This document shows, piece by piece, positions 1 to 64,000 of a DNA stretch of 64,000 nucleotides. Position 1 is the stretch's first letter. Every line of letters starts with the position of its first letter. This DNA comes from Candidatus Iainarchaeum sp. (lineage in GTDB: Archaea; Iainarchaeota; Iainarchaeia; Iainarchaeales; UBA10219). The notes beneath the pieces are model-generated. The model did not search any database. It was given only the letters and a program-made list of their open reading frames with translations, and had not been told where the DNA came from. Both the position numbers and the translations under genes were made by a program. The DNA is taken from the NCBI GenBank assembly GCA_018304425.1, contig JAGVWE010000002.1, positions 1 to 64,000 on the forward strand, written 5' to 3'.

Positions 1-610
1 TTGACATCCTCCCCACCCTAAAGGGTGGGGATTCCCTTTGTGTGGGAGAAGTCGGCGAGTGTGCGTTGGAACGCATCGCCTTGGTTGCGGACGTAGGCGC
101 GCATGTGGTTGAGGCCGACGTCGCCGACGGTGCGGTAGAACTTGCCGGGCGTCCACAGGTGGCCTTTGCGGTACATTAACCGCAGGTTGGGATTCAACCG
201 GAAGTACTCGTAACTGCTGCGCCCCTTCAACAGTTGTGCCGCCCGCGCCAACGACATGGCGGGCGGCACCTCGACGACCACGTGCACGTGGTCGGGTTGC
301 ACCGCCAACTCCAACACATGCATGCCGTGCGCAGCCGCGACGTTCAACAGGATGCCCTCCATGTCCCGCTTGTTCCGCTCCTTGCGGAACACGTTCCGCC
401 GGTACTTGGGAATCCACTCAATGTGGTACGCCCACTGGCCCTTGGCATGGGCGACACTATTTAAAACCTGCGCCGCTTTCATAGTGTAACACTCTCCTGT
501 CCTGGCGCGGTCGCTACCGCGCCGGACAGTTGCACTTAAAACCCAGAACAACAGAAATAGACTACGCGGGGCTCGCTCTCATCCCCGCGTTAAAACGCGG
601 GGGTTTCCCG
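1..610 (-). mobile_element. IS200/IS605-family element (TnpA only)
   Basis: A single Y1-HUH transposase gene is flanked by two subterminal hairpins and no tnpB is present. The right end (about 6-36) has a stem of CCCCACCC with GGGTGGGG, and the left end (about 583-603) a stem of CCCCGCG with CGCGGGG. On the transposase strand both hairpins are preceded by GGGAA, as expected for IS200-type ends. The window begins at the right end, so the outer flank is not visible. The left boundary is approximate. The element truncates the integrase gene beside it. Confidence 0.85.
18..482 (-). CDS. tnpA: IS200-type Y1-HUH transposase TnpA
   Basis: Single-strand DNA transposase that would cut and join the hairpin ends of its own element. 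The HUH motif is seen in DHVHVVVEV and the nucleophile is probably the Tyr of MRAYVRNQ near the C-terminus. KGRSSYEYFR and LWTPGKFY are typical of the family. The length of 154 aa is normal. The ATG at 482 was chosen because a GGAGAG sequence lies about nine bases upstream; the frame stays open to 551 but the extra residues do not look like the family. The gene appears intact, so the copy may be active. Confidence 0.9.
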   Translation of the reverse strand: MKAAQVLNSVAHAKGQWAYHIEWIPKYRRNVFRKERNKRDMEGILLNVAAAHGMHVLELAVQPDHVHVVVEVPPAMSLARAAQLLKGRSSYEYFRLNPNLRLMYRKGHLWTPGKFYRTVGDVGLNHMRAYVRNQGDAFQRTLADFSHTKGIPTL

Positions 611-1387
611 CTCGCCACGGCTAATCCAAAGCGGGGCATCCGGATTGTGCGTGTGTGGGTGCGTGTTTGCCCAATCCCTAAGGTAGCCCGTGACCTGGTT
701 TAGCTTGACCTTGCGGCTCCCCGTCTTACCAGTTACGTGAATATAGCAAGAGCCATTCAAGAAAACGAGGTCTTTCAAGCGCAGGCACAAGATTTCGCCT
801 ATTCTGCAGCCGCTTTCAATAAGGCAAGCGATTAAGGCACGATCTCTTGGCGTCTTAGCCGCTCCAAGGACGCGCAAACATTCCTCGTCCGAGGGCAGTT
901 CATCAGCCTTTATTTTGCACTCATCGTGCTTATATGGGTCGTCGCCAGCCAGTTCAGGGCATTCCTCGTAGTTTAAGAGCTTCATCAGAGATGCCTTCTT
1001 TTCTTCTGGCAAACGCCTGACATACCACTTTAGAAAGCCTCGAGTACAGCGTTTAAAGTCCTCGATAGTGTGCAGGGAGTAGCCTTTCTTGGTTAGCGCG
1101 CGCTTGTAGTCACGAATGTGCTGCTCCGTGAAATCATCGAGGGCAACCCCGCCCAGGAAATCGGCGAAACCTTTCATCGTATACAAGAGCTTGGCCTGTC
1201 TTCCAAGAGACAAGGGCTTGTTTCGCCGCCCATACGGCCCAGCCATGTAGTCCTCGTGAAACACCAAGAGCAGCCGATAATTCGCGTTGGCTGCATCCCC
1301 AAGACGGGCAAGCACGCTCTTCAGATTGTTGGCAATCGGGTGGAGAACGAAGCGCGCCCCAGTTCCTTCGATACTTTTTTCTTCCAT
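590..1387 (-). pseudogene. tyrosine recombinase/integrase, 3' end lost to IS insertion
   Basis: XerC/D-like integrase. An N-terminal SAM-like DNA-binding region (about residues 40-135) is followed by the start of the catalytic domain, with the first catalytic Arg in SGCRIGEI and the Lys in TGKTGSR. The reading frame then runs into the IS left end and stops at 590, so the HxxR, His/Trp and Tyr elements of the active site are missing. The ATG at 1387 is preceded by GGAGG with seven-base spacing, which is why it is preferred over 1405. The gene starts 65 bases past the 3' end of tRNA-Thr, the usual position of an integrase at a tRNA attachment site. The missing 3' part would lie beyond position 1. 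Confidence 0.85.
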
Positions 1388-1451
1388 AATATGGCCTCCT
1401 GCCAAGGAACTATTTAAGGGGCCAGGGCAGGCACCATACTACAGGCAAAAA

Positions 1452-1524
1452 GCCACCGGTGGGATTTGAACCCACGACCTGCGCATTACGAGTGCGCTGC
1501 ACAACCAGGCTATGCTACGGTGGC
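1452..1524 (-). tRNA. tRNA-Thr (anticodon CGT)
   Basis: The cloverleaf folds completely: acceptor GCCACCG/CGGTGGC, D-stem GCAT/GTGC, anticodon stem GCGCA/TGCGC around the loop CTCGTAA (anticodon CGT), and T-stem GTGGG/CCCAC with loop TTCAAAT. CCA is not encoded and no intron is seen. The integrase remnant begins just past its 3' end, so this tRNA is a possible integration target. Confidence 0.95.
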
Positions 1525-1579
1525 ATTCCAGGGAATACGGACTTTTTCGGCAAAAGAATTAATAACCCCGTTGGAAAGG

Positions 1580-3058
1580 CTATTTTCCCCGCCACTTCCG
1601 CCAGAGCAGGGACTGCAACTCGCTGATTTTCACGCGGCTTTGCGCCATGGTATTGCGTTCGCGGAGGGTCACGGTCTCGTCCTTGAGCGTGTCGTAATCG
1701 ACCGTGATGGCAAAAGGCACCCCGACCTCGTCCACGCGCGCGTAGCGCTTGCCGATGCTGCCTTTCTCGTCGAAAAAGCTTTCCAGGCCGTGGTCGAGCA
1801 GCAGCTCGTGCACTGCCCAGGCCTTCTCGTACAAGCCGTCCTTTTTCTGGAGTGGGAAGACCGCCACGAAGTGGGGCGCGATTTTTGGGTTCAGGCCCAG
1901 CAGGATTCGTTCTTCTGGGCCGCGTTTTTCCTTGCGGAAGCCCAGGTCCAGCAGGACGTAAAAGGTGCGGTCCAAGCCAATCGAGACTTCGAAGACGTGG
2001 GGGATGAAGGCAGCCTTGTCGCCTTCTTCCTTGATGGACTGGTCAGCCTTGCTGACTTCGCCGTGGCGCTTCAGGTCGTAGTCGGTGCGGTAATTGCAGG
2101 CAATCAACTCAATCCAGCCCAACCCGGTTTCGGCTTCGAAGTCCCAGGTTTCCTTGGCGTAGAAGGCCTTGGTCTCGTCGTCGAGTTCGCGGAAGCGGAG
2201 CTTCTGCGTGGGAATCCCGTACTTCTCGTAGAGTTGCTGGACGCGGGCCAGGCAATAGGCCACGAGCCGCCCGGAAACGATTTTCTGGTCCACGGCTTCC
2301 TGGCAGGAAACCGCCTCAACCTTCTTACCAAGCCGCAGCAAATTCAGCTTGTAGGCCTTGACTTCGTCCCAGCGCTCGACCTCGTTTATTTTCGCGGGAT
2401 TGAAAAAAACTTCTGTTTCCATCTGGCCGAGCTCGCGCTCGCGGAGCAACTGCTGCCGGGGAGCTATCTCATTGCGGAAGCTGCTGCCAACCTGGGAGAT
2501 GCCCAGGGGCAGGGTCTGCCTCGCGACCTTGTAGATGCGGTTGAAGTCCAGGAAAATGTTTTGGCAGGTCTCCGGGCGGAGATAGCAGGGCACGTCGTTC
2601 GAAGCCCCAATCATGACCTTCATCATCATGTTGAACTTCTTGACCTTGTCGAGGGTACCCTTGCACTTGCCGCACACGAGCTTGTGCTCGGCAATCAGTT
2701 TGTCGAGGTGCTCCGTGGTCGCGGCTTCGGGCACGCTTTTCCCCGTCTTTTCTTCGAGTATCTTGTCGGCGCGGTAGAATGCGTGGCATTTCCTGCACTG
2801 CACGATGGGGTCGTTGAAGTTGTCGAGGTGCCCGCTGGCCTTGAACACGGGTTCGGGGAGGATTTGGGACCCGGCGATTTCGACGAAGCCCTCGCGTTCC
2901 ACGAACTCCCGCCTCCAGAAGTCCACGATTTTGCGGCGGATTTTCACGCCCTCGGGGCCGTAGTCGAAGAAGCCGGCAGGGGCATTCGAGTAGATTTCCG
3001 CGGTTGGAAAGAACAGGCCCCTGCGCAGGGCCAGGTTCACGGTTTCCTCGTGTGGCAT
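1580..3058 (-). CDS. glyS: glycyl-tRNA synthetase (class II, archaeal type)
   Basis: Charges tRNA-Gly with glycine. The 492-aa sequence has the N-terminal AEIYSNAPAGFFDYGP block. Four Cys at about 88, 91, 129 and 132 could bind zinc in the insertion. RPETCQ lies at 161-166, motif 2 (FRNEIAPR) at 194-201, and motif 3 (SIGLDRTFY) in the second half, followed by an anticodon-binding domain. The ATG at 3058 has a TATA-like CTTTTTAACC about 25 bases upstream, suggesting a leaderless mRNA. Length is slightly short for the archaeal alpha-2 enzyme but no motif is missing. Confidence 0.95.
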   Translation of the reverse strand: MPHEETVNLALRRGLFFPTAEIYSNAPAGFFDYGPEGVKIRRKIVDFWRREFVEREGFVEIAGSQILPEPVFKASGHLDNFNDPIVQCRKCHAFYRADKILEEKTGKSVPEAATTEHLDKLIAEHKLVCGKCKGTLDKVKKFNMMMKVMIGASNDVPCYLRPETCQNIFLDFNRIYKVARQTLPLGISQVGSSFRNEIAPRQQLLRERELGQMETEVFFNPAKINEVERWDEVKAYKLNLLRLGKKVEAVSCQEAVDQKIVSGRLVAYCLARVQQLYEKYGIPTQKLRFRELDDETKAFYAKETWDFEAETGLGWIELIACNYRTDYDLKRHGEVSKADQSIKEEGDKAAFIPHVFEVSIGLDRTFYVLLDLGFRKEKRGPEERILLGLNPKIAPHFVAVFPLQKKDGLYEKAWAVHELLLDHGLESFFDEKGSIGKRYARVDEVGVPFAITVDYDTLKDETVTLRERNTMAQSRVKISELQSLLWRKWRGK

Positions 3059-3150
3059 GGAACCGATTTAAGGGCTGAAACGGTTAAAAAGGGTGCGCCG
3101 TTCCACCTTCAGGCAAAAAGCTTATTAGCCTCGTGAAAGCCAATTCTACC

Positions 3151-3243
3151 ATGGTTAGACGAGTACCCGCCTTTGAAGCGATTAGACGCATGGTTGCCGG
3201 CCCCGCGGGAGCGCGGTCCAGCGGGGCCAATCACGGGCGATAA
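3151..3243 (+). other. short ORF, possible detached start of the next gene
   Basis: Thirty codons begin with ATG at 3151 (MVRRVPAFEAIRRM...) and end at TAA 3241. A TATA-like AGCTTATTAG at about 3118-3127 places a start of transcription almost on this ATG. The following gene lies in another frame and has no ATG near its 5' end. A frameshift around 3190-3240, natural or a sequencing error, would join the two. The alternative is that this is non-coding. Confidence 0.3.
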
Positions 3244-3284
3244 GCAGGCCCCTGCGAACCTTTGAAGCACGCGCACGAAAGGAG

Positions 3285-3779
3285 TTGCTGCCCCACGTAA
3301 GGCCCGGGCTCTCCCTCGAAGAACACCTGCGGCATGTGAACGCTTCCAGACGAGTCATTTTCAGTTTGCTGCCCGAACGATTGCCTCCACGGGAAGGCGC
3401 CACAGCCATGCACTTGGCCCGCTACCAGGACACGGTGGCCACTGCCCAGGCCCTGCTCGAACATGGAATCGAGTGGACGCCGGCCTTGGCCCGTGACTTC
3501 GAGCGCGCACACCAGTGGAGCCTCGAACACCAGGGGCGAGCCATTCCCCCCGGCTCGCGGACTCGGACCCGGGAGATGAAGGCGTGGGCGCGCGCGGTCC
3601 GCAGCCTCATTAAAAGACGGCAAGAGCGGAGCGTTTCGCCGGAAATGGTCGAGCAAACCCTGGACTACATCAACGAATCACTCCAGCAACTGCTGGGGCT
3701 CCGCAATTACCATTTCTACCAGACGGCGCGAGGCAAGTTCACCACAATGGTGCAAGCGGCTATTCGCCGATCACCTTAA
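3285..3779 (+). CDS. hypothetical protein
   Basis: A 164-aa, Arg-rich and probably mainly helical protein with no family I recognise. The only in-frame start codon near the 5' end is TTG at 3285, without a properly spaced ribosome-binding site, so the true start is uncertain and may involve the short ORF at 3151. Its last 20 bases overlap the end of the convergent yjbQ gene. Confidence 0.5.
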
Positions 3780-4173
3780 TCACCACGCGCTTCTTCCGCT
3801 TCCCATCGAATTCCCCGTAATACACCTGCTGCCAGGGCCCGAGGTCGAGTTTTCCACCGGTTATCGGGAGGATGACTTGGGGATGAACCAGCAGGCTCTT
3901 TAGGTGCGCGTCCCCGTTGTCCTCGCCGGTGTGGTGGTGCCGGTATTTCTTGCCAAAGGGCACGAGCTGCTGGAGGAACTCCTCGATGTCTTGCAGCAGG
4001 CCGTCGTCGGCGTCGTTCACCCAGATGGCCGCGCTGGTGTGCATGGCCCCGACAAAGCAGAAGCCTTCTTTTACCCTGGCCTTTTTCACGGCGGCTTCGA
4101 CCTTGTCCTGGATGTTGATGAACTCGCGGCGCGCTTTCGTCTCGAACCAGAGGTAAGCGGTGTGGGACTTCAT
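3760..4173 (-). CDS. YjbQ/UPF0047 family protein
   Basis: A 137-aa, single-domain protein of the YjbQ family, known from bacteria and archaea and linked to a weak thiamine-phosphate synthase activity. Family signatures are seen: [13 protein letters not shown], the His-rich stretch [16 protein letters not shown] and the C-terminal [14 protein letters not shown]. The conserved His and Asp/Glu probably form the active or metal site. It stands between the arginine operon and glyS and is the last gene on this strand before a convergent pair. The physiological role of the family is unsettled. Confidence 0.9.
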
Positions 4174-4217
4174 GCAGGCATCAGGTCACGAACGGAATAA
4201 AAAAGAATGGCCAGCGC

Positions 4218-4997
4218 CTACTTGGTGACACGTGTGCCCACCGCTTCCGCGGATTGCAGGCATTGCCTGATAGCGTGTTGTTTCGCGCCGATGACCTGAA
4301 CAGCGGCAATACTGGAGTCAACGGCATTCAGGCAGGCGAGGACTTTTGGCACCATGCCCCCGGACACCACTCCCTCCCTCATCAGGCCCCTCGCGACCGG
4401 GGCAGAGACCACAGACAGGAGACTAGCCGCATTGCCTTGGTCGGCCAAGATGCCGGGCACGTCCGAGACGAACACCAAGCGCTTGGCCTCCACGGCGTTG
4501 GCCACCGCGACCGCAACCTCGTCCGCGTTGACGTTCAAGCGCATGCGGCTGCCCTTGGCCAGGCAGGAAACCACGGGAATGACGCCCGACGAAAGCAGGC
4601 CCTGCAGTTCCGCGTCATCGACGGAAGAAACACGCCCCACGAAACCGAGGCCCGCCTTCTTCCGTGCGTGCACGACGAACTTTTTTCCGACGTTCAAGCC
4701 AACCGCGCAAGCTCCCTGCGCCTGCAGGCCGCCAACGATGGCCTGGTTCAAGCGCGTGAGCACTCGTTCCACGATCTCCAGCATGCGCGCGTCCGTGCAC
4801 CGCAAGCCGTTCACTGTTTTTTTCCGCAAGCCCTGCCTCTGGGCTTCGACATCGATTTGCTTGCCGCCCCCGTGGACCACCACGAGCTGGAGGCCCGCTT
4901 GCCAAAGCGCGGCCAAGTCCCCGCAGACCGAAGCGAGCAAGGCCGAATCGCCCAGCACCTTGCCCGACAACTTGACGACCACGATTCCCTCCTTCAT
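4218..4997 (-). CDS. argB: acetylglutamate kinase
   Basis: Phosphorylates N-acetylglutamate in the acetylated arginine branch. The amino-acid kinase fold is clear: KLSGK at 9-13, HGGGKQ at 42-47, NVNADE in the middle and the phosphate-contacting FVSDVPG. Length 259 aa is typical. The LysZ paralogue uses LysW-bound substrates, but no lysW or argX/lysX lies in the operon, so ArgB is preferred. It is the last gene of the operon and its ATG overlaps the argC stop by four bases (ATGA). Confidence 0.9.
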   Translation of the reverse strand: MKEGIVVVKLSGKVLGDSALLASVCGDLAALWQAGLQLVVVHGGGKQIDVEAQRQGLRKKTVNGLRCTDARMLEIVERVLTRLNQAIVGGLQAQGACAVGLNVGKKFVVHARKKAGLGFVGRVSSVDDAELQGLLSSGVIPVVSCLAKGSRMRLNVNADEVAVAVANAVEAKRLVFVSDVPGILADQGNAASLLSVVSAPVARGLMREGVVSGGMVPKVLACLNAVDSSIAAVQVIGAKQHAIRQCLQSAEAVGTRVTK

Positions 4998-5941
4998 TCC
5001 ACCAACCCCTTGCCCTCGGGAAAGCCCAGCAACAGGTTCATGTTTTGCACGGCCTGGCTGGCCGCGCCCTTGAGGAGATTGTCGAGGCTGCCCACCGTCA
5101 CCAGTTCCCCGTTTTCCTTCCCTTCAAACCCGCCGACGGCAAAGAACGGTTTTCCCTGCGCCGAAGCCAGGTCAGGGCAGCCTTTCCCCCACACCTGGAC
5201 GAAGGGCTTCCCCTTGTAAAACGCCTCATACGCCTTCAGGACGTCCCTTCCGGCCTTTGGCTGCTTCAAGGCGGCATGCTGGGTGCAGAGCAGGCCGCGA
5301 AACAAGGGCACCACGTGGGGCGTGAACGAAAAACGGTTGCCCAGCACGGCCTGGATTTCAGGCACCTGCCTGTGCCCAGTCAAGTCATACGCCCACGCGT
5401 TGTCCTTGACCCTTGCCTTGAACTCCGGTGCCGAAGTTTTTTCACGACCCGCACCCGAGTAACCGGACAGGCAATCGAATACGGTGCGCTTCAGCCAGCC
5501 CTTGCTCGTCAGCGGCAGAGCCGAGAGGATGCAGGCAGTCGCATAGCAGCCTGGGTTCGCAACCAAGTCCGCTCTCCGTATCTCGTCCGCGAAAAGCTCG
5601 GGCAACCCATAGGCCACCCTTTTTTCGCCTGCCTCTTTCACCCCGCGGTGGTCGGCGGACAAGTCGATGACCTTGCAGCCGAACTTCGGCGCGAGTTTCG
5701 CGGCCTCGCCGTGCGGGAGACACAAGAAGACCAGGTCGAGGTCGAGGTCAATGAGTTGCTCAATCGAGTAGCCCGTGAAGCGCAGGCCCTTCGACGGAAA
5801 AGTTTGGTCGAGGCTGCTTACTTTTTTTCCGGCAAAGCGCTGCGAGTTCAACGCCTTTACCTCGACGTCATGGCCTTGCAGCAGCAACTTCAAGAGCTCG
5901 AGGCCTGCGAAGCCGCTGGCTCCCACGATGCCCACGTTCAT
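4994..5941 (-). CDS. argC: N-acetyl-gamma-glutamyl-phosphate reductase
   Basis: NADPH-dependent reduction of acetylglutamyl phosphate. The N-terminal nucleotide-binding motif is GIVGASGFAGLELL, and the catalytic Cys is in NPGCYATA. SGYSGAGRE and the C-terminal dimerisation region are present. The ATG at 5941 overlaps the argD stop codon by four bases, which decides the start over the upstream in-frame codon at 5983. Length 315 aa is slightly short for the family but complete. Confidence 0.92.
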   Translation of the reverse strand: MNVGIVGASGFAGLELLKLLLQGHDVEVKALNSQRFAGKKVSSLDQTFPSKGLRFTGYSIEQLIDLDLDLVFLCLPHGEAAKLAPKFGCKVIDLSADHRGVKEAGEKRVAYGLPELFADEIRRADLVANPGCYATACILSALPLTSKGWLKRTVFDCLSGYSGAGREKTSAPEFKARVKDNAWAYDLTGHRQVPEIQAVLGNRFSFTPHVVPLFRGLLCTQHAALKQPKAGRDVLKAYEAFYKGKPFVQVWGKGCPDLASAQGKPFFAVGGFEGKENGELVTVGSLDNLLKGAASQAVQNMNLLLGFPEGKGLVE

Positions 5942-7104
5942 ACGGCAAGCGCCTCCTCCAAGACCGCGACGGCCTGCCTGCATTCCTTCAGCGAAACCGT
6001 GAGCGGAGGCAACAACCTGATCGTGTCATCCCCCACGCCGTTAACCAGCAAACCCTGCGCCCTGCACGCGTCCACCACCGCATCCGCTTTCCCGCCTTGC
6101 ACGCCCAAGCCCAGCATCAAGCCCCTGCCCCTGACCCCCTGCAAGGCCGAATCCGGCCCCATAACGGCGTTTAACGCCTTTGCCAGCCAGGCCCCTTTTT
6201 CGGCGGCCCTTGCCTCCAACCCCTGTTCTTGGATGCAGTCCAAAACCGCCAAAGCCGCGGCGCACGCCAGGGGGTTTCCCCCGAAGGTGCTGCCGTGGTC
6301 TCCTTTTCCAAACTCGATGCCGGCCGCGGCAATCGTGGCTCCGATGGGGAAACCGTTCCCCAGGCCCTTGGCCGTGCACACGATGTCGGGCAGGATTTTC
6401 TCGTGCTGGTACGCGAAAAACTTTCCCGTGCGCGCAACCCCGGACTGGACTTCGTCCAGGATGAGGAGCACGTCCCGCTTCGCGCATATTTCCCTCACTT
6501 CCTGGAGATAACCTTCACTCGGAACGAGAACCCCGGCCTCTCCCTGGATGGGTTCGACGAGGAAGGCCGCGGTGTCCGCGCCAATGGCTTTCTCCAAAGC
6601 ACGGGCATCGTTGAATGGAATCTCCTTGAAACCGGGAACCAAGGGCCTGCAGTAGGCCTTGTACTTTTCCTTGGACGTCGCACTCAAGGCGCCCAGCGTC
6701 CTCCCATGGAACGCGTGCTCCGTGGCAATGATTCCCTTTTTGCCCGAAGCCTTTCGCGCGAGCTTGAGGGCGGCCTCAACCGATTCCGATCCGGAATTCG
6801 AGAAAAAACTTTTGCCCAACCCTGAAACCCTCGCCAACCTCTTGGCGAGCAGGGCCTGGGGCTCGGAGTAGTAGAGGTTCGACGTGGAAACGATTTTGCC
6901 GAGTTGCGCCTTCACCGCCTGCAACACCACGGGGTTGCCGTGGCCAACCACGCAGGTTCCCAGCGAGCCGATGAAGTCCAGGTAGGCTTTTCCCTCCAAG
7001 TCGTATACCCGACTACCCTTTCCCCTGGCGACGGCTAAGGGTTTCCTGGTAAAGCAAGGCTGAAAGTGCCTGGCCTCCAACGCCATGACTTGCCTGGATT
7101 GCAT
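5938..7104 (-). CDS. argD: acetylornithine aminotransferase
   Basis: PLP-dependent class-III aminotransferase that makes N-acetylornithine. SNSGSESVEAALKLAR, the Asp of LILDEVQSG and the PLP Lys in CTAKGLGNGFPIGA are present. GSTFGGNPLACAAAL follows. The ATG at 7104 is used here, but a GTG at 7113 would overlap the argJ stop as GTGA, matching the four-base overlaps elsewhere in the operon. Archaeal homologues are sometimes bifunctional in lysine and arginine synthesis, but the neighbours point to arginine. Confidence 0.92.
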   Translation of the reverse strand: MQSRQVMALEARHFQPCFTRKPLAVARGKGSRVYDLEGKAYLDFIGSLGTCVVGHGNPVVLQAVKAQLGKIVSTSNLYYSEPQALLAKRLARVSGLGKSFFSNSGSESVEAALKLARKASGKKGIIATEHAFHGRTLGALSATSKEKYKAYCRPLVPGFKEIPFNDARALEKAIGADTAAFLVEPIQGEAGVLVPSEGYLQEVREICAKRDVLLILDEVQSGVARTGKFFAYQHEKILPDIVCTAKGLGNGFPIGATIAAAGIEFGKGDHGSTFGGNPLACAAALAVLDCIQEQGLEARAAEKGAWLAKALNAVMGPDSALQGVRGRGLMLGLGVQGGKADAVVDACRAQGLLVNGVGDDTIRLLPPLTVSLKECRQAVAVLEEALAV

Positions 7105-7109
7105 GCTTA

Positions 7110-8291
7110 TCACGTGCAATACGCGGAATTGATTTTCACGTATTCCTCGCTCAAATCACAGCCGAAAGCCGTGGCCGAAGCCCTTCCAATGCCCAGGTCG
7201 ACGAGGATTTCCAGGTGCCTGGCGGAAAGGACTTCCAAGGCAAGAGCCTTGTCAAACTCCTGGGGCCCGCCGCCATTGAACACCTTGACCGGGCCAACGA
7301 ACAAAGCGACCTTCCCCAAATCAAATGCCTGGCCCGTGGAACCCATGGCCGAAAACACTCTCCCCCAATTCAAGTCCCCCCCATGAATGGCTGCCTTGAC
7401 GAGGTTGCTGGACGCGACGGCTTTCGCGAAGGCCACGGCCTGGGCTTCACGCGCCGCGCCCTTCACCTTCACGGCAAACGTCTTGGTTGCGCCCTCTCCG
7501 TCGGCCACGATTTTCTTGGCCAACTCGAGGCAGACAAAGTCCAGGGCCTCCTGAAACTCCGCCACGGAGGGCTTGACTCCGCTCGCCCCGTTGGCGAGTG
7601 CGAACACGCAGTCATTGGTGGACATGTCTCCGTCCACGGAAATCATGTTGAAGCTCTTGTCCACGGCCTGCTTCAATGCTGCCTTCAACGCGGCCGCGTC
7701 GATGACGGCATCCGAGCAAATGACGGCCAGCATGGTGGCCATGTTGGGGTGAATCATGCCACTGCCCTTGGCCATGCCCGCCACCCTGAAACCCTTGCCT
7801 TGCACGGCCACGGTTTTTTCAACGGAGTCCGTGGTCAGGATGGCTTGCGCGGCGTCCAAGGCTGCGAGCCCGGAATCCGACAAGGCGGCCTTCAAGCCCT
7901 TCAACGCCAAAAGCTTGCCCACATCCAAGTGTTTTCCGATGACGCCCGTGGAAGCCGTGAGCACCCGCTCCGGCGGAAGCCCCAGTTCCCCGGCCACCCA
8001 CGCCACTTTCTTGGCCTCGTTTTCAAGGCCCTGCTCCCCCGTGCACGCGTTCGCGACCCCGGAGACAATGGCCACCGCGTTCGCGGCCCCGAAACCATTG
8101 GGCAGTTTCTGCTGGGACAAGAGCACGGGCGCGGCCTTCACGCTGTTGGAAGTGAAGACACCGGCGGCGGCGCACGGCTCCTCGCTGTACACGAGGGAAA
8201 AATCTTTTTTGGCTCTCTTGAAGCCGGCGAACAAGCCCGCGGCCTGAAAGCCCCTTGGAAACGTGATGCCCTGGCCTTGACACGCCTTCAT
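7110..8291 (-). CDS. argJ: glutamate N-acetyltransferase (ornithine acetyltransferase)
   Basis: Moves the acetyl group from acetylornithine to glutamate, giving the cyclic pathway; bifunctional forms also use acetyl-CoA. The autoprocessing site is seen in NMATMLAV, where cleavage before the Thr makes alpha and beta chains and frees the nucleophile. KGSGMIHPN precedes it. Length 393 aa is normal. The absence of argA nearby fits recycling by ArgJ. The gap of 61 bases to argF is the largest in the operon and holds a TATA-like box, so argJ may have its own promoter. Confidence 0.93.
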   Translation of the reverse strand: MKACQGQGITFPRGFQAAGLFAGFKRAKKDFSLVYSEEPCAAAGVFTSNSVKAAPVLLSQQKLPNGFGAANAVAIVSGVANACTGEQGLENEAKKVAWVAGELGLPPERVLTASTGVIGKHLDVGKLLALKGLKAALSDSGLAALDAAQAILTTDSVEKTVAVQGKGFRVAGMAKGSGMIHPNMATMLAVICSDAVIDAAALKAALKQAVDKSFNMISVDGDMSTNDCVFALANGASGVKPSVAEFQEALDFVCLELAKKIVADGEGATKTFAVKVKGAAREAQAVAFAKAVASSNLVKAAIHGGDLNWGRVFSAMGSTGQAFDLGKVALFVGPVKVFNGGGPQEFDKALALEVLSARHLEILVDLGIGRASATAFGCDLSEEYVKINSAYCT

Positions 8292-8338
8292 GGTCTACCC
8301 TCAAAGCGTGAGCCAAGCCACCCTATTCTTGCAGCAAA

Positions 8339-8350
8339 ACATTTATAGTT
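8339..8350 (-). promoter_or_regulatory. possible internal promoter before argJ
   Basis: On the minus strand AACTATAAATGT resembles an archaeal box A. Transcription starting about 25 bases downstream would give a leader of about 29 bases before the argJ ATG at 8291. It sits in the only sizeable gap of the operon. No B recognition element can be confirmed by eye. Confidence 0.4.
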
Positions 8351-8352
8351 CA

Positions 8353-9252
8353 TTATCCCACGCATCCCCCAAGCACGAGCAGCAACGCCTTCTGGGCGTG
8401 CAGCCTGTTCTCGGCCTGGTCGAAGACCACGGAGTTTTTCCCGTCCAGGACTTCGTTGGTGACTTCACAGTTCCTATGCGCGGGCAGGCAGTGCATGAAC
8501 AAGGCCTTGCGCGGCACCAACTGGGCCTGCACCTGGTAGCCCTGGAAGGCCTTGACCTTCTGCTGGACCCCGGCCTCCTGGCCCATGGACACCCAGGTAT
8601 CCGTGTACACGACGTCCGCGTCCTCCACGGCCTTGGCCGGCTCGCGGCAGACCTCCACTTCCGTCAAACCCTGCGCCCACTCCACGATGCCCTGGTCGGG
8701 CTCAAAGCCCTTGGGCGAGGCAACCGACAAGCGCAGGCCCAGCAACGCACCCTCAATCAACAGCGAGTGGCAGACGTTGTTCCCGTCTCCCACGAAGGCC
8801 AGCTTCTTCCCCTTGAAGGAGCCGAGCTTTTCCTTGACGGTCAGCATGTCGGCGAGGCCCTGGCAGGGATGGTAGAGGTTGCACAAGCCGTTGATGACCG
8901 GCTTGTCGGAGGCCATGGCCATTGCCTTCAAGTCAGCGTGCTCGTTCACCCTCGCGACAATCAAGTCAGCGTACCTGGCCATGCACTTGACTTCGTCCTG
9001 CAGGTCCCCCAACACCAGGTTGGTCTGGCGCCAGTCCATGTAAACCACGTGGCCCCCCAGTTGCTTCATGCCCACCTCGAAGGACATCCTGGTTCTGGTG
9101 GACGTCTTCTGGAAGACCATGGCCAGGGTCTTCCCCTCCAAGGCATGCTGGTAGGCCGGGGGGGATTTCTTCACGGCTTCCGCCAACTCGATCAATTTCC
9201 GGGTCTCGGCAACCGAGAACTCCTGCCCCGTCAAAAAGTCATGGCCCTGCAT
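8353..9252 (-). CDS. argF: ornithine carbamoyltransferase
   Basis: Makes citrulline from ornithine and carbamoyl phosphate. The carbamoyl-phosphate site STRTR is at residues 51-55 and HPCQ at 128-131. The ornithine loop FMHCLPAHR lies near the C-terminus. Length 299 aa is typical of a catabolic or anabolic OTC, and the operon argues for the anabolic role. Its start overlaps the end of argH by 14 bases. Confidence 0.94.
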   Translation of the reverse strand: MQGHDFLTGQEFSVAETRKLIELAEAVKKSPPAYQHALEGKTLAMVFQKTSTRTRMSFEVGMKQLGGHVVYMDWRQTNLVLGDLQDEVKCMARYADLIVARVNEHADLKAMAMASDKPVINGLCNLYHPCQGLADMLTVKEKLGSFKGKKLAFVGDGNNVCHSLLIEGALLGLRLSVASPKGFEPDQGIVEWAQGLTEVEVCREPAKAVEDADVVYTDTWVSMGQEAGVQQKVKAFQGYQVQAQLVPRKALFMHCLPAHRNCEVTNEVLDGKNSVVFDQAENRLHAQKALLLVLGGCVG

Positions 9253-10606
9253 GCGTTTTCCCCCACAGTTTCTTCCACGCGCTGGCCAGGACGCGGGACT
9301 TTTCCTCCAACGACTTCTCCTTGGCCGAAAGTTTTTCCTTCAACTGCGGCAGGCCCAATGCGGCCGGCGAACCCAGGAGCTTCGCGTTGAACAATTCGCT
9401 GAAAGCCGGGACCAGCAGGGGTTTTCCTCCAGGCAATTTCTTCGCCGTTTCCTGGTAGGCAGACCTGAACGGCACGCCCTTCTTTGCCGACTCGAGGGCC
9501 TGCCAGGCCGAAAAGATTTCCGGGCTGCAAGCCGCCAGGCACGCGGCCGGGTTCCCCTTCAGGCCCTGGACCACGGACAAAGCCACGGAAACCGCTTCCC
9601 TGGCGGTTTTAAGGCCTTTCAGGAGGGGCTCCTTGGTCAACTGGTAATCGCGGTGGTAACCGGACGGCAGGCCCGCAACGAGGTTTGCCACCTGGAACAG
9701 GCAAGCGCCCACGACGGACGCCTTTCCCCTCAGCAATTCGAAGACATCCGGGTTCTTTTTCTGGGGCATGATGCTGCTGCCCGTGCAGAACTTCTCCGGC
9801 AGGGAGAGGAAACCGAACTCCGGCATCGAGAAGAGGATGGCGTCGGCGGAGAGCTTGCCCAAATCCAGCATCACCTGCTGCAAGGCAGCCAGCACCACGG
9901 CCTCGAACTTGCCGCGCGAGTTCTGCGCATAGAGCACGTTGTTCTGGACGCCGGCAAAGCCCAGCAGCTTGGCTTCGAGTTCCCTGTCCAGCGGCAACTG
10001 GCTGCCATACCCGGCCGCGCTGCCCAGGGGACACTGGTCAATCAAGGCCAGCGCCTGCAGCAACCCTTCCACGTCGTCCGCCAACGCCTCGGCGTGCGCG
10101 GCAAACCACAAGCCCAACGTCGAAGGCATGGCCTTGCGCGAATGGGTGTAGCCCGGCATCAGGGTTTTCTCGTGCTGGCCGGCGAGCACGGCCAGGGCGT
10201 TGGCCAGCGCCACGGTTCCGAGGCCGATGGCCAGCAGCTCCTTTTTCGCGTGCAAGCGCGTGTCGCAGAGCACCTGGTCGTTCCTGGACTTTCCGGCATG
10301 GATTTTGGCGCCAGTCTCGCCGAGCTCCTCCGTCAAAAAGTTTTCGACGGCGGTGTGCACGTCCTCGTCCTCCGGCTTCACCGGGAACAGGCCCTGCGCG
10401 TGCAGGGAGACCACCTGCTGGAGGGCTCCCTTGATGGCCTGGAGTTCCTCTGCCGACAGCAGGCCCGCTTTTTGCAGGGCGTGCGCGTGCGCGAGGTTGG
10501 TCGCGGCGTCAGCCCAAACCAACTGGTTGTCGAGCTCCCAGTCGTCGTCGACCGTGAACGCCTCCACGGCCGCGTCTAACTTGGTTTGTTTTTGCCAGAG
10601 TTTCAT
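9239..10606 (-). CDS. argH: argininosuccinate lyase
   Basis: Final step to arginine and fumarate. The fumarase/aspartase signature GSSIMPQKKNP is intact, and the AGKSRNDQV and YTHSRKAMPST substrate loops are present. At 455 aa it is of normal length. It lies four bases after the argG stop and overlaps argF, so the three are probably co-translated. Confidence 0.94.
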   Translation of the reverse strand: MKLWQKQTKLDAAVEAFTVDDDWELDNQLVWADAATNLAHAHALQKAGLLSAEELQAIKGALQQVVSLHAQGLFPVKPEDEDVHTAVENFLTEELGETGAKIHAGKSRNDQVLCDTRLHAKKELLAIGLGTVALANALAVLAGQHEKTLMPGYTHSRKAMPSTLGLWFAAHAEALADDVEGLLQALALIDQCPLGSAAGYGSQLPLDRELEAKLLGFAGVQNNVLYAQNSRGKFEAVVLAALQQVMLDLGKLSADAILFSMPEFGFLSLPEKFCTGSSIMPQKKNPDVFELLRGKASVVGACLFQVANLVAGLPSGYHRDYQLTKEPLLKGLKTAREAVSVALSVVQGLKGNPAACLAACSPEIFSAWQALESAKKGVPFRSAYQETAKKLPGGKPLLVPAFSELFNAKLLGSPAALGLPQLKEKLSAKEKSLEEKSRVLASAWKKLWGKTHAGP

Positions 10607-10610
10607 GGTT

Positions 10611-11840
10611 TCACGCCCTGGCCACGGCTTGCGCGCGCTTCCGGCTCAACCTGGCCTGCACCTTGAAGGGAAGGCCCTTGATTTTCAGGAACCCAGTGGA
10701 GTCATCCTGGTCGAAGCTGCCGCCTCCTTCCATCGTGGAAACGCTTTCGTCGTAGAGGCTGTGCACGCTCTTCCTGGAAATTGGTTGCGCGTGGCCCTTG
10801 AAGAGCTGGAGCTGCACCTCGCCGGAAACCCCTTGCTGGCTCTGGTCGACGAAGGCGTTGAGGGCCATGAGCTCGGAGCTGAACCAGTAGCCGTTGTAGA
10901 CGAGTTCCGCGTACCTCACCGACAGCTGGTCGCGCAAGTGCATCACATCCCTGTCCATCGTCAAGCCCTCCAGGTCGCGGTGGGCCGCGTAGAGCAGCGT
11001 TTGCCCCGGGGCTTGGTAGACGCCGCGGCTCTTGATGCCGACAAACCGGTTTTCCACCATGTCCAGCCAGCCCACGCCGTGCTTGCCGCCGACGGCGTTC
11101 AAAAGGGTAAGCAGTTCCACTGGGGGAAGTGACTGGCCGTTGACTGACACGGGAAAACCGTCCTCGAAGCCAATGGAAAGCGTTTCAGGCTGGTCCGTGG
11201 TTTGGGAGAGGGGCGCGATGAGGGAGCACACCGCGTCCGGCGCGGGAAAGCCTGGGTCTTCGAGCTTGCCTGCCTCGGTGCTGACATGGGCGAGGTTCTC
11301 GTCGGTGCTCCACGGCTGCGCGTACGTGGCCTTGACTGGGATGCCATGCTGTTCCGCGTAGGCGATGGCCTCCTTTCTGCCGGAAATGAGGGCCCTGAAT
11401 TCCTGGTTCCTCCAGGGAGCGATGATTTCGGCTTCCGGCATCAAGGCATACGCGGAGAGCTCGAACCGGCACTGGTCGTTGCCCTTGCCCGTGGCGCCGT
11501 GGGCCAAGAGGTGCGTGCCCTCTTCTTGCGCGACCTCCACGAGTTTCTCCGTGATGAACGGGCGCGCGATGGAGGTGCCGAGGAGGTAGCGGTGCTCGTA
11601 CTTGGCTTCGGCTTTCACGCATTGGAAGACGCCTTTCACGAAGTCCCCCTTGGCGTCCACGAAACGGAACTTCGAGGCGCCGGAGGCCAGGGCCTTTTTC
11701 TCGAGCGCGGCCGCGTCCAGGCCCGGCTGGCCCACGTCCACGGTCACGCAGACGACGTCATGGCCTTTCGAGGCCAGCCAGTGACAGATGACGCTGGTGT
11801 CAAGGCCGCCGGAATAGGCGAGCACGACTTTTTTCTTCAT
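10611..11840 (-). CDS. argG: argininosuccinate synthase
   Basis: Condenses citrulline and aspartate using ATP. The PP-loop YSGGLDTS lies at residues 9-16, with GATGKGNDQCRFE and the aspartate/citrulline region following. At 409 aa it is full-length. It is the first gene of the minus-strand arginine operon. A TATA-like GCTTTTAAGT about 25 bases before the ATG (11863-11872) suggests a leaderless operon mRNA. Confidence 0.95.
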   Translation of the reverse strand: MKKKVVLAYSGGLDTSVICHWLASKGHDVVCVTVDVGQPGLDAAALEKKALASGASKFRFVDAKGDFVKGVFQCVKAEAKYEHRYLLGTSIARPFITEKLVEVAQEEGTHLLAHGATGKGNDQCRFELSAYALMPEAEIIAPWRNQEFRALISGRKEAIAYAEQHGIPVKATYAQPWSTDENLAHVSTEAGKLEDPGFPAPDAVCSLIAPLSQTTDQPETLSIGFEDGFPVSVNGQSLPPVELLTLLNAVGGKHGVGWLDMVENRFVGIKSRGVYQAPGQTLLYAAHRDLEGLTMDRDVMHLRDQLSVRYAELVYNGYWFSSELMALNAFVDQSQQGVSGEVQLQLFKGHAQPISRKSVHSLYDESVSTMEGGGSFDQDDSTGFLKIKGLPFKVQARLSRKRAQAVARA

Positions 11841-11951
11841 ATCCTTACTCTACGCGCCCGCCACTTAAAAGCGTTCCGACCGAAAATCGACAAATTGGAC
11901 AAAAACTGTTCAAAAATAGACATTTAAGCCTTTCGCTGCACGAATGACTGC
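11841..11951. promoter_or_regulatory. divergent promoter region argG / ACT-domain gene
   Basis: This 111-bp intergenic region carries a box-A-like element for each side: GCTTTTAAGT on the minus strand (11863-11872) for argG and CATTTAAGCC on the plus strand (11921-11930) for the ACT-domain gene. Each lies about 25 bases from its start codon. The AT-rich centre (11880-11915) could hold a shared operator, but I see no clear palindrome. Confidence 0.5.
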
Positions 11952-12581
11952 ATGTCCCTGGCAAAAACCGTGGAAGCCTATGTCGGCAGCCGGCCCTTCA
12001 TCCGCGCCGCGTTGAAGGAGGGGTTGCTCAACCAGTCTGCGCTGGCCCGGCGGGTCATCGAGGACGAAAAGCTCCGGAAAACCGACTTCGACGCCGTCCT
12101 GGTGGGGCTGCGGAGGTTCGCCGAGAGCGCCAAGCCGGCGAAGTCCCTGGAACACCGGATCCTGGGCCTGCTGCGCGGGTCTAGGCTGCGGGTGGTCAAC
12201 CGCATGTGCACCTTCGTGCTCTCGAACCGCGTGTCCCTGCGGGAGCTCAACAAGCTGATTGGAAGCATCATGGAGCGGGACGAGACCATCCACTTGTTCC
12301 ATGGCAGCCACACCTTCACGGTCGTCACCCAGGACTCGAACCACGCCTTGTTCGTGAAGCACTTCAAGCCCTTCGTGGTGCTGGAGCGCACCGGGCTCGC
12401 TGAGATCACCATCGAGAGCGGCCCGGAAATCGAGCAAATCCCGGGCGTCATGGCTTTCTTTTACTCGCTGTTGGCCGAGCGCGGCATCAACATCAACGAG
12501 ACCCTGTCCAGCTACACCGACACCATCCTGGTGGTCGCGGAGAAGGACGTGCAGAAGGCGATGGAAGCGCTGCGGGTGTGA
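11952..12581 (+). CDS. ACT-domain protein, possible amino-acid-sensing regulator
   Basis: A 209-aa protein. Residues 1-60 look like a helical DNA-binding or oligomerisation region (LNQSALARRVIEDEKL). The C-terminal half has an ACT-like pattern ending in GVMAFFYSLLAERGININETLSSYTDTILVV, as in aspartokinase regulatory domains. No kinase or other catalytic domain is attached. It is transcribed divergently from the arginine operon from a shared 111-bp region, so an arginine- or aspartate-responsive regulator is a reasonable guess, but nothing in the sequence proves it. Confidence 0.65.
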   Translation: MSLAKTVEAYVGSRPFIRAALKEGLLNQSALARRVIEDEKLRKTDFDAVLVGLRRFAESAKPAKSLEHRILGLLRGSRLRVVNRMCTFVLSNRVSLRELNKLIGSIMERDETIHLFHGSHTFTVVTQDSNHALFVKHFKPFVVLERTGLAEITIESGPEIEQIPGVMAFFYSLLAERGININETLSSYTDTILVVAEKDVQKAMEALRV

Positions 12582-12587
12582 AGGCAA

Positions 12588-13028
12588 TCAGGCCAGCGGG
12601 TTGATGACTTTCAGCCAGGGGATCTTCTTGAAGTCGGCGTCCTCGCTGTAAACGGTGTCCACGTGGTTCTCTTCCATGATGGCAGCCAGGAGGGCGTCCC
12701 AGAAAGGCGCATGGGTCAATGCCTGATATTCGACGGCCTGTAGAACGGTGCGGAAAGAATAGGAATGGACGTCGAACGAAACCGCGAGGCTGGAAACCCA
12801 TTCACGCGATTTTTCGACCGCGACCGGCCGCCGCACCTTCTGCGTCATGACGAAATGGAATTCCGCAAGATTTTGAGCACTCAAGCAGGCGCTGCCCTCG
12901 GCCATCTTCTCACGCAGAAAGGCCTTGGCCTTGGCATGTTTTTCTCCTTGCGTGTCGTCAAACGCATAGACCAATAGGTTGGAATCAATGAGTCCGAAGC
13001 TGTTTTTGGTGGTGTTCGTACCGGTCAT
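12588..13028 (-). CDS. vapC: PIN-domain ribonuclease toxin, VapC-like
   Basis: Probable RNase toxin of a VapBC pair. The PIN acidic residues are visible: D in LIDSNLLVY, E in NLAEFHFV, D in FWDALLAA and D in YSEDADFKK. The C-terminal WLKVINPLA resembles other VapC proteins. It overlaps the antitoxin gene by 44 bases, with the toxin downstream, as expected. At 146 aa it is of normal length. No catalytic residue seems lost. Confidence 0.85.
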   Translation of the reverse strand: MTGTNTTKNSFGLIDSNLLVYAFDDTQGEKHAKAKAFLREKMAEGSACLSAQNLAEFHFVMTQKVRRPVAVEKSREWVSSLAVSFDVHSYSFRTVLQAVEYQALTHAPFWDALLAAIMEENHVDTVYSEDADFKKIPWLKVINPLA

Positions 13029-13278
13029 AGAGTTCCGACCTGTCTTTTATCGTGATCCCGCCAAGGGAATAGCCCTTTTCCATTTCGGCGATCAGAAAAT
13101 CCACGGCCCGCTTGCGCTCGCTCTCGACCTCGAGTTTCTCCAATGCCTCGCCGATGACTTTCGACAGCGAGCCCTTTTTTCCGCCATGCCGCTCATCAGC
13201 TAAGCGCCGCAGTTTTGCTTCCGTGTCCTTGTCCAAGGAGATGGTCAGATGGCCCATGGCTTTTTCACTTATAGACAT
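12985..13278 (-). CDS. vapB: ribbon-helix-helix antitoxin, VapB-like
   Basis: 97 aa. LTISLDKDTEAKLRRLADER followed by KGSLSKVIGEALEKL is a ribbon-helix-helix DNA-binding fold; the C-terminal part should bind VapC. ATG 13278 has AGGAG ten bases upstream, while ATG 13257 (MGHLTISLD) gives the more usual antitoxin N-terminus. A TATAAATAG at about 13293-13301 would start transcription between the two, which favours the second. It is probably autoregulated through the direct repeats at 13278-13306. Confidence 0.8.
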   Translation of the reverse strand: MSISEKAMGHLTISLDKDTEAKLRRLADERHGGKKGSLSKVIGEALEKLEVESERKRAVDFLIAEMEKGYSLGGITIKDRSELYDRYEHHQKQLRTH

Positions 13279-13306
13279 ATACTTACAACTCCTATTTATA
13301 CTTACA
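13278..13306. promoter_or_regulatory. direct-repeat operator candidate for VapB
   Basis: TATACTTACA occurs at 13278-13287 and again at 13297-13306, 19 bases apart, so on nearly the same helix face. The pair covers the first vapB start codon and the TATA-like box. Ribbon-helix-helix antitoxins commonly bind such short repeated sites. Confidence 0.55.
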
Positions 13307-13334
13307 TCTTTCGAGAATATACTCCAAGAGCACC

Positions 13335-13368
13335 AACAAAATATAAATAATTCGTTGATTGACGTAAT
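13335..13368 (+). promoter_or_regulatory. 34-bp promoter-like repeat, copy 1
   Basis: AACAAAATATAAATAATTCG followed by TTGATTGACGTAAT. It contains a box-A-like ATATAAATA and a conserved downstream block where transcription would start. Near-identical copies lie at 14158, 28243 and 29962. Here it ends four bases before the ATG of the GNAT gene. Confidence 0.75.
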
Positions 13369-13372
13369 TCAT

Positions 13373-13945
13373 ATGTCTGAAAGGCTGGCGCTCAACGCCA
13401 TTCTGGTGGAGCGCCTTTCCAGGGCGCACGAAAAATCCCTGAATGGATTCTCTTCCTATGAAAAGGACTTGATTGATTTCTTGCGGGAAGATGCCCTCCC
13501 GAACGAAGAAACATTCATTTCGACGACGCACTTGTGGTTCCATCGGGAATCGGGAAAACTCATGGGCTACATCACGCTCCGGGCTGATGCCTTGAACTTG
13601 ACCGCCCCATTGAAAGAAGATTTCAGGAAGAAAGGCATCAAGTACAAGTCCCTGCCTGCGCTCAAAATCGGAAGGCTTTGCGTTGATGACCGGTTCCTGC
13701 GGCGCGGCCTCGGCACGCTAATGGTTGATTCCGCAATGATCATTGCCGCCGAATTAACTGAAAAAATCGGGTGCCGATTTGTGACCGTGGAAACCAAGAG
13801 ACACCCAGACAAAAGCAGGAACGCCATCCACTTTTACAGGCGCAACGGTTTCAAAATCCTCAAAGAGCGGGAAAAGGGAGCCATCCCGATGTATAAAGAC
13901 ATCTCGAAGATAATGGCGGGACTCACAAACCGAGTGCAGACCTGA
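13373..13945 (+). CDS. GNAT-family N-acetyltransferase
   Basis: 190 aa with the acetyl-CoA loop RRGLGTLMVD preceded by LKIGRLCVDDRFL, and the C-terminal AIHFYRRNGFKIL motif of the family. Substrate unknown. In this setting, between three toxin-antitoxin modules and under the shared promoter-like repeat, a TacT-like toxin acetylating aminoacyl-tRNA is possible, but a metabolic GNAT cannot be excluded. ATG 13373 is chosen because the promoter-like repeat would give an almost leaderless mRNA; the frame is open upstream to 13112. Its 3' end overlaps a convergent 55-codon gene by 23 bases. Confidence 0.8.
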   Translation: MSERLALNAILVERLSRAHEKSLNGFSSYEKDLIDFLREDALPNEETFISTTHLWFHRESGKLMGYITLRADALNLTAPLKEDFRKKGIKYKSLPALKIGRLCVDDRFLRRGLGTLMVDSAMIIAAELTEKIGCRFVTVETKRHPDKSRNAIHFYRRNGFKILKEREKGAIPMYKDISKIMAGLTNRVQT

Positions 13946-14090
13946 AAAGAGCCTCGTTGGCCTTAATGCGCGCAACGATGGCCTTGTCCACTTTGCTGAT
14001 CGGCTTCTTGTCAAAGGCAACCATTTCACGAAGGAAGCGCCTGGCGTCCTCGCCGCGCAAGCACGGGGTCGCCCGAATAGGTTTAGCCAT
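13923..14090 (-). CDS. small hypothetical protein, possible antitoxin
   Basis: 55 aa, beginning MAKPIRATPCLRGEDARRFL and ending in KANEALFRSALGL. It has a near ribosome-binding AGGA just before ATG 14090 and a TATA-like GCATATATGTA at about 14121-14131. The composition (charged, helical, a conserved-looking KPIRATP start) recalls small antitoxins. It is convergent with and overlaps the end of the GNAT gene, so the two may form an unusual tail-to-tail pair. Function is inference only. Confidence 0.6.
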   Translation of the reverse strand: MAKPIRATPCLRGEDARRFLREMVAFDKKPISKVDKAIVARIKANEALFRSALGL

Positions 14091-14157
14091 TCCTGCCACC
14101 ACAAATAGGGTTGTCCCAACTACATATATGCTTTTCCATCATGGAAACAGGCAGCCG

Positions 14158-14191
14158 AACAAAATATAAATAATTCGTCAATCAACGTAAT
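14158..14191 (+). promoter_or_regulatory. 34-bp promoter-like repeat, copy 2
   Basis: Identical to copy 1 over the first 21 bases, then CAATCAACGTAAT. The difference from copy 1 keeps the CGTAAT end. It lies two bases before GTG 14194 of the next module, so that transcript would be leaderless. Confidence 0.75.
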
Positions 14192-14193
14192 AC

Positions 14194-14448
14194 GTGAATG
14201 AAAAAAGGATAAATACTACCTTATCTTACTTATTTAAGGTGATTAAAGTGGTGAATGTGACCTTGTCGGTTCCCAAGGAAGTCCATGACATCATGAAACG
14301 GCATCGCGAAATCAAGTGGACGGAAGTGGCCAGGCAAGCCATCGTGGAAAAGGCTCGTGCGTTGGAGCGCGCCAATGACCCTTTGCGACTCTATACACTC
14401 AAAAGGATGGCTGAATGGGATGACGCAGAAGACGTCTTTAAACTATGA
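14194..14448 (+). CDS. antitoxin of MazF-like pair
   Basis: 84 aa. The core [18 protein letters not shown] followed by [15 protein letters not shown] is a short ribbon-helix-helix-like DNA-binding domain, and the C-terminus ([14 protein letters not shown]) resembles toxin-binding tails. GTG 14194 directly follows the promoter-like repeat; internal GTG codons at 14248 and 14251 would give a start nearer to the family core. Its stop codon lies inside the toxin gene. Confidence 0.7.
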
Positions 14449-14779
14449 ACAAGGCCAACTCGCCGTAGCTGACGTCTTGTTCTCCAACCAAGTAGGCATA
14501 AAACGGCGGCCGGTCCTGGTAATCAGCCGCGCCGAGTTCAACGAACACGCGGACGATCTGATTTTATTGCGGATTTCCTCAAGCCCGGCCAGGGCAAGGT
14601 TTGACGTCAATCTATCAAATGAAGACGTAATAGGCGGGGAATTAAAAACCACGAGTTCCATCATGGTTGACTTTCCAGCCACCCTGCAAAAGGACCTGGT
14701 CGTGAAAATAGTCGGCAAGATCTCCGAACAAAAACTCGCCGAGGTCAAGCAAAAAATGCGGGAACTCTACGGCCTCTGA
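14420..14779 (+). CDS. MazF/PemK-like endoribonuclease toxin
   Basis: 119 aa from ATG 14420, which overlaps the antitoxin gene by 29 bases. The MazF-like barrel is suggested by [24 protein letters not shown], where KRRPVLVIS matches the conserved (K)RPvlVis strand, and by [16 protein letters not shown]. The usual GD of the first strand (GDI) is replaced by GQ. The partner order (antitoxin first) is normal. Cleavage specificity cannot be read from the sequence. Confidence 0.75.
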
Positions 14780-14784
14780 CGCCG

Positions 14785-15975
14785 CTACTCCTCCCTATTC
14801 TCTTCCCTCACGCGGATGTAAGTGGTCTCGCCCTTCTTCCCGAAGCGCTCGAGCTGTTCGAGCAGGGGTTTCGGCCAGGCCCGGCTTTTCATGACGTCGC
14901 TCAAGGCGAAGAGGTCAAGGCCCTGCACGTCCTCCCATTTGCCGACCGCTTTGAGGAATTCCTCCAACAGGGGGCGCTTGTCGTCGAATTTGCCGGGAAA
15001 ATTGTATCGCGGATAAAAGTTGACGCTGAGCTTGACTCCCTGGCCCTGGAGCATGGACAAATTGTTGGTCTTCGCGTAGTCGCGGATGGCTTCCTTGAGG
15101 GCCTCGACCTCCAGTTGGACCTTGTCGGCTTCCTTCTTGAGCGAATAGTAGCGGTTGGCCAGCTGGACCCCGGTTTCCTTGGCGGCTTCCTCGGGTTTGA
15201 GGCCCTCGACCTTGTACAAGTGCTTCCACTTCGGGCATTCCGGCTGGAACTCGCACCAGCTACAGAGGGCGCTGGTCTTGGCGGGAAACTCCTGCTCGGC
15301 CTCGATGGCCTTGACCGCGGCCCGCACCTCGGCCTTGAGGGTTTCCAGTTGTTCCGGGGTGCGCGTGGACCTTAGTTCTTTGTCGAAGGCCAGGTAATGC
15401 CAGACCAACTCGACCCTTTCCGCGTCCGGGAAGCGTTCCTTGACCGCAATGGAGTAGAGGGCGAGCTGGCGGTCTCCTTCGAGGGCTTCTTTCTTGGGGA
15501 GGGTCATGCCGGTCTTGTAGTCGTGGATTTCGTAGACGCCGTCCGCGCGCTGGTCGAGGCGGTCCAGGAAGCCCTGCAGGCGCACGTTCTCGCCCAGGTC
15601 GAGTTCCACGCGGTCCTCGATGCCAAGAACTCTTGCCTGGTCGAAGGGATGATAGCGCTGGTAGTAGTCGCGGAGGCACCGTTCGCCGGTCTTTTGGTAG
15701 TCTTCGGCTTCCAGGTGGTCTTTGACGATGACGATGCCGTCGTTCCACTCCCGGGCCCACTCCGCCCCATAGAACGCGAGCAGTTCCTCGAGGGAATGCC
15801 GTTTCTCGACGAGCGCGTCCTTGTAAAGCTTCTCCAGGGCCTCGTGCACCCGCGAACCCATGAACGCCTCAATGCCCTCCCCCTTAAGCGCCTCCCGCTT
15901 CTCCACATACCGCCACTTGAACTGCAACGGACAGGTCTCGAAACACGAAAGCCGTGAGTGAGAATAGGTTGTCAT
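14785..15975 (-). CDS. PD-(D/E)XK nuclease, RecB/Cas4-like with Fe-S Cys
   Basis: 396 aa. Nuclease motifs are seen in order: GSRVHEALE (motif I His), GFLDRLD (Asp) and YEIHDYKTG (Glu-x-Lys region). Four Cys, C11 or C15 in CFETCP and three in CSWCEFQPEC, are placed as in the iron-sulphur cluster of Cas4 and AddB-type exonucleases. The C-terminal 130 residues (coiled-coil then helical) are outside the nuclease core. No helicase or cas gene is adjacent, so it probably acts alone in repair or defence. Upstream lies a second, truncated copy of its first 22 codons. Confidence 0.85.
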   Translation of the reverse strand: MTTYSHSRLSCFETCPLQFKWRYVEKREALKGEGIEAFMGSRVHEALEKLYKDALVEKRHSLEELLAFYGAEWAREWNDGIVIVKDHLEAEDYQKTGERCLRDYYQRYHPFDQARVLGIEDRVELDLGENVRLQGFLDRLDQRADGVYEIHDYKTGMTLPKKEALEGDRQLALYSIAVKERFPDAERVELVWHYLAFDKELRSTRTPEQLETLKAEVRAAVKAIEAEQEFPAKTSALCSWCEFQPECPKWKHLYKVEGLKPEEAAKETGVQLANRYYSLKKEADKVQLEVEALKEAIRDYAKTNNLSMLQGQGVKLSVNFYPRYNFPGKFDDKRPLLEEFLKAVGKWEDVQGLDLFALSDVMKSRAWPKPLLEQLERFGKKGETTYIRVREENREE

Positions 15976-16014
15976 GAAACATCACTTGGAGGGGCGGTAT
16001 TCCACTCGCCTACC

Positions 16015-16041
16015 GCCCCATTGAGCAAAGCGAAATGGGGC
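16015..16041 (+). other. hairpin similar to elements near 36.8 kb
   Basis: GCCCCATT (16015-16022) pairs with AATGGGGC (16034-16041). The element is preceded by CTACC and followed by ACGCC, as is the hairpin at 36837-36869, where the stem is GCCCCGTC/GACGGGGC. The stem sequence changed but pairing is kept. Confidence 0.45.
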
Positions 16042-16076
16042 ACGCCGAGCGTGCAGCCGGCGCTCTCGACCGGCTC

Positions 16077-16146
16077 GCCACTTGAACTGCAACGGACAGG
16101 TCTCGAAACAAGAGAGACGGGAATGCGAGTACGTCGTTCCACCCAT
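16077..16146 (-). pseudogene. duplicated 5' fragment of a nuclease gene
   Basis: On the minus strand ATG at 16146 begins MGGTTYSHSRLSCFETCPLQ, the same protein start as the intact nuclease at 15975. The last 35 or so bases of the fragment are identical to the intact gene, while the preceding nine codons differ almost only at third positions. The frame then runs into unrelated sequence and stops at 15982. It is the start of a second, paralogous nuclease gene that has lost the rest, probably by recombination at the shared 35 bases. Confidence 0.8.
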
Positions 16147-16238
16147 ACCACACAACAGCCCCCAAAAGCAATTAAAAAGCGCTGGGGGACCGAATTTCCG
16201 GTGCGGGAGCCTTGCGCTGGGCAAGGAGCGTGCTTCTT

Positions 16239-16349
16239 GGGCCTCTGCGCAATTACCCGGTGGGACGGAGGCCCAGAAACAAAGGAAACAAGCCGAAGAA
16301 GCGCCGCGAAATAACCAAACCAGGCCAAGGAACGGGTGGCGGGCGGGGC
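16239..16349 (+). repeat. GC-rich intergenic repeat, copy C
   Basis: Aligns with the element at 18791-18907: a GGGCCTC...GAGGCCC stem, then CAAAGGAA, AAGCCGA, GCGCCGC, AATAACC and a G-rich end. It lies just upstream of the fic operator. Confidence 0.65.
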
Positions 16350-16355
16350 AAAGCC

Positions 16356-16416
16356 CCAACCGTTTTACCCCTACAAATTTACATATGTTTAAATATCTGT
16401 AGGTCTAAACGGTTGG
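16356..16416. promoter_or_regulatory. fic promoter with interrupted 19-bp inverted repeat
   Basis: The left arm 16356-16375 (CCAACCGTTT + TACC + CCTACA) matches in reverse the right arm 16398-16416 (TGTAGG + TCT + AAACGGTTGG). Between the arms lies a box-A-like GTTTAAATAT (16388-16397), about 25 bases before ATG 16418. A protein bound to both arms would cover the TATA box and the start of transcription, so this looks like an autoregulatory operator. Confidence 0.75.
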
Positions 16417-16417
16417 T

Positions 16418-17368
16418 ATGGCGTATATCAAGGAGAAGACCATCGCCGGCCGGAAATACTTTTACGTGACGAAATCCGTGCGGTTGCCGGACGGCAAGGT
16501 CAAGACCCTGCAGAAGCTGGTCAAGGACCGGCGTGTTTCCCCCCAGGCGTTCGCGGGCTGGTTCGAGGAAGAGGAGAAAAAAGCATTCTGCGGCTGGGCC
16601 GCGAAAACCTATCCGGCCGACAGCGTGTTCTCGGCGGAACAAATAAGGGCGGCCGAGGAAATGCGGTTCGGGTACCGGAAAATCCTTGCCCGGCTCTCAA
16701 AGCCCCAGCTCAAGGACTTGTTCGACCGCTTCACCGTGAACTTCACGTACGAGTCGAACGCCATCGAAGGCAACTCCCTTACCCTCAAGGACGTGGCCAT
16801 CGTCCTCTTCGAGAACGCCTCCATCAAGGGAAAGGACTTGCGCGAAATCTATGAGACGCGGAACTCGCGCGAGGTGGTCGACCTCATCCTGCGCCGGAAG
16901 CTCAAGGCCACGGAGGCGGACGCCATCCGCGTGCACAAAACGCTGGTCAGGGACATGGACATTCCAACGGGCTACAAGACCGTGCCGAATTACCTGCTTG
17001 GCAGGGACGTGGAGACCACGCCCCCGGAGAAGGTCGCCGGGGCGATGGGGAAGCTCTTCGCCGACTATGAGGCCAACGAAGGGAAGCTGCATCCCGTGCA
17101 GTTGGCGGCGCGCTTCCACGGGGCCTTCGAGAAAATCCATCCCTTCGAGGACGGCAACGGGCGCGTGGGAAGGTTCCTCGTCAACGCGATGCTCGTCAAC
17201 AACGGCTATCCGCCCCTCATCATCCGGAAAAGCCAGCGCACCGCCTACATGAAGTGCTTGAACGACTTCGACCGCGGCTACGCGCGGAACCTGGAGCGGT
17301 TCCTCCTCGAAAAATACAAGGACACCTACCGGAAGTTCTTCGAAGTCTACGCGAAATACCTCAAATAA
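16418..17368 (+). CDS. fic: Fic-domain protein (AMPylator or related)
   Basis: 316 aa. The Fic core HPFEDGNGRVGR carries the catalytic His, and the nucleotide loop is intact. The class-II type inhibitory helix is seen upstream in TYESNAIEGN, so the enzyme is probably self-inhibited through its Glu. The first 80 residues form an extra charged helical domain and the C-terminus may be winged-helix. Targets unknown; Fic enzymes transfer AMP or other nucleotides to proteins and many act as toxins. No separate antitoxin is seen, consistent with internal inhibition. Leaderless ATG under the inverted-repeat promoter. Confidence 0.9.
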   Translation: MAYIKEKTIAGRKYFYVTKSVRLPDGKVKTLQKLVKDRRVSPQAFAGWFEEEEKKAFCGWAAKTYPADSVFSAEQIRAAEEMRFGYRKILARLSKPQLKDLFDRFTVNFTYESNAIEGNSLTLKDVAIVLFENASIKGKDLREIYETRNSREVVDLILRRKLKATEADAIRVHKTLVRDMDIPTGYKTVPNYLLGRDVETTPPEKVAGAMGKLFADYEANEGKLHPVQLAARFHGAFEKIHPFEDGNGRVGRFLVNAMLVNNGYPPLIIRKSQRTAYMKCLNDFDRGYARNLERFLLEKYKDTYRKFFEVYAKYLK

Positions 17369-17440
17369 CGGGGCCGCTGGCGCCCTCGCACGCAGCCCCC
17401 CTATCCACCCCCACGGATAGATCCATTATCGGGGATAGGC

Positions 17441-17494
17441 CAGGTAGCGCCGCCGCGAATCAACCGAACCAGGGCAGGGGACGGCTGGGGCGGG
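17441..17494 (+). repeat. GC-rich intergenic repeat, copy D (partial)
   Basis: Only the downstream half matches: GCGCCGCCGCGAATCAACC followed by GAACCAGGGCAGGGGACGG and a G-rich end. It lies between fic and the convergent abiEi gene and overlaps the end of the latter. Confidence 0.55.
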
Positions 17495-18071
17495 CTCCAA
17501 GCAGGGCGCGGACCTTTTTTTGGGTGCGGGCCGGCGTTTTTTTAAGGAGCCCGTCAAGCGCTTTTTTGTCTAGCCTGCCCTTGATCGCTTCGAGCGCGTC
17601 AGCGGGAATTTTTTCGTTGAAGTACGCGAAGTCGATGAGGGTTTTTTCAGGCGTGGAAACGGGAATCCATTTGCCGTGGCGCTGCACCAACCCGTAGCCG
17701 AAAAACATCCTTGGGTTTACGTGCCGCACCAGGTAATTGGCGCCCAGGGCCTGCCGAACCCCGGTGCGAACCCACCTGGGCGTCACCACCACGGGGTTGG
17801 TTCCCTGATCCCAGAGGCCGTGCAGGGAAAGGGCTTCCTGCAACCCATAATAATGAGGGGCGAAGGCAAAGCCGATGACCATGGGGTCGTCGCTGAAAGT
17901 ATAGTGGCCACGGGTAATACGCTTGAGTGCGCCCTTCTTCAACAAGTAGTGGATGAGGAAGTGGAGGTAGCCTTCACTTATTTTTTTCTGTTTCAGGAAC
18001 ACGCGGCAGTCCCGCAGCGAGAACACGTTTCGCCCGGAAAAACGCGCGACGACGTCCTTCATGTACTTCAT
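17460..18071 (-). CDS. AbiEi-like antitoxin/regulator
   Basis: 203 aa. N-terminal winged-helix region (FSLRDCRVFLKQKKISEGYLHF, then LLKKGALKRITRGHYTF), followed by the AbiEi C-terminal domain with PHYYGLQEALSLHGL and the typical TPEKTLIDFAYF segment. In known type IV systems AbiEi represses the operon through inverted repeats and counters the nucleotidyltransferase. Here it is downstream of the toxin gene and overlaps it by four bases, the reverse of the classical order. Confidence 0.85.
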   Translation of the reverse strand: MKYMKDVVARFSGRNVFSLRDCRVFLKQKKISEGYLHFLIHYLLKKGALKRITRGHYTFSDDPMVIGFAFAPHYYGLQEALSLHGLWDQGTNPVVVTPRWVRTGVRQALGANYLVRHVNPRMFFGYGLVQRHGKWIPVSTPEKTLIDFAYFNEKIPADALEAIKGRLDKKALDGLLKKTPARTQKKVRALLGARPSRPLPWFG

Positions 18072-18715
18072 TTCGAAAACCTCCTCCGAAGCGCGTCCGC
18101 CATTTGGGCGAAGGAAGGCACGGCGCCCGACAAGACCAGGGCATTCAGGTTTTTTTCGTCCACGGGTTGTGGCAAGGAAACCAGTTGGCCCGCCACCTTT
18201 TCCTTGAAACCCTTTTCGTTTCCCGCCAGCCGGCTCAAATGGTATACGTCATAAATGTCGCGCACCAGGCGCCTTCCCCTGAAGGCCGCGAGTTTTTCCA
18301 GCAGCAGGTCCTCGGCGCTCAACGTGAAGACGTCGAGGCTCGAACCGTCCAGTTTCTCGTATTCCCTGACGACGGGTTCCCTGAATTCCCTCAAGGCGGC
18401 CTCGAAGGCGACGTTGATGCCTTCCCGCTCGACCTTGGCGTAAACGCTGTTCGCGGTCTGCTTGTACTTCGCCAACTTCAGGCCAGCTGAAGAGATTTCC
18501 CGGGCAAACGCCTCCCTGAACCCCTTTTTCGGCACGAAATAAAAGTCCAAGTCCTCGGAAAACCGGTTGCCCTGGTAGCACCGCCAAAGGGCCGTTCCCC
18601 CGTGCAGGACCGCTTTCCCCTCCAACGCGTACACGATTTCCAGCACCTGGTCCTGGACAAAAGCGATGTCGCGGTGCAACTGACGCCGCAACCGGTTGAA
18701 CAACGGCAAACGCAT
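18068..18715 (-). CDS. AbiEii-like nucleotidyltransferase toxin
   Basis: 215 aa. The nucleotidyltransferase motif LHGGTALWR is followed by RFSEDLDFYF with the metal-binding Asp pair, and later EKLAAFRGR...RDIYDVYHL, all typical of AbiEii/AbiGii proteins. Such enzymes are believed to add nucleotides to tRNA or another target. ATG 18715 lies about 25 bases downstream of a TTTTTTATATG box, so the mRNA is probably leaderless; the upstream TTG at 18730 is less likely. Confidence 0.88.
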   Translation of the reverse strand: MRLPLFNRLRRQLHRDIAFVQDQVLEIVYALEGKAVLHGGTALWRCYQGNRFSEDLDFYFVPKKGFREAFAREISSAGLKLAKYKQTANSVYAKVEREGINVAFEAALREFREPVVREYEKLDGSSLDVFTLSAEDLLLEKLAAFRGRRLVRDIYDVYHLSRLAGNEKGFKEKVAGQLVSLPQPVDEKNLNALVLSGAVPSFAQMADALRRRFSK

Positions 18716-18729
18716 ACAACCATCAATCA

Positions 18730-18759
18730 ACCAAACATATAAAAAAACCTATGTTTGGT
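18730..18759. promoter_or_regulatory. inverted-repeat operator over the abiE promoter
   Basis: ACCAAACATA (18730-18739) and TATGTTTGGT (18750-18759) are perfect reverse complements separated by ten bases that contain the T-rich box A of the toxin gene. AbiEi proteins are known to bind inverted repeats in their promoters, so this is the likely site. Confidence 0.75.
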
Positions 18760-18790
18760 CAATCCGACAAAACCCCCTTCAACCGCTTCC

Positions 18791-18907
18791 GGGGCCTTGC
18801 GGGATTGCCCGAGGGGAGGCAAGGCCGACCAGGGGCAAAGGAAGAAAGCCGGGAAGGGCGGCGCCGCAAATTAACCGAATCAGGGCGGGGGACGGCGGGG
18901 CGGGCGG
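18791..18907 (+). repeat. GC-rich intergenic repeat, copy A
   Basis: The most complete copy. It starts with a stem GGCCTTGC/GCAAGGCC enclosing the small hairpin CGGG-ATTG-CCCG, then CAAAGGAAG, AAAGCCGG, GCGCCGCAAATTAACC and GGGGGACGGCGGGGCGGG. Related copies: 16239, 17441, 25659 (minus), 27567 (minus), 29831 (minus). Confidence 0.65.
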
Positions 18908-18911
18908 AACT

Positions 18912-19082
18912 TCAACACCTCCTCGCCCCCCTATACCCGGCCGCGCGCGCCTCGTCGCGTGATTGGAAGCACACGCAGTTTTCGGAGAAGATGCGGCGGG
19001 CGTAGCTGCAGTGGGGCGCGTGGTAGACGTTCGAGTGCTTGCTGCCGACGAAGGCGCAGACGCCGCAGGCGGCGGGTTGGGC
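18912..19082 (-). pseudogene. remnant with Ada-like Cys/His domain
   Basis: The minus-strand frame encodes CAFVGSKHSNVYHAPHCSYA followed by RRIFSENCVCFQSRDEARAAGY. This is the small Cys/His domain (xVGSxxSxxYHxPxC...FxSxxEAxxAGY) found at the C-terminus of many nucleases and related proteins. An upstream stop codon (19083-19085) and the absence of a start show that only a C-terminal piece is left. It lies right at the edge of the AT-rich restriction block and may be what remains of a nuclease displaced by it. Confidence 0.65.
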
Positions 19083-19163
19083 TTATACTCAATGGATGGC
19101 GCAGTCAGAAAGGCCCAACCGTGGCCAATAGTCGTTTAAAACATTGAGCCTATTACAGATACA

Positions 19164-21947
19164 ATGTATTCCAAAGAGGAAGCAAAAAAGATTATCGCTG
19201 CGCTGATTGCAAAATACGAAAAGGTAGTGGCTGAGGGCAAATTAAAGGACTACAGTGAAGCTGAAACACAACGCGGATTTATCGAGCCGCTCTTTAAAGC
19301 TCTTGGTTGGGATATTGAGAATAGAGAAGAAGTCTCACTCGAAGAGACCATTTCTAAGAAAAGGGCCGACTATGGTTTTAGAATAAATGGTGCACCCCAA
19401 TTTTACCTGGAAGCAAAACCGCTCAAGGCCGATTTAGAAAACATCAACTACGCATACCAAGTCATTAACTATGCTTGGACCATGGATTGCACTTGGGCCG
19501 TCCTAACAGATTTTGAAGGATTAAAAATTTATAACGCTGAATGGAAAGCCAAGCAGCCAAAGGACCAACTTTTTCTCCCATTTAAATATACTGATTATCT
19601 GGACCGTTTTGATGACCTTTGGCACCTAAGCAAAGCAGCTTTTCAAGAACATGCGCTAGATACTTTGGCGGAACGGTACGGAGGAAAAACTAAGCGGGCT
19701 AACATTACCTCACAAATATTTAATGACTTTATGGCTTGGCGCCTTTTGCTAACTAAAAATATTGCAAAAAACAAGAATGCATTGGATGAAGAAACATTAG
19801 ATGAGGCCGTACAAAGACTACTCGACAGGCTTATATTCATTCGAGTGTGCGAGGATAGGAAAATAGAACCGGAGTCGTTGAGGCAAGATTTTAGGCTTTG
19901 GCAGGCAAACAAGAAAGGCCGATCATTATCCTCAATTCTTGCCGAAAAATTCAGAAAATTCGATAAAATTTACAATAGTAAGCTATTTGCACCCCACCTT
20001 TGCGAAACACTTAGGATCGATGAAGATGTCTTGGAACAGATAATTGACGAATTATACGAAAAAGTCGAGAACGGCACCCCAATCCATCATTACGATTTCT
20101 CCATAATTGAATCCGACGTGCTCGGCAATATTTATGAACAATATTTGGGCCACATACTAAGAAAGACCGCACAGCGTGCCACGCTGTCGGAGAAAAAACA
20201 ACACAGAAAAGAAATGGGCATATTTTATACTCCAACCTACATTGTTGATTACATCGTAAAGAATACTATTGGGGAAAAAACGAAAGGACTCGAAATTAGC
20301 CATTTAACAAAAATAAAGATCCTAGACCCTGCCTGTGGGTCCGGCTCATTCTTGATCAAGGCTTTCGACCAATTGGTGGGGACTTATCGAAACAAGCTTA
20401 AAAATGAAAATCTTTGGTTAATTAAATCAGAAATCCTGACAAAAAATATTTATGGGGTTGATTTGGATGAAAAGGCCGTTGAAATAACTCAACTAAATCT
20501 CTTGCTTAAAGCCCTTGAAAAAAGAGAGTTGCTTCCGGACCTATCCGATAATATCAAGTGCGGAAATAGTCTCATTAGCAACTCATTAAACTATAAGAAA
20601 AACTTCGTTTGGAACGACGAATTCAAAAAAGTGTTCGACGCAGGCAAATTTGATGTCGTAGTTGGAAATCCACCCTACGTCAGACAAGAGGAGCTTAGCC
20701 CGTACAAGAAGCTTTTGGAAAGCTATGAAACGTACCATAGCATGGCAGATCTCTACGTCTATTTCTTTGAAAAAGGCATGAAAGTCCTCAAAGAAGACGG
20801 GCTCTTGGGTTTTATTGTTTCCAATAAGTTCTTGAAGGCTGGCTACGGTAAAAACCTGCGCAAATTCTTGTCTCAATACCACATTTGTGAATTCATAGAC
20901 TTTGGAGATCTCCAAGTATTCAAAGATGCAACAACATACCCTTGCATTATCATACTCAAACATAGAAAGGAATTAAACCCAAAAATTAAAGTAACAAAAG
21001 TATTGACATTGGACTTCGATAGCCTCACAAATTACGTCCAACAAAACTCATTTCTTGTCAATCAAAATAGCCTCGATAATGAAAATGGATGGAACTTCGA
21101 AACTTCACAAACCAGCGCACTAATAGAAAGAATCAAAGCAAATACCACCCCCCTCAAAGATTATCTCAAAAACCAAATTTACTGGGGCATTAAAACAGGT
21201 CTGGGCAAAGCATTCGTTATTGATGGCAGCACAAAGAATCAGCTAATCGCCGAAGATCCAAAAAGCACTGAAATAATTAAGCCATTTTTATCTGGCCGAG
21301 AAATCCGGCGTTATTCAATAATTCAGCCGAGCGAATATGTTATTTTTACCCGACGCGGGATAGATATTGAAAGGTACCAAGCAGTAAAAAAACACTTAGA
21401 AAAGTTCCGACAAGAATTAACCCCTAAAAAAAGCGCCGAGCAAAAAATAGGTCGCAAACCTGGCCCATACATGTGGTATGAAATTCAAGACTCGGTCGCT
21501 TATTATAAGGAATTCGAAAAACCAAAAATTATCTTTGGAATAATGACGACCCAGCCCAGATTTACGTTAGACTACGACGGCTATTACGCAAATAATGCCA
21601 ACTTCATCATCCCATTAGAAGACAAGCATCTGCTAGGAATTCTGAACTCAAAAATGGGCTGGTACCTTGTCTCGCGAATCTGCACTCAAATAAGGGGCGG
21701 TTATCAACTTATATGGCAATATTTCGGCAACTTCCCGGTTCCCAAAGCAAGAGACCCAAAAATCGAAAAGCTCGTTGAAAAAATGCTCGAACTGGCACAA
21801 AAAATCGCCGCACTTAGAGATAAGGAAACGGATGAGAAAAGGAAGGCTGAGAAAGTGTTTCAGACAGTTGATTCTGAAATCAATCAACTCGTTTACAAAT
21901 TATATGGGGTAACCGAAGAAGAAAAGAAAATTATTGAGGGTTCATAA
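19164..21947 (+). CDS. type IIG restriction endonuclease-methyltransferase
   Basis: 927-aa fused enzyme. N-terminal nuclease domain with Asp69 in KRADYGF and Glu83-x-Lys85 in YLEAKPL; helical connector; gamma-class N6-adenine methylase with motif I LDPACGSGSF (about 387) and motif IV NPPY (about 502); and a C-terminal target-recognition domain (about 680-880) with RGGYQLIWQYFGNFPVPK. Eco57I-like architecture. Box A GTTTAAAAC about 25 bases before ATG 19164. The gene is far more AT-rich than the genome around it, which suggests recent transfer. Its stop overlaps the next start (TAATG). Confidence 0.93.
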   Translation: MYSKEEAKKIIAALIAKYEKVVAEGKLKDYSEAETQRGFIEPLFKALGWDIENREEVSLEETISKKRADYGFRINGAPQFYLEAKPLKADLENINYAYQVINYAWTMDCTWAVLTDFEGLKIYNAEWKAKQPKDQLFLPFKYTDYLDRFDDLWHLSKAAFQEHALDTLAERYGGKTKRANITSQIFNDFMAWRLLLTKNIAKNKNALDEETLDEAVQRLLDRLIFIRVCEDRKIEPESLRQDFRLWQANKKGRSLSSILAEKFRKFDKIYNSKLFAPHLCETLRIDEDVLEQIIDELYEKVENGTPIHHYDFSIIESDVLGNIYEQYLGHILRKTAQRATLSEKKQHRKEMGIFYTPTYIVDYIVKNTIGEKTKGLEISHLTKIKILDPACGSGSFLIKAFDQLVGTYRNKLKNENLWLIKSEILTKNIYGVDLDEKAVEITQLNLLLKALEKRELLPDLSDNIKCGNSLISNSLNYKKNFVWNDEFKKVFDAGKFDVVVGNPPYVRQEELSPYKKLLESYETYHSMADLYVYFFEKGMKVLKEDGLLGFIVSNKFLKAGYGKNLRKFLSQYHICEFIDFGDLQVFKDATTYPCIIILKHRKELNPKIKVTKVLTLDFDSLTNYVQQNSFLVNQNSLDNENGWNFETSQTSALIERIKANTTPLKDYLKNQIYWGIKTGLGKAFVIDGSTKNQLIAEDPKSTEIIKPFLSGREIRRYSIIQPSEYVIFTRRGIDIERYQAVKKHLEKFRQELTPKKSAEQKIGRKPGPYMWYEIQDSVAYYKEFEKPKIIFGIMTTQPRFTLDYDGYYANNANFIIPLEDKHLLGILNSKMGWYLVSRICTQIRGGYQLIWQYFGNFPVPKARDPKIEKLVEKMLELAQKIAALRDKETDEKRKAEKVFQTVDSEINQLVYKLYGVTEEEKKIIEGS

Positions 21948-22156
21948 TGAGCTATGCCCCAACATCGCAAAAGATGGATGTCACGTGCCCTAAGTGCACA
22001 ACTGCGGGAGAAGTGTTATGGTTTCCATCAAATAAAGTAAAAATAGAACTGCCTGGCACCAGATCCGGTAAAACCACCGCCTGGTCCGGCCGCGGCGAAA
22101 CCGTCGAAGGCGCCTGCTCCAAGTGTTGGTACAAGTTCACGGAAGACGATTTGTGA
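21947..22156 (+). CDS. small zinc-ribbon protein
   Basis: 69 aa with CPKC near the N-terminus and CSKC near the C-terminus, a likely four-Cys zinc site, joined by a Ser/Gly-rich stretch. It is translationally coupled to the type IIG gene by a TAATG overlap and may assist or modulate it. The second half is GC-rich while the first is AT-rich, so the block boundary may cross this gene. No known family assigned. Confidence 0.7.
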   Translation: MSYAPTSQKMDVTCPKCTTAGEVLWFPSNKVKIELPGTRSGKTTAWSGRGETVEGACSKCWYKFTEDDL

Positions 22157-22216
22157 GCCAGCAGACTCGAATTAAAGCTTTTCGTTCATCCCACATGCAG
22201 TGCGCGGGGTTTTGGT

Positions 22217-23440
22217 TTGGGGCCAGTGAATCGGAAGGACTGGGGTAAATTTATCTCCCCCAGCGTCGATAAGCAGACCCCGTTTTATCGCTGGTATCTG
22301 TACAAGCACGGCTATTCTAAGCGATTGGTCGAACAAATCATAGCCAAATTCAAGCTCAAAGCTGGGCAGAGCGTGCTGGACCCTTTCTGCGGGGGCGGGA
22401 CCACGCTCCTAGCAGCCGCCGAAAACGGGCTCAATGCGGTCGGCTTCGACATAATGTCGTTCCCAGTGCTCGTCTCCAACACGAAAATGCTGCGCCCGAG
22501 CGTCTCTAACGTAGAGAAATATGAAAAGAAATTTACGCTCGAAAAAATAAGGGTCACAAAACCATACTCGCTGCCCGACATCAAAATATTTGAGAAAGCG
22601 TTCAATAAAAAGACGTTGAACTTCTTGCTGAAATTCCGTGGAAAAATCGACGACATAAAAAAACCGGCACTTAAGAACATCTTCCTACTGTGCTATCTGA
22701 AAACGTTAGAAAAGGCTGGCCGAGCACGGAAAAGCGGGGGGTTCCTTCGGCTTACAAAAGCTAGGAACGCTTCACAGAAGAAAATATTCACCCAATTCAC
22801 CAAATTCTTGGACGAGGTCAAGACAGATTTGAAAGCTGCAAGCAAACTAAAAGGAAAAGCGCAAGCAAAAGTTGGTGACAGCCGAAAAATCTCCAGCAAA
22901 CAGAAATTTGATGCAGTGATTAGCTCGCCACCCTATCCGAACCGGCACGACTACACGCGGGTCTATTTGCTCGAAGAAGCGTTAGGGTTCAACAAGAACG
23001 ACAAAGAAATCAAATGGCTCCGATACAAGACGCTGCGCTCGCACGTCGAAGCCAAAAAGCAAAAATTCGACGCGACGGGATATGTAAGGCCCGCCAAGTT
23101 GACACGCGCCATTAAAAAATTAGAAAAAAAAGACCTAAACAACCCCAAAATCGTCGAAATGATTGACGGATTCTTCGAAGATATGTATCTAACTCTCAAA
23201 AATGTCAAAGGTTGTGTCAAAGCCGGCGGGAAAGTGGGCTTTGTAATAAGCAACGCGCGCTACGCCGGTGTGCCGGTTCTAACAGATGAAATACTCAGGG
23301 ATGTAGGTAAACAAGCAGGCCTAGCCACCAAGGAAATTATCTTACTCCGAAATAGAGGGAATAGCAGCCAACAGATGAAAGAATACAATCGACTACCAGC
23401 CAGAGAAAGCCTAGTCATTTTTGAAAAGAGTCTTGGCTAA
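22217..23440 (+). CDS. DNA methyltransferase (N4-cytosine or N6-adenine)
   Basis: 407 aa. Motif I DPFCGGGTT at about residue 55 and motif IV SSPPYPNRHDY at about 237 give an amino-methyltransferase, with SPPY favouring N4-cytosine. The region between them and the C-terminal part after it are Lys-rich and may hold target recognition. Only TTG 22217 or GTG 22226 can start the gene; the first is given. It follows the type IIG enzyme on the same strand, giving a second methylase with no separate nuclease, unless the DUF262 or SIR2 gene next door acts with it. Its end overlaps the convergent DUF262 gene by 30 bases. Confidence 0.85.
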   Translation: MGPVNRKDWGKFISPSVDKQTPFYRWYLYKHGYSKRLVEQIIAKFKLKAGQSVLDPFCGGGTTLLAAAENGLNAVGFDIMSFPVLVSNTKMLRPSVSNVEKYEKKFTLEKIRVTKPYSLPDIKIFEKAFNKKTLNFLLKFRGKIDDIKKPALKNIFLLCYLKTLEKAGRARKSGGFLRLTKARNASQKKIFTQFTKFLDEVKTDLKAASKLKGKAQAKVGDSRKISSKQKFDAVISSPPYPNRHDYTRVYLLEEALGFNKNDKEIKWLRYKTLRSHVEAKKQKFDATGYVRPAKLTRAIKKLEKKDLNNPKIVEMIDGFFEDMYLTLKNVKGCVKAGGKVGFVISNARYAGVPVLTDEILRDVGKQAGLATKEIILLRNRGNSSQQMKEYNRLPARESLVIFEKSLG

Positions 23441-24538
23441 TTCATCGCTGATAACTTCCCCCGTTTTTTTATATTTGCCAAATGATTTAAGAAGAAACTC
23501 GTGCCGTTTAGTCACAGACGGCTTTTCTACTGATGCCTGCAAGACATATTTGTGGAAGTAGTCAAGCACAGCTTTATTTGTTGGAGCTTTAAAGTCACGC
23601 AGGAGCTTCATTTGATTCTTTATTTCTCTTATAAGCCTTAAATAAAACTGAACAAATTTCGAAACATCGTTGCGCCGGCCTTCATTAATTAATTCTTCAA
23701 CAAATAAATAAGCCGATACTGCCACAGCTCGACTAGATATAAGTTCCGCATCCTTTCCAAATTCTTTATCCATAACTTCCAATACGGCCTCAACATGTTT
23801 GATGCTTTTTGAATCTGCACCAATTTTTTTATATTGCTCAAAATCATTTGCTATATCTTCATAACGGGCCCTACGAAACTCACCGGAAATTCGTTTTGAA
23901 AACGAATTAAGCACCATTTGCGCCAGAGCAAACTCACGAGAAAAACGTTTAAATGAAAGTTTTGTGTGACGAAAAAATAACATGTCTCGGCCTTTAACCT
24001 TAAAAATAAAGTCCCTCAAATCACCAGTCATTGAATGCAACGACTCACCGGATTTTAATGGATCCCCAAGTTGTAACCTGGCAAACGTCTCACGAATAAG
24101 TTTATCGTCTGGCTTTACCAAAATACTAAAATCCAATTTATACTCGTCAGTAATAAACTTAGCAAGTTTGTTTTCCTTCTGTTCAAGTTCACGATAGCTA
24201 AATTCTGGCGCATCTTTTTCTTCAGTCAATTTAACCTTTAATGGTCGCCTTGGAGAAAAATCATCGCCAAAATACGAGGGCTTAAAAAATTCAACGATTG
24301 CCGTAATCCGCTGCTTACCATCAATGCACTCGTATACATCGTCTTTCGTTTCAGCCAAATATATTTTAGGGATGTCAATATCCTGAACCAGTGAATTAAT
24401 TAAACGGGCCTTTTTCCAAGGTGGCCAAATCTCCTCACGCTGATAGTCCGCATCCAAATCGATAAGAGGAAGCCATTTCTCAATGAAGTCCTGAACGTTA
24501 ATCTGAACACTTTTCCTTTTTTTAGATTGATACGCCAT
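23411..24538 (-). CDS. DUF262 (ParB-like) protein, defence-associated
   Basis: 375 aa. The N-terminal part matches DUF262: YQREEIWPPWKKARLINSLV, IPKIYL and the signature IDGKQR at about 73-77, the nucleotide-handling motif also present in the GmrS half of GmrSD type IV enzymes. There is no DUF1524/HNH domain, so nuclease activity is not evident. The C-terminal 200 residues are helical and unassigned. It follows the SIR2 gene directly: GTG 24547 would overlap the SIR2 stop as GTGA, while ATG 24538 is the conventional start. The pair is therefore probably one operon and one system. Confidence 0.8.
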   Translation of the reverse strand: MAYQSKKRKSVQINVQDFIEKWLPLIDLDADYQREEIWPPWKKARLINSLVQDIDIPKIYLAETKDDVYECIDGKQRITAIVEFFKPSYFGDDFSPRRPLKVKLTEEKDAPEFSYRELEQKENKLAKFITDEYKLDFSILVKPDDKLIRETFARLQLGDPLKSGESLHSMTGDLRDFIFKVKGRDMLFFRHTKLSFKRFSREFALAQMVLNSFSKRISGEFRRARYEDIANDFEQYKKIGADSKSIKHVEAVLEVMDKEFGKDAELISSRAVAVSAYLFVEELINEGRRNDVSKFVQFYLRLIREIKNQMKLLRDFKAPTNKAVLDYFHKYVLQASVEKPSVTKRHEFLLKSFGKYKKTGEVISDELAKTLFKND

Positions 24539-24543
24539 AAAAA

Positions 24544-25584
24544 TCACATCTTACAAACAACTTTTAACTTGGTGCTTTGCATACTGTTTGGAGGCAGCAT
24601 TAATTTACATTTTGCAGCAAGCCAGACCTTAAATGGGTTGGCATCCCAATTGGTTTTTGCATTATTAATCGCCTGAGAAAATTGAAGCCTGCCATGTTCT
24701 ATATTAAGCATTTTATCTATATTCGGAAAAAACCCCAAGGCCTTTCGTATTTCAATTCCAGAGTCATCAAAATCAATCAATTCAATTGTAAATCCATGTT
24801 TACGCTTTAGATGTGCCTTAAACAACAAATTAATGAGGCCTGCATCGTTTTTGTCAAACGAACAGCCAATAACACGTAACACATCACATTCGGCAAGAAC
24901 TTCTGCGGCCTTTGCCCAAATAAGATTATAAGGTTCCTCAGAGTACTCTTTTTGTGTGCCTGGCGGAATCCAAGGAACATTAAGTCCTGAGTCTTCCCAC
25001 TCAAAGGAACCATGCAATTTTAATAAAGACATCCCTTTTTTCGCACAAGAAGACGTATGATTGCAATACGGAATGTCCTTTGTTTTTACGTTGTAGACGC
25101 TCCGGTAAGCTCTGTCAAGCAAGCCATCATAATTCAAAGTCATATATGCTAATACTTTCTCTTTTTTGGCAATATTTTTTAGCTGATGGAAAAAAAGAAG
25201 AGCTGAATATAATGTTGGCTTAACAGTCTTCCCATCAACCAACAAATGAGTGGTAATGTCCTTTTTCACTAGGTTTCGCAATGCATTAGCATGCTCATGA
25301 GACCCTTTACGCCTACTCGATTCTATAAGCGTAATAAATTGTTCGATATTTGCTGGCCTGTCTGATAGAACACGTATTAATGCATTCTTCACCCTGTGCA
25401 ATTTTTTTGACTTATTTAAAGCCTGGTGGATACGTTCAGAAATATTGCTTGTAAGCAGCCCCTTTTTTTCTTTAATGTCTTGTGAGAGCTCAGAGCCGTA
25501 CGAATACATAACTTCTGCATGAGTAGCTCCAGCACCAAACAAATAAGCAATTCGGAGGGGTGTGGATGTTCTCGCTTTTTGCAT
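24544..25584 (-). CDS. SIR2-domain protein, candidate NADase effector
   Basis: 346 aa. SIR2 signatures are visible: YLFGAGATHAEV at the N-terminus (NAD loop), MTLNYDGLL, and LLKLHGSFEW where the His would be catalytic. VLRVIGCSFDKNDAGLI and ELIDFDDS complete the Rossmann part. The zinc module of deacetylase sirtuins is lacking, as in the defence proteins that degrade NAD. It has its own box A (ATTTATAAG at about 25611-25619) and ATG 25584. AT-rich like the adjacent restriction genes. NAD depletion on phage or plasmid entry is inference. Confidence 0.85.
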   Translation of the reverse strand: MQKARTSTPLRIAYLFGAGATHAEVMYSYGSELSQDIKEKKGLLTSNISERIHQALNKSKKLHRVKNALIRVLSDRPANIEQFITLIESSRRKGSHEHANALRNLVKKDITTHLLVDGKTVKPTLYSALLFFHQLKNIAKKEKVLAYMTLNYDGLLDRAYRSVYNVKTKDIPYCNHTSSCAKKGMSLLKLHGSFEWEDSGLNVPWIPPGTQKEYSEEPYNLIWAKAAEVLAECDVLRVIGCSFDKNDAGLINLLFKAHLKRKHGFTIELIDFDDSGIEIRKALGFFPNIDKMLNIEHGRLQFSQAINNAKTNWDANPFKVWLAAKCKLMLPPNSMQSTKLKVVCKM

Positions 25585-25658
25585 ATACTATGACTCCTCG
25601 AGCAAAACTACTTATAAATTTCACCCAGTGTCCTTCTTTTTCCGGTCGTCCTTCTCGT

Positions 25659-25686
25659 CCTTCCGGGTAATCGCGTAGGCCCTTCG
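25659..25686 (-). repeat. GC-rich intergenic repeat, copy E (core only)
   Basis: On the minus strand GGGCCTACGCGATTACCCGG matches the head of copies A and F. It lies upstream of the SIR2 gene, in a 175-bp gap that otherwise shows only the SIR2 promoter. Confidence 0.5.
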
Positions 25687-25759
25687 TTGGTTGGTTGCCT
25701 GGTTTTTGCACGTTGTCCTGCCAAAACTGATCGGTTGAGCCAGCGTAGAGACGCATTAA

Positions 25760-26122
25760 CTATAATTCCGAGTATTTGGCGTTCTTTCCTTTCGCCTTCC
25801 CCACCGGATACTTCTGCTCGTTCTCCTGCATCTTCGCTTCCAGCGCTTCGGAGAGGTCGATGTCGAGCATTTGGCTCATGCGGAGGAGGAAGTAGAGGAC
25901 GTCCGCCATCTCGTGGCCGATCCCGGCCTTCTTCTGGGGGTCGGCCAGCAGGGCCTCGATATCGGCGTCGGACTTGAAGCGGAACTTTTCCAGCAGCTCG
26001 GCGGCTTCCGTGATAATCCCGATGGAAAGGTCCTTGGCGCCGTGGAACCGGTCCCAGTCCCGGGCCTCGCAGAAGGCCTGGACTTTGGCTTTCAACTCCT
26101 GCAGGTTGGCCTTGGAGTCCAT
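25760..26122 (-). CDS. MazG-like nucleotide pyrophosphohydrolase
   Basis: 120 aa. The all-alpha NTP-PPase motif is present: ITEAAELLEKF and GHEMADVLYFLLRMSQML, with the Glu and Asp residues that bind magnesium. Short single-domain members often hydrolyse dCTP or related nucleotides, keeping the nucleotide pool clean. Box A GGTTTTAACC about 25 bases before ATG 26122. The gene is GC-rich and looks like host rather than transferred DNA, so its role in defence is doubtful. Confidence 0.85.
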   Translation of the reverse strand: MDSKANLQELKAKVQAFCEARDWDRFHGAKDLSIGIITEAAELLEKFRFKSDADIEALLADPQKKAGIGHEMADVLYFLLRMSQMLDIDLSEALEAKMQENEQKYPVGKAKGKNAKYSEL

Positions 26123-26362
26123 GCCAAAAAATTGATCCCAACAGGTTAAAACCTCTCACGCCACCCAACCCCACCAAAACACGTTTTTCCGGCAAATGAC
26201 GTGTTTTTATGTTTTTTGGTTCTAGTGGAAATATCGCCTGTTACAACAGCCGATAATTGGCGATTATTGGATGCTATACCATTCAATAATTGGAAACCGT
26301 TGATTTGGCACCGGAAACCTGGTCTAGGGGCGTTTTTAAAGGCGTGGAGGGAAGAGGGGTTT

Positions 26363-27076
26363 ATGGAGGAGAAATTCGCGTACTGGGAGTTCGTGTTGAA
26401 GGGCGCGAACGCGCACGACATACATGGCGTGCAACTACGAGAAAATATCAGGAAGCTTGCCGTGGACGCCGGCGTTCCAGGCGATGTACGCAACGTGAAA
26501 AAGGACCATACTGTCCTTGTTCGATGCAAAGCCCCTGAAGAGCAAGCGGAGAGATTGCTACAAACCATACTGAAAATACCGGACGCGCTCATCAAGTTGC
26601 ATCCCACCGACTCGTTCAAGAGAAAAATGACGAGCGAAGGCGGCGAGCCGCCCAAAATCCCCGACGAGTTCGAAATCATCCGCGAAGACGAGCTCTCCGA
26701 AATGGTGTGGGCGCTGCAGGGCGCTGGAAAGATTTTCGCGGGAGGCGAAAAGTCACGGGAAAGGAAATTGACCCAGGCCCTCAAGCTGGCGTTAATCGAA
26801 ACCAGCGCGTGCGCGGACGAGCATAACCGCGGCACGCCAAACAACCGGAACTTCGTCGTGACCGCGCTGGAGAACTTCATCTCCACCGGCCCCGTAGAAG
26901 ACACAGACCTGGTGAAACAAGTCTATGACCTCTATCAACTATGCGGCCAAGCCAATGAATACCTTAGATTGGCGTTATCTGGGCAGCGCACGCAAGACAA
27001 AGTGAAAGAGTTAAGCGAGCAAATCTTGAAATTGGCGGGCAAGATTTTGGAAAATCTTAATAACCAGAAGGGGTAA
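26363..27076 (+). CDS. acylphosphatase-like domain protein, unknown role
   Basis: 237 aa. Residues 3-70 resemble an acylphosphatase fold: the Arg-containing HGVQLRENIRKLAVDAGVPG and then DVRNV fit the places of the catalytic Arg and Asn, though the usual GxVQGVGFR is altered to HDIHGVQLR. The remaining 165 residues are helical and unassigned. ATG 26363 was chosen for its GTTTTTAAAG box about 25 bases upstream. Two more genes follow or precede on no obvious pathway; the gene 12 bases downstream is YwgA-like, and the pair could be a toxin-antitoxin module. Function unknown. Confidence 0.55.
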   Translation: MEEKFAYWEFVLKGANAHDIHGVQLRENIRKLAVDAGVPGDVRNVKKDHTVLVRCKAPEEQAERLLQTILKIPDALIKLHPTDSFKRKMTSEGGEPPKIPDEFEIIREDELSEMVWALQGAGKIFAGGEKSRERKLTQALKLALIETSACADEHNRGTPNNRNFVVTALENFISTGPVEDTDLVKQVYDLYQLCGQANEYLRLALSGQRTQDKVKELSEQILKLAGKILENLNNQKG

Positions 27077-27088
27077 AGGGGGTATGGG

Positions 27089-27562
27089 ATGAAAAACTTT
27101 CAAAAAATAATGCAAGCCTTCAAAGCCTTGAACGGCAAGGAGCTCGACATGGGCGAATACGAAAACCGGCTAAGGCTGCAAAAAATCGTCTATCTCTTGC
27201 AGGCGGCCGGACTGAAACTCGGTGGCTATCCTTTCTACTGGTACATCAAGGGCCCCTATTCGCCCGCCTTGACTAAATACATCTTCGAATCCCTCGACAG
27301 ACCAAGAACGGCGCATAAAGGCGAGGGCCTAGATACAAGGGAAAAACGCGTGGTGGAAAAACTAAAGACCACGCTTGAAGATGAAATGAGAGACGCCAAG
27401 CAATTAGAACTCTTGGGTTCGCTTGTCTTCATCCGGAACGACGAAAAAGTACGGGACAAAGCCGAGCTCCTAGAACGAATGTATTCGAGGAAACCCTGGT
27501 ATTCGAAAGCGGAAATTGCGGCTCAAATTGAAAAGATTGAGGCGTGCGGGCTATTCAACTAA
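27089..27562 (+). CDS. YwgA/Panacea-like protein, possible antitoxin
   Basis: 157 aa. RLRLQKIVYLLQAAGLKLGG followed by YPFYWYIKGPYSPALTKYIF is the pattern of the phage-associated YwgA and DUF4065 (Panacea) group, many of which are antitoxins for diverse toxins. A G-rich sequence (AAAGGGGG) sits about seven bases before ATG 27089. It begins 12 bases after the acylphosphatase-like gene, so the two are almost surely co-transcribed. Confidence 0.65.
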   Translation: MKNFQKIMQAFKALNGKELDMGEYENRLRLQKIVYLLQAAGLKLGGYPFYWYIKGPYSPALTKYIFESLDRPRTAHKGEGLDTREKRVVEKLKTTLEDEMRDAKQLELLGSLVFIRNDEKVRDKAELLERMYSRKPWYSKAEIAAQIEKIEACGLFN

Positions 27563-27566
27563 GTAC

Positions 27567-27676
27567 CCGCCCCCCGTCCCTCGCTCAGATGGGCGTCCAT
27601 CGGGGCGCAAGGCTGGCCGTCCTTCTTTTTCTTTTCCACCGGGGCGGTGCGCTTCGGGTAATCCCGTAGGCCCTTA
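27567..27676 (-). repeat. GC-rich intergenic repeat, copy F
   Basis: On the minus strand it begins GGGCCTACGGGATTACCCG, containing the hairpin CGGG-ATTA-CCCG, and ends in GAGGGACGGGGGGCGGG. The middle differs from copy A. It lies between two convergent genes and touches the end of the one on the minus strand. Confidence 0.5.
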
Positions 27677-28036
27677 CCCCGTTCCGCCCATCTTCTTCCA
27701 TTCGTTTCGTTGTTTTTGTCGTTCTTTTTGTTCTTGTTTTTTTTGTTTCGCGTTTTCTTTGGCTTGTTTTTGTTTTTCGCGTTGGTCGTAGTCTTGTTCT
27801 TCTTTGAAGCCTTTGGGGTCGAGTTCCAGGTAAATGGTTTTCCAGGCCCGGGGATAGCGTTCTTGGACGTCCAGGTAATGCATGTGGCCCGCCCACCCCA
27901 GCCGGCTGCCACTCAAAATCCCGGCCTCCAAAAGCATTAAGTCTTCGACGTACGCGCGCCGCCGGGAAGTAAACGGCGCGCCCTTAATCGCTTTCCTGAT
28001 GAACTCCGACTTAATCGACGAAAAACCTTCGCCCAT
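27674..28036 (-). CDS. small protein with Lys/Gln-rich tail
   Basis: 120 aa. The first 70 residues (EFIRKAIKGAPFTSRRRAYV, then LMLLEAGILSGSRLGWAGHM) look folded; the last 45 are a charged Lys/Gln/Glu tail likely to be a single helix. No family recognised. ATG 28036 lies about 25 bases after a T-rich box on the minus strand. Convergent to the YwgA-like gene. The tail is encoded by low-complexity DNA and may vary in length. Confidence 0.5.
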   Translation of the reverse strand: MGEGFSSIKSEFIRKAIKGAPFTSRRRAYVEDLMLLEAGILSGSRLGWAGHMHYLDVQERYPRAWKTIYLELDPKGFKEEQDYDQREKQKQAKENAKQKKQEQKERQKQRNEWKKMGGTG

Positions 28037-28242
28037 ACCAGCACTCCCGCGGGCCAAGTAAAAAAGGTTTTTGGTGCAAAACCCAGGGGAAAACCGCTCC
28101 CAACCGGGCCGGTTAACCCAAGCCAGGCAAGCCGGGCCACTCCCTTCGCCGGGCCAACGCCACGCAACCGGTCCCGTCAGCGAGCTGCTTCACCAAGGGC
28201 TTCCGCCGAGGGGAGGGAAGGCATGGAAGCAAGGGAAAGACG

Positions 28243-28276
28243 AACAAAATATAAATAGTTCGACGATTGACGTATT
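28243..28276 (+). promoter_or_regulatory. 34-bp promoter-like repeat, copy 3
   Basis: AACAAAATATAAATAGTTCG followed by ACGATTGACGTATT. Heads the AbiEi-like/nucleotidyltransferase module. A second box-A-like AAATATAAAAA lies at about 28308-28318, and the pair ACTATCAA (28318-28325) and TTGATAGT (28351-28358) forms an inverted repeat between it and ATG 28363. Confidence 0.7.
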
Positions 28277-28362
28277 ATTATAGATTAAAGGGGCCTTCAA
28301 GCGATAGAAATATAAAAACTATCAACAACTATAGTTATTATCAATATTTATTGATAGTTGTG

Positions 28363-29010
28363 ATGGAAATGGTTTCCCTGAAAGCCCCCAAGACCTTTGA
28401 AGTGGTGGAAGCGATCCTGGAACAAAAAAAATTCACGCAATTGGCGTTGAGCAGGCAAGTCGACGCCTCCTTCGGCATTGTCAACCGCACCACCCGCTGG
28501 CTCGAAGCGAAAAACTACGTCAAGAAGACGGGCAAGTTCTATGAGCTGCGGGACCCGGCCGGCATCCTGTCCTCCCTCGCCGTGTTCCGCGACATGAAAT
28601 CATTGATCATCGACGAAGTCACGGTCAGCCTGACGCCCGCGCAAATAAAGGGCCTCCTCCCCCCCGACCGGGTCTGTTACTGCCTGGAGACCGCGCTGGA
28701 AGAATACTCCAATTACTTCCGCGCCAACCGCGTGTGCGTGTATGTGGACAAGAAAGACGTGCCCCGGCTCCTGGCCCTGCTCGAAAACAGGAAAGGGCCT
28801 GGCACGCAAGTCGTCTTCTACGAGGAAAAGCCGCCCGTCAAAGGGAAAAAACCGACGCTGCCCGAATTCAAGGACACGCAGACGACCAATGAAAGCATCA
28901 ACCGCTGGTACACGCCGCGCACGCGCACGGTCATCGACCTGGTGTGCGACAACAAAGCCTACGCGGCCCAGGACCTCTTCATGAGCCTGTGGGGGATCAA
29001 GCTTGCCTGA
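28363..29010 (+). CDS. AbiEi-like winged-helix antitoxin/regulator
   Basis: 215 aa from ATG 28363 (MEMVSLKAPKTFEVVEAILE). The N-terminal winged helix (FTQLALSRQVDASFGIVNRT followed by LEAKNYVKKTGKFYEL) is clear; the rest has the mixed alpha/beta pattern of AbiEi-type proteins, with CYCLETALEEYSNYF and a C-terminal RTVIDLVCDNKAYAAQDLF. A TTG at 28267 would extend it, but the ATG matches a winged-helix start. Upstream inverted repeats suggest autoregulation. The stop overlaps the next gene. Confidence 0.7.
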   Translation: MEMVSLKAPKTFEVVEAILEQKKFTQLALSRQVDASFGIVNRTTRWLEAKNYVKKTGKFYELRDPAGILSSLAVFRDMKSLIIDEVTVSLTPAQIKGLLPPDRVCYCLETALEEYSNYFRANRVCVYVDKKDVPRLLALLENRKGPGTQVVFYEEKPPVKGKKPTLPEFKDTQTTNESINRWYTPRTRTVIDLVCDNKAYAAQDLFMSLWGIKLA

Positions 29011-29800
29011 GACCTCATACGCCGGCGACTATCGCCCGGAAGTCACCGACCTCTCCCGCGAAGAACTCCGCAACTTCCTGGACTGGTGCGCCAAACTGCT
29101 CGGCTACGAACCCACCATCATCGGCGGCTGGGCGGTCTACGCGCACGTGCCGGGACATCTCGGCTCCAGGGACATCGACGTGGTGTTCCCCACCAACCGA
29201 GCCATCGACGAAGTCATGGACAGATACTACGCCTACAACGGCTTCAAATGCGAGGGCGACCTCGAAAAGACCTTCCACAAGGAAGCGATGGTCGACGGAA
29301 AGACCGAGAAAATAATCTACGACGCGACGAGCTACGAGCGGAGGAATCGGCTGAAGGAAAAGGACTCCATCGAAATCCCCTGGAACCTCATCGAAACCCA
29401 CAAGGAACGCAAAGACCTGGCCGGCTTGAGCCTCTGGACGCCCAGCCTCGAGCTCCTCCTATTGTACAAGGTGAAAGCCTACCGGGACAGGAGCCATGAG
29501 CTATTGCACAAGGGCCTGCTCATCACGCCCGGCGACCGGAACCGGCTCAACTCCAAGATATGGAAGGACGCGGAGGACATCAAGGCGCTCGACGGCCTCG
29601 GAAAGACGGGCAAGAAGGAATTGAACCAGCTGCTCCGACAAACGGGGTTCAAGGAATATTACAAGGAAACGATGCGAGAAATCAGGCGGGTTTCACAGGA
29701 CTGCACGAAATGCGGCAAAACCATCCGGGCCGGCAACCCCAGCCAATTGAAAATCAACGTGGCACTGCACCTCAAAAAACACGAGATAGACGGCTACTAA
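29003..29800 (+). CDS. nucleotidyltransferase toxin-like protein with C2H2 tail
   Basis: 265 aa. The minimal nucleotidyltransferase motif is seen in IIGGWAVYAHVPGHLGSRDID, with the metal-binding Asp pair, like AbiEii and related enzymes. YKVKAYRDRSHELLHK corresponds to the second conserved block. The C-terminus carries CTKCGKTI...HLKKH, a possible zinc finger not usual for AbiEii. TTG 29003 starts inside the end of the antitoxin gene, an eight-base overlap; no ATG lies nearby. A type IV-like pair is likely. Confidence 0.75.
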   Translation: MPETSYAGDYRPEVTDLSREELRNFLDWCAKLLGYEPTIIGGWAVYAHVPGHLGSRDIDVVFPTNRAIDEVMDRYYAYNGFKCEGDLEKTFHKEAMVDGKTEKIIYDATSYERRNRLKEKDSIEIPWNLIETHKERKDLAGLSLWTPSLELLLLYKVKAYRDRSHELLHKGLLITPGDRNRLNSKIWKDAEDIKALDGLGKTGKKELNQLLRQTGFKEYYKETMREIRRVSQDCTKCGKTIRAGNPSQLKINVALHLKKHEIDGY

Positions 29801-29830
29801 GGGAAGAATTTTTCGTACACGCCGTGCAAC

Positions 29831-29942
29831 CCGCCCCGCCGTCCCCCGCTCGCAATCGACCTAATTCGGCGGGCGCTGCAGGGCTCGCTTCCTTTCCTCT
29901 TGGTCGGTCTCGCCTCCGCCCAGATGATCGCGCAAGGCCCCC
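29831..29942 (-). repeat. GC-rich intergenic repeat, copy B
   Basis: Minus-strand order: GGGGGCCTTGCGCGATC, GAGGCGAGACCGACCAAG, AGGAAAGGAAGCGAGCCC, GCAGCGCCCGCCGAATTAGG, then GGGGGACGGCGGGGCGGG. The last 18 bases are identical to copy A. Fills the gap before the second vapBC promoter. Confidence 0.6.
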
Positions 29943-29961
29943 GGAGAACCAAGACAAGCCG

Positions 29962-29995
29962 AACAAAATATAAATTATTCGACGATTGACGTATA
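29962..29995 (+). promoter_or_regulatory. 34-bp promoter-like repeat, copy 4
   Basis: AACAAAATATAAATTATTCG followed by ACGATTGACGTATA. Upstream of vapB2 by 50 bases. Confidence 0.7.
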
Positions 29996-30025
29996 TTAGG
30001 ATAAAGGGAATCCACCGAAACGATT

Positions 30026-30043
30026 TAATTAAACGTTTAATTA
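30026..30043. promoter_or_regulatory. 18-bp perfect palindrome before vapB2
   Basis: TAATTAAACGTTTAATTA reads the same on both strands and ends one base before the ATG at 30045. The position just ahead of a ribbon-helix-helix antitoxin gene makes it a likely operator. Confidence 0.75.
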
Positions 30044-30044
30044 T

Positions 30045-30287
30045 ATGTCGGGTATGGTGCAAGTGGTGTTGTCTTTGAAGCAGGAGACCGAGCAGAAGCT
30101 GCGCAGGATGGCTCGGGAACTCAAGGGCGGAAAGAAGGGCGCGCTCTCCGCGGTCGTGACCGAGGCGCTCGACGAGTACGAGCAACGGGCCCAACAGATG
30201 CTGGCCCTCGAGAAGCTGCGAAAAATCGCGGACAAGGGCTTAAAGCTCGGCATCACGAAATTCAACCGGGAAGACGCCTATGACTAA
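30045..30287 (+). CDS. vapB: ribbon-helix-helix antitoxin, VapB-like
   Basis: 80 aa. VQVVLSLKQETEQKLRRMAR followed by KGALSAVVTEALDEYEQ is the same fold and spacing as the antitoxin at 12985, and the two proteins share the GGKKG(A/S)LS segment. The C-terminal 25 residues should contact VapC. It overlaps the toxin gene by eight bases and is preceded by a perfect palindrome and the promoter-like repeat. Confidence 0.85.
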   Translation: MSGMVQVVLSLKQETEQKLRRMARELKGGKKGALSAVVTEALDEYEQRAQQMLALEKLRKIADKGLKLGITKFNREDAYD

Positions 30288-30708
30288 CGAGGAGCCCATG
30301 CTGGTGGACAGCAACGTCCTGATCTACTTGGTCGACCACTCGGATGCGACCAAACACGCCGCGGCCCGCCGGCTGCTGGAAGAAATCATCCGCCACCCGC
30401 AAAACTATGTCGTGGCCACCCAGAACCTGCGCGAATTCGCTTCCGTGGCTCTCAAGAAGATGGGCCTCGACTACGCGGAACTCCTGGAAGCCTGCGACAC
30501 CTTCACCCGAAGCTTTGGCCGGATCCTGAGCGACACCGTGCGGGACGCCGTGGAAGCCTTCGCCCTCGCCAAGCGAACCAATTCCAGCTATTGGGATGCG
30601 CTATTAGCCAGCACCATGACCCGCAACGACGTGCACACCATCCTCACCGAAGACGAAAAGGACTTCAAGAAGTTTCCCGGCCTCGAAGTCATCAACCCAT
30701 TCAGGTGA
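30280..30708 (+). CDS. vapC: PIN-domain ribonuclease toxin, VapC-like
   Basis: 142 aa. Acidic PIN residues: D in LVDSNVLIY, E in NLREFASV, D in YWDALLAS and D in TEDEKDFKK. The C-terminus FPGLEVINPF is close to that of the VapC at 12588, so the two modules are related. All catalytic positions seem intact. An upstream ATG at 30280 overlaps the antitoxin end; ATG 30298 (MLVDSNV) is an alternative. Confidence 0.88.
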   Translation: MTNEEPMLVDSNVLIYLVDHSDATKHAAARRLLEEIIRHPQNYVVATQNLREFASVALKKMGLDYAELLEACDTFTRSFGRILSDTVRDAVEAFALAKRTNSSYWDALLASTMTRNDVHTILTEDEKDFKKFPGLEVINPFR

Positions 30709-31082
30709 GGGGCACCGGCAACCAGAACCCAACGCAATAGCCACCCTCTTCGGTGAACGCGTTTCTGTCCCAAATGGGGCAGGAAAAACCCGCAATTTGT
30801 ATTAACGAAAAAAGCACTATAGGGTACTTGGTGTTGGTGGGGGCACGGGTGCGCGGCAACCATCATTGGGCCACAAAGCCCCTTGAAAGTGCTGCCCGAC
30901 AAGGAGCTCCTTCGGACTTCGGTCCGATAGCCCACTGCTACGGCAAGGGCGAGAAGGATTCTTTTGCCCGTGTAACATCAACACCATTTACTCTCCTTCT
31001 CGGTGCCAGCGTTCGGCGATTGTACCAGTTTCTTGGCCATGATTTATAAGCCTTTTACCTTCCATTGCATGCGGGAAAAAAA
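30709..31082. other. intergenic region with small hairpins, no gene seen
   Basis: Contains the palindrome AAGGAGCTCCTT (30901-30912) directly followed by the hairpin CGGAC-TTCG-GTCCG (30913-30926 with a TTCG loop) and, near the end, a box-A-like TTTATAAG (about 31042) for the next gene. A minus-strand ORF through it has no recognisable protein features. A structured RNA is possible but I cannot name one. Confidence 0.35.
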
Positions 31083-31589
31083 ATGGCGAAACCCTTGCAA
31101 GGACTGCGAAAGACCTTGGAGGCCCTGCACTTCCGGCTCCGGGTGGCGACTGGCTCGAAACCGGAACGGCCGGGGTTCCGACAGGAGTCCACCGACCTGG
31201 CTGCCTTCCAGCAAAGCGTCAAGCAACGGAGCTACTGGCAGCTGTGCCGCGACGTTTCCGGGAGAGCCGAACTCCTGCGGTTGCGGGCCCTGAGCTGGCG
31301 CGAGCGGCTGGTCGACCACCTGGGCCGCGTCGAAAGGGAAATGGAGCGGCTGCTGCCGGCCAAGGACCGCGCGCAGGTCCTCCAAAAATACGGCGCGGTC
31401 TGGAAGGTGGAAGCCGTGGAAGCCGGGAAAAACCGGGAAGGGTTCGCATGGTACCAGGCCGAGCACGAGCAAGGCGTGCACGAAATCGAGCGCTACTTCG
31501 AGCTCGCCAAACAACAAGACCAGGTCCTCAAAGCCATGGAAGACGAGCTCGAGGCCCGGCGCGAGGCCGAGCCGGCCGAAAAACTCTGA
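31083..31589 (+). CDS. hypothetical coiled-coil protein
   Basis: 168 aa, almost wholly helical and charged (LRLRALSWRERLVDHLGRVE, LELAKQQDQVLKAMEDELEA type segments), with no known family. ATG 31083 is preferred to the in-frame TTG 31065 and lies about 40 bases after a TTTATAAG box. No membrane segment or signal. It stands between the accessory region and the housekeeping genes that follow. Confidence 0.6.
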   Translation: MAKPLQGLRKTLEALHFRLRVATGSKPERPGFRQESTDLAAFQQSVKQRSYWQLCRDVSGRAELLRLRALSWRERLVDHLGRVEREMERLLPAKDRAQVLQKYGAVWKVEAVEAGKNREGFAWYQAEHEQGVHEIERYFELAKQQDQVLKAMEDELEARREAEPAEKL

Positions 31590-31649
31590 TTTGTTCCCCG
31601 CACCGGAAATGACGGGTATCCGGCGCCTTAAATAGGGGCAAGCGCGTAA

Positions 31650-31705
31650 GGTTAGCGTGGGGGGCAAGCCCATCAGACTGCTTCTTCGGCTCGGCTTGCC
31701 TAACC
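31650..31705 (+). ncRNA. candidate structured RNA with own promoter
   Basis: GGTTA (31650-31654) pairs with TAACC (31701-31705), and GGCAAGCC (31663-31670) with GGCTTGCC (31693-31700), giving a bulged hairpin with a 22-base loop. A box-A-like CCTTAAATAG (31627-31636) lies about 20-25 bases upstream of the hairpin, as if the RNA began there. No protein is encoded. It could also be a leader or terminator-like element of the NAD kinase gene. Confidence 0.4.
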
Positions 31706-31765
31706 CATTCACCCCCTCCCCCGAAGGCCACAGGGAATAAAACAACTTCTGCGGATGGATGGGGT

Positions 31766-32476
31766 GTGAAGACCGTGAAACGCGTGGCCATCGTCGCCAA
31801 GCGGGCGAGCGTGCGCGCGAAGACGCGGAAGACCGTGAAGCGGTTTGGCTACCGCATCGTGAACCGGAAACCCGACGTGGTGGTGGCCATTGGAGGGGAT
31901 GGAACCTACTTGCACGCGGAACGGGTTTTCCCGGGTGTGCCCAAGCTCTTGATTCGGGACAGCCGCATTTGCTTGAAGTGCAACGACGAGAGCCTGCGCG
32001 TCCTCCTCAAGGCCTGCGAGGCCGGCTACCGCGTGGAACGCCCGATGAAGCTCGCCGCGGCAGTGCACAGAAACCACTCGAAGACCCGGCCCCGGCTGGC
32101 CGCCAACGACGTCGTGATACGGAATAGAGAGCAAACCCAGGCCATCCGGTTCACCGTGAAAGTAAACGGCAAGGACCTGGATGGAACCCTGATTGGAGAC
32201 GGAGTAGTCATTGCCACGCCGTTCGGCAGCCAGGCCTACTACCAGGCGATCACGGGAAAGGGCTTCCGGAAAGGGATGGGCATCGCGTTCAACAACGTGG
32301 CCGGCAAGCGCAAGGGCTTGGTCGTCCGGGAGACCACGGAAATCACGGTCATTCTCCGGCGCGGCCGCGCCCTGGTCTCCTTCGACAACGACCCCGCCAT
32401 GGTAGCCCTCGCCCCCGGCGACCGGGTAACCGTGAAGAAGGCCAGGGAACGGGCGAGCATCCTGCGGCTGGCCTAA
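31766..32476 (+). CDS. nadK: NAD kinase
   Basis: 236 aa, short for the family. The NAD-binding GGDGTYLHAE, NDVVIRN and GDGVVIATPFGSQAYYQA motifs are all present, so the enzyme should phosphorylate NAD to NADP. GTG 31766 is the start: it follows an AATAAAAC box by about 25 bases. The N-terminal Rossmann half is reduced to little more than the GGDG loop. Confidence 0.9.
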   Translation: MKTVKRVAIVAKRASVRAKTRKTVKRFGYRIVNRKPDVVVAIGGDGTYLHAERVFPGVPKLLIRDSRICLKCNDESLRVLLKACEAGYRVERPMKLAAAVHRNHSKTRPRLAANDVVIRNREQTQAIRFTVKVNGKDLDGTLIGDGVVIATPFGSQAYYQAITGKGFRKGMGIAFNNVAGKRKGLVVRETTEITVILRRGRALVSFDNDPAMVALAPGDRVTVKKARERASILRLA

Positions 32477-32542
32477 GGCAAGGGATTCAACGCTCCAAGC
32501 ACGCCCCCAACCTTTAAATACCTTGAAGCCCTAATTTATGGG

Positions 32543-33355
32543 ATGAAGGCAAAAATCGACTTGCTGCGCAGGAAACTCATTCACAAGGCGCGGGAACGGG
32601 TGACCGAGAAGTTCACGGGCCGCGACCAGCACGTCATCAAGGCGATCGGCGTGTTGGGGGACTTGGACAACGTGTTCAACTTGTTGTTCGAGCAGGTCAG
32701 GGAATGGTATGGCATGCACTTCCCGGAACTCGAGCGAATGTGCAACGACAACGCGGTGTACCTGAAGCTGGCCTACCACCTCGGCGACCGCAAGAATTTT
32801 TTGTTCGAGAAAATCTGCGAGCACTACGAGAACCAACTGGCCGCCAAGCAAATCGAGGAAAAGGCCGGGCAGAGCCTGGGCTCGCCCGTCGAAGAAGAAG
32901 ACCTCGCGGAAATCCGGTTGCTGGCCTTGAACGCCTTGAACCTCCGCGAGGAACGCGAGTTTTTGGTGAAGTACCTGGAGAAGGCCATGAAACAGGTGTG
33001 CCCCAATGTCTTGGCCGTGGCCGGTGCCCTCGTGGGCGGAAAGCTGTTGGCCACGGCGGGGAGCCTCAAGCGGATGGCCATGATGCCGGGGAGTACTTTG
33101 CAGGTATTGGGCGCGGAAAAGGCCTTGTTCTCGCACCTCCGCAAGGGCACCTTGAGCCCCAAGCACGGCCACGTGTACCAGCATCCCCTGGTGCGCGGCG
33201 TGGCGAAGAACAAGAAGGGCCGGATGGCGCGCACCCTGGGAGCGAAAATCGCGTTGGCCGCGAAGAAAGACTTTTTCGGCAAAAAAGAGGACTGCCAGGC
33301 GGAACTCCAGGCGCTCAACCGGCGCGCGGAACAACTCGGGGGCGCGCGCAAGTGA
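32543..33355 (+). CDS. nop5: Nop5/Nop56-like C/D RNP core protein, short form
   Basis: 270 aa. The NOP domain is unmistakable: LAVAGALVGGKLLATAGSLK followed by MPGSTLQVLGAEKALFSHLR and KHGHVYQHPLVRG, which bind the L7Ae-RNA complex. Before it lies the helical coiled-coil part. The usual N-terminal fibrillarin-binding domain of about 100-120 residues is missing, since full archaeal Nop5 is near 370-420 aa. Box A CTTTAAATAC about 25 bases upstream of ATG 32543 argues that the start is right. Fibrillarin is encoded two genes on. Confidence 0.88.
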   Translation: MKAKIDLLRRKLIHKARERVTEKFTGRDQHVIKAIGVLGDLDNVFNLLFEQVREWYGMHFPELERMCNDNAVYLKLAYHLGDRKNFLFEKICEHYENQLAAKQIEEKAGQSLGSPVEEEDLAEIRLLALNALNLREEREFLVKYLEKAMKQVCPNVLAVAGALVGGKLLATAGSLKRMAMMPGSTLQVLGAEKALFSHLRKGTLSPKHGHVYQHPLVRGVAKNKKGRMARTLGAKIALAAKKDFFGKKEDCQAELQALNRRAEQLGGARK

Positions 33356-33882
33356 CGCTCTCCCTGCAGGAGGCCGTGAACCTCTTGTTCGAGTTCCGGT
33401 TCAAGCAGATGACTTCCGCCGACGCGACCATGGACGAAAAAGCGTTCAACGACGCCCGCGAAGTCGTGAAAATCCATTTTGTGACGACCGGCAACGCGGA
33501 GGCCGCCGGCGAGTGGGCGTTGCAGGGCATCGTGCACGACCTGGATGCCCTGAAAAAGCAGGGCCTGTTGTCGGCGGAGCAGGTGGCGCGGCTGGAGGAC
33601 AAGCCCGTGAAACGCTATGCCAGCGTCCGGAAGCTCTTGCGGCTGCCGAGCATCGCGCCGAAGGTGCGCGAGTTGCTGGCGCGGCTGGACGCGCCGAAGC
33701 TCAAGGGCATTTACTCGAAGGAATTCGAGCGCGAGCAAGGCGAGGTGGCCAAGGAATTGATGCGCGAGCAGACCCTGAAAACCCTCAAACAACAGTTTGC
33801 CAAGGCCTCGGAAAAAGACGTGCAAATCGTGGAAGAGTATCTCATGGCGTACGAGCTCGACAAGCAGGAGCAGGGCTCGTGA
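33352..33882 (+). CDS. hypothetical protein in nop5-fibrillarin operon
   Basis: 176 aa, helical. It starts with GTG overlapping the nop5 stop (GTGA) and is followed 42 bases later by the fibrillarin gene. I recognise no family. Its place between the two C/D RNP genes, where a fibrillarin-binding partner for the shortened Nop5 would be expected, is suggestive but unproven. Confidence 0.65.
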   Translation: MTLSLQEAVNLLFEFRFKQMTSADATMDEKAFNDAREVVKIHFVTTGNAEAAGEWALQGIVHDLDALKKQGLLSAEQVARLEDKPVKRYASVRKLLRLPSIAPKVRELLARLDAPKLKGIYSKEFEREQGEVAKELMREQTLKTLKQQFAKASEKDVQIVEEYLMAYELDKQEQGS

Positions 33883-33924
33883 GCCAGCAACCCCTTAAAA
33901 ACAGTTCAGCCCCTCTTTTCCTTG

Positions 33925-34593
33925 ATGCCGCTAAAGAAGCTGTTTGAAGGGGTTTACCGGGGAGAGGGCCGGCTTTGGACCGAGAACCTGGTGCCTGGCA
34001 AGCCCGTGTACGGCGAGGACTTGCGCGACTTCAATGGCCGGGAATTCCGGGCCTGGAACCCGTTCCGCAGCAAGCTGGCTTCCGCCATCGAAAAGGGGTT
34101 GAAGGAGTTCCCGGTGCGGGCGGGCGGCAGGGTGCTGTACCTTGGGAGCAGTGAGGGAACGACTGCCAGCCACTTGTCGGACGTCATCGGGGGAACGGGC
34201 CTGCTGGTGGGAGTGGATGTGAGCGAGCGCAGCATGAAGAAGTTCCTCGAGTTGTGCGAGCAACGCGAGAACATGGTGCCCGTGCTCGCGGACGCGAACC
34301 AGCCGGAGGGCTATGCCGATGCCTTGGAGGACGTGAAGGTCGACTTGCTGTACCAGGACGTCTCGCAGAAAAACCAGGCCGAAATCTTTTTGAAGAACGC
34401 GCGCGCGTTCCTCGGCAAAGGCAAACCAGCCATGCTGTGCGTGAAAGCGCGCTCCATTGACTCCGCGAAGAAGGCCTCGAGGATCATCGGCGACGAAGTG
34501 CGGTTGCTGGAAAAGGAATTCGAAGTGCGGCAGGTACTGGAACTCTCGCCGTTCGAGAAAGACCATGCCCTGGTGTACGGCAGGAAGAAGTGA
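33925..34593 (+). CDS. flpA: fibrillarin-like rRNA/tRNA 2'-O-methyltransferase
   Basis: 222 aa. AdoMet site LYLGSSEGTTASHLSDV, then VGVDVSERSMKKFLEL and DLLYQDVSQKNQAEIFLKNA, all classic for archaeal fibrillarin. The N-terminal region with WTENLVPGKPVYGE matches the family too. It methylates ribose in rRNA and tRNA guided by C/D RNAs. ATG 33925 (MPLKK) is chosen over the TTG three bases before. Confidence 0.95.
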   Translation: MPLKKLFEGVYRGEGRLWTENLVPGKPVYGEDLRDFNGREFRAWNPFRSKLASAIEKGLKEFPVRAGGRVLYLGSSEGTTASHLSDVIGGTGLLVGVDVSERSMKKFLELCEQRENMVPVLADANQPEGYADALEDVKVDLLYQDVSQKNQAEIFLKNARAFLGKGKPAMLCVKARSIDSAKKASRIIGDEVRLLEKEFEVRQVLELSPFEKDHALVYGRKK

Positions 34594-34597
34594 GAGC

Positions 34598-35440
34598 ATG
34601 CAGGCGCGCGCCTATGGCCCAAGCCACGTCACGGGTTTCTTCAAGATTTACGCGAACGGCTCGACGGGAGCCGGCTTCAATCTGGAGGAAGGCATGCGGA
34701 CGAGGGTGGAAACCGGGAAAGGCGGGGGAGAAACGGTGTTGATTAATGGTAAAACCGACGCTGCCCCGGTGTCGCGGAACGTCATCCGGAAGTTCAGGGC
34801 CTTGACCGGGTTCAGGGGTCGGGTCCGGGTGGGACATGAAACCAGGGTCCCCATTGGCTTTGGCTTGGGCATGAGCGGCGCGGGAGCGTACTCGCTGGCG
34901 TTGGCGTTGAACCAGGCGCTGAGGGCGGGCCTGGACGCGCGGGGCGTGCTGCGCCAGGCGTTTGACGCGGAAATCGAGGAAGGCACCGGGCTGGGCACGG
35001 TCATCGCCGACCAGGGCAGGGGCTTGTTGCTGGGCCTTCCCCCATACCCTTCAAGGAAGGCACGGGAACTGAAAAGCGGGTGGCGGCACGCCGTGGTGGG
35101 GTTCTTCCACCCCATCCGGACAAAGTCCATCATCCGCAGCCGGCAGTGGAAGGAAAAAATCAACGAGGCCGGGGAGCGCGCGCTCAAGAAGTTCAGGCGC
35201 GAGCCGACCGCGAAGCGATTCGTGGAGTGTGCGAGGCGGTTCACGTTTGAAACCGGCCTTGCCAGCCGGCAAGTCGAGCGCGTGATGGAAGAAGTTCCTG
35301 GCACGAGCATGGCCATGCTGGGGGAAACCGTGTTCGGGTTGACCAGCCGGCCGGCGGAACTGCGGAAGCAGTTGCAAGCGTACACGGAAAGAGTGCTGGT
35401 GTCGGGGTTCAACCGCTGGCCCGCGAGGGTGGTGAAGTGA
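34598..35440 (+). CDS. pantoate kinase (GHMP family, archaeal)
   Basis: 280 aa. The GHMP phosphate loop is seen in VPIGFGLGMSGAGAYSLALA, and the N-terminal YGPSHVTGFFKIY and C-terminal part fit archaeal pantoate kinase. With the next gene it replaces the bacterial PanC route: pantoate is phosphorylated, then joined to beta-alanine. ATG 34598 lies five bases after the fibrillarin stop. Ends in a GTGA overlap with the next gene. Confidence 0.88.
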   Translation: MQARAYGPSHVTGFFKIYANGSTGAGFNLEEGMRTRVETGKGGGETVLINGKTDAAPVSRNVIRKFRALTGFRGRVRVGHETRVPIGFGLGMSGAGAYSLALALNQALRAGLDARGVLRQAFDAEIEEGTGLGTVIADQGRGLLLGLPPYPSRKARELKSGWRHAVVGFFHPIRTKSIIRSRQWKEKINEAGERALKKFRREPTAKRFVECARRFTFETGLASRQVERVMEEVPGTSMAMLGETVFGLTSRPAELRKQLQAYTERVLVSGFNRWPARVVK

Positions 35441-36195
35441 AAACCGAAAACCTGCCCAAAAACCATCCCCGGTATCGCTCCCTGCTGGAACGGCACCGAC
35501 TCGAAGAAGGGGTGCGGAAGGGGTTGACGTCCCTGCAGGGGCTCCTCGCACATGGAAGGGGAGAGGCCTTTGACTACTTGTTTGGCGAGAGGACCCGGTC
35601 GTGGGCGCGGAAGGCCGAACGGGCGGCCGCGGCGGAGTTGTTGTTGGCCCGGCATCCCGTCCTTTCGGTGAACGGGAACACCGCGGCGTTGTGCCCCCTG
35701 GAAATGATTGCGTTGGCGCGGGCGCTGGGCTGCCGGCTCGAAGTCAACTTGTTTTATGGGCCGGCCGGGCGTCGGAAGAAAATCGCGGCCCATTTCAAGG
35801 AACTGGGAGAGGAACTCCTGGGAGCCAAGCCGGACGCGGTGTTGAAGGGCTTGAAATCCAACCGTGCCCGGGTGGACCGTCGGGGCATCTTCAAAGCCGA
35901 CGTGGTGCTGGTGCCGTTGGAGGACGGGGACCGGACCGAGGCCCTGCGGAAGGCCGGGAAGAAGGTCATCGCCATCGACTTAAACCCCTTGTCAAGGACC
36001 GCGCGGAAAGCCGACTTGACGGTGGTCGACCATGTCGCGCGCGCCGTGCCCGCGATAACCCGGGAAGTCAAGCGGTTCAAGCTGACGCCAACGGCCAAGC
36101 TGCGGAAAATCGCGCTGGCCTTTGACAACCGCGCCGGCCTCCGGCAAGCGATAGGGTTTTTAAGCCCAAAAACCAAGGGGGGTGGGAAAGCATGA
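35437..36195 (+). CDS. 4-phosphopantoate-beta-alanine ligase (phosphopantothenate synthetase)
   Basis: 252 aa. NHPRYRSLLERHRLEEGVRK and the central VNGNTAALCPLEM and FYGPAGRR segments, with DLNPLSRTAR later, mark the archaeal enzyme that condenses phosphopantoate with beta-alanine using ATP. GTG 35437 overlaps the pantoate kinase stop by four bases, so the two CoA steps are coupled. Full length for the family. Confidence 0.9.
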   Translation: MKTENLPKNHPRYRSLLERHRLEEGVRKGLTSLQGLLAHGRGEAFDYLFGERTRSWARKAERAAAAELLLARHPVLSVNGNTAALCPLEMIALARALGCRLEVNLFYGPAGRRKKIAAHFKELGEELLGAKPDAVLKGLKSNRARVDRRGIFKADVVLVPLEDGDRTEALRKAGKKVIAIDLNPLSRTARKADLTVVDHVARAVPAITREVKRFKLTPTAKLRKIALAFDNRAGLRQAIGFLSPKTKGGGKA

Positions 36196-36758
36196 AGTTG
36201 GAAGTCGAACGACAGTTGTTTCACCTGGTGATGGGAACTGCCTTCGTTTTGGTCGTCCACTTTTTTGGCGTGCAGGAGACCCTTTACTTTTCCCTGGCCT
36301 TGCTGGCGTTGGGCACGGGAGTGGCTTGGCTGCTGGGAAAGGGCGTGCGTTTGCCGTTCGTCTATGACGCGTTGCGGTTGGCGGAGCGGGAGCACGAGAA
36401 GGGCATCCCTGGTTTTGGCGCCTTCAAGTTCGTGTCCGCGGTCTCGCTGCTCACCCTCTTGTTCCAATCGGAGCGCGTGGTGTTGGGCGCGTTGCTGGTG
36501 CTCGCGTACGGGGACAGTTTTTCGACGTGGGTGGGAAAAAACTTTGGCCGGATTAAGACGGCCGGGAACCGGACCCTGGAGGGAACCGTGGCCGGCGTGT
36601 TGTCGAGTTTCCTGATATTGGGCTTGTTCTTCGAGCCCTTCACGGCCTTTGCCACGGCCTTGGCCGGGATGCTGGCGGAATACCTGCCGGTGGACGACAA
36701 CTACTCGATTCCTCTGGTTTCGGCCGCGGCCCTGACGCTCTTGAAGGGCGGGGCCTAA
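36192..36758 (+). CDS. dolichol/phytol kinase-like membrane protein
   Basis: 188 aa with about six membrane segments. The CTP-dependent kinase signature is seen in AYGDSFSTWVGKNFGR followed by NRTLEGTVAG, as in Sec59-like dolichol kinases, diacylglycerol kinases and phytol kinases. The likely substrate is a polyprenol or an archaeal lipid alcohol. ATG 36192 overlaps the previous stop by four bases, which joins it to the CoA genes in one transcript. Confidence 0.85.
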   Translation: MKLEVERQLFHLVMGTAFVLVVHFFGVQETLYFSLALLALGTGVAWLLGKGVRLPFVYDALRLAEREHEKGIPGFGAFKFVSAVSLLTLLFQSERVVLGALLVLAYGDSFSTWVGKNFGRIKTAGNRTLEGTVAGVLSSFLILGLFFEPFTAFATALAGMLAEYLPVDDNYSIPLVSAAALTLLKGGA

Positions 36759-36831
36759 CCGGCTGCAGGGGCAGGAATAAAAAGGCTTTTGCGCCCAAAG
36801 CCGTAGAGCGGCCAGTTGGATTGAGTGAAGC

Positions 36832-36990
36832 CTACCGCCCCGTCGAGCCACTTCGGGCGAAGACGGGGCACGCCTGCGATGTCAACGGCCCTGGAGGTGG
36901 CCGCCTAATCGGCTGGCGCCTCGGCAGCTGTGCGAGGCCGAAAGGCCGAGCCAGCCCGGTCGAGCCCCGCAGGGGGCGAAGACCGTGCAC
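36832..36990 (+). other. structured intergenic element, two related hairpins
   Basis: First hairpin: GCCCCGTC (36837-36844) with GACGGGGC (36862-36869), enclosing GAGCC...GGCGAA. Second: GGTC (36958-36961) with GACC (36981-36984), again enclosing GAGCC...GGCGAA. Both are followed by GATGTCAAC. The flanking stems differ but pair, which suggests selection on RNA structure. The first is similar to the hairpin at 16015-16041. Confidence 0.5.
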
Positions 36991-37013
36991 AGATGTCAAC
37001 TGGCTGGGCAGTT

Positions 37014-37087
37014 GAGCGGGTCGTCTAGCCTGGATAGGACAGATGCCTCCTAAGCATCAGATCGAGGGTTCAAATCCCTTCCCGCTC
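37014..37087 (+). tRNA. tRNA-Arg (anticodon CCT)
   Basis: Acceptor GAGCGGG/CCCGCTC, D-stem GTCT/GGAC, anticodon stem GATGC/GCATC around CTCCTAA (anticodon CCT), T-stem GAGGG/CCCTT with loop TTCAAAT. 74 bases, no intron, no encoded CCA. Confidence 0.95.
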
Positions 37088-37110
37088 GCTACGCCTTTTT
37101 ACAAAAGGTG

Positions 37111-37148
37111 TGCGAAAACGTCCCATGCCATGCATGGGACTGGCTGGG
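37111..37148 (+). repeat. covarying hairpin element, copy 1
   Basis: TGCGAAAAC followed by the hairpin GTCCCATGC-CAT-GCATGGGAC (37120-37140) and TGGCTGGG. A second copy with compensating changes is at 59270-59307. Confidence 0.6.
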
Positions 37149-37222
37149 CCGGCCCTAGCAAACCTTTATTAATTTTAGATTCACTTATTATAGTCAATTA
37201 GTAGGGGTATTAGAGGGGAAGG

Positions 37223-38818
37223 GTGGGTAAAATCAGGGCACGGGCGTTACTGGTTTTTGTCACGTTGTTGGCGCTGGCTTGGATGGCTCAGGGAGCCTTG
37301 GCCGAGGAGGCCTCGTTGGCTGAAAGGCTGGGGTTCACGGCAACCGGTTTCGATTTCGCGAAAGTGGACCTGGTGCTCGCGGCCGGAATCCTCATCGTCT
37401 TGTGCGTGGTGTTGTATGCCGTGCTGGCCGTGTTCTTGAAGCCCCAGCAAGGCCAGTCCTATGAGGCGCCCCAGGAGTTGACCGTGGAAGGAATCACGGG
37501 AGGAGAGACAACGCCGCCCAGGGACGAGTCGAATCCCGTCATGAAATTCTATTATTCGTTGGAGGACGGCTGGTATAATTTCTTGGACGGCTTGAACCAG
37601 GTCATCCCCGTCTACAAAATCATCGACCCCATTGACCAGGTCATCCCGTCCTTTGCCTTGTTCTTGTTGCTCTTGTTGTTGCTGCTGGTTGGTGGCCTCT
37701 ACTGGGGCGGCGCCTTCAATGCTCCGGGCCCGGATGGAACCGGGGGCGGAGTGCTGTGGCCGGTCGTGGACTGGATGGGTTCTCTCCTGGGCTGGAAGAA
37801 GGCGGATGCCGCAGGCGTGCAGTTCCTGGTGAGCGACGAGCAGGCCAATCCCGTGGCGGGCGCGCAGGTCGCCGTGGCCTACGGCGAGCAGGCCGAGAGC
37901 TATTCCACCAACGAGTTCGGCGAGTTCTCCATGCCTGTTTACCAGGCTGAAATCTTTTTGGACGTCCAGGCCGAGGGCTTCGAGCGGTTCTCGGAAAACT
38001 ATTCGGTGAACCGGGAGGGCGTGAACCGGGTTTCCTTGAAGCGCGCGCCGCTCTACTTCGCGGAGAACCGCGTGCTGGAACTCGTCGACGAATTCGGGGC
38101 CAGGGTAACGGAGGCCGTGTTCGTGAGCTTTTCCTGCAGTGGCAGCTATAACGCGCCGGCCAGCCAGTCCACGACCACGGGCGAGGTCAGTGTCACGTAC
38201 ACCGGCAACTGCGGCACCCTGATGGCCAGCATCCGGGCGCAGGGCTTTGAAGACCAGACGGTGCTCATGAGCGGCTCGCGGACCGTGGCCGTGTTGAAGA
38301 AGAAGTCGGCCGACCGCTTGAATGGAAAGCTGAACGTCAAGCTGCTCGGCCCCCAAAGCGAGTCCATGACCGGCATGGAAATCCGGCTGTTTGACAACGA
38401 CAACATCTGGAAGAACACCGGGAAATCGGATGCTGCCGGCAGTTACTCGTTCACGGTCACGCCCGGCACCTATTACGTGCTGGTGCAGGACCTTGCAGGC
38501 AAATTTACGTCCACGCAAAGCAATAAGGTGCCGGTGGACGCAGGCGAAGAAGTCCTGGTGGAAGTCCGGATGAGCAAGGCCGGCACCGATGGAAGCGGAG
38601 GAGACGGGGGCGGAACCACGTGCGCCCCGGGCAAGACATTGTGCGCCAATGGGCAGTGTCAAACGAGTTGCGGGCCCGGGGTGTTGCCGGCCTGTCCAGC
38701 CGGGCAAAACCGGTGCGCGGACCGCACGTGCCAGGCGAGTTGCGGGCCTGGACCCATCAACTGCCCCACCGGCACCAACCTCTGCCAAAACGGGACCTGC
38801 AACGCCACCTGCCCCGTA
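37223..38818 (+). CDS. giant Cys-rich surface protein, segment 1 (N-terminus)
   Basis: First part of a gene that spans 37223-45003 in three frames. 532 residues: signal/membrane segment 10-27, further membrane segments about 50-73 and 145-170, then beta-rich carboxypeptidase-regulatory-like domains (VQFLVSDEQANPVAGAQVAV; LNVKLLGPQSESMTGMEIRL) and a Cys-rich repeat region with units such as CANGQCQTSCGPG and CADRTCQASCGPG. After GTA 38816-38818 the true frame continues one base later; this frame stays open as nonsense to 39502. Likely a membrane-anchored cell-surface protein. Confidence 0.75.
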
Positions 38819-38819
38819 A

Positions 38820-40112
38820 ACCGGCCAAAACCGATGCGCAGACTACTCCTGCCAGGCCGATTGCGGTTCGGGTCCAGGGGATGGCGGGGAGCCCCGGAAA
38901 GTGGAGTTGAAGCTCGTGGACTCGGGTTCGAGGGCGGGAATACAGGGCGTGAACGTGGACTTGTACTTGGAGGGCATCCAGTTGGTTTCGAACGCGCGCA
39001 CGAACTCGGAAGGCGGGGTCGTGTTCGCGAACGCGGACCGCGTGAAACCGTATTCCATCGTGGCAAGCGGGCACCCCAGTTACGTGATGAAGATCGTCAG
39101 CGGCATCCAATCGCAGTTGCTGAACGCCAATCCCATCGTCATCGAGTTGGAGAAGTTGACTCCCACCAATTCGGGGGAAGTCGCGGTCAAGGTGACGGAG
39201 TTGGGGGCGGGCAACGTCAAGCAAGCCGAAGTGTTCTTGTACAACAAGCTCTTGGCGGTGCCCATCGTGAGGGGCTTGACGGCGGACGACGGCAGCGCCT
39301 CGTTTCCGGGGTTGCCGGCGGGGACGTATTCTGCGATGGCGTCCAAGGGGTTGACGCAGGGAAGGAGCGCGGAAGGCACGTTGGCGGCCGGGAGCCGGCT
39401 GGAGTTGGCCGTGCAATTGGTGTTGATGGAGGGCGGCCTCAAGGCCCGGGTCAAGGACGCGCAAGGCAACGGGGTGCAGGCCGCGAAAGTCGAGTACTAT
39501 AACTTGTTGGACAACCGGAAGGTCGGCGAAGCCATCACGGATGTTACCGGCTTGACTCCTGAAGTCAAGCTGAAGATAAACGTCGTGCCCTATCTCGCGG
39601 TTTCAAAGACCGGCTTCTACACCAAGCGCACGGCGGAAACCGAGTTGACGCCGAATGTGACGAAAACCGTTGACGTGACCCTGTCCAGGGAGCAAGCCAT
39701 GGGCCCTTGTTCGCCGGGACAGGCCTTGTGTGCGAACGGCCAGTGCGCGAACAGTTGCGGGCCCGGGTCGAATCCATGTCAGGCCCCAAACAACCTGTGC
39801 TCGAATGGAACGTGTAGTTCGGCTTGCCCCGTGCCCCTCGACTGTCCAGTAGGGCAAAACCGGTGCGCGGACTTTTCGTGCCAGGCCAGCTGCGGGCCCG
39901 GCATCCATCCGGGGTGTCCTACGGGGCAAAGCATTTGCTTGGATGGTTCTTGCCAGGCCAATTGTGGGCCGGGGCCGTTGCCTTCCTGTCCAGTCGGGCA
40001 GGTCCGATGCAATGACCGCACGTGCCAGGCGAGTTGCGGGCCTGGACCCATCAACTGCCCCACCGGCACCAACCTCTGCCAAAACGGGACCTGCAACGCC
40101 ACCTGCCCCGTA
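38820..40112 (+). CDS. giant Cys-rich surface protein, segment 2 (after +1 shift)
   Basis: Continues segment 1 in the next frame, starting TGQNRCADYSCQADCGSGPG, then 250 residues of beta-sandwich-like domains (VELKLVDSGSRAGIQGVNVD; GLKARVKDAQGNGVQAAKVE) and a second Cys-rich block of about six units with the pattern CxxGxxxCxxxxCxxxCGPG. No start codon precedes it: the codon before 38820 in this frame is a stop. It ends at a second shift after GTA 40110-40112. Taken alone this is not a gene; it is the middle of the protein. Confidence 0.7.
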
Positions 40113-40113
40113 C

Positions 40114-43100
40114 TACTCCTGCCAAACCAACTGCGGACCCGGCAACCTCCCAACCTGCCCAACCGGCCAAAACCGATGCGCAGACTACTCCTGCCAGGCG
40201 AGCTGCGGCGTGGGGCCGTTGCCGCAGCCGGCCGGGGAAATCTCGGTCCGGTTGCAGGAAATCCTGGCAGAGGACTTGAAGTCCCAGGCCAGGGTGTTTG
40301 CGAAGAACACGGCGTACTGGTTGCGGTTCAGCGAAATCATTCCGAACGAGGACAACAAGCAGGTGCAGTCCGTGGTGCGGACTGGCCTGGAGAGCCAGGC
40401 GGACGCGGTTTCTTCGTTGATGGTGGTGCGGGATGCAAAGGCACCGGGCGTGAGCGTGGTGAAGTCGTCTTCGTTTGACCCCGCCAACAATTATGCGGAC
40501 AAGTCTGTGACGGCCGAGGACGCGAAGCAGGCCCGGTTCGGTTTTGGCGATGCCGGCAAGGGCGAGTACGAAGTCATGGTCAAGTCGTTCATTAAGAACA
40601 CTTCGGAGGCCAATGCCCCGGTCGAGATACGGTTTGGGACGAAGGCGGAAGTGAACGGTGTGCCGGTGGAAAAACCGGCGCCGGGCCAGTTGTACACGCG
40701 TTCCTACCGGCTGGGGGAACTCATTTCATGTGACCCCAATGACGTCGGCTGCACGAACTTCGTGTACGCGTTTTACTTGAGTGACCTGACCGGAAAGCAT
40801 TTTTCGGGGAAAATCCCCGTTTTGCCGGGGAAGAGCGTGGAAGTGTGGCAGGGCCTCACCTATTCCTTGGAGTACCGGATATTCAATGCCCACAAGCAGG
40901 GGAAGAGCCTGAGCAACTCCGTGTTGTCGTTCACGAACGCGGACCATGCCTTGGACGTGGTGCCGCCCTCCATTCCCCTGGCTTCCTTCGAGGTGGGCAC
41001 GAGTGTGAGCGGCAGCGTCAACTTCACGCCCAGGTCCGAGGCCGCCGTGACGAGCCTGGCCGTGTCCCTGAATTCAAGCGAGCCCGATTCAAGGGCTACT
41101 CTTTCGTTCAGCGTGCCGGGCAAGAAACAGTTTGCCGCCGTGCTTTACCCCAAGAAGCTGGTGGAAAACGTTCCGGCCAACGTCGTGCTGGAGGTAAGCG
41201 ATGCCGCGACCCGGGAGCGGGCGGCGAATGCCCTGGTCAAGGTTTCAACGGCCGAGGACTTGTCGAATCCCCTGGCGGCGGCCTTGACGGAAGCCGATGG
41301 CGTGGCCGTGTTCTCGGTGCCGGGCCTGCCGACGGGAAGCCGGTTGTTTGCCTCCGTTGAAAAGGAGTTTTACGCGAAAAAAACCGGTCTCGTGTGGGAA
41401 GTGCTGTCCGCGACCACCAGCTTTGTCCCGGATCCCTCCCTTAATTGCCTGAGTATCTCGCCCGCGAAGCTCTCGGTTCACCGCACGTTTGGCGGGGAGT
41501 TCTCGGTGAGTGCGAGGAACTGCGACGAGGAAGCCGAGTTGTTCGTGTATGAGACCGTGGCAGGAACCCCCTTGAAGCTCGTGAACAAGTCGGAGAGCGG
41601 GGCCCGGCTTTCCCTGACCACCGCGCCCAATGCGAGGCTGCCGAAGAATGGTTCCCTGTCCATTGGAGTCATGACCGAGGGCTCGACCTACCAGGGCGAC
41701 TACCTGGTGAACGTGCGCGCGCGGTTCGCCGGGCAGCAGGAGTTCCGGAACCTGGGACGCGTGGAGGTAACGGTGGGCACGAGCCAGGCCAGCGAGAGCT
41801 GTTATGGGTTGAGCAAGGCGTCCTTCGACATCTTCCACCGGCCGGATGACGCGGTCATCACGAACCGGTGCTTCCAGGCGGTGAACGATGCGTTCACGCC
41901 GAGGCTCACCCTATCGAGCCTCAAGGCCCTGTTGCAGCATGCCGGCCTCTCGAGCCTGGGCAAAATCGAGTTTTATTGGTCGGTGTCAAGGGCCAACCCG
42001 GATGGCTCCAGGGAAGTCATCGTGCCTGCCACGTATGCCGCGATTTCGCCGAAGGAAAACCGCCGCGTGGAGTTGGCGGACATCGAAAGCGAGTTGGACA
42101 GCCTGGTCATCGTGGACGTGGACGAAGGCGTGGACGTGGGAGAGGAAGCGGAAGACGAGGGGGGCGGGGAGGAAATGGAGCTCGAGGTCTTCAATACTTC
42201 GGGGGGTCTGGTGAGCACCGACCTGGAGGGCACCATCGTGGTGGCCGAGTACATTGGCGAAGACACGCAGCAGGACCCCTTGATTGAAGTGCAGGCGCTC
42301 AACAACGACTTGCGGGGCCTGGAGCCCGCCTTGTTGACGGTCACGGATTACGTGAAGGTCGCTGACCTCAAGCCCTTCACTGAGATGGGCTTCAAGTACA
42401 CGGTGACGGCGAGGGGCGAGGGCATCGACGTTGCGAAGATTTTCCTTGGAACCATTTCTGCGGACGGTGAGCGCCATGACCTGGGCGGCTTCAACGTGGA
42501 TGCCTTGGCGGGGTTGCAGGGCGTGACTTACACGGTTTCCAACGACCATGCCTGGGTGCAGACCTTGTTTGCGGGCACGCTGACGAACCAGACCACGAAC
42601 CCGGATGACCGGGTCATCGCGCGTTCGGCGGTGGACGTCTTGAAGAAGCGGGACGTGAGCGTGGCTCTTATTTATGACCCGACTTGGGGGCGGAAGTACC
42701 TGCGGCAGGTGTGCGACAACCTGGGGTCGGTTGGCAATGCGTTCGCGCAGGCCGGCTTCAACGTGGACGCCAAGTTGTATGCCATGGGCCGGAAAAGCAA
42801 GTACGTGAAGTGCGACCACGAACTGCTGACCTGGGCGGATGCCTCGAACACCGCGTATGACCGGGTGAGGGATGACGTGCGGGAGGCCTGGGGGGCTGCG
42901 GTGCAGGATTACTTGAAGCGGTTGGCGCCCTCGGATGACCGCCTGATATACGTATTCGTTTTGGCCAACAATGACCCGACCGGCACCGGTTTGGGGGCGA
43001 GGCTGCCGAAAATCACCGGCGTTTCGGCTCCGGAGAGAAAACGGTCGGACAACTGCCTTGCCAACCTGCGGCAGTATGCCGAGCAGGCCCAGCAACGGCA

Positions 43101-45003
43101 GCATTGTGCGGCGAACTGCAGCCAGTATAACCAGGATGGGGGAAGCAAGAGCAATGAGGGCAGCGGCTATGACCCCTGCCTGCAGTGCCGGTATGCCAAC
43201 TTCCAGTCCCAGGACCCGACTTGTACGAACCTCAGCTTGTCGCGCTGGAGGAAGGGAGGCGAGGAGGTGGTGGCGGAGAACGCCGCCAAGGCCGCCGCGG
43301 AAAAGGGGGCCCAGCTTTACTTCTTTTACCCACGCAAACTCGAACAGCGGTCGAGGAGGGCGTATGGGAGCCGGAAGGCGTTGGACGCCGTGGAAGTCAT
43401 GCAGTTGGCGGCTGACTTGTCCAAGGGCAAGGCCACGAGCATCAAGAACCTGGGCAACATCTCGGTCGACTTGGTGGACACGATCCGGGTCATCCAGAAG
43501 TCGTTGAACCCCACGGCCACGGAGACGTTCCACGTGCTGCTCAGGGCAGGGGACACGGACGTGTGCTATGGGCCCAACGACATCGAGGGCTTGACCGGCG
43601 AGAACGCGTTCCCGCGCGCCTTGTTTTCCTGGAATGCCGCGAAAATCCAGGCCGACACGTGCAGCAAGTCCAGCAACAAGGTTGCCTTCTGTGACGCGAG
43701 CCAGTTCAGCTTGTCGCTTATCAAGCGGTTGCTGCTGGTCCAGCAGTTGTACAAGGAAAAGAAGTACGATGACGTGGAAAACCTCTTGCACGACGAAGTG
43801 TACTTGAAGCCGGATGGTTACACGGCGGACCTGCTGTCCGACCTCGATGAGTACTTGCGGTCGCAGGCGTTCTTTGAGACGCCGAGCGGTTACCTGCAGT
43901 GGCTCAAGGAATACTTTTCGAGCCCGGGCAGGCTCGAGTTCGTTTCCGACAACCATTCCCTTACGCCGCTGCCCTCGGCTGGATTGTACCGCATGGACAT
44001 TTCCATTGAGTTCCCGCCGGGAAAACTGGGGCAGTTCATGGAATCGGATGAGCCGGTTGCGTTCATCACCGTGAAACTCAATGAAGTGGTGGGCATGCCG
44101 ACTTCGAACCTCTTCGAGCGGCTGCCCTTGGACGGCGCCATCGTTGAAACGAGCCGGGAAGGCTATGGGGTGAGCTATACGGGCGACCGGGTGCCCATCC
44201 GCTCGGATGAGGGAGTGGAGGCAAGACCCATTCCCGGCAGCGATAACCTGGCATTGGTGAGGGTAGCGCATCGGACGGACTTCGAGTACCTGAACAACGA
44301 GGCGCGGTCGTTCGTCTTCCACGCGAAGGACAACCTGGATGGAACCGTGGACTGGGTGTTCAGCCCGAGCCATGCCGCGCCCGCCTTGTTGAAGGTCGAG
44401 GGCCGGCCCGAGCGCGCGGAAGCATACTACAAGGTGGTGGACGCGCAGGGGGCAAGCGTGGACGTGGGCGCGTTTGGCTCGCTGTGGACGGGAATCGCGA
44501 GCAGCCTCTTCAATTGCGCTGACTTTTCGGGGAAGCGGGTGTTTTACAAGCGCGCGGACGCCCGGAACGCGGGTTGTGCCAAGGAGAAGAGTGGTTACAA
44601 TTACGGGTTCAGCTGGCTGCCAACGGGCGGGCAAGCGGTCTTGGATGCTGGCGCGGTTTACCTGCGCACGATTTTCTACACGCCGGTGGACCAGGTGTAC
44701 AGCGTCAAGAACGTGTGCGCGTCGGGTGAGCCCCTGATTGTTTCGACGGCGCAGACCCTGGACAACTTCGACGAATTCATTGGCTTGAAGCACAACCTGG
44801 AGGCAACCACGTTGAGCGACATGTTCGAGAAGGTGAAGGCGCGGAAGATGTGCTTGAAGGCGAGCGACAACGAGGTAAGGCTTTGGTGGAACGAGGACGA
44901 GTTGTACAAGGAACTGGCAGCGAATTACAACGATCACTTCGATTCCCTGGCCGAGGGCAACGCGGACTTCCAGGCGTGTGGCCCGGAAGCCGCGCAAAAG
45001 TAG
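40114..45003 (+). CDS. giant Cys-rich surface protein, segment 3 (C-terminus)
   Basis: About 1,629 residues after the second +1 shift, beginning YSCQTNCGPGNLPTCPTGQN with two more Cys-rich units, then a very long extracellular-looking part with several Ig-like or beta-rich domains (about 40,400-42,600), an acidic linker EEAEDEGGGEEMELE, and a region with a Rossmann-like sound (VALIYDPTWGRKYLRQVCDN). No C-terminal membrane anchor is visible. The whole protein would have about 2,590 residues. Such giant proteins in small archaea are thought to act in attachment; that role here is inference. Confidence 0.75.
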   Translation, partial: YSCQTNCGPGNLPTCPTGQNRCADYSCQASCGVGPLPQPAGEISVRLQEILAEDLKSQARVFAKNTAYWLRFSEIIPNEDNKQVQSVVRTGLESQADAVSSLMVVRDAKAPGVSVVKSSSFDPANNYADKSVTAEDAKQARFGFGDAGKGEYEVMVKSFIKNTSEANAPVEIRFGTKAEVNGVPVEKPAPGQLYTRSYRLGELISCDPNDVGCTNFVYAFYLSDLTGKHFSGKIPVLPGKSVEVWQGLTYSLEYRIFNAHKQGKSLSNSVLSFTNADHALDVVPPSIPLASFEVGTSVSGSVNFTPRSEAAVTSLAVSLNSSEPDSRATLSFSVPGKKQFAAVLYPKKLVENVPANVVLEVSDAATRERAANALVKVSTAEDLSNPLAAALTEADGVAVFSVPGLPTGSRLFASVEKEFYAKKTGLVWEVLSATTSFVPDPSLNCLSISPAKLSVHRTFGGEFSVSARNCDEEAELFVYETVAGTPLKLVNKSESGARLSLTTAPNARLPKNGSLSIGVMTEGSTYQGDYLVNVRARFAGQQEFRNLGRVEVTVGTSQASESCYGLSKASFDIFHRPDDAVITNRCFQAVNDAFTPRLTLSSLKALLQHAGLSSLGKIEFYWSVSRANPDGSREVIVPATYAAISPKENRRVELADIESELDSLVIVDVDEGVDVGEEAEDEGGGEEMELEVFNTSGGLVSTDLEGTIVVAEYIGEDTQQDPLIEVQALNNDLRGLEPALLTVTDYVKVADLKPFTEMGFKYTVTARGEGIDVAKIFLGTISADGERHDLGGFNVDALAGLQGVTYTVSNDHAWVQTLFAGTLTNQTTNPDDRVIARSAVDVLKKRDVSVALIYDPTWGRKYLRQVCDNLGSVGNAFAQAGFNVDAKLYAMGRKSKYVKCDHELLTWADASNTAYDRVRDDVREAWGAAVQDYLKRLAPSDDRLIYVFVLANNDPTGTGLGARLPKITGVSAPERKRSDNCLANLRQYAEQAQQRQHCAANCSQYNQDGGSKSNEGSGYDPCLQCRYANFQSQDPTCTNLSLSRWRKGGEEVVAENAAKAAAEKGAQLYFFYPRKLEQRSRRAYGSRKALDAVEVMQLAADLSKGKATSIKNLGNISVDLVDTIRVIQKSLNPTATETFHVLLRAGDTDVCYGPNDIEGLTGENAFPRALFSWNAAKIQADTCSKSSNKVAFCDASQFSLSLIKRLLLVQQLYKEKKYDDVENLLHDEVYLKPDGYTADLLSDLDEYLRSQAFFETPSGYLQWLKEYFSSPGRLEFVSDNHSLTPLPSAGLYRMDISIEFPPGKLGQFMESDEPVAFITVKLNEVVGMPTSNLFERLPLDGAIVETSREGYGVSYTGDRVPIRSDEGVEARPIPGSDNLALVRVAHRTDFEYLNNEARSFVFHAKDNLDGTVDWVFSPSHAAPALLKVEGRPERAEAYYKVVDAQGASVDVGAFGSLWTGIASSLFNCADFSGKRVFYKRADARNAGCAKEKSGYNYGFSWLPTGGQAVLDAGAVYLRTIFYTPVDQVYSVKNVCASGEPLIVSTAQTLDNFDEFIGLKHNLEATTLSDMFEKVKARKMCLKASDNEVRLWWNEDELYKELAANYNDHFDSLAEGNADFQACGPEAAQK

Positions 45004-45085
45004 GGTGCTGCGATTTCGACAGTAGTTTAAACCTGGCAGGACAGTTGACGAAACGCTTTTAAAGGGTAAAGCCCTATATTTGGCT

Positions 45086-45796
45086 ATGGCTGAAAAGCTG
45101 GACACCATTATTGCCGGAGAAATAGCCCTTTCCAAGGATCCTGGCGGGTCCATGAAGAAGTGGCGGGAAATCTTTGGCATCAGCCAAACCGAGTTGGCCG
45201 AGTACCTGGATGTTTCGAGTTCCACCATTAGCGATTACGAGGGCGGAAGGCGCAAAAGCCCGGGAATTGCTGTGGTAGCGCGTTTGGTGCAGTCATTGCT
45301 GTCACTCGACGAGAAACGAGGCGGCAAGATAAGAAAACAGTTGGAAAAGGACTTTAAACCGAAGGAAGACGTGTTTGACACGCATGAATTCACGGCCTCC
45401 CTTAACGGAAAAGTGTTTGCCGAGAAGATTGGGGCCACTTGTGTCGCCAACCCGGGCCGGCTCAAGGAAACCAGCGTCTACGGTTATACAGTCATCGACA
45501 GCCTCAAAGTCATCCTGGACGTTCCCGTGCACGAGTACATGCAGTTGTATGGGAAGACCCCGGAACGGGCCCTGGTGTTCCAGCACGTGGAAACCGGGCG
45601 AAGCCCCCTCATCGCCGTGAAAATCGGGCGCTTTTCTACGGACATGCGGCCCAACATCGTGGTCCTGCACGGGCTCGCCCACGACAAGGTGGATCCCATC
45701 GCGGTGAAAATCGCGGAGTCGGAGAAAATCCCGTTGCTGACCACGGAAATGCCAATAGAAGAAGTCGTGAAGGGCCTGAAACGGTTCGAGCCTTGA
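45086..45796 (+). CDS. HTH (XRE) transcriptional regulator with C-terminal domain
   Basis: 236 aa. Helix-turn-helix in MKKWREIFGISQTELAEYLD followed by VSSSTISDYEGGRRKSPGI, then a conserved archaeal C-terminal domain (about 110-236) with ASLNGKVFAEKIGATCVANP and MPIEEVVKGLKRF, as in a group of archaeal predicted regulators. The C-terminal domain may sense a ligand. ATG 45086 has a TTTTAAAG box about 25-30 bases upstream. It follows the surface-protein gene and may regulate it. Confidence 0.85.
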   Translation: MAEKLDTIIAGEIALSKDPGGSMKKWREIFGISQTELAEYLDVSSSTISDYEGGRRKSPGIAVVARLVQSLLSLDEKRGGKIRKQLEKDFKPKEDVFDTHEFTASLNGKVFAEKIGATCVANPGRLKETSVYGYTVIDSLKVILDVPVHEYMQLYGKTPERALVFQHVETGRSPLIAVKIGRFSTDMRPNIVVLHGLAHDKVDPIAVKIAESEKIPLLTTEMPIEEVVKGLKRFEP

Positions 45797-45806
45797 ATTG
45801 ATTCCA

Positions 45807-46232
45807 ATGAATGGGGAATTCTTCCGGCCCACTAAAAGAAAAATCTTGCTGGGGCTCGCCCTCGCCGCGTTCTTCTGGTTCTTTCCCATCGCGAGCAAAA
45901 GCGTAGTGGCCTTCCCCTTTTTCAGCCTCACTTCCGCGGAACTCTCTGTTGCGCTGAATGTCCTCGCCGCTTACGTCTTTGGATGCGCCCTCGCCGCCAA
46001 TTTTGGAAACAGAAAGCGGTTGATCATCGTTGCCCTCGCACTCGTCCTCATCTACCTCGCAGTGCCAAAGATAGCGTCCTACTCGGTTGGGGACATCGGT
46101 GGGAGGACGGAAACCTACTGCGATTGCGTTGGGGTTCAGGTTCCCATCAGCCAATGCTGTGGTTCCGGCGTCGACTACTGCATTGGAGTCTGCCAGCGGG
46201 ACGAGAAGATTGAGCGGTGGCCCATTGGATGA
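45807..46232 (+). CDS. small membrane protein with Cys-rich C-terminus
   Basis: 141 aa. Three likely membrane segments (15-36, 46-66, 75-93), then an outside tail with CDC, QCC, YCIGVC motifs that could form disulphides or bind metal. ATG 45807 is preferred to TTG 45798. No family recognised. It lies ten bases past the HTH gene and may be co-transcribed with it. Confidence 0.6.
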   Translation: MNGEFFRPTKRKILLGLALAAFFWFFPIASKSVVAFPFFSLTSAELSVALNVLAAYVFGCALAANFGNRKRLIIVALALVLIYLAVPKIASYSVGDIGGRTETYCDCVGVQVPISQCCGSGVDYCIGVCQRDEKIERWPIG

Positions 46233-46241
46233 ACCGCCGGC

Positions 46242-46946
46242 TCACTTGACGCGCACGCAGAACGTGTAGCGCTTTTTTTCCTTGCCTGACTTGTTCACGC
46301 CCATCAGCTTGAAGGAGCGCGTGATTTTCCCGTGGGTTTTCCGCGCCAGCAACAGGGACAATTTCTTGCCCGCGTGCTTGGAGCCGATGAAGAAATCCAG
46401 CCCTTTCGGGACGACAAAGGAGTCGATGAGGCCCGACAACGGGTCTTCTTCCCGCATGCGGTCGAGCTCGGCCTTCACCAACGACCGGTAACCGTGCACC
46501 TCGTCGTTTTCCAGGTCCTTCGGGAACCGCAACTGCACGATGGACTCATGGTAGTAGGAGGAGAGCTTCATGCAGGAATCACAGGTGCCGCTCAGGGGCT
46601 TGATGAGCGTGAGCCGCTGGACGGCGACTTCGGCGCCGTCCATTTTTCCGCGCACGGTGACCAGCGCCTGCGTGGTCCCATTCTCCTGGGGCGAAAGCTC
46701 CACGGAGAACCTGGGTGAGGCCAGTTCCCGGACCCTGGCCTTGGAGACGAGGATGGCCTGGAGGTCGGCTTCCGACTGCCCGACCCATTTCTCGCGGAAC
46801 CGCACCTTGTTGCAGTGCGGGCAGTGGGGCAGTTCCACCACGGGCGGCAGTTCCAGCAGCTGCCGCGCCTGCGTGAAGCACTTCACGCAAAAATTCTTCA
46901 CGAACGGCCCCTGTTCGGAACCGCATTGGGGGCAAAAATTCTTCAC
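46242..46946 (-). CDS. NMD3-like ribosome-associated protein
   Basis: 234 aa. Zinc-binding Cys pairs at the N-terminus (FCPQCGSEQG, FCVKCFTQA, CPHCNKV, later CDSCMKL) match the Cys-rich domain of NMD3; the rest fits its archaeal short form, with VVPKGLDFFIGSKHAGKKLS. In eukaryotes NMD3 is a 60S export and biogenesis factor; the archaeal role is probably large-subunit assembly or quality control. GTG 46946 lies 11 bases after the aCPSF2 stop with GAGG nearby. Confidence 0.85.
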   Translation of the reverse strand: MKNFCPQCGSEQGPFVKNFCVKCFTQARQLLELPPVVELPHCPHCNKVRFREKWVGQSEADLQAILVSKARVRELASPRFSVELSPQENGTTQALVTVRGKMDGAEVAVQRLTLIKPLSGTCDSCMKLSSYYHESIVQLRFPKDLENDEVHGYRSLVKAELDRMREEDPLSGLIDSFVVPKGLDFFIGSKHAGKKLSLLLARKTHGKITRSFKLMGVNKSGKEKKRYTFCVRVK

Positions 46947-46957
46947 GGCCAGGCCCT

Positions 46958-48229
46958 CTACAACTCCAGGACGTCGCCGAGGCGCGGGGCAACGGTATTG
47001 AAGCCCTCCCTCTTCAGGTCGGCCATGAACTGTTCCTCGATTTTTTCGTCGCCGTGCACCAGGACGATGTTGTCTGGGTCCCACTTCTTTATGGCGTGCA
47101 GGAGCTCGGACTTGCCCGCATGCGCGGAGAAGTCGAATTTCTCGACTTCCATGCGGACGTCGACCTCGTGCTTGTCGATGACCAGTTTCCCGGTTTCCAG
47201 GAGCCTCCGGCCGGGCGTGTCCGCAACCTGGTAACCGGTCAGGAAAATCTTGGAGTTCGCGTCCTTGTAGAGCTTGGGCAGGTAATAATAGATGGGACCG
47301 CCCTGCAGCATGCCCGAAGTGGTCACAATGACGCTGGGCCGCTTCAAGGCTTCCTTGCGGTTCTTTTCCTTCAACACCCAGTTGGCGCGGTCCAGCGCGC
47401 GCTTGAGGGCCTGCGGTTTCTTGATGTAGTTGGCATACTTGAGGTAAATGCGCGCCGCCTTCAACGCCATGCCATCCAGGTAGACGTCCGCGCCCACCTT
47501 GTACTCGTTCAAGACGTCAATGATTTCCGCGCTCCGGCCCACGGCGAACGCCGCGACCACCGCGTGCCCGCCGCGGTCAATCGTGTTCTGGACTTCCTCG
47601 CAGAACAGCCGCTCCGACTCCTTTCGCGGGGGATGGTCGCGGTCCCCATAACAGCTTTCGATGATGAGGTCATCCACTTTTCCGACGTTGAGGTTGGCCC
47701 CGGTGTGGAGCCTGGTTTCGTTGGGCTTGAAGTCGCCGGTGTACATGAGTTTCCTGCCGCCGAAGTCGAGCTTGGTCAGGGCCGCGCCCAGGATGTGGCC
47801 GGCGTCAAAGAACTCCATCGACGAACGCTGCGAGATGTCCATCTTCTTGCCGAAGTTGATGGGAAAGGTATAGCGTTCCGTGCGCACGATTTCGTCCTCG
47901 GAGAACGGCGCGTCCAAGCCATCCATGTCCGCGATTTTCAGGGTGTCGGCCCACAAGAGCTTGGAGATGTCCAGGGTGGGCGGGGTCATGTAGGTCAGGG
48001 TGTTCGAGGAACTGAACAGGTGCGGCAAATGCCCGGAGTGGTCGAGGTGCGCGTGAGAGATGATGGCCGCGTCCAGGTTGCCCTTGACGGGCAGGGGATA
48101 TTCGACTCCTTTGGGGTGGAGTTTGACACCGCAGTCCAGCATGACCCGGTCGCCGGCCTCCACCACGAAACAACTCCGCCCGACCTCGCGGGCCGCGCCA
48201 TGGAAGGAGATTTTCAGTTTATGGTGCAT
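46958..48229 (-). CDS. beta-CASP RNase, aCPSF2-type
   Basis: 423 aa. Metallo-beta-lactamase motif HAHLDHSGHLP, then MEFFDAGHILGAA, YTGDFKPNE, and the beta-CASP motifs with TTSGMLQGGP, TGYQVADTPGR and the final FDFSAHAGKSEL. It lacks the N-terminal KH domains of aCPSF1, so it belongs to aCPSF2. The family cuts or trims RNA in 3'-end formation and decay. A TTTATAAG box lies about 38 bases upstream. Confidence 0.9.
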   Translation of the reverse strand: MHHKLKISFHGAAREVGRSCFVVEAGDRVMLDCGVKLHPKGVEYPLPVKGNLDAAIISHAHLDHSGHLPHLFSSSNTLTYMTPPTLDISKLLWADTLKIADMDGLDAPFSEDEIVRTERYTFPINFGKKMDISQRSSMEFFDAGHILGAALTKLDFGGRKLMYTGDFKPNETRLHTGANLNVGKVDDLIIESCYGDRDHPPRKESERLFCEEVQNTIDRGGHAVVAAFAVGRSAEIIDVLNEYKVGADVYLDGMALKAARIYLKYANYIKKPQALKRALDRANWVLKEKNRKEALKRPSVIVTTSGMLQGGPIYYYLPKLYKDANSKIFLTGYQVADTPGRRLLETGKLVIDKHEVDVRMEVEKFDFSAHAGKSELLHAIKKWDPDNIVLVHGDEKIEEQFMADLKREGFNTVAPRLGDVLEL

Positions 48230-48298
48230 GCAATCAATCCAACGTAATTAGAGTTACAAGGACTTATAAATAGTTAACCGGCCCATCCAAGAAGCGAA

Positions 48299-48775
48299 TC
48301 ACTGTTTTCGCACTAATTTCCCGTCCTTTAAAGCTACCAGCAACGCCTTCGACGTCTGTTTCAGGGCAGGGTGCACGAAGTCCGGCGCGAGTTCGGCGAG
48401 GGGTTCCAAGACGAACCGCCGCTTGTGCAGTTCTGGGTGCGGGATTTTCAGGCCGGGTTCGTCAATGATTTCGTTGCCGTAAAACAGGAGGTCCAGGTCG
48501 ATGGCGCGCGGCCCCCAACGGGTGGAACGCGTCCGGCCCAGGGCGGCCTCAACGGATAGGAGGAAGTCCAGCAGCTGGCGGGGGACAAGGCCGGTTTCGA
48601 GTTCGGCGACGGCGTTCAAGAACCAGGGCTGATCTTCAAAGCCAACCGGCTCGGTCTCGTAAAAGCCGGAAACCCGCTGCACCCGGGCCTTGGCGGCAAG
48701 CAATTGCAGGGCCTGGTGGAGGTTCTTCTCTTTGTCGCCGCGGTTGGAGCCCAAGCCGATGAACACCCGGGTCAT
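48299..48775 (-). CDS. folK: 2-amino-4-hydroxy-6-hydroxymethyldihydropteridine diphosphokinase
   Basis: 158 aa. GLGSNRGDKEKNL and the Asp pair in RWGPRAIDLDLLFYG with PHPELHKRRFVLEPL are the HPPK signatures; all catalytic residues appear present. It is the last gene of the folate operon, overlapping folB by four bases. Bacterial-type folate enzyme, rare in archaea. Confidence 0.94.
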   Translation of the reverse strand: MTRVFIGLGSNRGDKEKNLHQALQLLAAKARVQRVSGFYETEPVGFEDQPWFLNAVAELETGLVPRQLLDFLLSVEAALGRTRSTRWGPRAIDLDLLFYGNEIIDEPGLKIPHPELHKRRFVLEPLAELAPDFVHPALKQTSKALLVALKDGKLVRKQ

Positions 48776-49143
48776 TCGCCCCGCTTCCTGTAGATTTCCA
48801 CGGTCACGTCCCGCAAACTGTACCTGGGCTTGGGCAACTGCTTGACCACGCGCACCATGACCGCGTCAACCCTAGGATGCCCTAACACGAGGTCGGTTAC
48901 CGTCTCGGCAACCGCTTCAATCAGGTTGAATTCCTTGCCTTCCACCCGGGCCTGGATCTCCTTGTACAAGTCCGCGTAGTTTATGGTGCGCGAGAGGTCG
49001 TCGGCCGCGCCCGCATTCCGCAACTCCGCTTCCAAGCCCACCGTGATGGAAATCGTCTGCTTGGTCATGCGCTCGGTCTCCGTAGCCCCCACGTGGAGCT
49101 GGAACCGCATGTCATTCATGTACAGCCTGTCAGCCATGTTCAT
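48772..49143 (-). CDS. folB: dihydroneopterin aldolase
   Basis: 123 aa. MADRLYMNDMRFQLHVGATE, then INYADLYKEIQARVEG and the FNLIEAVAETV segment with the active-site Glu, end VKQLPKPRYSLRDVTVEIYR, all as in FolB. It makes hydroxymethyl-dihydropterin from dihydroneopterin. ATG 49143 overlaps the folP stop by four bases; ATG 49137 is the alternative. Confidence 0.92.
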   Translation of the reverse strand: MNMADRLYMNDMRFQLHVGATETERMTKQTISITVGLEAELRNAGAADDLSRTINYADLYKEIQARVEGKEFNLIEAVAETVTDLVLGHPRVDAVMVRVVKQLPKPRYSLRDVTVEIYRKRGE

Positions 49144-49943
49144 GCCTCCTTGATTGCTTGCACCAGGTCAATGACTCTCCGGGCGTCCCGCACGTCGTGC
49201 ACGCGCACCAGGTCCGCTCCGTTCCACACCGAGACCGCGACCGCGGCCAGCGTTCCTTCGAGGCGGTTGTTCACGTCGAGGCCCAAGACGTTGCCGATAA
49301 AGGACTTGCGCGAGGGCCCCACGCAGAGGGGTTTCCCGAGTTCCTTGAACTCGGCTAGGCGCTTCAGCAACTGCAGGTTGTGTGCCGTGGTCTTGCCAAA
49401 ACCGATGCCCGGGTCGAGGATGACTTGCCGGAGCCCCGCTTCCTTGGCGGCTGCCAGGCGGTCCCGGAAGTAAGCCAGGAGATCCATGACGACATCTACA
49501 TAAACTGGTTTTTCCTGCATGTTCTTGGGGTTGCCCAGCATGTGCATGCAGACCACGGGCACCTGGTAATCGGCCGCCAATTCGAGGATGGCGGGGTTGC
49601 GGAGGCCCGTGACGTCGTTGAGGAGGTTGGCGCCCATTTCCAGGCAGGCCCTCGCGACTTCGGGCTTGTAGGTGTCGATGGAGAGGGGAATTGAGATTTT
49701 GTCCACGAGTTGTTCGAGCACGGGCTGGAGGCGGCGGAGTTCTTCCTGCACCGAAACCGGGTCGCTGCCTGGGCGCGTGCTTTCTCCTCCAAGGTCCAAA
49801 ACGTCGGCCCCTTGCGCGACCATTTCGTGGGCGCGCGCGACCGCGGCCTGCGTGGAGGGAAAGTGGCCGCCGTCCGAGAACGAGTCGGGAGTCACATTCA
49901 GTATGCCCATGATGCGTGGCTTCGAAAAATCGAGGGGTTTCAT
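49140..49943 (-). CDS. folP: dihydropteroate synthase
   Basis: 267 aa. MGILNVTPDSFSDGGHF and DVLDLGGESTRPGS are classic; VGPSRKSFIG and the DPGIGFGKT segment follow. It joins the pterin with para-aminobenzoate. It lies one base after the folE stop and overlaps folB, so the operon is translated as a unit. Confidence 0.95.
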   Translation of the reverse strand: MKPLDFSKPRIMGILNVTPDSFSDGGHFPSTQAAVARAHEMVAQGADVLDLGGESTRPGSDPVSVQEELRRLQPVLEQLVDKISIPLSIDTYKPEVARACLEMGANLLNDVTGLRNPAILELAADYQVPVVCMHMLGNPKNMQEKPVYVDVVMDLLAYFRDRLAAAKEAGLRQVILDPGIGFGKTTAHNLQLLKRLAEFKELGKPLCVGPSRKSFIGNVLGLDVNNRLEGTLAAVAVSVWNGADLVRVHDVRDARRVIDLVQAIKEA

Positions 49944-49944
49944 G

Positions 49945-50502
49945 TCATCCCTTGATGAGTGAGAGTGCTTCGGCGCGCGTGGCCTGGTTTTTCTCGAAGA
50001 TGCCGCGCACCGCCGAGGTAATCGTCTTGGCGCCGGGTTTTTTGGCCCCGATCATTTCGAGGCAGAGGTGCCTTCCCTCCACGATGACGAGCGCGCCGCG
50101 GGGTTTCAGTTTTTTCATGAGGAGGTCGGCGAGTTCGGTGACGAGTTTTTCCTGGAGCGTGGGCTTCTTGGCGAGGGCGTCGACGGCTTTGGCGAGGGCG
50201 CTGAACCCGGCGACGCGGTCGTCTTTGGGGATGTATGCGATGCTGGCCTTGCCGAAGAAGGGCAGCAGGTGGTGTTCGCACACGCCGTACAAGGGGATGT
50301 CTTTGACCAACACCATTTCTTCGTGCCTGAGCTCGTGGGTGGTTTCCAGGAGTTTTTCGGGGTCGGCGTCGAGGCCGGAAAAGATTTCGGCGTACATGTC
50401 GGCCACGCGTTCCGGGGTCCTGGTCAGGCCGCTGCGTTTTGGGTCTTCGCCGATGGCTTCCAGCAGCAATTCAATGGCTTTCTTTACCCTGGCTTTGTCC
50501 AT
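49945..50502 (-). CDS. folE: GTP cyclohydrolase I
   Basis: 185 aa. VCEHHLLPFFGKASIAYIP carries the zinc Cys/His residues, with RLTRTPERVA-type start (GLTRTPERVADM) and the C-terminal VTSAVRGIF-like end (TITSAVRGIF). Full-length type I enzyme, the first step of the pterin branch and first gene of the operon. A CTTTTAAACC box lies about 27-35 bases before the ATG. Confidence 0.95.
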   Translation of the reverse strand: MDKARVKKAIELLLEAIGEDPKRSGLTRTPERVADMYAEIFSGLDADPEKLLETTHELRHEEMVLVKDIPLYGVCEHHLLPFFGKASIAYIPKDDRVAGFSALAKAVDALAKKPTLQEKLVTELADLLMKKLKPRGALVIVEGRHLCLEMIGAKKPGAKTITSAVRGIFEKNQATRAEALSLIKG

Positions 50503-50639
50503 TTCTTCCCCAATAGGATTGGCTGGGAAAGGGTTTAAAAGGCTGGCTTTACGGCATTGCCAGGGCTTTCCGCAACCTATTCCGCGCGCAACTCGATTTT
50601 TTTGTTGGCGCCGACCTTGAGTTTGAGGGTGTTTCCTTT

Positions 50640-50846
50640 CTGGAGGCCCAAGGCCTGCTGGTCTTCGATGTGCACGTGGCCCAACTCGCCGGGCGGTTGC
50701 TCGCCGAGCTCAAATACCAGGGCCAGGCCATTGGGGACGCCGATACCCTCATCGCCGCGCTCGCCTTGCGCCACAACCGAACGCTGGTGACGCGGAATGT
50801 CAAACACTTCCAGCGGGTGCCCAACCTAAAAGTAGTTGAATGGTAA
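50640..50846 (+). pseudogene. VapC C-terminal fragment
   Basis: This plus-strand frame encodes AIGDADTLIAALALRHNRTL followed by VTRNVKHFQRVPNLKVVEW and a stop, the C-terminal half of a PIN-domain VapC. The conserved Asp pair (GDADT) is kept but the N-terminal half with the first Asp and the Glu is absent, and no start codon lies in reach. No antitoxin gene remains. The piece sits between folE and a membrane-protein gene. It is too short to appear as a normal ORF. Confidence 0.7.
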
Positions 50847-50855
50847 CGCAGCCCC

Positions 50856-51857
50856 TCAGGCCGCGCGGGGGATGAACCAGAATGCGAACATGGCCAGCCA
50901 GAGGACGGTTGACATTGCGAGCAGGACGACCCCGAGGGCGCTGCCTGGCAAGCGCTTCCAGTCCTTTGCCCTGAGTTGGCTGGCCACGATCCAGCCACTG
51001 GCCAGGATGTCCAGCAGGGGAAACAGGAGGGGGCCAATGACGACGAAGGGCGCGAAGAGGGCGACGAGGGCCTCGGTCTTGAGGAACAGGAAAACCGTCC
51101 AGGGCAGGAAGGGCAGTGCGACCAGGAACAAGACTGCTTTGCTTTTGATGGTCACGGCTTCCCTGCTTTTCAGGAGGCCGAACTTGTACAAGCCGTAGAA
51201 GGCCGCGGAAGCGAGGGCGATGCCGGCCAGGTAAAATACGATGAGGCCCAAGGGGAAGTCGAGGACTGGTTCTGGGGCGGATGGGGTGAGCGGCTGTGCT
51301 GGGGCCGGGGTGCCGGAGTTGTCGACCGGGGTGTCGGAATATTCGGCGCCGGAATACCAGGTGGTGCGCTTGGCTGGAGGCGGGGCGCCGAAGTCGCGTT
51401 CCGTGAGGGCCACGAGGCAGCAGGTCGCTGGCTGGCTTGCGCAGTCGCAGTCGGCTGCCCACGCGCCTGCAACGTCCAAGAGTTTGGTTCCTTGGTCGCA
51501 GACGACTGAAAGGTTTTCGTCGCGGAACCCGGTTCCAACGAAGCGAATGATTTGGCCTGGCGGGTCTTCGACGAAGTCCTTGTCGTCCTCGAAGTCGCCC
51601 AGTGAAATGCAGGCCTTTGCCTCTCCTTGGATGCCCTGCGCCCTTTCGATGTTGTCAAGGTCGAGGGGAATCCATTCCCCGAAGGAGGTCTGAAGGGTGG
51701 CGAACGTGCCCGGGTAGTCCAGCATGTTTCGGACCAGGATTTTGGCCGCGCTCTGGGGGTCAGGCGGACTAATGGTGGCGAACGCGGCCGGCACCACGAG
51801 CAGGGACAGGAACAGGAAAGCGAGAACGGGGACGGGAAAGCCCTTGGCCGGCTGCAT
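50856..51857 (-). CDS. secreted-domain membrane protein, unknown
   Basis: 333 aa. Signal peptide (8-27), then an exported domain of about 170 residues with paired Cys (CDCASQPATCCLVAL) that may form disulphides, a Pro/Ala-rich linker, and four membrane segments (about 205-225, 245-262, 270-290, 310-330). No family recognised. A CTTAAATATTAG box lies about 25 bases before ATG 51857, so the mRNA is leaderless. Confidence 0.7.
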   Translation of the reverse strand: MQPAKGFPVPVLAFLFLSLLVVPAAFATISPPDPQSAAKILVRNMLDYPGTFATLQTSFGEWIPLDLDNIERAQGIQGEAKACISLGDFEDDKDFVEDPPGQIIRFVGTGFRDENLSVVCDQGTKLLDVAGAWAADCDCASQPATCCLVALTERDFGAPPPAKRTTWYSGAEYSDTPVDNSGTPAPAQPLTPSAPEPVLDFPLGLIVFYLAGIALASAAFYGLYKFGLLKSREAVTIKSKAVLFLVALPFLPWTVFLFLKTEALVALFAPFVVIGPLLFPLLDILASGWIVASQLRAKDWKRLPGSALGVVLLAMSTVLWLAMFAFWFIPRAA

Positions 51858-51940
51858 GGGCCAAATTAGGGGTTAACTAATATTTAAGGCTGCGGGAGCA
51901 TTATTGCGGTTTTTAAAAAGAACTGCCTCTAGTGGGTTGC

Positions 51941-52561
51941 ATGGCGACCTTGGACCTGGTGCAGTCCCTGGCTTTGGCGAAGAAATACGGCGTGGCGCTC
52001 GCGCCCCACGTGCTCGTGAAGGAGGAAAGCGAAGCAGGCAAGGCCTGCCGGAAAATCGGGTTCCCCTTGGTGCTCAAGCTGGTTTCCTCGGAGGTTTCCC
52101 ACAAGACGGAAGTCAAGGGCGTGGTGTTGAATGTGGGGGACGAGGCAGCGGCGTTGAAGGAATTCCGGCGGATGAAAAAGCTGCCGGGCTTCAAAGGAGT
52201 GGTCGTGCAGCCCATGGTGAGGGGCCTTGAATTGATTGTGGGCGGGAAACGGGATGAACAGTTCGGCCCGACCGTGTTGTTTGGCTTGGGCGGGATTTTC
52301 GTGGAGGTGTTCAAGGACTTGAGCCTGCGGATTTGTCCCTTGACGCGGGCGGATGCCGAGGAAATGCTGGACGAAGTCAAGGCGGCCAAGCTGTTGAAGG
52401 GCTTCCGGGGCGCAAAACCCGTGAACCGGAAGCAGCTCGTTGACCTCATCCTGCACGCCGGCAGGCTCATGGAAAAAGAAGGCGTCCAGGAACTCGACTT
52501 GAACCCCGTCATCGCGAACGAGAAGAACGTGTGGGCGGTGGACGCGCGCGTAATTAAATGA
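51941..52561 (+). CDS. ADP-forming acyl-CoA synthetase beta subunit (ATP-grasp)
   Basis: 206 aa. GFPLVLKLVSSEVSHKTEVK and VVQPMVRGLELIVGGKRDEQ, then FGLGGIFVEV and ELDLNPVIA, match the beta subunit of archaeal ADP-forming acetyl-CoA synthetase. It makes ATP from acetyl-CoA. The alpha subunit with the CoA-binding and phospho-His domain is not adjacent, so it must be elsewhere or lost. ATG 51941 lies about 27 bases after a TTTTTAAAAAG box. Confidence 0.9.
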   Translation: MATLDLVQSLALAKKYGVALAPHVLVKEESEAGKACRKIGFPLVLKLVSSEVSHKTEVKGVVLNVGDEAAALKEFRRMKKLPGFKGVVVQPMVRGLELIVGGKRDEQFGPTVLFGLGGIFVEVFKDLSLRICPLTRADAEEMLDEVKAAKLLKGFRGAKPVNRKQLVDLILHAGRLMEKEGVQELDLNPVIANEKNVWAVDARVIK

Positions 52562-52579
52562 CGACCGGCCGGGTAACCG

Positions 52580-53455
52580 TCATTCGGCGGGCTCGGCGGG
52601 TTCTTCGGGTCTTGAAAGGCGCGCCATTTTTTCTTTGAGTGCTTTGGCCAGGTCCTTGTTTTGGTAAATGGTTACATCGAAATCGTAGGGGGCCTGGTAC
52701 TGGTTTTGGGCGTAGACGCGGAGCAGGTCTTGGAGGCTGGAAACCTGGCTGTAGAGGTGTTCCATGGCTTTCATGGTTTCGGGGCTTTTCCGGATTTCGA
52801 TGATGGAATTTCCTTGGACGATGAAGTCGTTTTCGAGGCCGTGGTCCACGCCGATGGAGACCGTTCGGCTGCCGGCCAGGCGGTAGAAGTGTGCGATGAG
52901 GGAGTCAAAGGAACTGGTTTTGCGGATGACGGCGCTGGCTTCGCCGACGCTGGCGACCATGTTTTTGAGCAGGGCGAAATCACGGAAAGCGAATTCCAGG
53001 GGCCAGAAAGCGTGGTCAAAGAAGCCGATGACGGCGGGTTTTTCTTTTCCTGCCAGGGTTTTGCGGCGCAGCAGGTCGACGAGGGAAGTGCACAGATGGC
53101 TGTAGTTGGTGAACTTGAAGTTGAGTGTCCCGGTGAAGCCCGGCACGATTTTGAGGGTGGAGCCGTTGCCGGAATAGGTTTGCTCGAGTTTGGAGCCGAA
53201 TTGCTTGACGTGCTGGATCCAGTGGCGGTTGAGGCGGTAGTCGTGACCCAGTCGTTCGAGGACGTGCTCGGTTTCGAGTTGGTTGAGGGTCTTGTGCACG
53301 GCCTGGTAGCTCACGTGGAAGAGTTTCCGGGAACGGATTTCAAAGTAGAGGCCTTTGGCGGTGAGCGGCCAGTTTTCGGCGAGGATGTTGATGATGGCTT
53401 CCTTGGTGGAAGATTCCCTTTCCCTGAGCAAACTGATGGCCCCATCCACAATCAT
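52580..53455 (-). CDS. winged-helix regulator, unknown ligand
   Basis: 291 aa from ATG 53455. N-terminal winged helix (ESSTKEAIINILAENWPLTA, then HVSYQAVHKTLNQLETEHVL); the remaining 200 residues are a mixed alpha/beta domain found in some archaeal transcription regulators and have no clear enzymatic motif. A GTG at 53497 would add 14 residues. It is convergent to the CoA-ligase beta-subunit gene, 18 bases apart. Confidence 0.7.
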   Translation of the reverse strand: MIVDGAISLLRERESSTKEAIINILAENWPLTAKGLYFEIRSRKLFHVSYQAVHKTLNQLETEHVLERLGHDYRLNRHWIQHVKQFGSKLEQTYSGNGSTLKIVPGFTGTLNFKFTNYSHLCTSLVDLLRRKTLAGKEKPAVIGFFDHAFWPLEFAFRDFALLKNMVASVGEASAVIRKTSSFDSLIAHFYRLAGSRTVSIGVDHGLENDFIVQGNSIIEIRKSPETMKAMEHLYSQVSSLQDLLRVYAQNQYQAPYDFDVTIYQNKDLAKALKEKMARLSRPEEPAEPAE

Positions 53456-53691
53456 GCTTTGACCTCGAAAGTCTCGCACATTGGGCTGGTTTATCACGAA
53501 CCCTTATCAGGGTCAGAATTCGGCAGGCGAAAACGGGTTGGCGCTGGCAAGAGCCAAAAACGCGCGTCTATATTGGGGGGGCCACGATTAATATACTTAC
53601 CTCCCACGATTTATGGATTAAGTTAAATAATAGCAAAAATAACTGGAAAAAACGATGGTTTTTTAAGATAAATGTAGATATTATCCATCTT

Positions 53692-54156
53692 ATGTCTAAA
53701 CCCTTGGATGAGGTGGACAAGCTAATCCTCAACCAATTGCTGACGGAAGCCAAAATACCCAATTACAAGGATTTGGGCAAAAAAATGGGCCTTGCGCCCC
53801 AAACCATTCACAACCGCCTCCAAAAACTACAGAAAACCGGTTATATTTTGGGCTTTATCCCACTTCTCGACTTAAAGAAACTAGGCTATGCCCTCACGGC
53901 CCTGGTCCAGGTATCGGCTGCAAAAGGCGACGTCGACACCCTGGCCCGAAAATACTCCAACCACAAGAACGTGGTGGGCATCTACGACATCCTCGGCCAA
54001 TACGACATGCTGCTCATCACCAAATTCCGTTCCCTGGAAGACCTCGACTTTTTCATCAAGGAATTCCAGGGCAAAAACCCCCAGGTGCGCAGCACCCACA
54101 CCATCAGCGTGCTCAACGTGCAAAAGGACACGGTTACCCCGTGCCCCCTCGAATGA
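53692..54156 (+). CDS. Lrp/AsnC-family transcriptional regulator
   Basis: 154 aa. N-terminal helix-turn-helix (LDEVDKLILNQLLTEAKIPN; KKMGLAPQTIHNRLQKLQKT) and a C-terminal RAM/ACT-like ligand domain (ALVQVSAAKGDVDTLARKYS; VRSTHTISVLNVQK). Family members sense amino acids. ATG 53692 follows a TTTTTTAAGATAA box by about 25-30 bases. A 20-bp palindrome lies just after the gene. Confidence 0.92.
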   Translation: MSKPLDEVDKLILNQLLTEAKIPNYKDLGKKMGLAPQTIHNRLQKLQKTGYILGFIPLLDLKKLGYALTALVQVSAAKGDVDTLARKYSNHKNVVGIYDILGQYDMLLITKFRSLEDLDFFIKEFQGKNPQVRSTHTISVLNVQKDTVTPCPLE

Positions 54157-54173
54157 AATGGAGCAGCCAAGGA

Positions 54174-54193
54174 AATCAACCAATTGGTTGATT
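54174..54193. promoter_or_regulatory. 20-bp perfect palindrome after the Lrp gene
   Basis: AATCAACCAATTGGTTGATT is its own reverse complement. Its place 17 bases after the Lrp stop and 160 before the next gene could be an Lrp-family binding site for that gene. A terminator is less likely because the stem has no T-run. Confidence 0.5.
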
Positions 54194-54247
54194 GTCGTTA
54201 AACCGCAACCATATTAATGGCTTGAACAGAAGGCTATGGGCAATAAG

Positions 54248-54317
54248 GTCCAGCTGGAAGCTGGACTGGTGAGCCAGCCCGGCGTGCCCTTCCCGCTTCG
54301 CGCGGGGAGGCGCACGC
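54248..54317 (+). other. two strong hairpins before the small HTH gene
   Basis: GTCCAGCT (54248-54255) pairs with AGCTGGAC (54259-54266), and a longer stem GCGTGC...CCCGC with GCGGG...GCACGC (54282-54317) is closed by a TTCG loop. No ORF covers them. A structured leader or small RNA is possible. Confidence 0.4.
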
Positions 54318-54355
54318 TGTAAAACTAGTTCTCCCAATACCTGGAAGGTGAGTGT

Positions 54356-54679
54356 ATGCGAATAGAGGCCAAACTATGGGAGCACACGCTTTACAAACTC
54401 GTGCTTGCGGGAACCCTTCACCTGAACGAGGCGAGGATCCTGAAATGCCTCTGGGAACACGGCAAACTGGATTTGTGGCAGGCCAGCCAGTTCACGGGCC
54501 TGGAAGCCATCGAAACCGCGGAAGCCTGCAGGGGCCTGCACGAAAAAGGAGTCATCCGCGTGACCCCGGAAGGCTATGAAGTCGAAGCAATGGAAGCCGT
54601 GCTGGACCGGCTCATCGAGCAAACTAGTCCGGACAAGCGCGGCATCCTGCAAATAGAGGTGCAGGCCACAGCGAATTAA
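54356..54679 (+). CDS. hypothetical winged-helix protein
   Basis: 107 aa. ARILKCLWEHGKLDLWQASQ followed by ETAEACRGLHEKGVIRVTPE gives a winged-helix pattern; the C-terminus is short and charged. Probably DNA-binding but no family found. ATG 54356 with GGTGA just upstream. Confidence 0.6.
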   Translation: MRIEAKLWEHTLYKLVLAGTLHLNEARILKCLWEHGKLDLWQASQFTGLEAIETAEACRGLHEKGVIRVTPEGYEVEAMEAVLDRLIEQTSPDKRGILQIEVQATAN

Positions 54680-54737
54680 GTGCCTGAAAAGCAGCGGCGC
54701 AAAAAAAAGAAAAAAAGGCGGCGGCCAACGGCCGCCC

Positions 54738-55010
54738 CTACTTGAACGTGTCCGCGTTGATGCCCGTGTCGTCGAACTCCGCTGAGTCAAGATCCGCCAG
54801 CAAGGCGTCCACTTCCTTCAGCGAATCATCCACTGCCTGGACGTCGGCCTCCATGGCCTCTACCACAGGAGCCTCGGGTGGGGTGACGGCGGACGGCATT
54901 TCCGCTGACGGGGTTTGCACGACGGGTTGCGCTGGCGGAGCCGCTTTCTGGGCGGTGCAGCCAAGCAACAACAACAGGGAAAGAACCGCGACCACAGAAA
55001 AGGCCTTCAT
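54738..55010 (-). CDS. small lipoprotein
   Basis: 90 aa. Signal with lipobox LLLLLGC at the N-terminus, then a Pro/Ala-rich linker and an acidic C-terminal helix (EADVQAVDDSLKEVDALLAD). Its ATG overlaps the stop of the upstream helical-repeat gene by four bases, so both are probably made together. Likely exported and lipid-anchored; no enzymatic motif. Confidence 0.8.
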   Translation of the reverse strand: MKAFSVVAVLSLLLLLGCTAQKAAPPAQPVVQTPSAEMPSAVTPPEAPVVEAMEADVQAVDDSLKEVDALLADLDSAEFDDTGINADTFK

Positions 55011-56287
55011 GCGGATTCCTCCCCAGCCGCTTCAGCTTCCACCTGGGCGTCAGCATCTGCCTCAGCTTCCGCTTCGGCTTCAACCTCGGCTTCAACCTCG
55101 GCTTCAACCTCGGCTTCCTCCTCGACTTCAACCTCGTGTTCCGGGGTTTCGACTTCCACCTCGGACTCGGTTGAAGCGCTCAGGTCGGCCGAGACATCGA
55201 TGTCTGACTTCGCCTTGCCTGCCTGCAAGGCCTTTATCTCGCGGACGATGCTTTTCACAGCCTTAAAAGCGGCTTTCAGCTTATGCTGCGCGTCCTTGAG
55301 CAGCCGCTTGCCCTCCTGGAAAACCGCTTTCGCGTCCTCCTTGGACTCGGCGGCCTTCCACTTGGCCTCCAGCTGCACCTTCAACTCGGCAACGGCCTTG
55401 AATTCGGCGTCGAGCCGGACCAAAGCCGCTTCGAGCTTGGTCGTGTCCTTGCCGCTGGCTTTCAGCTTTTCAACCAGGACTCCAAGCCGCTCGTGGAACC
55501 CCTTCGCGTGCCGCAACACCGCTTCCAAGCGGTTGTTCAAGGCCCTGGCGAGGTGGAGTTGCCAGCGCTTCAAGGAAGCCTTGGCCGTTGAATCAACGGT
55601 TCCCGCGACCTCGACCAGCTGCGCCTCGGAAATCTCCCCGCCGGCGCTTAACGTGGCCTCGGCTTCCGCCATGGCCCCGGCTTCAGCCGCAGAACCGGCC
55701 TCGGCTTCCGCGCCTTCCTCAATGGCTGCCTGCCGCCGCTCCTTCCAGGCCCGGATTTTCGCGAGCAAGGCGGCCTTCGCCTCGGCCTTCACCCCGGCCT
55801 TCTCCTCGGCAGTCAGTTCCTTCCACTTGCCCCGCACTTCCCTGAGGCGCGCGGCAAGTCTGAGGTTCTTTTCCACGAACTCCTTTCGGCGTTCCTGGAA
55901 CTTTTCCACGCGCGCCTTCACTTTTTCGGCGCGTTCCAGCACGCGTTCCCGGACGTCCTCGGCCCGGTCACGCACGTCCTCGCGCTTGTCCAAGACGTCC
56001 TCGACCTTGTCGCGCACGCCGCCCTGCACGCGCGCGTCCAGGATGTCCTCCGCCTTGTCCCGGACGTCTTCACGCCGATCCCGGACATCTTCCCTTTTGT
56101 CCAGCCGGTTCTCCCGCTTGTCCAAGAGGTCTTCGCGGACGTCTGCCTTGATGCGGGCCTTCACGCTCACACCGGCCTTGGCCCTGACCCCAGCACCGGA
56201 GTCAGAAGACCCTTCCGCGAACACCAGGGGCAAAACGGATGCCAGCAAGAGCAGGGAAAAAAACACTGCTCCCATTTTTTGCTTCAT
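55007..56287 (-). CDS. exported helical-repeat protein with acidic tail
   Basis: 426 aa. Signal peptide 1-24, then about 80 residues of near-repeats such as DKREDVRDRREDVRDKAEDI that form a long charged helix with a seven- or eleven-residue period, further helical regions, and a C-terminal tail of alternating Glu/Ala/Val (EVEAEVEAEVEAEAEAEA). A strong GGAGGT lies six bases before ATG 56287. Probably a cell-envelope or periplasm-like structural protein co-transcribed with the lipoprotein. The tail is low complexity and may vary in length. Confidence 0.8.
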   Translation of the reverse strand: MKQKMGAVFFSLLLLASVLPLVFAEGSSDSGAGVRAKAGVSVKARIKADVREDLLDKRENRLDKREDVRDRREDVRDKAEDILDARVQGGVRDKVEDVLDKREDVRDRAEDVRERVLERAEKVKARVEKFQERRKEFVEKNLRLAARLREVRGKWKELTAEEKAGVKAEAKAALLAKIRAWKERRQAAIEEGAEAEAGSAAEAGAMAEAEATLSAGGEISEAQLVEVAGTVDSTAKASLKRWQLHLARALNNRLEAVLRHAKGFHERLGVLVEKLKASGKDTTKLEAALVRLDAEFKAVAELKVQLEAKWKAAESKEDAKAVFQEGKRLLKDAQHKLKAAFKAVKSIVREIKALQAGKAKSDIDVSADLSASTESEVEVETPEHEVEVEEEAEVEAEVEAEVEAEAEAEADADAQVEAEAAGEESA

Positions 56288-56339
56288 GGCTTTACCTCCT
56301 CCCTTTGATTGAAGTACTTGAAAGACGAACCAAAAATAC

Positions 56340-56522
56340 TTAAACGAATCCTCCCCGGCCCCGCCGGCCCCAATGACTCCGAAAGGACTTCCGGTGGTTG
56401 GAGACGTGGGCAACGACCTCCACTGGACGGTCGCTCACCCAAAGCCCGCCACACGCCTCCACGAATTCAAACGGGTTTTCTTTCACGGGATTCACTTCCA
56501 TTCCTTTTTTCCTGGACTCCAT
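56340..56522 (-). CDS. small hypothetical protein
   Basis: 60 aa from ATG 56522 (MESRKKGMEVNPVKENPFEF, then VEACGGLWVSDRPVEVVAHV). A CTTTTATTAAGG box lies about 20-25 bases upstream on this strand. Codon usage is like the neighbours. Without homologues I cannot tell it from a chance ORF, but the promoter supports it. Confidence 0.45.
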   Translation of the reverse strand: MESRKKGMEVNPVKENPFEFVEACGGLWVSDRPVEVVAHVSNHRKSFRSHWGRRGRGGFV

Positions 56523-56548
56523 GATGCTGCCCATGCCTTAATAAAAGA

Positions 56549-56579
56549 GGAAACCGGCGGGGTTCAGGCAACGGTTTCC
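56549..56579. other. inverted repeat in the 56.5-56.75 kb gap
   Basis: GGAAACCG (56549-56556) and CGGTTTCC (56572-56579) could form a hairpin with a 15-base loop. The rest of the gap to 56750 holds only box-A-like elements (TTTAAATG near 56606; GGTTAAAAGC near 56721) for the next gene. Confidence 0.35.
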
Positions 56580-56750
56580 CTGCACGATTGTCGCCGAGGT
56601 AGTTTAAATGCATGCTTTCCAGGCCGGGACCCGGCCACGACATTTAATCCTTTACGAAACTTTATGCGGGCCTCTCACGCGAAAAAAAGCTTTACCCTGC
56701 CTTGGAGGCCCAAAAGAAGGGTTAAAAGCATTTGGCCGCAAGAGGAATGC

Positions 56751-57590
56751 ATGCGGGGAGCAATCAGCGCAGGCACCCTGGCCCTGGTGTTCCTGCTGGC
56801 GGCAGAGGCTTCCGCGGCCACCATCCACGGCAACGTCTTCGAATGGCATTCCCTGGAACCCCTCAACAACGTGGTCATCGACGTCAACTCCACGCCCCCC
56901 CAACGCGTGGTGTCAAGGGACGGCGCCTACTCCTTTGAGTTGCCGCCGGGAACCTATTCCCTTCGCGCCGAATTCTATGAAAACGGGGAACTCAAGTACG
57001 TCTCGGAAGACCGCCTGCGCATCCAAGGCGAGGGCCGGTTCATCTACGACCTCATCCTGTTGCCGCCCCTGGAAGGCCTGGACGGAACGCTGGACGCAAC
57101 CGAGCTCGAGCCCACCCTGGAAGCCAATGACTTCGCCGCACCCCAGCCGGCCACTACCTGGACGCCCGAAAAATTCAGGGAATTCCTTTTCTGGGCCGTG
57201 CTCGCCATCCTGGTGCTGTCCGCCTTCGTCGAACAAGCCGCGCTCCTCAAGTTCCTGGCCGAAGAAAAAGAGAAATTCTTGCGGTGGCAACGCCAACGCG
57301 CCGAGTTAATCGAACAAGAACACGCTAAACCCGTGGTCTCCCCAGCGGAACGGCAAGCCATTGCCTCCGAGGCTGGCCAGTCACCGGCTTTGGACGCCTA
57401 TGCCCGGGAAGTCCTGGACACCCTCCGAAGGTGCGGCAACCGCTTGACGCAAAAAGAGCTGCGCGACAAACTGCCCAGCGTGAGCGAAGCCAAGATTTCC
57501 CTGATCGTATCGGAACTCGAGTCCATGGGCAGGGTCAAGAAAATCAAGCAAGGCAGGGGCAACATCGTGGTGCTGCGCGAAGGCAACTAG
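56751..57590 (+). CDS. membrane-anchored winged-helix protein
   Basis: 279 aa. Signal peptide 1-22; an exported carboxypeptidase-regulatory-like domain (TIHGNVFEWHSLEPLNNVVI; GAYSFELPPGTYSLRAEF); a membrane segment at about 145-163 (FLFWAVLAILVLSAFVEQAA); then a coiled linker and a C-terminal winged helix (NRLTQKELRDKLPSVSEAKI; LVSELESMGRVKKIKQGRG). It would connect an outside sensor to DNA inside. ATG 56751 lies about 25-30 bases after GGTTAAAAGC. Confidence 0.8.
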   Translation: MRGAISAGTLALVFLLAAEASAATIHGNVFEWHSLEPLNNVVIDVNSTPPQRVVSRDGAYSFELPPGTYSLRAEFYENGELKYVSEDRLRIQGEGRFIYDLILLPPLEGLDGTLDATELEPTLEANDFAAPQPATTWTPEKFREFLFWAVLAILVLSAFVEQAALLKFLAEEKEKFLRWQRQRAELIEQEHAKPVVSPAERQAIASEAGQSPALDAYAREVLDTLRRCGNRLTQKELRDKLPSVSEAKISLIVSELESMGRVKKIKQGRGNIVVLREGN

Positions 57591-57895
57591 GCCTTTGGCC
57601 GCCAAAGCTCGGGATCCGAGCGGATGAAATACAGCGTGGCTGCCGCAAACACCAGCACGGCCACGATGCTCAACGTGAACGACGAGAACAGCGGGTCCAA
57701 CAACCCCGGCTTTTCAAGGGATGCCGCGGCCTGGCCTGGTGGCAGTGATTGATTCGCGTCAGCGGGCGGCGAAACCGCGAGCGCATTGGAGTCCACCGCA
57801 ACCGGTGCGGGCACGGCTTCCTCCCCACCCTCCTCCTGCGAGAAAAAACCCGGCAGCCACAAGACAAAAAACACGAGCAACGCCAGCCAACGCAT
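57587..57895 (-). CDS. small membrane protein
   Basis: 102 aa. Signal or membrane segment 2-18, a Pro/Ala-rich linker, and a second membrane segment near the C-terminus (FTLSIVAVLVFAAATLYFIR). No family. ATG 57895 chosen because the hydrophobic start follows directly. It overlaps the end of the convergent membrane winged-helix gene by four bases. Confidence 0.6.
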   Translation of the reverse strand: MRWLALLVFFVLWLPGFFSQEEGGEEAVPAPVAVDSNALAVSPPADANQSLPPGQAAASLEKPGLLDPLFSSFTLSIVAVLVFAAATLYFIRSDPELWRPKA

Positions 57896-57941
57896 GCAAG
57901 GAAATAGGCACAACGGAATTAATAAGGGTTTTCCTGGCCCT

Positions 57942-59147
57942 TCAGAGCAGGTGCCCCATCTTGTCGCGCTTGGTGTTCAGGTAACGCGCGTTGAAGGGGT
58001 TGGGTTCGGCTTTGATGGGCACGCGGTCAACGATGGACAAGCCATAGCCTTCGAGGGCATGCAGTTTCTTGGGGTTGTTGGTCAGCAGGCGGATGGAGGT
58101 CAGGCCCAGCGCGGCCAGGACCTGTGCGCCCAAACCGTATTCCCGCACGTCCATGGCAAAGCCGAGCCTTTCATTGGCTTCCACGGTGTCCAGGCCCTGG
58201 TCCTGCAAGGCATAGGCTTCGAGCTTGTGCAGCAAGCCAATGCCTCTCCCCTCCTGGTGGCGGATGTACAAGAGCACGCCGCTGCCCTCCCGCTCGATGG
58301 CGCGGAGCGCACCGGCCAGTTGGGCGTTGCAGTCACAGCGCCGGCTGTGGAAGATGTCTCCCGTCACGCAGCCGGAGTGCACGCGCACCAGGACGCTGGG
58401 CTTGCCGGAGACCTCGCCCTTGACCAGGGCCAGGTATTCCTCGCCATAGATTTTGTCGCGGAATCCAATGGCCTTGAACTCGCCGAAGTCGGTGGGCAGC
58501 CGCGCCTCCGCCACTTTCTCGATGAGCGTGTCCGCCTTCATGCGGTAACGGATGAGGTCGGCAATGGAGACCAGTTTCAGGCCATGCACCCGGCAGAACT
58601 CCGCGAGGTCTGGGAGGCGCGCCATGCTGCCATCGTCTTTCATGACTTCGCAGATGACCGCGGAAGACGCGAGGCCCGCGAGCCGGCACAAGTCCAGCGA
58701 GGCCTCGGTGTGGCCCGCCCGCCGCAGCACGCCCCCGGGTTTCGCGATGAGGGGAAAGACGTGGCCGGGCTGCCGGAAATCGTTTTTCGTGGACTTGGAG
58801 TCGGCGAGGAGCTTGATGGTCTCACAGCGGTCAAAGGCCGAGATGCCGGTAGTGGTGTGGTGGCGGGCGTCCACGGAAACCGTGAAGGCGGTGCCAAAGG
58901 CGTCCTCCATGTCCGTCATGAGGTTCAAGCCGAGTTCCCTGGCGCGTTCTTCGGCGAGCGGCACGCAGATGAGGCCGCGGCCAAACGAGGCCATGAAGGC
59001 AATGGCTTCGGGCGTGCACTTTTCGGCGGCAATGACCAAGTCCCCCTCGTTCTCCCGTTTTTCGTCGTCCACGAGGACAATCAATTGGCCCTGCTGGAGG
59101 GCTTCCAAGGCCTCCGGGATGGGCGCAAAACCCCTGAAATCAGGCAT
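57942..59147 (-). CDS. ribBA: bifunctional DHBP synthase / GTP cyclohydrolase II
   Basis: 401 aa fusion. RibB half: DDEKRENEGDLVIAAE, HTTTGISAFDR and RRAGHTEASLDLC. RibA half: RVHSGCVTGDIFHSRRCDCN (zinc Cys residues), RHQEGRGIGLLHK and a C-terminal NPKKLHALEGYGL. It starts both branches of riboflavin synthesis, bacterial style; most archaea use GTP cyclohydrolase III instead. ATG 59147 follows a CTTTTTAAGTAATC box by about 25-30 bases. I see no FMN riboswitch. Confidence 0.95.
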   Translation of the reverse strand: MPDFRGFAPIPEALEALQQGQLIVLVDDEKRENEGDLVIAAEKCTPEAIAFMASFGRGLICVPLAEERARELGLNLMTDMEDAFGTAFTVSVDARHHTTTGISAFDRCETIKLLADSKSTKNDFRQPGHVFPLIAKPGGVLRRAGHTEASLDLCRLAGLASSAVICEVMKDDGSMARLPDLAEFCRVHGLKLVSIADLIRYRMKADTLIEKVAEARLPTDFGEFKAIGFRDKIYGEEYLALVKGEVSGKPSVLVRVHSGCVTGDIFHSRRCDCNAQLAGALRAIEREGSGVLLYIRHQEGRGIGLLHKLEAYALQDQGLDTVEANERLGFAMDVREYGLGAQVLAALGLTSIRLLTNNPKKLHALEGYGLSIVDRVPIKAEPNPFNARYLNTKRDKMGHLL

Positions 59148-59229
59148 ACCAAAGGAATAAGCCAGGGGATTACTTAAAAAGGTTATGATTAACGAAAACG
59201 AGTAAGGGCTTTTTACAACCATCCCCTGT

Positions 59230-59307
59230 TGGGGGTGACGTCGTCCTGCGAAGCAGGACAACGAAACCCTGCGAAAACGTCCCGTGCCACGCACGGGACT
59301 GGCTCGG
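59230..59307 (+). other. structured region with covarying hairpin, copy 2
   Basis: First hairpin GTCCTGC-GAA-GCAGGAC (59243-59259); then TGCGAAAAC and the hairpin GTCCCGTGC-CAC-GCACGGGAC (59279-59299), TGGCTCGG. The second part matches 37111-37148 with two base-pair changes that keep pairing. A further GGCC-TTTC-GGCC stem follows. Confidence 0.55.
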
Positions 59308-59373
59308 CCTTTCGGCCTCGCTTTGGGTTGGCGAGGGCCGGTCTTAAAAGCTTGTCCAGGAATTGTGTAGTTC

Positions 59374-59781
59374 ATGCGTTATCCGGTGTACCCTTTCACG
59401 CGGCCCGAGAGCGTGCCGGCGGACGCGGACAGCATCCACCTGGTGCGGCCCGTGCACCACGCCGTGCTTGCCCGCATCGTGGAAAAAACCGGGTTGAAGG
59501 AAATCTACTTGGCGGAGTCCTGTGCCCGGCGGTTGAGCCGCAAGACGCGCAGGTTCCTGGAGGAACGGGGCGTGCAACTGGTGGCCAAGAAAAAACGCGG
59601 CCGCGTCCTCTCGCTGTCCCTCGAAAAAATCAGGCAAATCATCGGCCTCCACCAGGACGACAAGACCCTCCGCGAAATCCAGGCCCAGACAGGGGTGCCG
59701 AAGAGCACGGTCCACTACCTCATCAAGTACGCGGACCGCAGCAAGATCCGCTTCCAGGGCAAGACCGTGCACCTGGAATAA
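59374..59781 (+). CDS. hypothetical HTH protein
   Basis: 135 aa. The N-terminal 60 residues (AVLARIVEKTGLKEIYLAES; RLSRKTRRFLEERGVQLV) look like a small alpha/beta module; the C-terminal part KTLREIQAQTGVPKSTVHYL is a resolvase- or Fis-like helix-turn-helix. No transposase catalytic motif. Leaderless start likely (CTTAAAAGC about 27-30 bases upstream). Confidence 0.7.
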   Translation: MRYPVYPFTRPESVPADADSIHLVRPVHHAVLARIVEKTGLKEIYLAESCARRLSRKTRRFLEERGVQLVAKKKRGRVLSLSLEKIRQIIGLHQDDKTLREIQAQTGVPKSTVHYLIKYADRSKIRFQGKTVHLE

Positions 59782-59840
59782 GCCTCGTCGTTCGGAGTGG
59801 CCGACGAGGGGGCGTTAACTTAATTAAGCTGGACAGCGCA

Positions 59841-60056
59841 ATGGTAGTGGCTTCCATGACCTTAATCGGGCATTTGCCGGGGCCCTCAGAGGAACTGAGG
59901 CAGAAACTCATCGAAGAAGAGCTGCGGTTGCGTTCGAAGCAGCCCCAGCACTGGGCGAAAACCAAGTACCGCAAGTACGCGAAGCCCTCGCCCGCCGAAC
60001 TCGAGCGGCTGGAAAAGGCGAGGAAGCGGAAAAAAAAGCGGAAGAAAAAAAAGTAG
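59841..60056 (+). CDS. small basic protein
   Basis: 71 aa. Starts MVVASMTLIGHLPGPSEELR and ends in a run of Lys/Arg (KARKRKKKRKKKK), suggesting nucleic-acid or ribosome binding. ATG 59841 given; ATG 59856 fits the spacing from the ACTTAATTAAGC box better. Confidence 0.55.
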   Translation: MVVASMTLIGHLPGPSEELRQKLIEEELRLRSKQPQHWAKTKYRKYAKPSPAELERLEKARKRKKKRKKKK

Positions 60057-60227
60057 TCACCGGTTCCGGTTGAATGATTCCACGGTTTTCACGCGCCGGG
60101 CGGCAGCCGTCTTCAGGTCGCGTTCCAGGGAGGCCCGCAACGACTTGACTTCGCCGGCAATCTTCCGCGAGGCCCGCTCCAACGAGGCCAGTTCGCGGTC
60201 AACGGTGAGTTGCTTTAGTTGTGCCAT
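60057..60227 (-). CDS. 56-aa coiled-coil protein downstream of minD
   Basis: MAQLKQLTVDRELASLERAS followed by GEVKSLRASLERDLKTAA and ending NRNR: a single charged helix of 56 residues. It starts ten bases after the minD stop on the same strand, so it is likely co-transcribed and may be a MinD partner, comparable in size and helical nature to MinD effectors. The gene is too short for ordinary ORF lists. It shares its last three bases with the end of the convergent basic-protein ORF region. Confidence 0.6.
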   Translation of the reverse strand: MAQLKQLTVDRELASLERASRKIAGEVKSLRASLERDLKTAAARRVKTVESFNRNR

Positions 60228-60237
60228 CTGGGTGCCC

Positions 60238-61005
60238 TCAATAGTTTTTCAGGAACAGGTTGATTTTGTCGGCCAACGAGAGCCGTTCCACATATTTCTT
60301 GCCCAACAGACGATATGCCAGGCGCTTATAGGCCCGGGCCGCGGGGCTCAGGGGATGGCCGAAAACAACGGGGACGCCTTCCGCGATGCTCGTGGGAACG
60401 GTCGGGTCCTCCGGGATTTTGCCGAGAATCGGCAGGTCGTTGATGGTGGAACTGACTTGCGCGTCCTTCATCTCGGCCTTGAAGTGCCCGGAGCGGTTGA
60501 CGACAATGCCCTTCACGTCCACGCCGAGGTCCCTGGCGATCTGCACCGACTTGGCGGTGTCGGCCACGCTTGGAAGCTCGGGGGTGGTCACGACCACCAT
60601 CATTTCGCCGCCCTTGAAAGTGTTCACGACCTCGTTGCCCAGCCCCGGCGCGCAGTCGAACAGGATGACGTCGAACTTCTTGTTAATCTGCTTCATGACG
60701 TTCCGGTAGGCGTCGGGGTCAAAGCCCTCCAGGGAATCGATGAAGATTCCTGACGGAATGACCTTGAGGCGGTTCGCGTAGAGGAAGACCGCCTGCTCCA
60801 GGGAGGCCTTGCCGCGCACCACGTCGTTCAAGGTCACAGCATCGCTGGGGATGTCCAGGTGGAAGCCCACGTTCGGGGTCGGGATGTCGACGTCCACGAT
60901 GACGACGTCGCGGCCCATCAAGGTGAGCGCCATGCCCAGGTTGATGGTCACGGTCGTCTTGCCCACGCCGCCTTTACCCGAACCGACCAGAATGGAGTTT
61001 GGCAT
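60238..61005 (-). CDS. minD: MinD/ParA-like ATPase
   Basis: 255 aa. Deviant Walker A GKGGVGKTTVTINLG, Walker A' VDVDIPTPNVGFHL and FDCAPGLGNE are intact. The C-terminal LSLADKINLFLKNY could form a membrane-binding amphipathic helix as in MinD. Likely role in cell positioning or division. A box-A-like ATTTAAAGG lies about 35 bases upstream and GAGG just before the ATG. Confidence 0.9.
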   Translation of the reverse strand: MPNSILVGSGKGGVGKTTVTINLGMALTLMGRDVVIVDVDIPTPNVGFHLDIPSDAVTLNDVVRGKASLEQAVFLYANRLKVIPSGIFIDSLEGFDPDAYRNVMKQINKKFDVILFDCAPGLGNEVVNTFKGGEMMVVVTTPELPSVADTAKSVQIARDLGVDVKGIVVNRSGHFKAEMKDAQVSSTINDLPILGKIPEDPTVPTSIAEGVPVVFGHPLSPAARAYKRLAYRLLGKKYVERLSLADKINLFLKNY

Positions 61006-61105
61006 GCATTCGCCTCAAAAACAATCCCATAGTATTCCTTTAAATTAGCTTAAATAAACTATCGCCTGAAGCTCGGCTGCAGCCTTGGACGAGGCCCTGG
61101 AACGG

Positions 61106-62161
61106 CTATGGGTACTCAATTAACTGGCTTCCCAGACCCCTGCTTTTTTCCTTGAAGTAGGCGTGCGTCAACTGGATGCACCGCTCCAAGACCTTCTCGA
61201 TGGTTTTGCCGTCCGGGCTGCCTGCGACCGACAGGTTGCCCGCGACCGACAGGTTGTAGCCGGCTGCCGCGGGGTGGCCGCCGCCATAGCCCCCGAATTC
61301 CTGCGCAATCCCCTTGAAGACGTGCTGGTCCAAGTCAAAGCCGGTTTTCACGACCAAGTGGTTGTTGGCCCTGCCCGACACCATGAGGTGGCCCTTGCTT
61401 TCGCCGCCGGCAAAGGCCACGTCCGCTCCCAGCCGTATCATGGAAGAGGCCGCGCTGGCCTCGAAGGCCCCCACGTCCGTTGAAACCAGGATGCGCTCGT
61501 CTGACTTGTAGATGCGGGCCCTACGCGCGGCCTTGAGCACCGCGATTTTCTCGCTGACGTCCGCCTTGACCTTGAAGAGGGAAACGATTTCTGGCAGGGT
61601 CTTGCCGGACTTTTCGAGGACGCGGGACATGATGGTGAAGGTCTCGGGGCTCGCCACGGTGAAGCCCGCCGAGTCCACGATGATGCCTGCCGCGAGGAGG
61701 ACGGCCACTTCCGCATTCAGGTGCTTGTGTTTCCTGGACAGCAGCCGGTACACGAGCTCGCAGGTGCTCACGCAGGCCGGGTCGATGACGCGGAGGGCCT
61801 TGACCGAAATCCGTTCCCTGCCATCCGAGTGGTGGTCGATGACGAGGATGGGCTTTTTGAAGGCTTTTAAGGCCGGCGCCATCCCGCCCAGCATGTCAAA
61901 GGAATTGAAGTCCACGGCAATGGCGCGGTCGAATTCGTCCAGGTTCTCCGGCGAGAGAATGAATGGGATGCCCAGGTTCCTCGCAAGCGCCTTTGCGGAG
62001 AGGTTGATGTGCTCGGGCACGCCAATGGTCAAATCGGCGTGGAAACGGAAGGCAAAATAGAGCGCGGCCGCCGAGCAAAAAGAGTCGACGTCGGCGCCGG
62101 CATGCGTGAGAAGCAGGACTTTTTTTCCGCCGAGCGTGGAAAGGAACGCGGATGGATTCAA
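61106..62161 (-). CDS. DHH-family phosphoesterase
   Basis: 351 aa. THAGADVDSFCS (motif I variant of DHAxxDxDS), VDFNSFDML, the name-giving VIDHHSDGR, and the DHHA1 domain ending YGGGHPAAAGY. Likely cleaves small RNAs or cyclic dinucleotide products; bifunctional NrnA-like. TTG 62161 starts one base after the pfdB stop (TAATTG), and no ATG lies near. A short in-frame duplication, NLSVAG twice, follows the GGGHP motif. Confidence 0.85.
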   Translation of the reverse strand: MNPSAFLSTLGGKKVLLLTHAGADVDSFCSAAALYFAFRFHADLTIGVPEHINLSAKALARNLGIPFILSPENLDEFDRAIAVDFNSFDMLGGMAPALKAFKKPILVIDHHSDGRERISVKALRVIDPACVSTCELVYRLLSRKHKHLNAEVAVLLAAGIIVDSAGFTVASPETFTIMSRVLEKSGKTLPEIVSLFKVKADVSEKIAVLKAARRARIYKSDERILVSTDVGAFEASAASSMIRLGADVAFAGGESKGHLMVSGRANNHLVVKTGFDLDQHVFKGIAQEFGGYGGGHPAAAGYNLSVAGNLSVAGSPDGKTIEKVLERCIQLTHAYFKEKSRGLGSQLIEYP

Positions 62162-62536
62162 TTACATCCCTTCCGCTTTTTTCTCCCTGCCTGTCTCGCC
62201 GGCACCCGTTGCACCCGATCTCTCGATGAGCGACTTGAGTTTGGTCAGCTTGTCAACCAAAGCCGCTTCCTGTTTCTGCAGGGACTTCACGCGGACCTCG
62301 GCGGACTCCTTTTGTTCCCCGATTTCCTTCTCGACTTTCTTGGCGTCGGAGAGGATGAGGATGTTGCCCACTGCCTTGTAGACCTTTTTTTCCTTCGAGT
62401 TCTTCAACTCGCTGAGCGCCGCGTTCAAGGCGTTCGCCTGCAACTGCAGCTGCTGTTTCTGGTTGGTAATGCCCATGAGCTGGGCCCGGTTCCGCTCGAA
62501 CTCGGTCACGTTCTGCTGGATGTTCTGTTCAGCCAT
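62162..62536 (-). CDS. pfdB: prefoldin subunit beta
   Basis: 124 aa. Two coiled-coil arms around KVYKAVGNILILSDAKKVEK, the beta-hairpin region typical of beta prefoldin. GGAGG lies eight bases before ATG 62536. It binds nascent or unfolded proteins with the alpha subunit. Its start overlaps the end of pcc1. Confidence 0.92.
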   Translation of the reverse strand: MAEQNIQQNVTEFERNRAQLMGITNQKQQLQLQANALNAALSELKNSKEKKVYKAVGNILILSDAKKVEKEIGEQKESAEVRVKSLQKQEAALVDKLTKLKSLIERSGATGAGETGREKKAEGM

Positions 62537-62801
62537 CGAAATTTCCTCCTTGCAATGCAATCCTCGAAACCAATTCAATGGATTTAAGGTAAGAGTTGGC
62601 GGACGCCTTTAAAGCCGTCGCATCCCCTGCTGTAACTCTCAATGACAGAATGTTCTTATTAACCTTAACGTCCGTCCGCGACCGCTTCTCATGGCTTGCC
62701 CCAATCTCTGGTTTCAAGGCCTTAAAAGCCGTTTCCGCGAGTTCCCGAGAAGGGAACTCTAAGGCCAGTTCAAGCCGGAATTCATCCTTCAAACGAGACA
62801 C
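62529..62801 (-). CDS. pcc1: KEOPS subunit Pcc1
   Basis: 90 aa from GTG 62801. FRLELALEFPSRELAETAFK, then NILSLRVTAGDATALKASAN and a C-terminal helix are the Pcc1 pattern; the subunit dimerises KEOPS, which makes t6A37 in tRNA. The start overlaps the end of the Brix gene by about 20 bases, the end overlaps pfdB by eight. TTG 62792 is an alternative start. Confidence 0.88.
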   Translation of the reverse strand: MSRLKDEFRLELALEFPSRELAETAFKALKPEIGASHEKRSRTDVKVNKNILSLRVTAGDATALKASANSYLKSIELVSRIALQGGNFDG

Positions 62802-63279
62802 GCTCCACGCAAAACGAGGGCCCCAGTTCGGCTTCGCCCCTCCGAAACGAGACCGTCTTCCCCTTTTCCGTCCAAGCGAATTCGGCCTCGCTGCAAACGA
62901 GTTCAGGGTCAAGCAGCCGGCCAAGCAGGTCAGCGGCCTTCTTCCCGCGCACGTCCATGCTCACTTCCCCGACCACGAGCTTCTTCCACGACGCCTCCTT
63001 CACCACCGAGACCTCGGCTGAAAACGACTCCAGCCAGCCGCCCTCGGAGACCGCGATGCCGCGCCACTCGAACCGGTTTCCCTCCAGCGGCGAAACGATG
63101 ACTAGGACTTCAAGCCCCTGGTACCGCGCAAAGGAAACCAGCCAGTCAACGGATTTCCCCGCCCGCGACACAAAGAGCGAGCCGGGGAAAACGGCGGCAA
63201 GGGCTTTTGCCAGCCGCCTTGCCTTCCCCGAAGACTGCTTCGAACAGGAAAACAAGGCAGGCATGCTCGCGCTCCCCAC
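62782..63279 (-). CDS. Brix-domain ribosome-biogenesis protein
   Basis: 165 aa. KARRLAKALAAVFPGSLFVS, GKSVDWLVSFARYQGLEVLV and the later beta-rich half match the archaeal Brix/IMP4-like family, thought to assist rRNA maturation. GTG 63279 lies one base after the rpoP stop; ATG 63264 (MPALF) is the alternative. Confidence 0.85.
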   Translation of the reverse strand: MGSASMPALFSCSKQSSGKARRLAKALAAVFPGSLFVSRAGKSVDWLVSFARYQGLEVLVIVSPLEGNRFEWRGIAVSEGGWLESFSAEVSVVKEASWKKLVVGEVSMDVRGKKAADLLGRLLDPELVCSEAEFAWTEKGKTVSFRRGEAELGPSFCVERVSFEG

Positions 63280-63280
63280 G

Positions 63281-63412
63281 CTACCTCGCCTTGACTTCCT
63301 TGGTTAACGGGTCGCGCACCCTGAACAAGACCTTGTGGGCGCAGACCGGGCACCGGATGACTCCCTTGGGGAGCTCCGGAAACGTTTCCCCGCATTTGCC
63401 GCATTTGTACAT
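63281..63412 (-). CDS. rpoP: DNA-directed RNA polymerase subunit P (Rpo12)
   Basis: 43 aa: MYKCGKCGETFPELPKGVIR followed by CPVCAHKVLFRVRDPLTKEV and a short end. Four Cys form the zinc site (CxxC...CxxC). Full-length for this tiny subunit. It lies between eL43 and Brix as in many archaea. Too short for common ORF lists. Confidence 0.95.
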   Translation of the reverse strand: MYKCGKCGETFPELPKGVIRCPVCAHKVLFRVRDPLTKEVKAR

Positions 63413-63429
63413 GTTTTCAACCTCGCTGT

Positions 63430-63936
63430 TCACTTGCCTTCAGGCGCCTCGGCCCCTTCGGGTGCCTCGGCTTTGTCCCCGGCCTGGGCTTCGGCCTGGG
63501 TCTCGGCTTCTGCCCCGGCCTTCTTCTTCCGGGCTCGCTTGGGTTTCGCGGGCGCGGCTGCCTCGGCGGCCTTGCCGGTTTCCTTTTCCTGTTCGAGTTC
63601 TTCCAGGATTTCCCGGGCCATACCCGTTCCCTTGGTCTCCTCGGTGGCTGCCGTCAGCGCGGAAACCATGGGCATGAAGCTCTTCTGGGAAACCATCTTG
63701 CGGATGATTTTTCCCGCCTGGGTCTCCGGAAGGTAGGTGCCGCCCGAAAACTTCAACTCGCATTTCCTGCAAAAAAAGATGCCCCGCTGCAGGCGCTTGA
63801 CCTTGGCATACCCGCAGTTCGGGCAGGCGTGCTTCTTTTTCTGCTCGGCTTCCACTTTCAGCAACCGCTTCCGGATGCCTATCCCGTACCTTGCACCGTA
63901 CCGGCCGGCACTCAAAACCTTCTGCGTCGAACCCAT
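63430..63936 (-). CDS. rpl37ae: ribosomal protein eL43 (L37Ae) with long C-terminal tail
   Basis: 168 aa. The first 75 residues are the standard protein: RYGARYGIGIRKRL, then CPNCG...CRKCELKFSGGTY zinc ribbon. The following 90 residues are an unusual extension: a helical piece and an Ala/Glu/Lys-rich low-complexity tail (PAKPKRARKKKAGAEAETQA). Normal archaeal proteins are about 70-90 aa. The extension is read in the same frame with no start of its own. Confidence 0.93.
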   Translation of the reverse strand: MGSTQKVLSAGRYGARYGIGIRKRLLKVEAEQKKKHACPNCGYAKVKRLQRGIFFCRKCELKFSGGTYLPETQAGKIIRKMVSQKSFMPMVSALTAATEETKGTGMAREILEELEQEKETGKAAEAAAPAKPKRARKKKAGAEAETQAEAQAGDKAEAPEGAEAPEGK

Positions 63937-63946
63937 GCATTCTCAC

Positions 63947-64000
63947 CTATTCACAGTACTGCTTCCGCAACTCCTTGCCCTTCTTGAAGGCAAGCGCCAC
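63947..64000 (-). CDS. exosome subunit Rrp42-like, C-terminal end (partial)
   Basis: Seventeen codons ending VALAFKKGKELRKQYCE before TAG 63947. The place directly upstream of eL43-rpoP-brix-pcc1-pfdB is where archaeal rrp42 normally lies, and the GKELR end fits. The rest of the gene is outside the window, so the call rests mainly on gene order. Confidence 0.65.
   Translation of the reverse strand: MALAFKKGKELRKQYCE

Follow-up and report, generated by a model that had tools for sequence, protein, structure and literature searches.

The SIR2 gene and the DUF262 gene that lie end to end in the window (the whole stretch of DNA analyzed here, 64,000 nucleotides from Candidatus Iainarchaeum sp.) raise the question of whether these two genes form a defence system by themselves, as an initial annotation had proposed, or whether the DNA methylase gene that runs toward them is part of the same system. 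The window genome carries an archaeal 16S rRNA (RF01959, 1327 bits). The three genes, referred to below as the trio, and their motifs are as follows, with conservation given across the trio loci and, for SIR2, also across a set of Ssp-linked SIR2s considered later.

24544-25584, minus strand: SIR2-family protein, predicted NADase effector (346 aa, ATG start; Pfam SIR2_2, PADLOC)
25528..25536, minus strand: GAG NAD-binding motif of SIR2, aa 17-19; invariant in the six trio SIR2s and the Ssp-linked SIR2s
25126..25134, minus strand: SIR2 pocket N-Y-D (N151, Y152, D153); invariant in trio and Ssp-linked SIR2s
25012..25014, minus strand: SIR2 catalytic His H191, within LKLHG; invariant in trio and Ssp-linked SIR2s
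23411-24547, minus strand: DUF262 (GmrSD_N) protein, predicted ParB/Srx-type NTPase and DNA-state sensor, no HNH (378 aa; Pfam)
24308..24322, minus strand: DUF262 DGKQR motif, aa 76-80, predicted NTP-binding site; invariant in trio DUF262s
22217-23440, plus strand: DNA methyltransferase (407 aa, TTG start; Pfam N6_N4_Mtase, PADLOC MTase_II)
22376..22393, plus strand: methylase SAM-binding motif LDPFCG; conserved
22925..22936, plus strand: methylase catalytic motif SPPY (SPPYPNRHDYTR block); invariant

The window locus and its proteins

The SIR2 and DUF262 genes were confirmed as minus-strand open reading frames that are Pfam-supported and recurrent, and the four-base overlap that had been thought possible between them holds (4 nt, GTGA) when DUF262 is read from its GTG start; an alternative ATG three codons inside that start would leave a short gap to SIR2 and no overlap. 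The methylase is convergent with DUF262, the 3' ends overlapping by 30 nt, and the neighbor of the three genes is a type IIG restriction-modification (R-M) gene that encodes a separate, self-contained enzyme. The G+C content of SIR2 (0.385), DUF262 (0.376) and the methylase (0.464) lies below that of the whole window (0.573), which suggests that this stretch was probably acquired by the host genome. GC3 is 0.35 in SIR2 and DUF262 versus 0.87 in the neighboring mazG-like gene.

The window SIR2 matched Pfam SIR2_2 (E = 9.6e-06; 26.2 bits against a cut-off of 24.5) and the PADLOC models SIR2, SIR2-Ago and Dsr2, and a six-member profile of the trio SIR2s matched the SIR2 of solved SIR2-HerA complexes (E = 0.0014), their nearest solved relatives. 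A low-confidence AlphaFold model of the protein (mean pLDDT 45.8) also ranked SIR2-HerA SIR2s first, with weak support. Separately, phmmer matches to designed PPR/solenoid proteins were dismissed as repeat-composition artefacts. The GAG, N-Y-D and His residues are kept in 6/6 trio SIR2s as well as in the Ssp-linked SIR2s; N-Y-D corresponds to N133/Y134/D135 of DSR2 and N112/Y113/D114 of ThsA, and H191 corresponds to DSR2 H171 and ThsA H152 (PMC11263360). No CxxC occurs in the window SIR2 or in any of the six trio SIR2s, and their alignment has just two invariant Cys columns; therefore the four-Cys zinc module of deacetylases is absent, as the initial annotation had noted for the window protein. 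Judged by its motifs, the trio SIR2 is a predicted NADase that would hydrolyze NAD+.

The window DUF262 protein matched Pfam GmrSD_N (DUF262; E = 1.2e-14). A Pfam scan of this protein gave no DUF1524/HNH match, and no trio DUF262 contains DHxxP, in agreement with the earlier reading that the HNH half is lacking. The catalytic and nucleotide-binding motifs are intact, and the nuclease half is missing. The AlphaFold2 model of DUF262 (mean pLDDT 87.3) has a helical C-terminal half, and its best PDB fold matches were BrxU (top), ParB/Noc CTPases, PadC and SspE, none of them below an E value of 0.001. At the module, the best PADLOC match was NsnA, on which no paper was found in the literature search, and the second best was PD-T4-2_A. 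Among the direct neighbors of 73 DUF262 relatives, the commonest families include FRG (19), SIR2 (6), PAPS reductase (6) and HEPN. Such pairing with many different toxins and effectors is a better fit to a sensor than to a second effector, in which role DUF262 would hydrolyze NTPs or nick DNA while SIR2 served as a backup toxin. Two papers (PMC10853773, PMC12839542) do propose ParB/Srx proteins as nucleotide-degrading or nuclease effectors, but with the C-terminal half helical and no nuclease domain found in either the window SIR2 or DUF262 by Pfam scan, we regard the second-effector role as highly unlikely.

Recurrence and history of the three genes

Homology searches found the window layout, SIR2>DUF262><MTase, in five more genomes, all of them bacterial (L010/G087, L155/G361, L162/G885, L163/G848 and L164/G1008). 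The G885 and G848 proteins are identical, giving five distinct loci in six genomes (four distinct beyond the window). L010 was reached through a DUF262 alignment, G361 through a SIR2 profile, and G885, G848 and G1008 through a larger profile. In L010 (bacterium CG10_46_32), SIR2 leads into DUF262, which is followed by a convergent, overlapping methylase, and the proteins are 31% (SIR2, over most of the length), 39% (DUF262) and 45% (methylase) identical to those of the window. Across the trio loci, the spacing between SIR2 and DUF262 ranges from -35 to +17 nt and that between the 3' ends of DUF262 and the methylase from -36 to +4 nt. The flanks vary, with a type IIG R-M gene in the window, type ISP in L010, type III R-M in L155 and other genes in L162 and L164. 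The bacterial genomes are small (0.6 to 1.0 Mb) and are probably Patescibacteria. Finding this three-gene arrangement in five genomes besides that of the window shows that it is more than chance.

Within the order of G361, strong matches to the SIR2 profile were obtained in 4 of 247 genomes, a single additional weak match being unrelated, and the DUF262 and methylase profiles matched the same 4 of 246 genomes (538 to 609 bits with the next at 130, and 775 to 822 bits with the next at 123, respectively); the profiles were partly built from members in these four genomes, which raises the scores, and no unpaired member fell between the score levels. The three families are adjacent in every one of the four genomes, and the flanking genes differ. 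A weak SIR2 match in G833 proved to be a short unrelated SIR2 fragment, and a weak DUF262 match in G981 came from a DUF262 protein whose C-terminus is HNH-like; neither belongs to the trio. Single-sequence searches with the window SIR2 detected no relatives: genome_contigs, viral_contigs, plasmids and the 86 other genomes of its phylum were all negative. A search of 327 genomes from the phylum of the Woesearchaeota locus was likewise negative for the trio SIR2, and viral contigs yielded neither the trio SIR2 nor the trio DUF262.

The trio DUF262s form one clade (100/100), in which the archaeal protein is nested beside those of G885, G848 and G1008 (99/98), apart from those of L010 and G361. 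This pattern fits inter-domain transfer, and the module appears to have crossed domains. Inside this clade the pair is neither confined to the window nor commonly replaced by other partners; DUF262 proteins in general have many (FRG, HEPN, OLD-like ATPases, kinase). These loci establish a conserved three-gene module of fixed layout in two domains of life, known at present from five distinct loci.

The two-gene system originally envisaged must therefore give way to a three-gene module with the methylase as its conserved third gene. The window methylase matched Pfam N6_N4_Mtase (E = 1.2e-10) and PADLOC MTase_II (E = 2.4e-67), and an orthologue stands in the same convergent place at every trio locus. 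It had been described as convergent and solitary; the former is correct, but the gene belongs to a recurring module. Its conservation as the third gene strengthens the accompanying guess that it might give self-recognition, and it may well mark the DNA of its own cell.

The divergences of SIR2 and DUF262 correlate (r = 0.93, five loci), while those of the methylase do not track either of them (r = 0.17 and 0.09); therefore SIR2 and DUF262 travel as a unit. The trio methylases group together (90/92), and their nearest outsiders in the tree are plasmid methylases, one of which adjoins an AvaI/BsoBI-type nuclease; the window methylase is set apart from the other four. These uncorrelated divergences and the separate position of the window copy give the methylase a history partly of its own, yet it is present at every trio locus. 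Such a history would suit a two-gene abortive-infection pair in which SIR2 and DUF262 sense phage DNA modifications or some other phage cue, with the methylase as a passenger or companion. GmrSD, BrxU and SspE do read modified DNA, and Sinorhizobium americanum has a further DUF262-SIR2 pair with no modification gene or methylase annotated beside it. However, within the order this methylase subfamily is restricted to exactly the four genomes that carry the pair, and its place is convergent throughout while the other flanks change, and we consider it unlikely that the pair acts without the methylase.

Links to DNA modification and a candidate mechanism

A second kind of DUF262-SIR2 pair occurs in Hymenobacter, Persicitalea, Geofilum and another Bacteroidetes genome. 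Here an AAA ATPase gene and a PAPS-reductase-like gene lie upstream of DUF262, and the SIR2 that comes after it is shorter (about 285 aa). PADLOC scored these upstream genes of L021 as SspC (E = 0) and SspD (E = 4e-91), and a cysteine desulfurase next to the L038 genes as SspA/DndA (SspA once only). The gene order, SspC-SspD-DUF262-SIR2, reverses DUF262 and SIR2 relative to the trio, the Ssp-linked DUF262s lie in a clade separate from that of the trio, and the Ssp-linked SIR2s resemble ThsA and DSR2. In view of the reversed order, the different SIR2 subfamily and the separate DUF262 clade, we reject the idea that the window pair belongs to this Hymenobacter-type lineage. With the trio joined to a methylase and the Bacteroidota pair to phosphorothioation (Ssp) genes, DUF262-SIR2 is therefore linked with DNA modification on at least two occasions, each with its own gene order.

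The best model, to which we would give an even chance, is an R-M-like module whose attack arm drains NAD instead of cutting DNA. The methylase would mark host DNA at its target sites, and DUF262, a predicted ParB/Srx-type NTPase, would inspect DNA and read its modification state. When DUF262 met unmodified (invading) DNA, the co-transcribed SIR2 would be switched on and would destroy NAD+, upon which the cell would halt or die and virus growth would be stopped. NAD depletion cannot single out one DNA molecule as its target; the host mark would thus have to keep the sensor off, and for this reason unmethylated DNA is favored as the putative trigger.

The DUF262 domain of SspE recognizes a mark on DNA and governs an effector, and the SspE NTPase is stimulated by phosphorothioated (PT) DNA, the protein then acting on unmodified phage DNA (PMC9646914). 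By analogy, the trio DUF262 may read DNA methylation. Growth arrest by SspE has also been reported when its modification partner is missing (PMC12707154). The polarity of SspE, in which modified DNA activates, would be opposite to that of the best model, and this is the main warning against it. If the trio shared that polarity, methylated DNA would switch DUF262 on, while the release of SIR2 would depend on another cue or on the balance between modified and unmodified sites. The stimulation of SspE by PT-DNA favors such an activation, as does the DUF262 of Dazbog, which is thought to recognize methylated DNA (PMC10952713); however, SIR2 acts on soluble NAD, and the cell's own methylated DNA would lead to self-killing unless a further signal were required. 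Activation by the mark is in our view distinctly improbable. Returning to the R-M-like model, we hold it plausible, if somewhat short of an even bet, that the lack of the cognate methyl mark, read by the DUF262 NTPase, activates the SIR2 NADase and that such coupling arose on two occasions, one involving methylation and the other phosphorothioation.

Type II R-M systems can act as addiction modules. The trio resembles them in layout, and its low-G+C stretch, with the GC3 difference given above, is probably foreign to the host; both features would favor a selfish module in which loss of the methylase brings SIR2-mediated death and antiviral action is incidental. Against this, the loci adjoin other restriction systems in several genomes, which points to defence, and addiction is compatible with the R-M-like model rather than exclusive of it; as the explanation of the trio, it has very little probability.

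If the R-M-like model is true, modification-based self-recognition and NAD-depletion suicide would be joined in one compact module, and classical self/non-self DNA marking would be the trigger for NAD-depletion immunity. To our knowledge, few defence systems have been recognized in ultra-small archaea and bacteria, and the trio is a compact candidate defence in both. It makes directly testable whether a DNA methyl mark controls an NADase. More broadly, the pairings suggest that DUF262 is a general modification reader that takes different plugged-in effectors (HNH, HEPN, FRG, SIR2).

Comparison with known systems

The pair had been put forward as possibly new, and no DUF262-SIR2 system was found described in the open-licence literature searched; a prior description elsewhere (subscription journals, preprints) is possible. 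The only open-licence paper found with DUF262, SIR2 and defence together places the domains in separate systems (PMC10952713), and the searched passages of papers on PT systems, BREX and archaeal immunity hold no DUF262-SIR2 system. DUF262 is already known with HNH (GmrSD, SspE) or HEPN (PD-T4-2; HEPN with ParB and a DNA methylase). An NAD-draining R-M-like module made of SIR2, DUF262 and a methylase appears to be undescribed.

SspABCD-SspE likewise couples DNA-modification enzymes to a mark-reading DUF262 NTPase, and in Bacteroidota SspC and SspD directly precede the DUF262-SIR2 pair. SspE, however, consists of DUF262 and DUF1524 and senses phosphorothioate, whereas the trio has a separate SIR2 protein in place of the HNH nuclease and its mark would be methylation; sspBCD is not adjacent to the window pair, whose neighbors are the methylase and the R-M gene. 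GmrSD and BrxU, the latter being the top fold match, share the DUF262 (GmrSD_N) domain with a DGQQR-type motif (DGKQR in the trio), but the trio lacks their DUF1524 HNH nuclease and has a methylase and SIR2. The PD-T4-2 and MAE_28990 HEPN operons also combine DUF262 with a separate toxin-type effector, which is a HEPN RNase there and SIR2 in the trio; no HEPN lies beside the window DUF262. According to a 2013 survey (PMC3710099), MAE_28990 HEPN genes share operons with a ParB nuclease and a DNA methylase, which is the trio plan with another effector.

The SIR2s of SIR2-HerA, DSR2 and ThsA have the same N/Y/D/H pocket and are also without the zinc module, but the partner in the trio is DUF262 with a methylase rather than HerA, TIR or a fused phage sensor, and no HerA/FtsK-type match was found among the neighboring genes scanned in the window. 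Protein deacetylase sirtuins differ in their four-Cys zinc module, missing from all six trio SIR2s. Type II R-M systems resemble the trio in layout and in a methyltransferase with conserved motifs, a relative of which stands beside the AvaI/BsoBI-type nuclease; in the trio, there is no cognate endonuclease, and SIR2-DUF262 occupies the restriction slot.

Surroundings of the module

The SIR2-DUF262-methyltransferase module is adjoined by the gene of a self-contained enzyme:
19164-21947, + strand, type IIG restriction-methyltransferase with Eco57I/TaqI_C domains
G+C content is low in this gene, as it is in the module, and the 19-26 kb region of the window reads as a defence island. The 21-nt sequence CGGGTAATC[G/C]CGTAGGCCCTT, possibly a dispersed intergenic repeat, was found in two copies in the window (25664-25684 and 27655-27675), both at gene borders near the module.

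Other partners of DUF262

Among the 93 genes scanned that directly adjoin a DUF262 relative, the FRG domain was the most frequent, with 19 genes; DUF262 plus FRG is a possible further DUF262-effector pairing. An FRG-domain gene also lies beside the DUF262 relative at locus L004. At two other DUF262 loci, L007 and L008, DUF262 is followed by a protein-kinase-like gene, with a cysteine desulfurase nearby at L007 and a PAPS reductase at L008. These two loci may represent a kinase-effector version of the plan that combines modification genes, DUF262 and an effector.

Candidate toxin-antitoxin pairs

The window also holds two gene pairs:
28267-29800, + strand, DNA-binding-type protein and nucleotidyltransferase-like protein
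30045-30708, + strand, ribbon-helix-helix gene, then PIN-domain gene
Each protein of the first pair gave a weak family match (DUF6036 for the nucleotidyltransferase-like protein, E = 0.003), and the two genes are possibly an AbiE-like toxin-antitoxin pair. The second pair resembles VapBC toxin-antitoxin systems.

Follow-up and report, generated by a model that had tools for sequence, protein, structure and literature searches.

Both frame breaks in the gene for a giant surface-type archaeal protein are probably assembly joints, formed where near-identical repeats were collapsed and mis-joined, and the gene would be intact in the organism.

Three consecutive frames encode one giant protein

The window analyzed here is a stretch of 64,000 nucleotides from Candidatus Iainarchaeum sp. 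(GCA_018304425.1, contig JAGVWE010000002.1, positions 1 to 64,000), which belongs to a genome assembly of 1.48 Mb in 7 contigs; an SSU rRNA model identified the organism as an archaeon. Three successive frames on the forward strand of positions 37223-45003 together encode one protein of 2,591 aa. Part 1 (37223..38818, frame 1 of 3) translates to 531 aa up to the first break and leads from N-terminal hydrophobic segments through carboxypeptidase-regulatory-like (Ig-type) domains to the start of a first Cys-rich array. Part 2 occupies the second frame (about 38820..40110; 430 aa) and contains more carboxypeptidase-regulatory-like domains, then a second Cys-rich array. Part 3, in the third frame (40111..45003), is a large C-terminal region of 1,630 aa without an internal stop that includes a conserved final domain at 43507-45000.

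A codon-usage frame parser that was blind to the finding placed frame changes at 38815/38818 and 40101/40103. Translations and parser thus agree with an earlier note on this DNA, which had read the three frames as consecutive parts of a single, roughly 2,590-residue protein. Past the breaks, the old frames run on free of stops for 687 nt (break 1) and 377 nt (break 2), whereas at every other junction inspected between same-strand genes of the window the old frame closed within 93 nt; a stop-free run-on of hundreds of bases was seen only at these two same-strand frame changes of the window. When the parser was run over a 316-kb sample of the genome, including ten 20-kb stretches, it flagged break 1 and missed break 2, the array 2 segments being smaller than the size filter; parser support for break 2 therefore comes from the first (window) run only. 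The only other frame change flagged, at locus L061, seems to be a pair of ordinary small genes whose N-termini are pilin-like.

PF13620 (CarboxypepD_reg) domains were detected in part 1 (1.2e-14, 54.8 bits) and part 2 (8.8e-13, 48.9 bits), against a Pfam cut-off of 32.3 bits, while a search of NCBIfam returned nothing above its cut-off. At the N-terminus, the hydrophobic segments, read from the sequence, precede the PF13620 domains, and membrane segments in this region probably anchor the protein. The C-terminal domain (43507-45000, forward strand) is conserved throughout the order and contains invariant Cys and Trp residues (alignment A1). Its structural model was of moderate confidence (pLDDT 78) and there was no credible sequence match or fold match in the PDB; this may be an undescribed domain. 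Upstream of the gene, at 36855-36990, we observed two similar 17-bp stretches (GGGCGAAGAC...) that lie 119 bp apart, just ahead of a tRNA-Arg gene (37014-37089); Rfam gave no match around these positions other than the tRNA.

Relatives carry the same domains without the breaks

By sequence comparison, the window gene is placed in an order-wide family of giant proteins, one of which is intact and collinear with parts 1 to 3. This homolog, from a genome assembled in a single contig (G013; locus L024, 2257-8763), is a protein of 2,169 aa in one frame. Its residues 10-332 matched part 1, residues 335-598 matched part 2, and residues 614-1542 and 1545-2159 matched part 3, with the same domain order and approximately 29-33% identity. 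It differs from the window gene in that it is unbroken and lacks both Cys-rich linker arrays. This collinearity supports the earlier reading of the three parts as one surface-type protein.

Six ORFs from relatives and two paralogs of this genome, eight homologs in all, pass from part 1 to part 2 in one frame, and seven of those eight also matched the first half of part 3. Since the homologs are continuous in one frame, both breaks sit at linkers where relatives are continuous. Relatives of part 3 were present in 49 of the 53 genomes tallied. The same genome also encodes two adjacent, intact giant paralogs on the reverse strand (L025, 3120-10250 and 10260-18269; 2,377 and 2,670 aa). Several relatives encode the giant protein in three ORFs that overlap at their ends (L026 1513-10277, reverse strand; L027 1713-9416 and L030 2590-11589, both forward), and these overlaps suggest coupled translation. 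This natural split lies in a different place from the window breaks, further downstream. The closest genomes compared are related at the order level only. Searches for a close relative sharing the arrays were negative: part 3 had no match in genome contigs, and the peptide CPTGQNRCADYSCQ matched neither genome contigs nor viral contigs.

The breaks interrupt Cys-rich units

The breaks fall within two Cys-rich arrays on the forward strand, delimited by cysteine spacing. Array 1 (38618..38880) contains three complete four-Cys units and one truncated at break 1, while array 2 (39711..40217) contains seven complete units and one truncated at break 2. Cysteines follow a 6-4-3 spacing in all units of both arrays but the one that immediately follows each break: after break 1 the first cysteine is missing, and after break 2 the first two. 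According to the earlier note, skipping one base resolves each break. This holds arithmetically, but the four-Cys unit remains truncated at both sites, so a one-base skip does not restore the protein. Because the units at the breaks are short of cysteines, each site has probably lost DNA whose length is 2 mod 3, which fits better than a one-base skip.

The Cys-rich linker arrays occurred in no other of the 75 genomes searched in the order, and both are lineage-specific insertions in linkers between domains. Within the same genome, two further giant genes carry long arrays of tandem four-Cys units of the same CPxGxxxCxDxxCxxxC type, one on C5 (L056 7890-18575, reverse strand) with an intact open frame of 3,562 codons, and one on C1 near 494-502 kb (L057 5710-14001, forward strand) with an intact open frame of at least 2,764 codons (2,818 on C1). 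In contrast to the window gene, their frames are intact, the GC skew of their arrays is mostly near zero, and the protein context is different.

Both breaks coincide with the edges of exact repeats

The same sequence, GCCACCTGCCCCGTA, stands ahead of each break, as the earlier note had reported, and it closes an exact 99-bp repeat on the forward strand (38720-38818 = 40014-40112). The right edge of copy 1 (38720..38818) is joint 1 and that of copy 2 (40014..40112) is joint 2, so that each break falls where an exact repeat ends. This pair is the longest exact repeat in the 316-kb genome sample. An exact 39-bp repeat follows on the same strand, beginning right at joint 1 in its first copy (38819..38857), while the second copy (40161..40199) is preceded by a 48-bp stretch (40113..40160) that is present at site 2 only, between the 99-bp and 39-bp repeats. 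These 48 bp and the 24 bp that open the 39-bp repeat add up to a unit of 72 bp, which is as long as a single array unit. Site 2 thus carries 48 bp more than site 1, which gives the same +1 offset at both joints.

From the point where the two arrays become identical it is exactly 99 bp to either left joint, and the right side of joint 1 lies exactly 39 bp ahead of the point where they diverge. The values 39 and 99 are usual k values in MEGAHIT or k-1 values in IDBA-UD. Three of the joint-to-divergence distances (99, 99 and 39) therefore resemble k-mer overlaps, whereas the fourth, 87 bp on the right side of joint 2, corresponds to no usual k, and the match was made post hoc.

The joint stretch is also unusual in composition. 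GC skew around the joints ranged from -0.40 to -0.49, the most negative values in the gene (mean +0.10, SD 0.16). In the C-rich joint stretch, G stands at the end of only 3 of 31 possible codons, whereas its share is 54% in the remaining array units and 56% elsewhere in the gene (binomial 7e-8 for the latter). The stretch did not stand out by overall codon likelihood. The joint stretch differs in history from its surroundings, through duplication, foreign origin or strain mixing. Origin from a foreign strain can form part of the assembly model set out below and is inseparable from it here.

Assembly collapse compared with real breaks

Collapse of repeats in assembly, one of the options raised in the earlier note, best fits the k-mer-like joint distances, the truncated units and an odd composition that is confined to the joints. 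It is also backed by the 316 kb of genome sampled, in which there were no other credible frame breaks, and by the relatives and two paralogs whose homologous positions are continuous in one frame. In this model, the two arrays would share an identical or near-identical C-rich stretch built on the 72-bp unit, of which the shared ends and approximately 1.5 units are present in the contig. A short-read assembler would fail to resolve the duplicated stretch, and contigs from both sites would end 99 bp into the shared sequence, where the first k-mer common to both is reached. These would then be joined to the next unique contigs with the shared middle left out, and the sequence lost at each site would measure 2 mod 3 and take with it one or two of a unit's cysteines. 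The genome contains no additional copy of the shared stretch, as expected if a short shared contig had been left out. Scaffolders normally put Ns at joins, and there are none at these joints, which argues against an artefact, as do the 87-bp distance at joint 2, the post hoc nature of the k-mer argument, and the other cysteine-rich genes of the same genome, which were assembled unbroken. For metagenome assemblies, local errors and wrong copy counts at repeats have been described, as have contig ends that overlap perfectly over about one k-mer length (PMC7111523). Under the assembly model, the giant gene would resemble these cases in its wrong joins at repeats, wrong repeat number, overlaps that may be of k-mer length and broken coding sequence, and it differs from them in having two N-free joints with a common left edge inside one gene.

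The main rival to an assembly artefact is real, repeat-mediated inactivation, which we consider unlikely. A frameshifting deletion would have arisen in one Cys array, and gene conversion would have carried it, along with the 99-bp stretch, to the other; a second small deletion would have followed, leaving a recent pseudogene or a gene for a truncated protein. Gene conversion could give the exact 99-bp and 39-bp identities between the arrays, the 48-bp difference between the sites is in frame, and the rest of the inspected sequence is clean, so base-level sequencing errors are rare. However, two deletions are needed, with a common left edge, different right edges and no useful shared bases at the edges, and the distances of exactly 99 and 39 bp are left unexplained. 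There is also no other decay in the 7.8 kb of the gene, and part 3 is open over 1,630 codons. It is improbable that the breaks are real and that several arrangements of the shared Cys-rich stretch exist in the population, switching or diversifying the giant surface protein.

The earlier note had further suggested on/off switching and recoding. Phase-variable switching by recombination between the repeats would draw on long identical direct repeats within one surface-type protein gene, but such an event deletes 1,294 bp if it joins the 99-bp copies and 1,342 bp if it joins the 39-bp copies. Because both lengths are 1 mod 3, one break always remains after recombination and neither repeat pair restores the frame; together with the lack of a tandem tract at the joints, this makes such a switch very improbable. 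Programmed +1 frameshifting, twice, at CCC-GTA would yield the full protein and could account for the same 15 bases ahead of both breaks and the same +1 shift needed at each. At site 1, however, slipping at CCC leads straight into a stop, since the codons in the +1 frame are GCC CCG TAA. The bases after GTA differ between the sites (A-ACC and C-TAC), re-pairing of tRNA-Val (GTA to TAA or TAC) is not expected at either, and read-through at site 1 still yields an incomplete, three-cysteine unit. Relatives have neither the CCC-GTA site nor a break there, given the 75 genomes without the array and the continuous homologs, and recoding is hardly credible.

Implications for the giant protein family

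If the breaks are assembly artefacts, gene models built on this assembly are wrong. Comparing the joint-to-divergence distance with k-mer lengths would offer a cheap check on other claims of broken repeat genes made without reads. Were the breaks real, they would be a rare example of repeats linked to the inactivation or variation of a giant surface protein in an archaeon. If they are artefacts, the gene should be read as unbroken, encoding a single giant protein whose two Cys-rich linkers are specific to the lineage.
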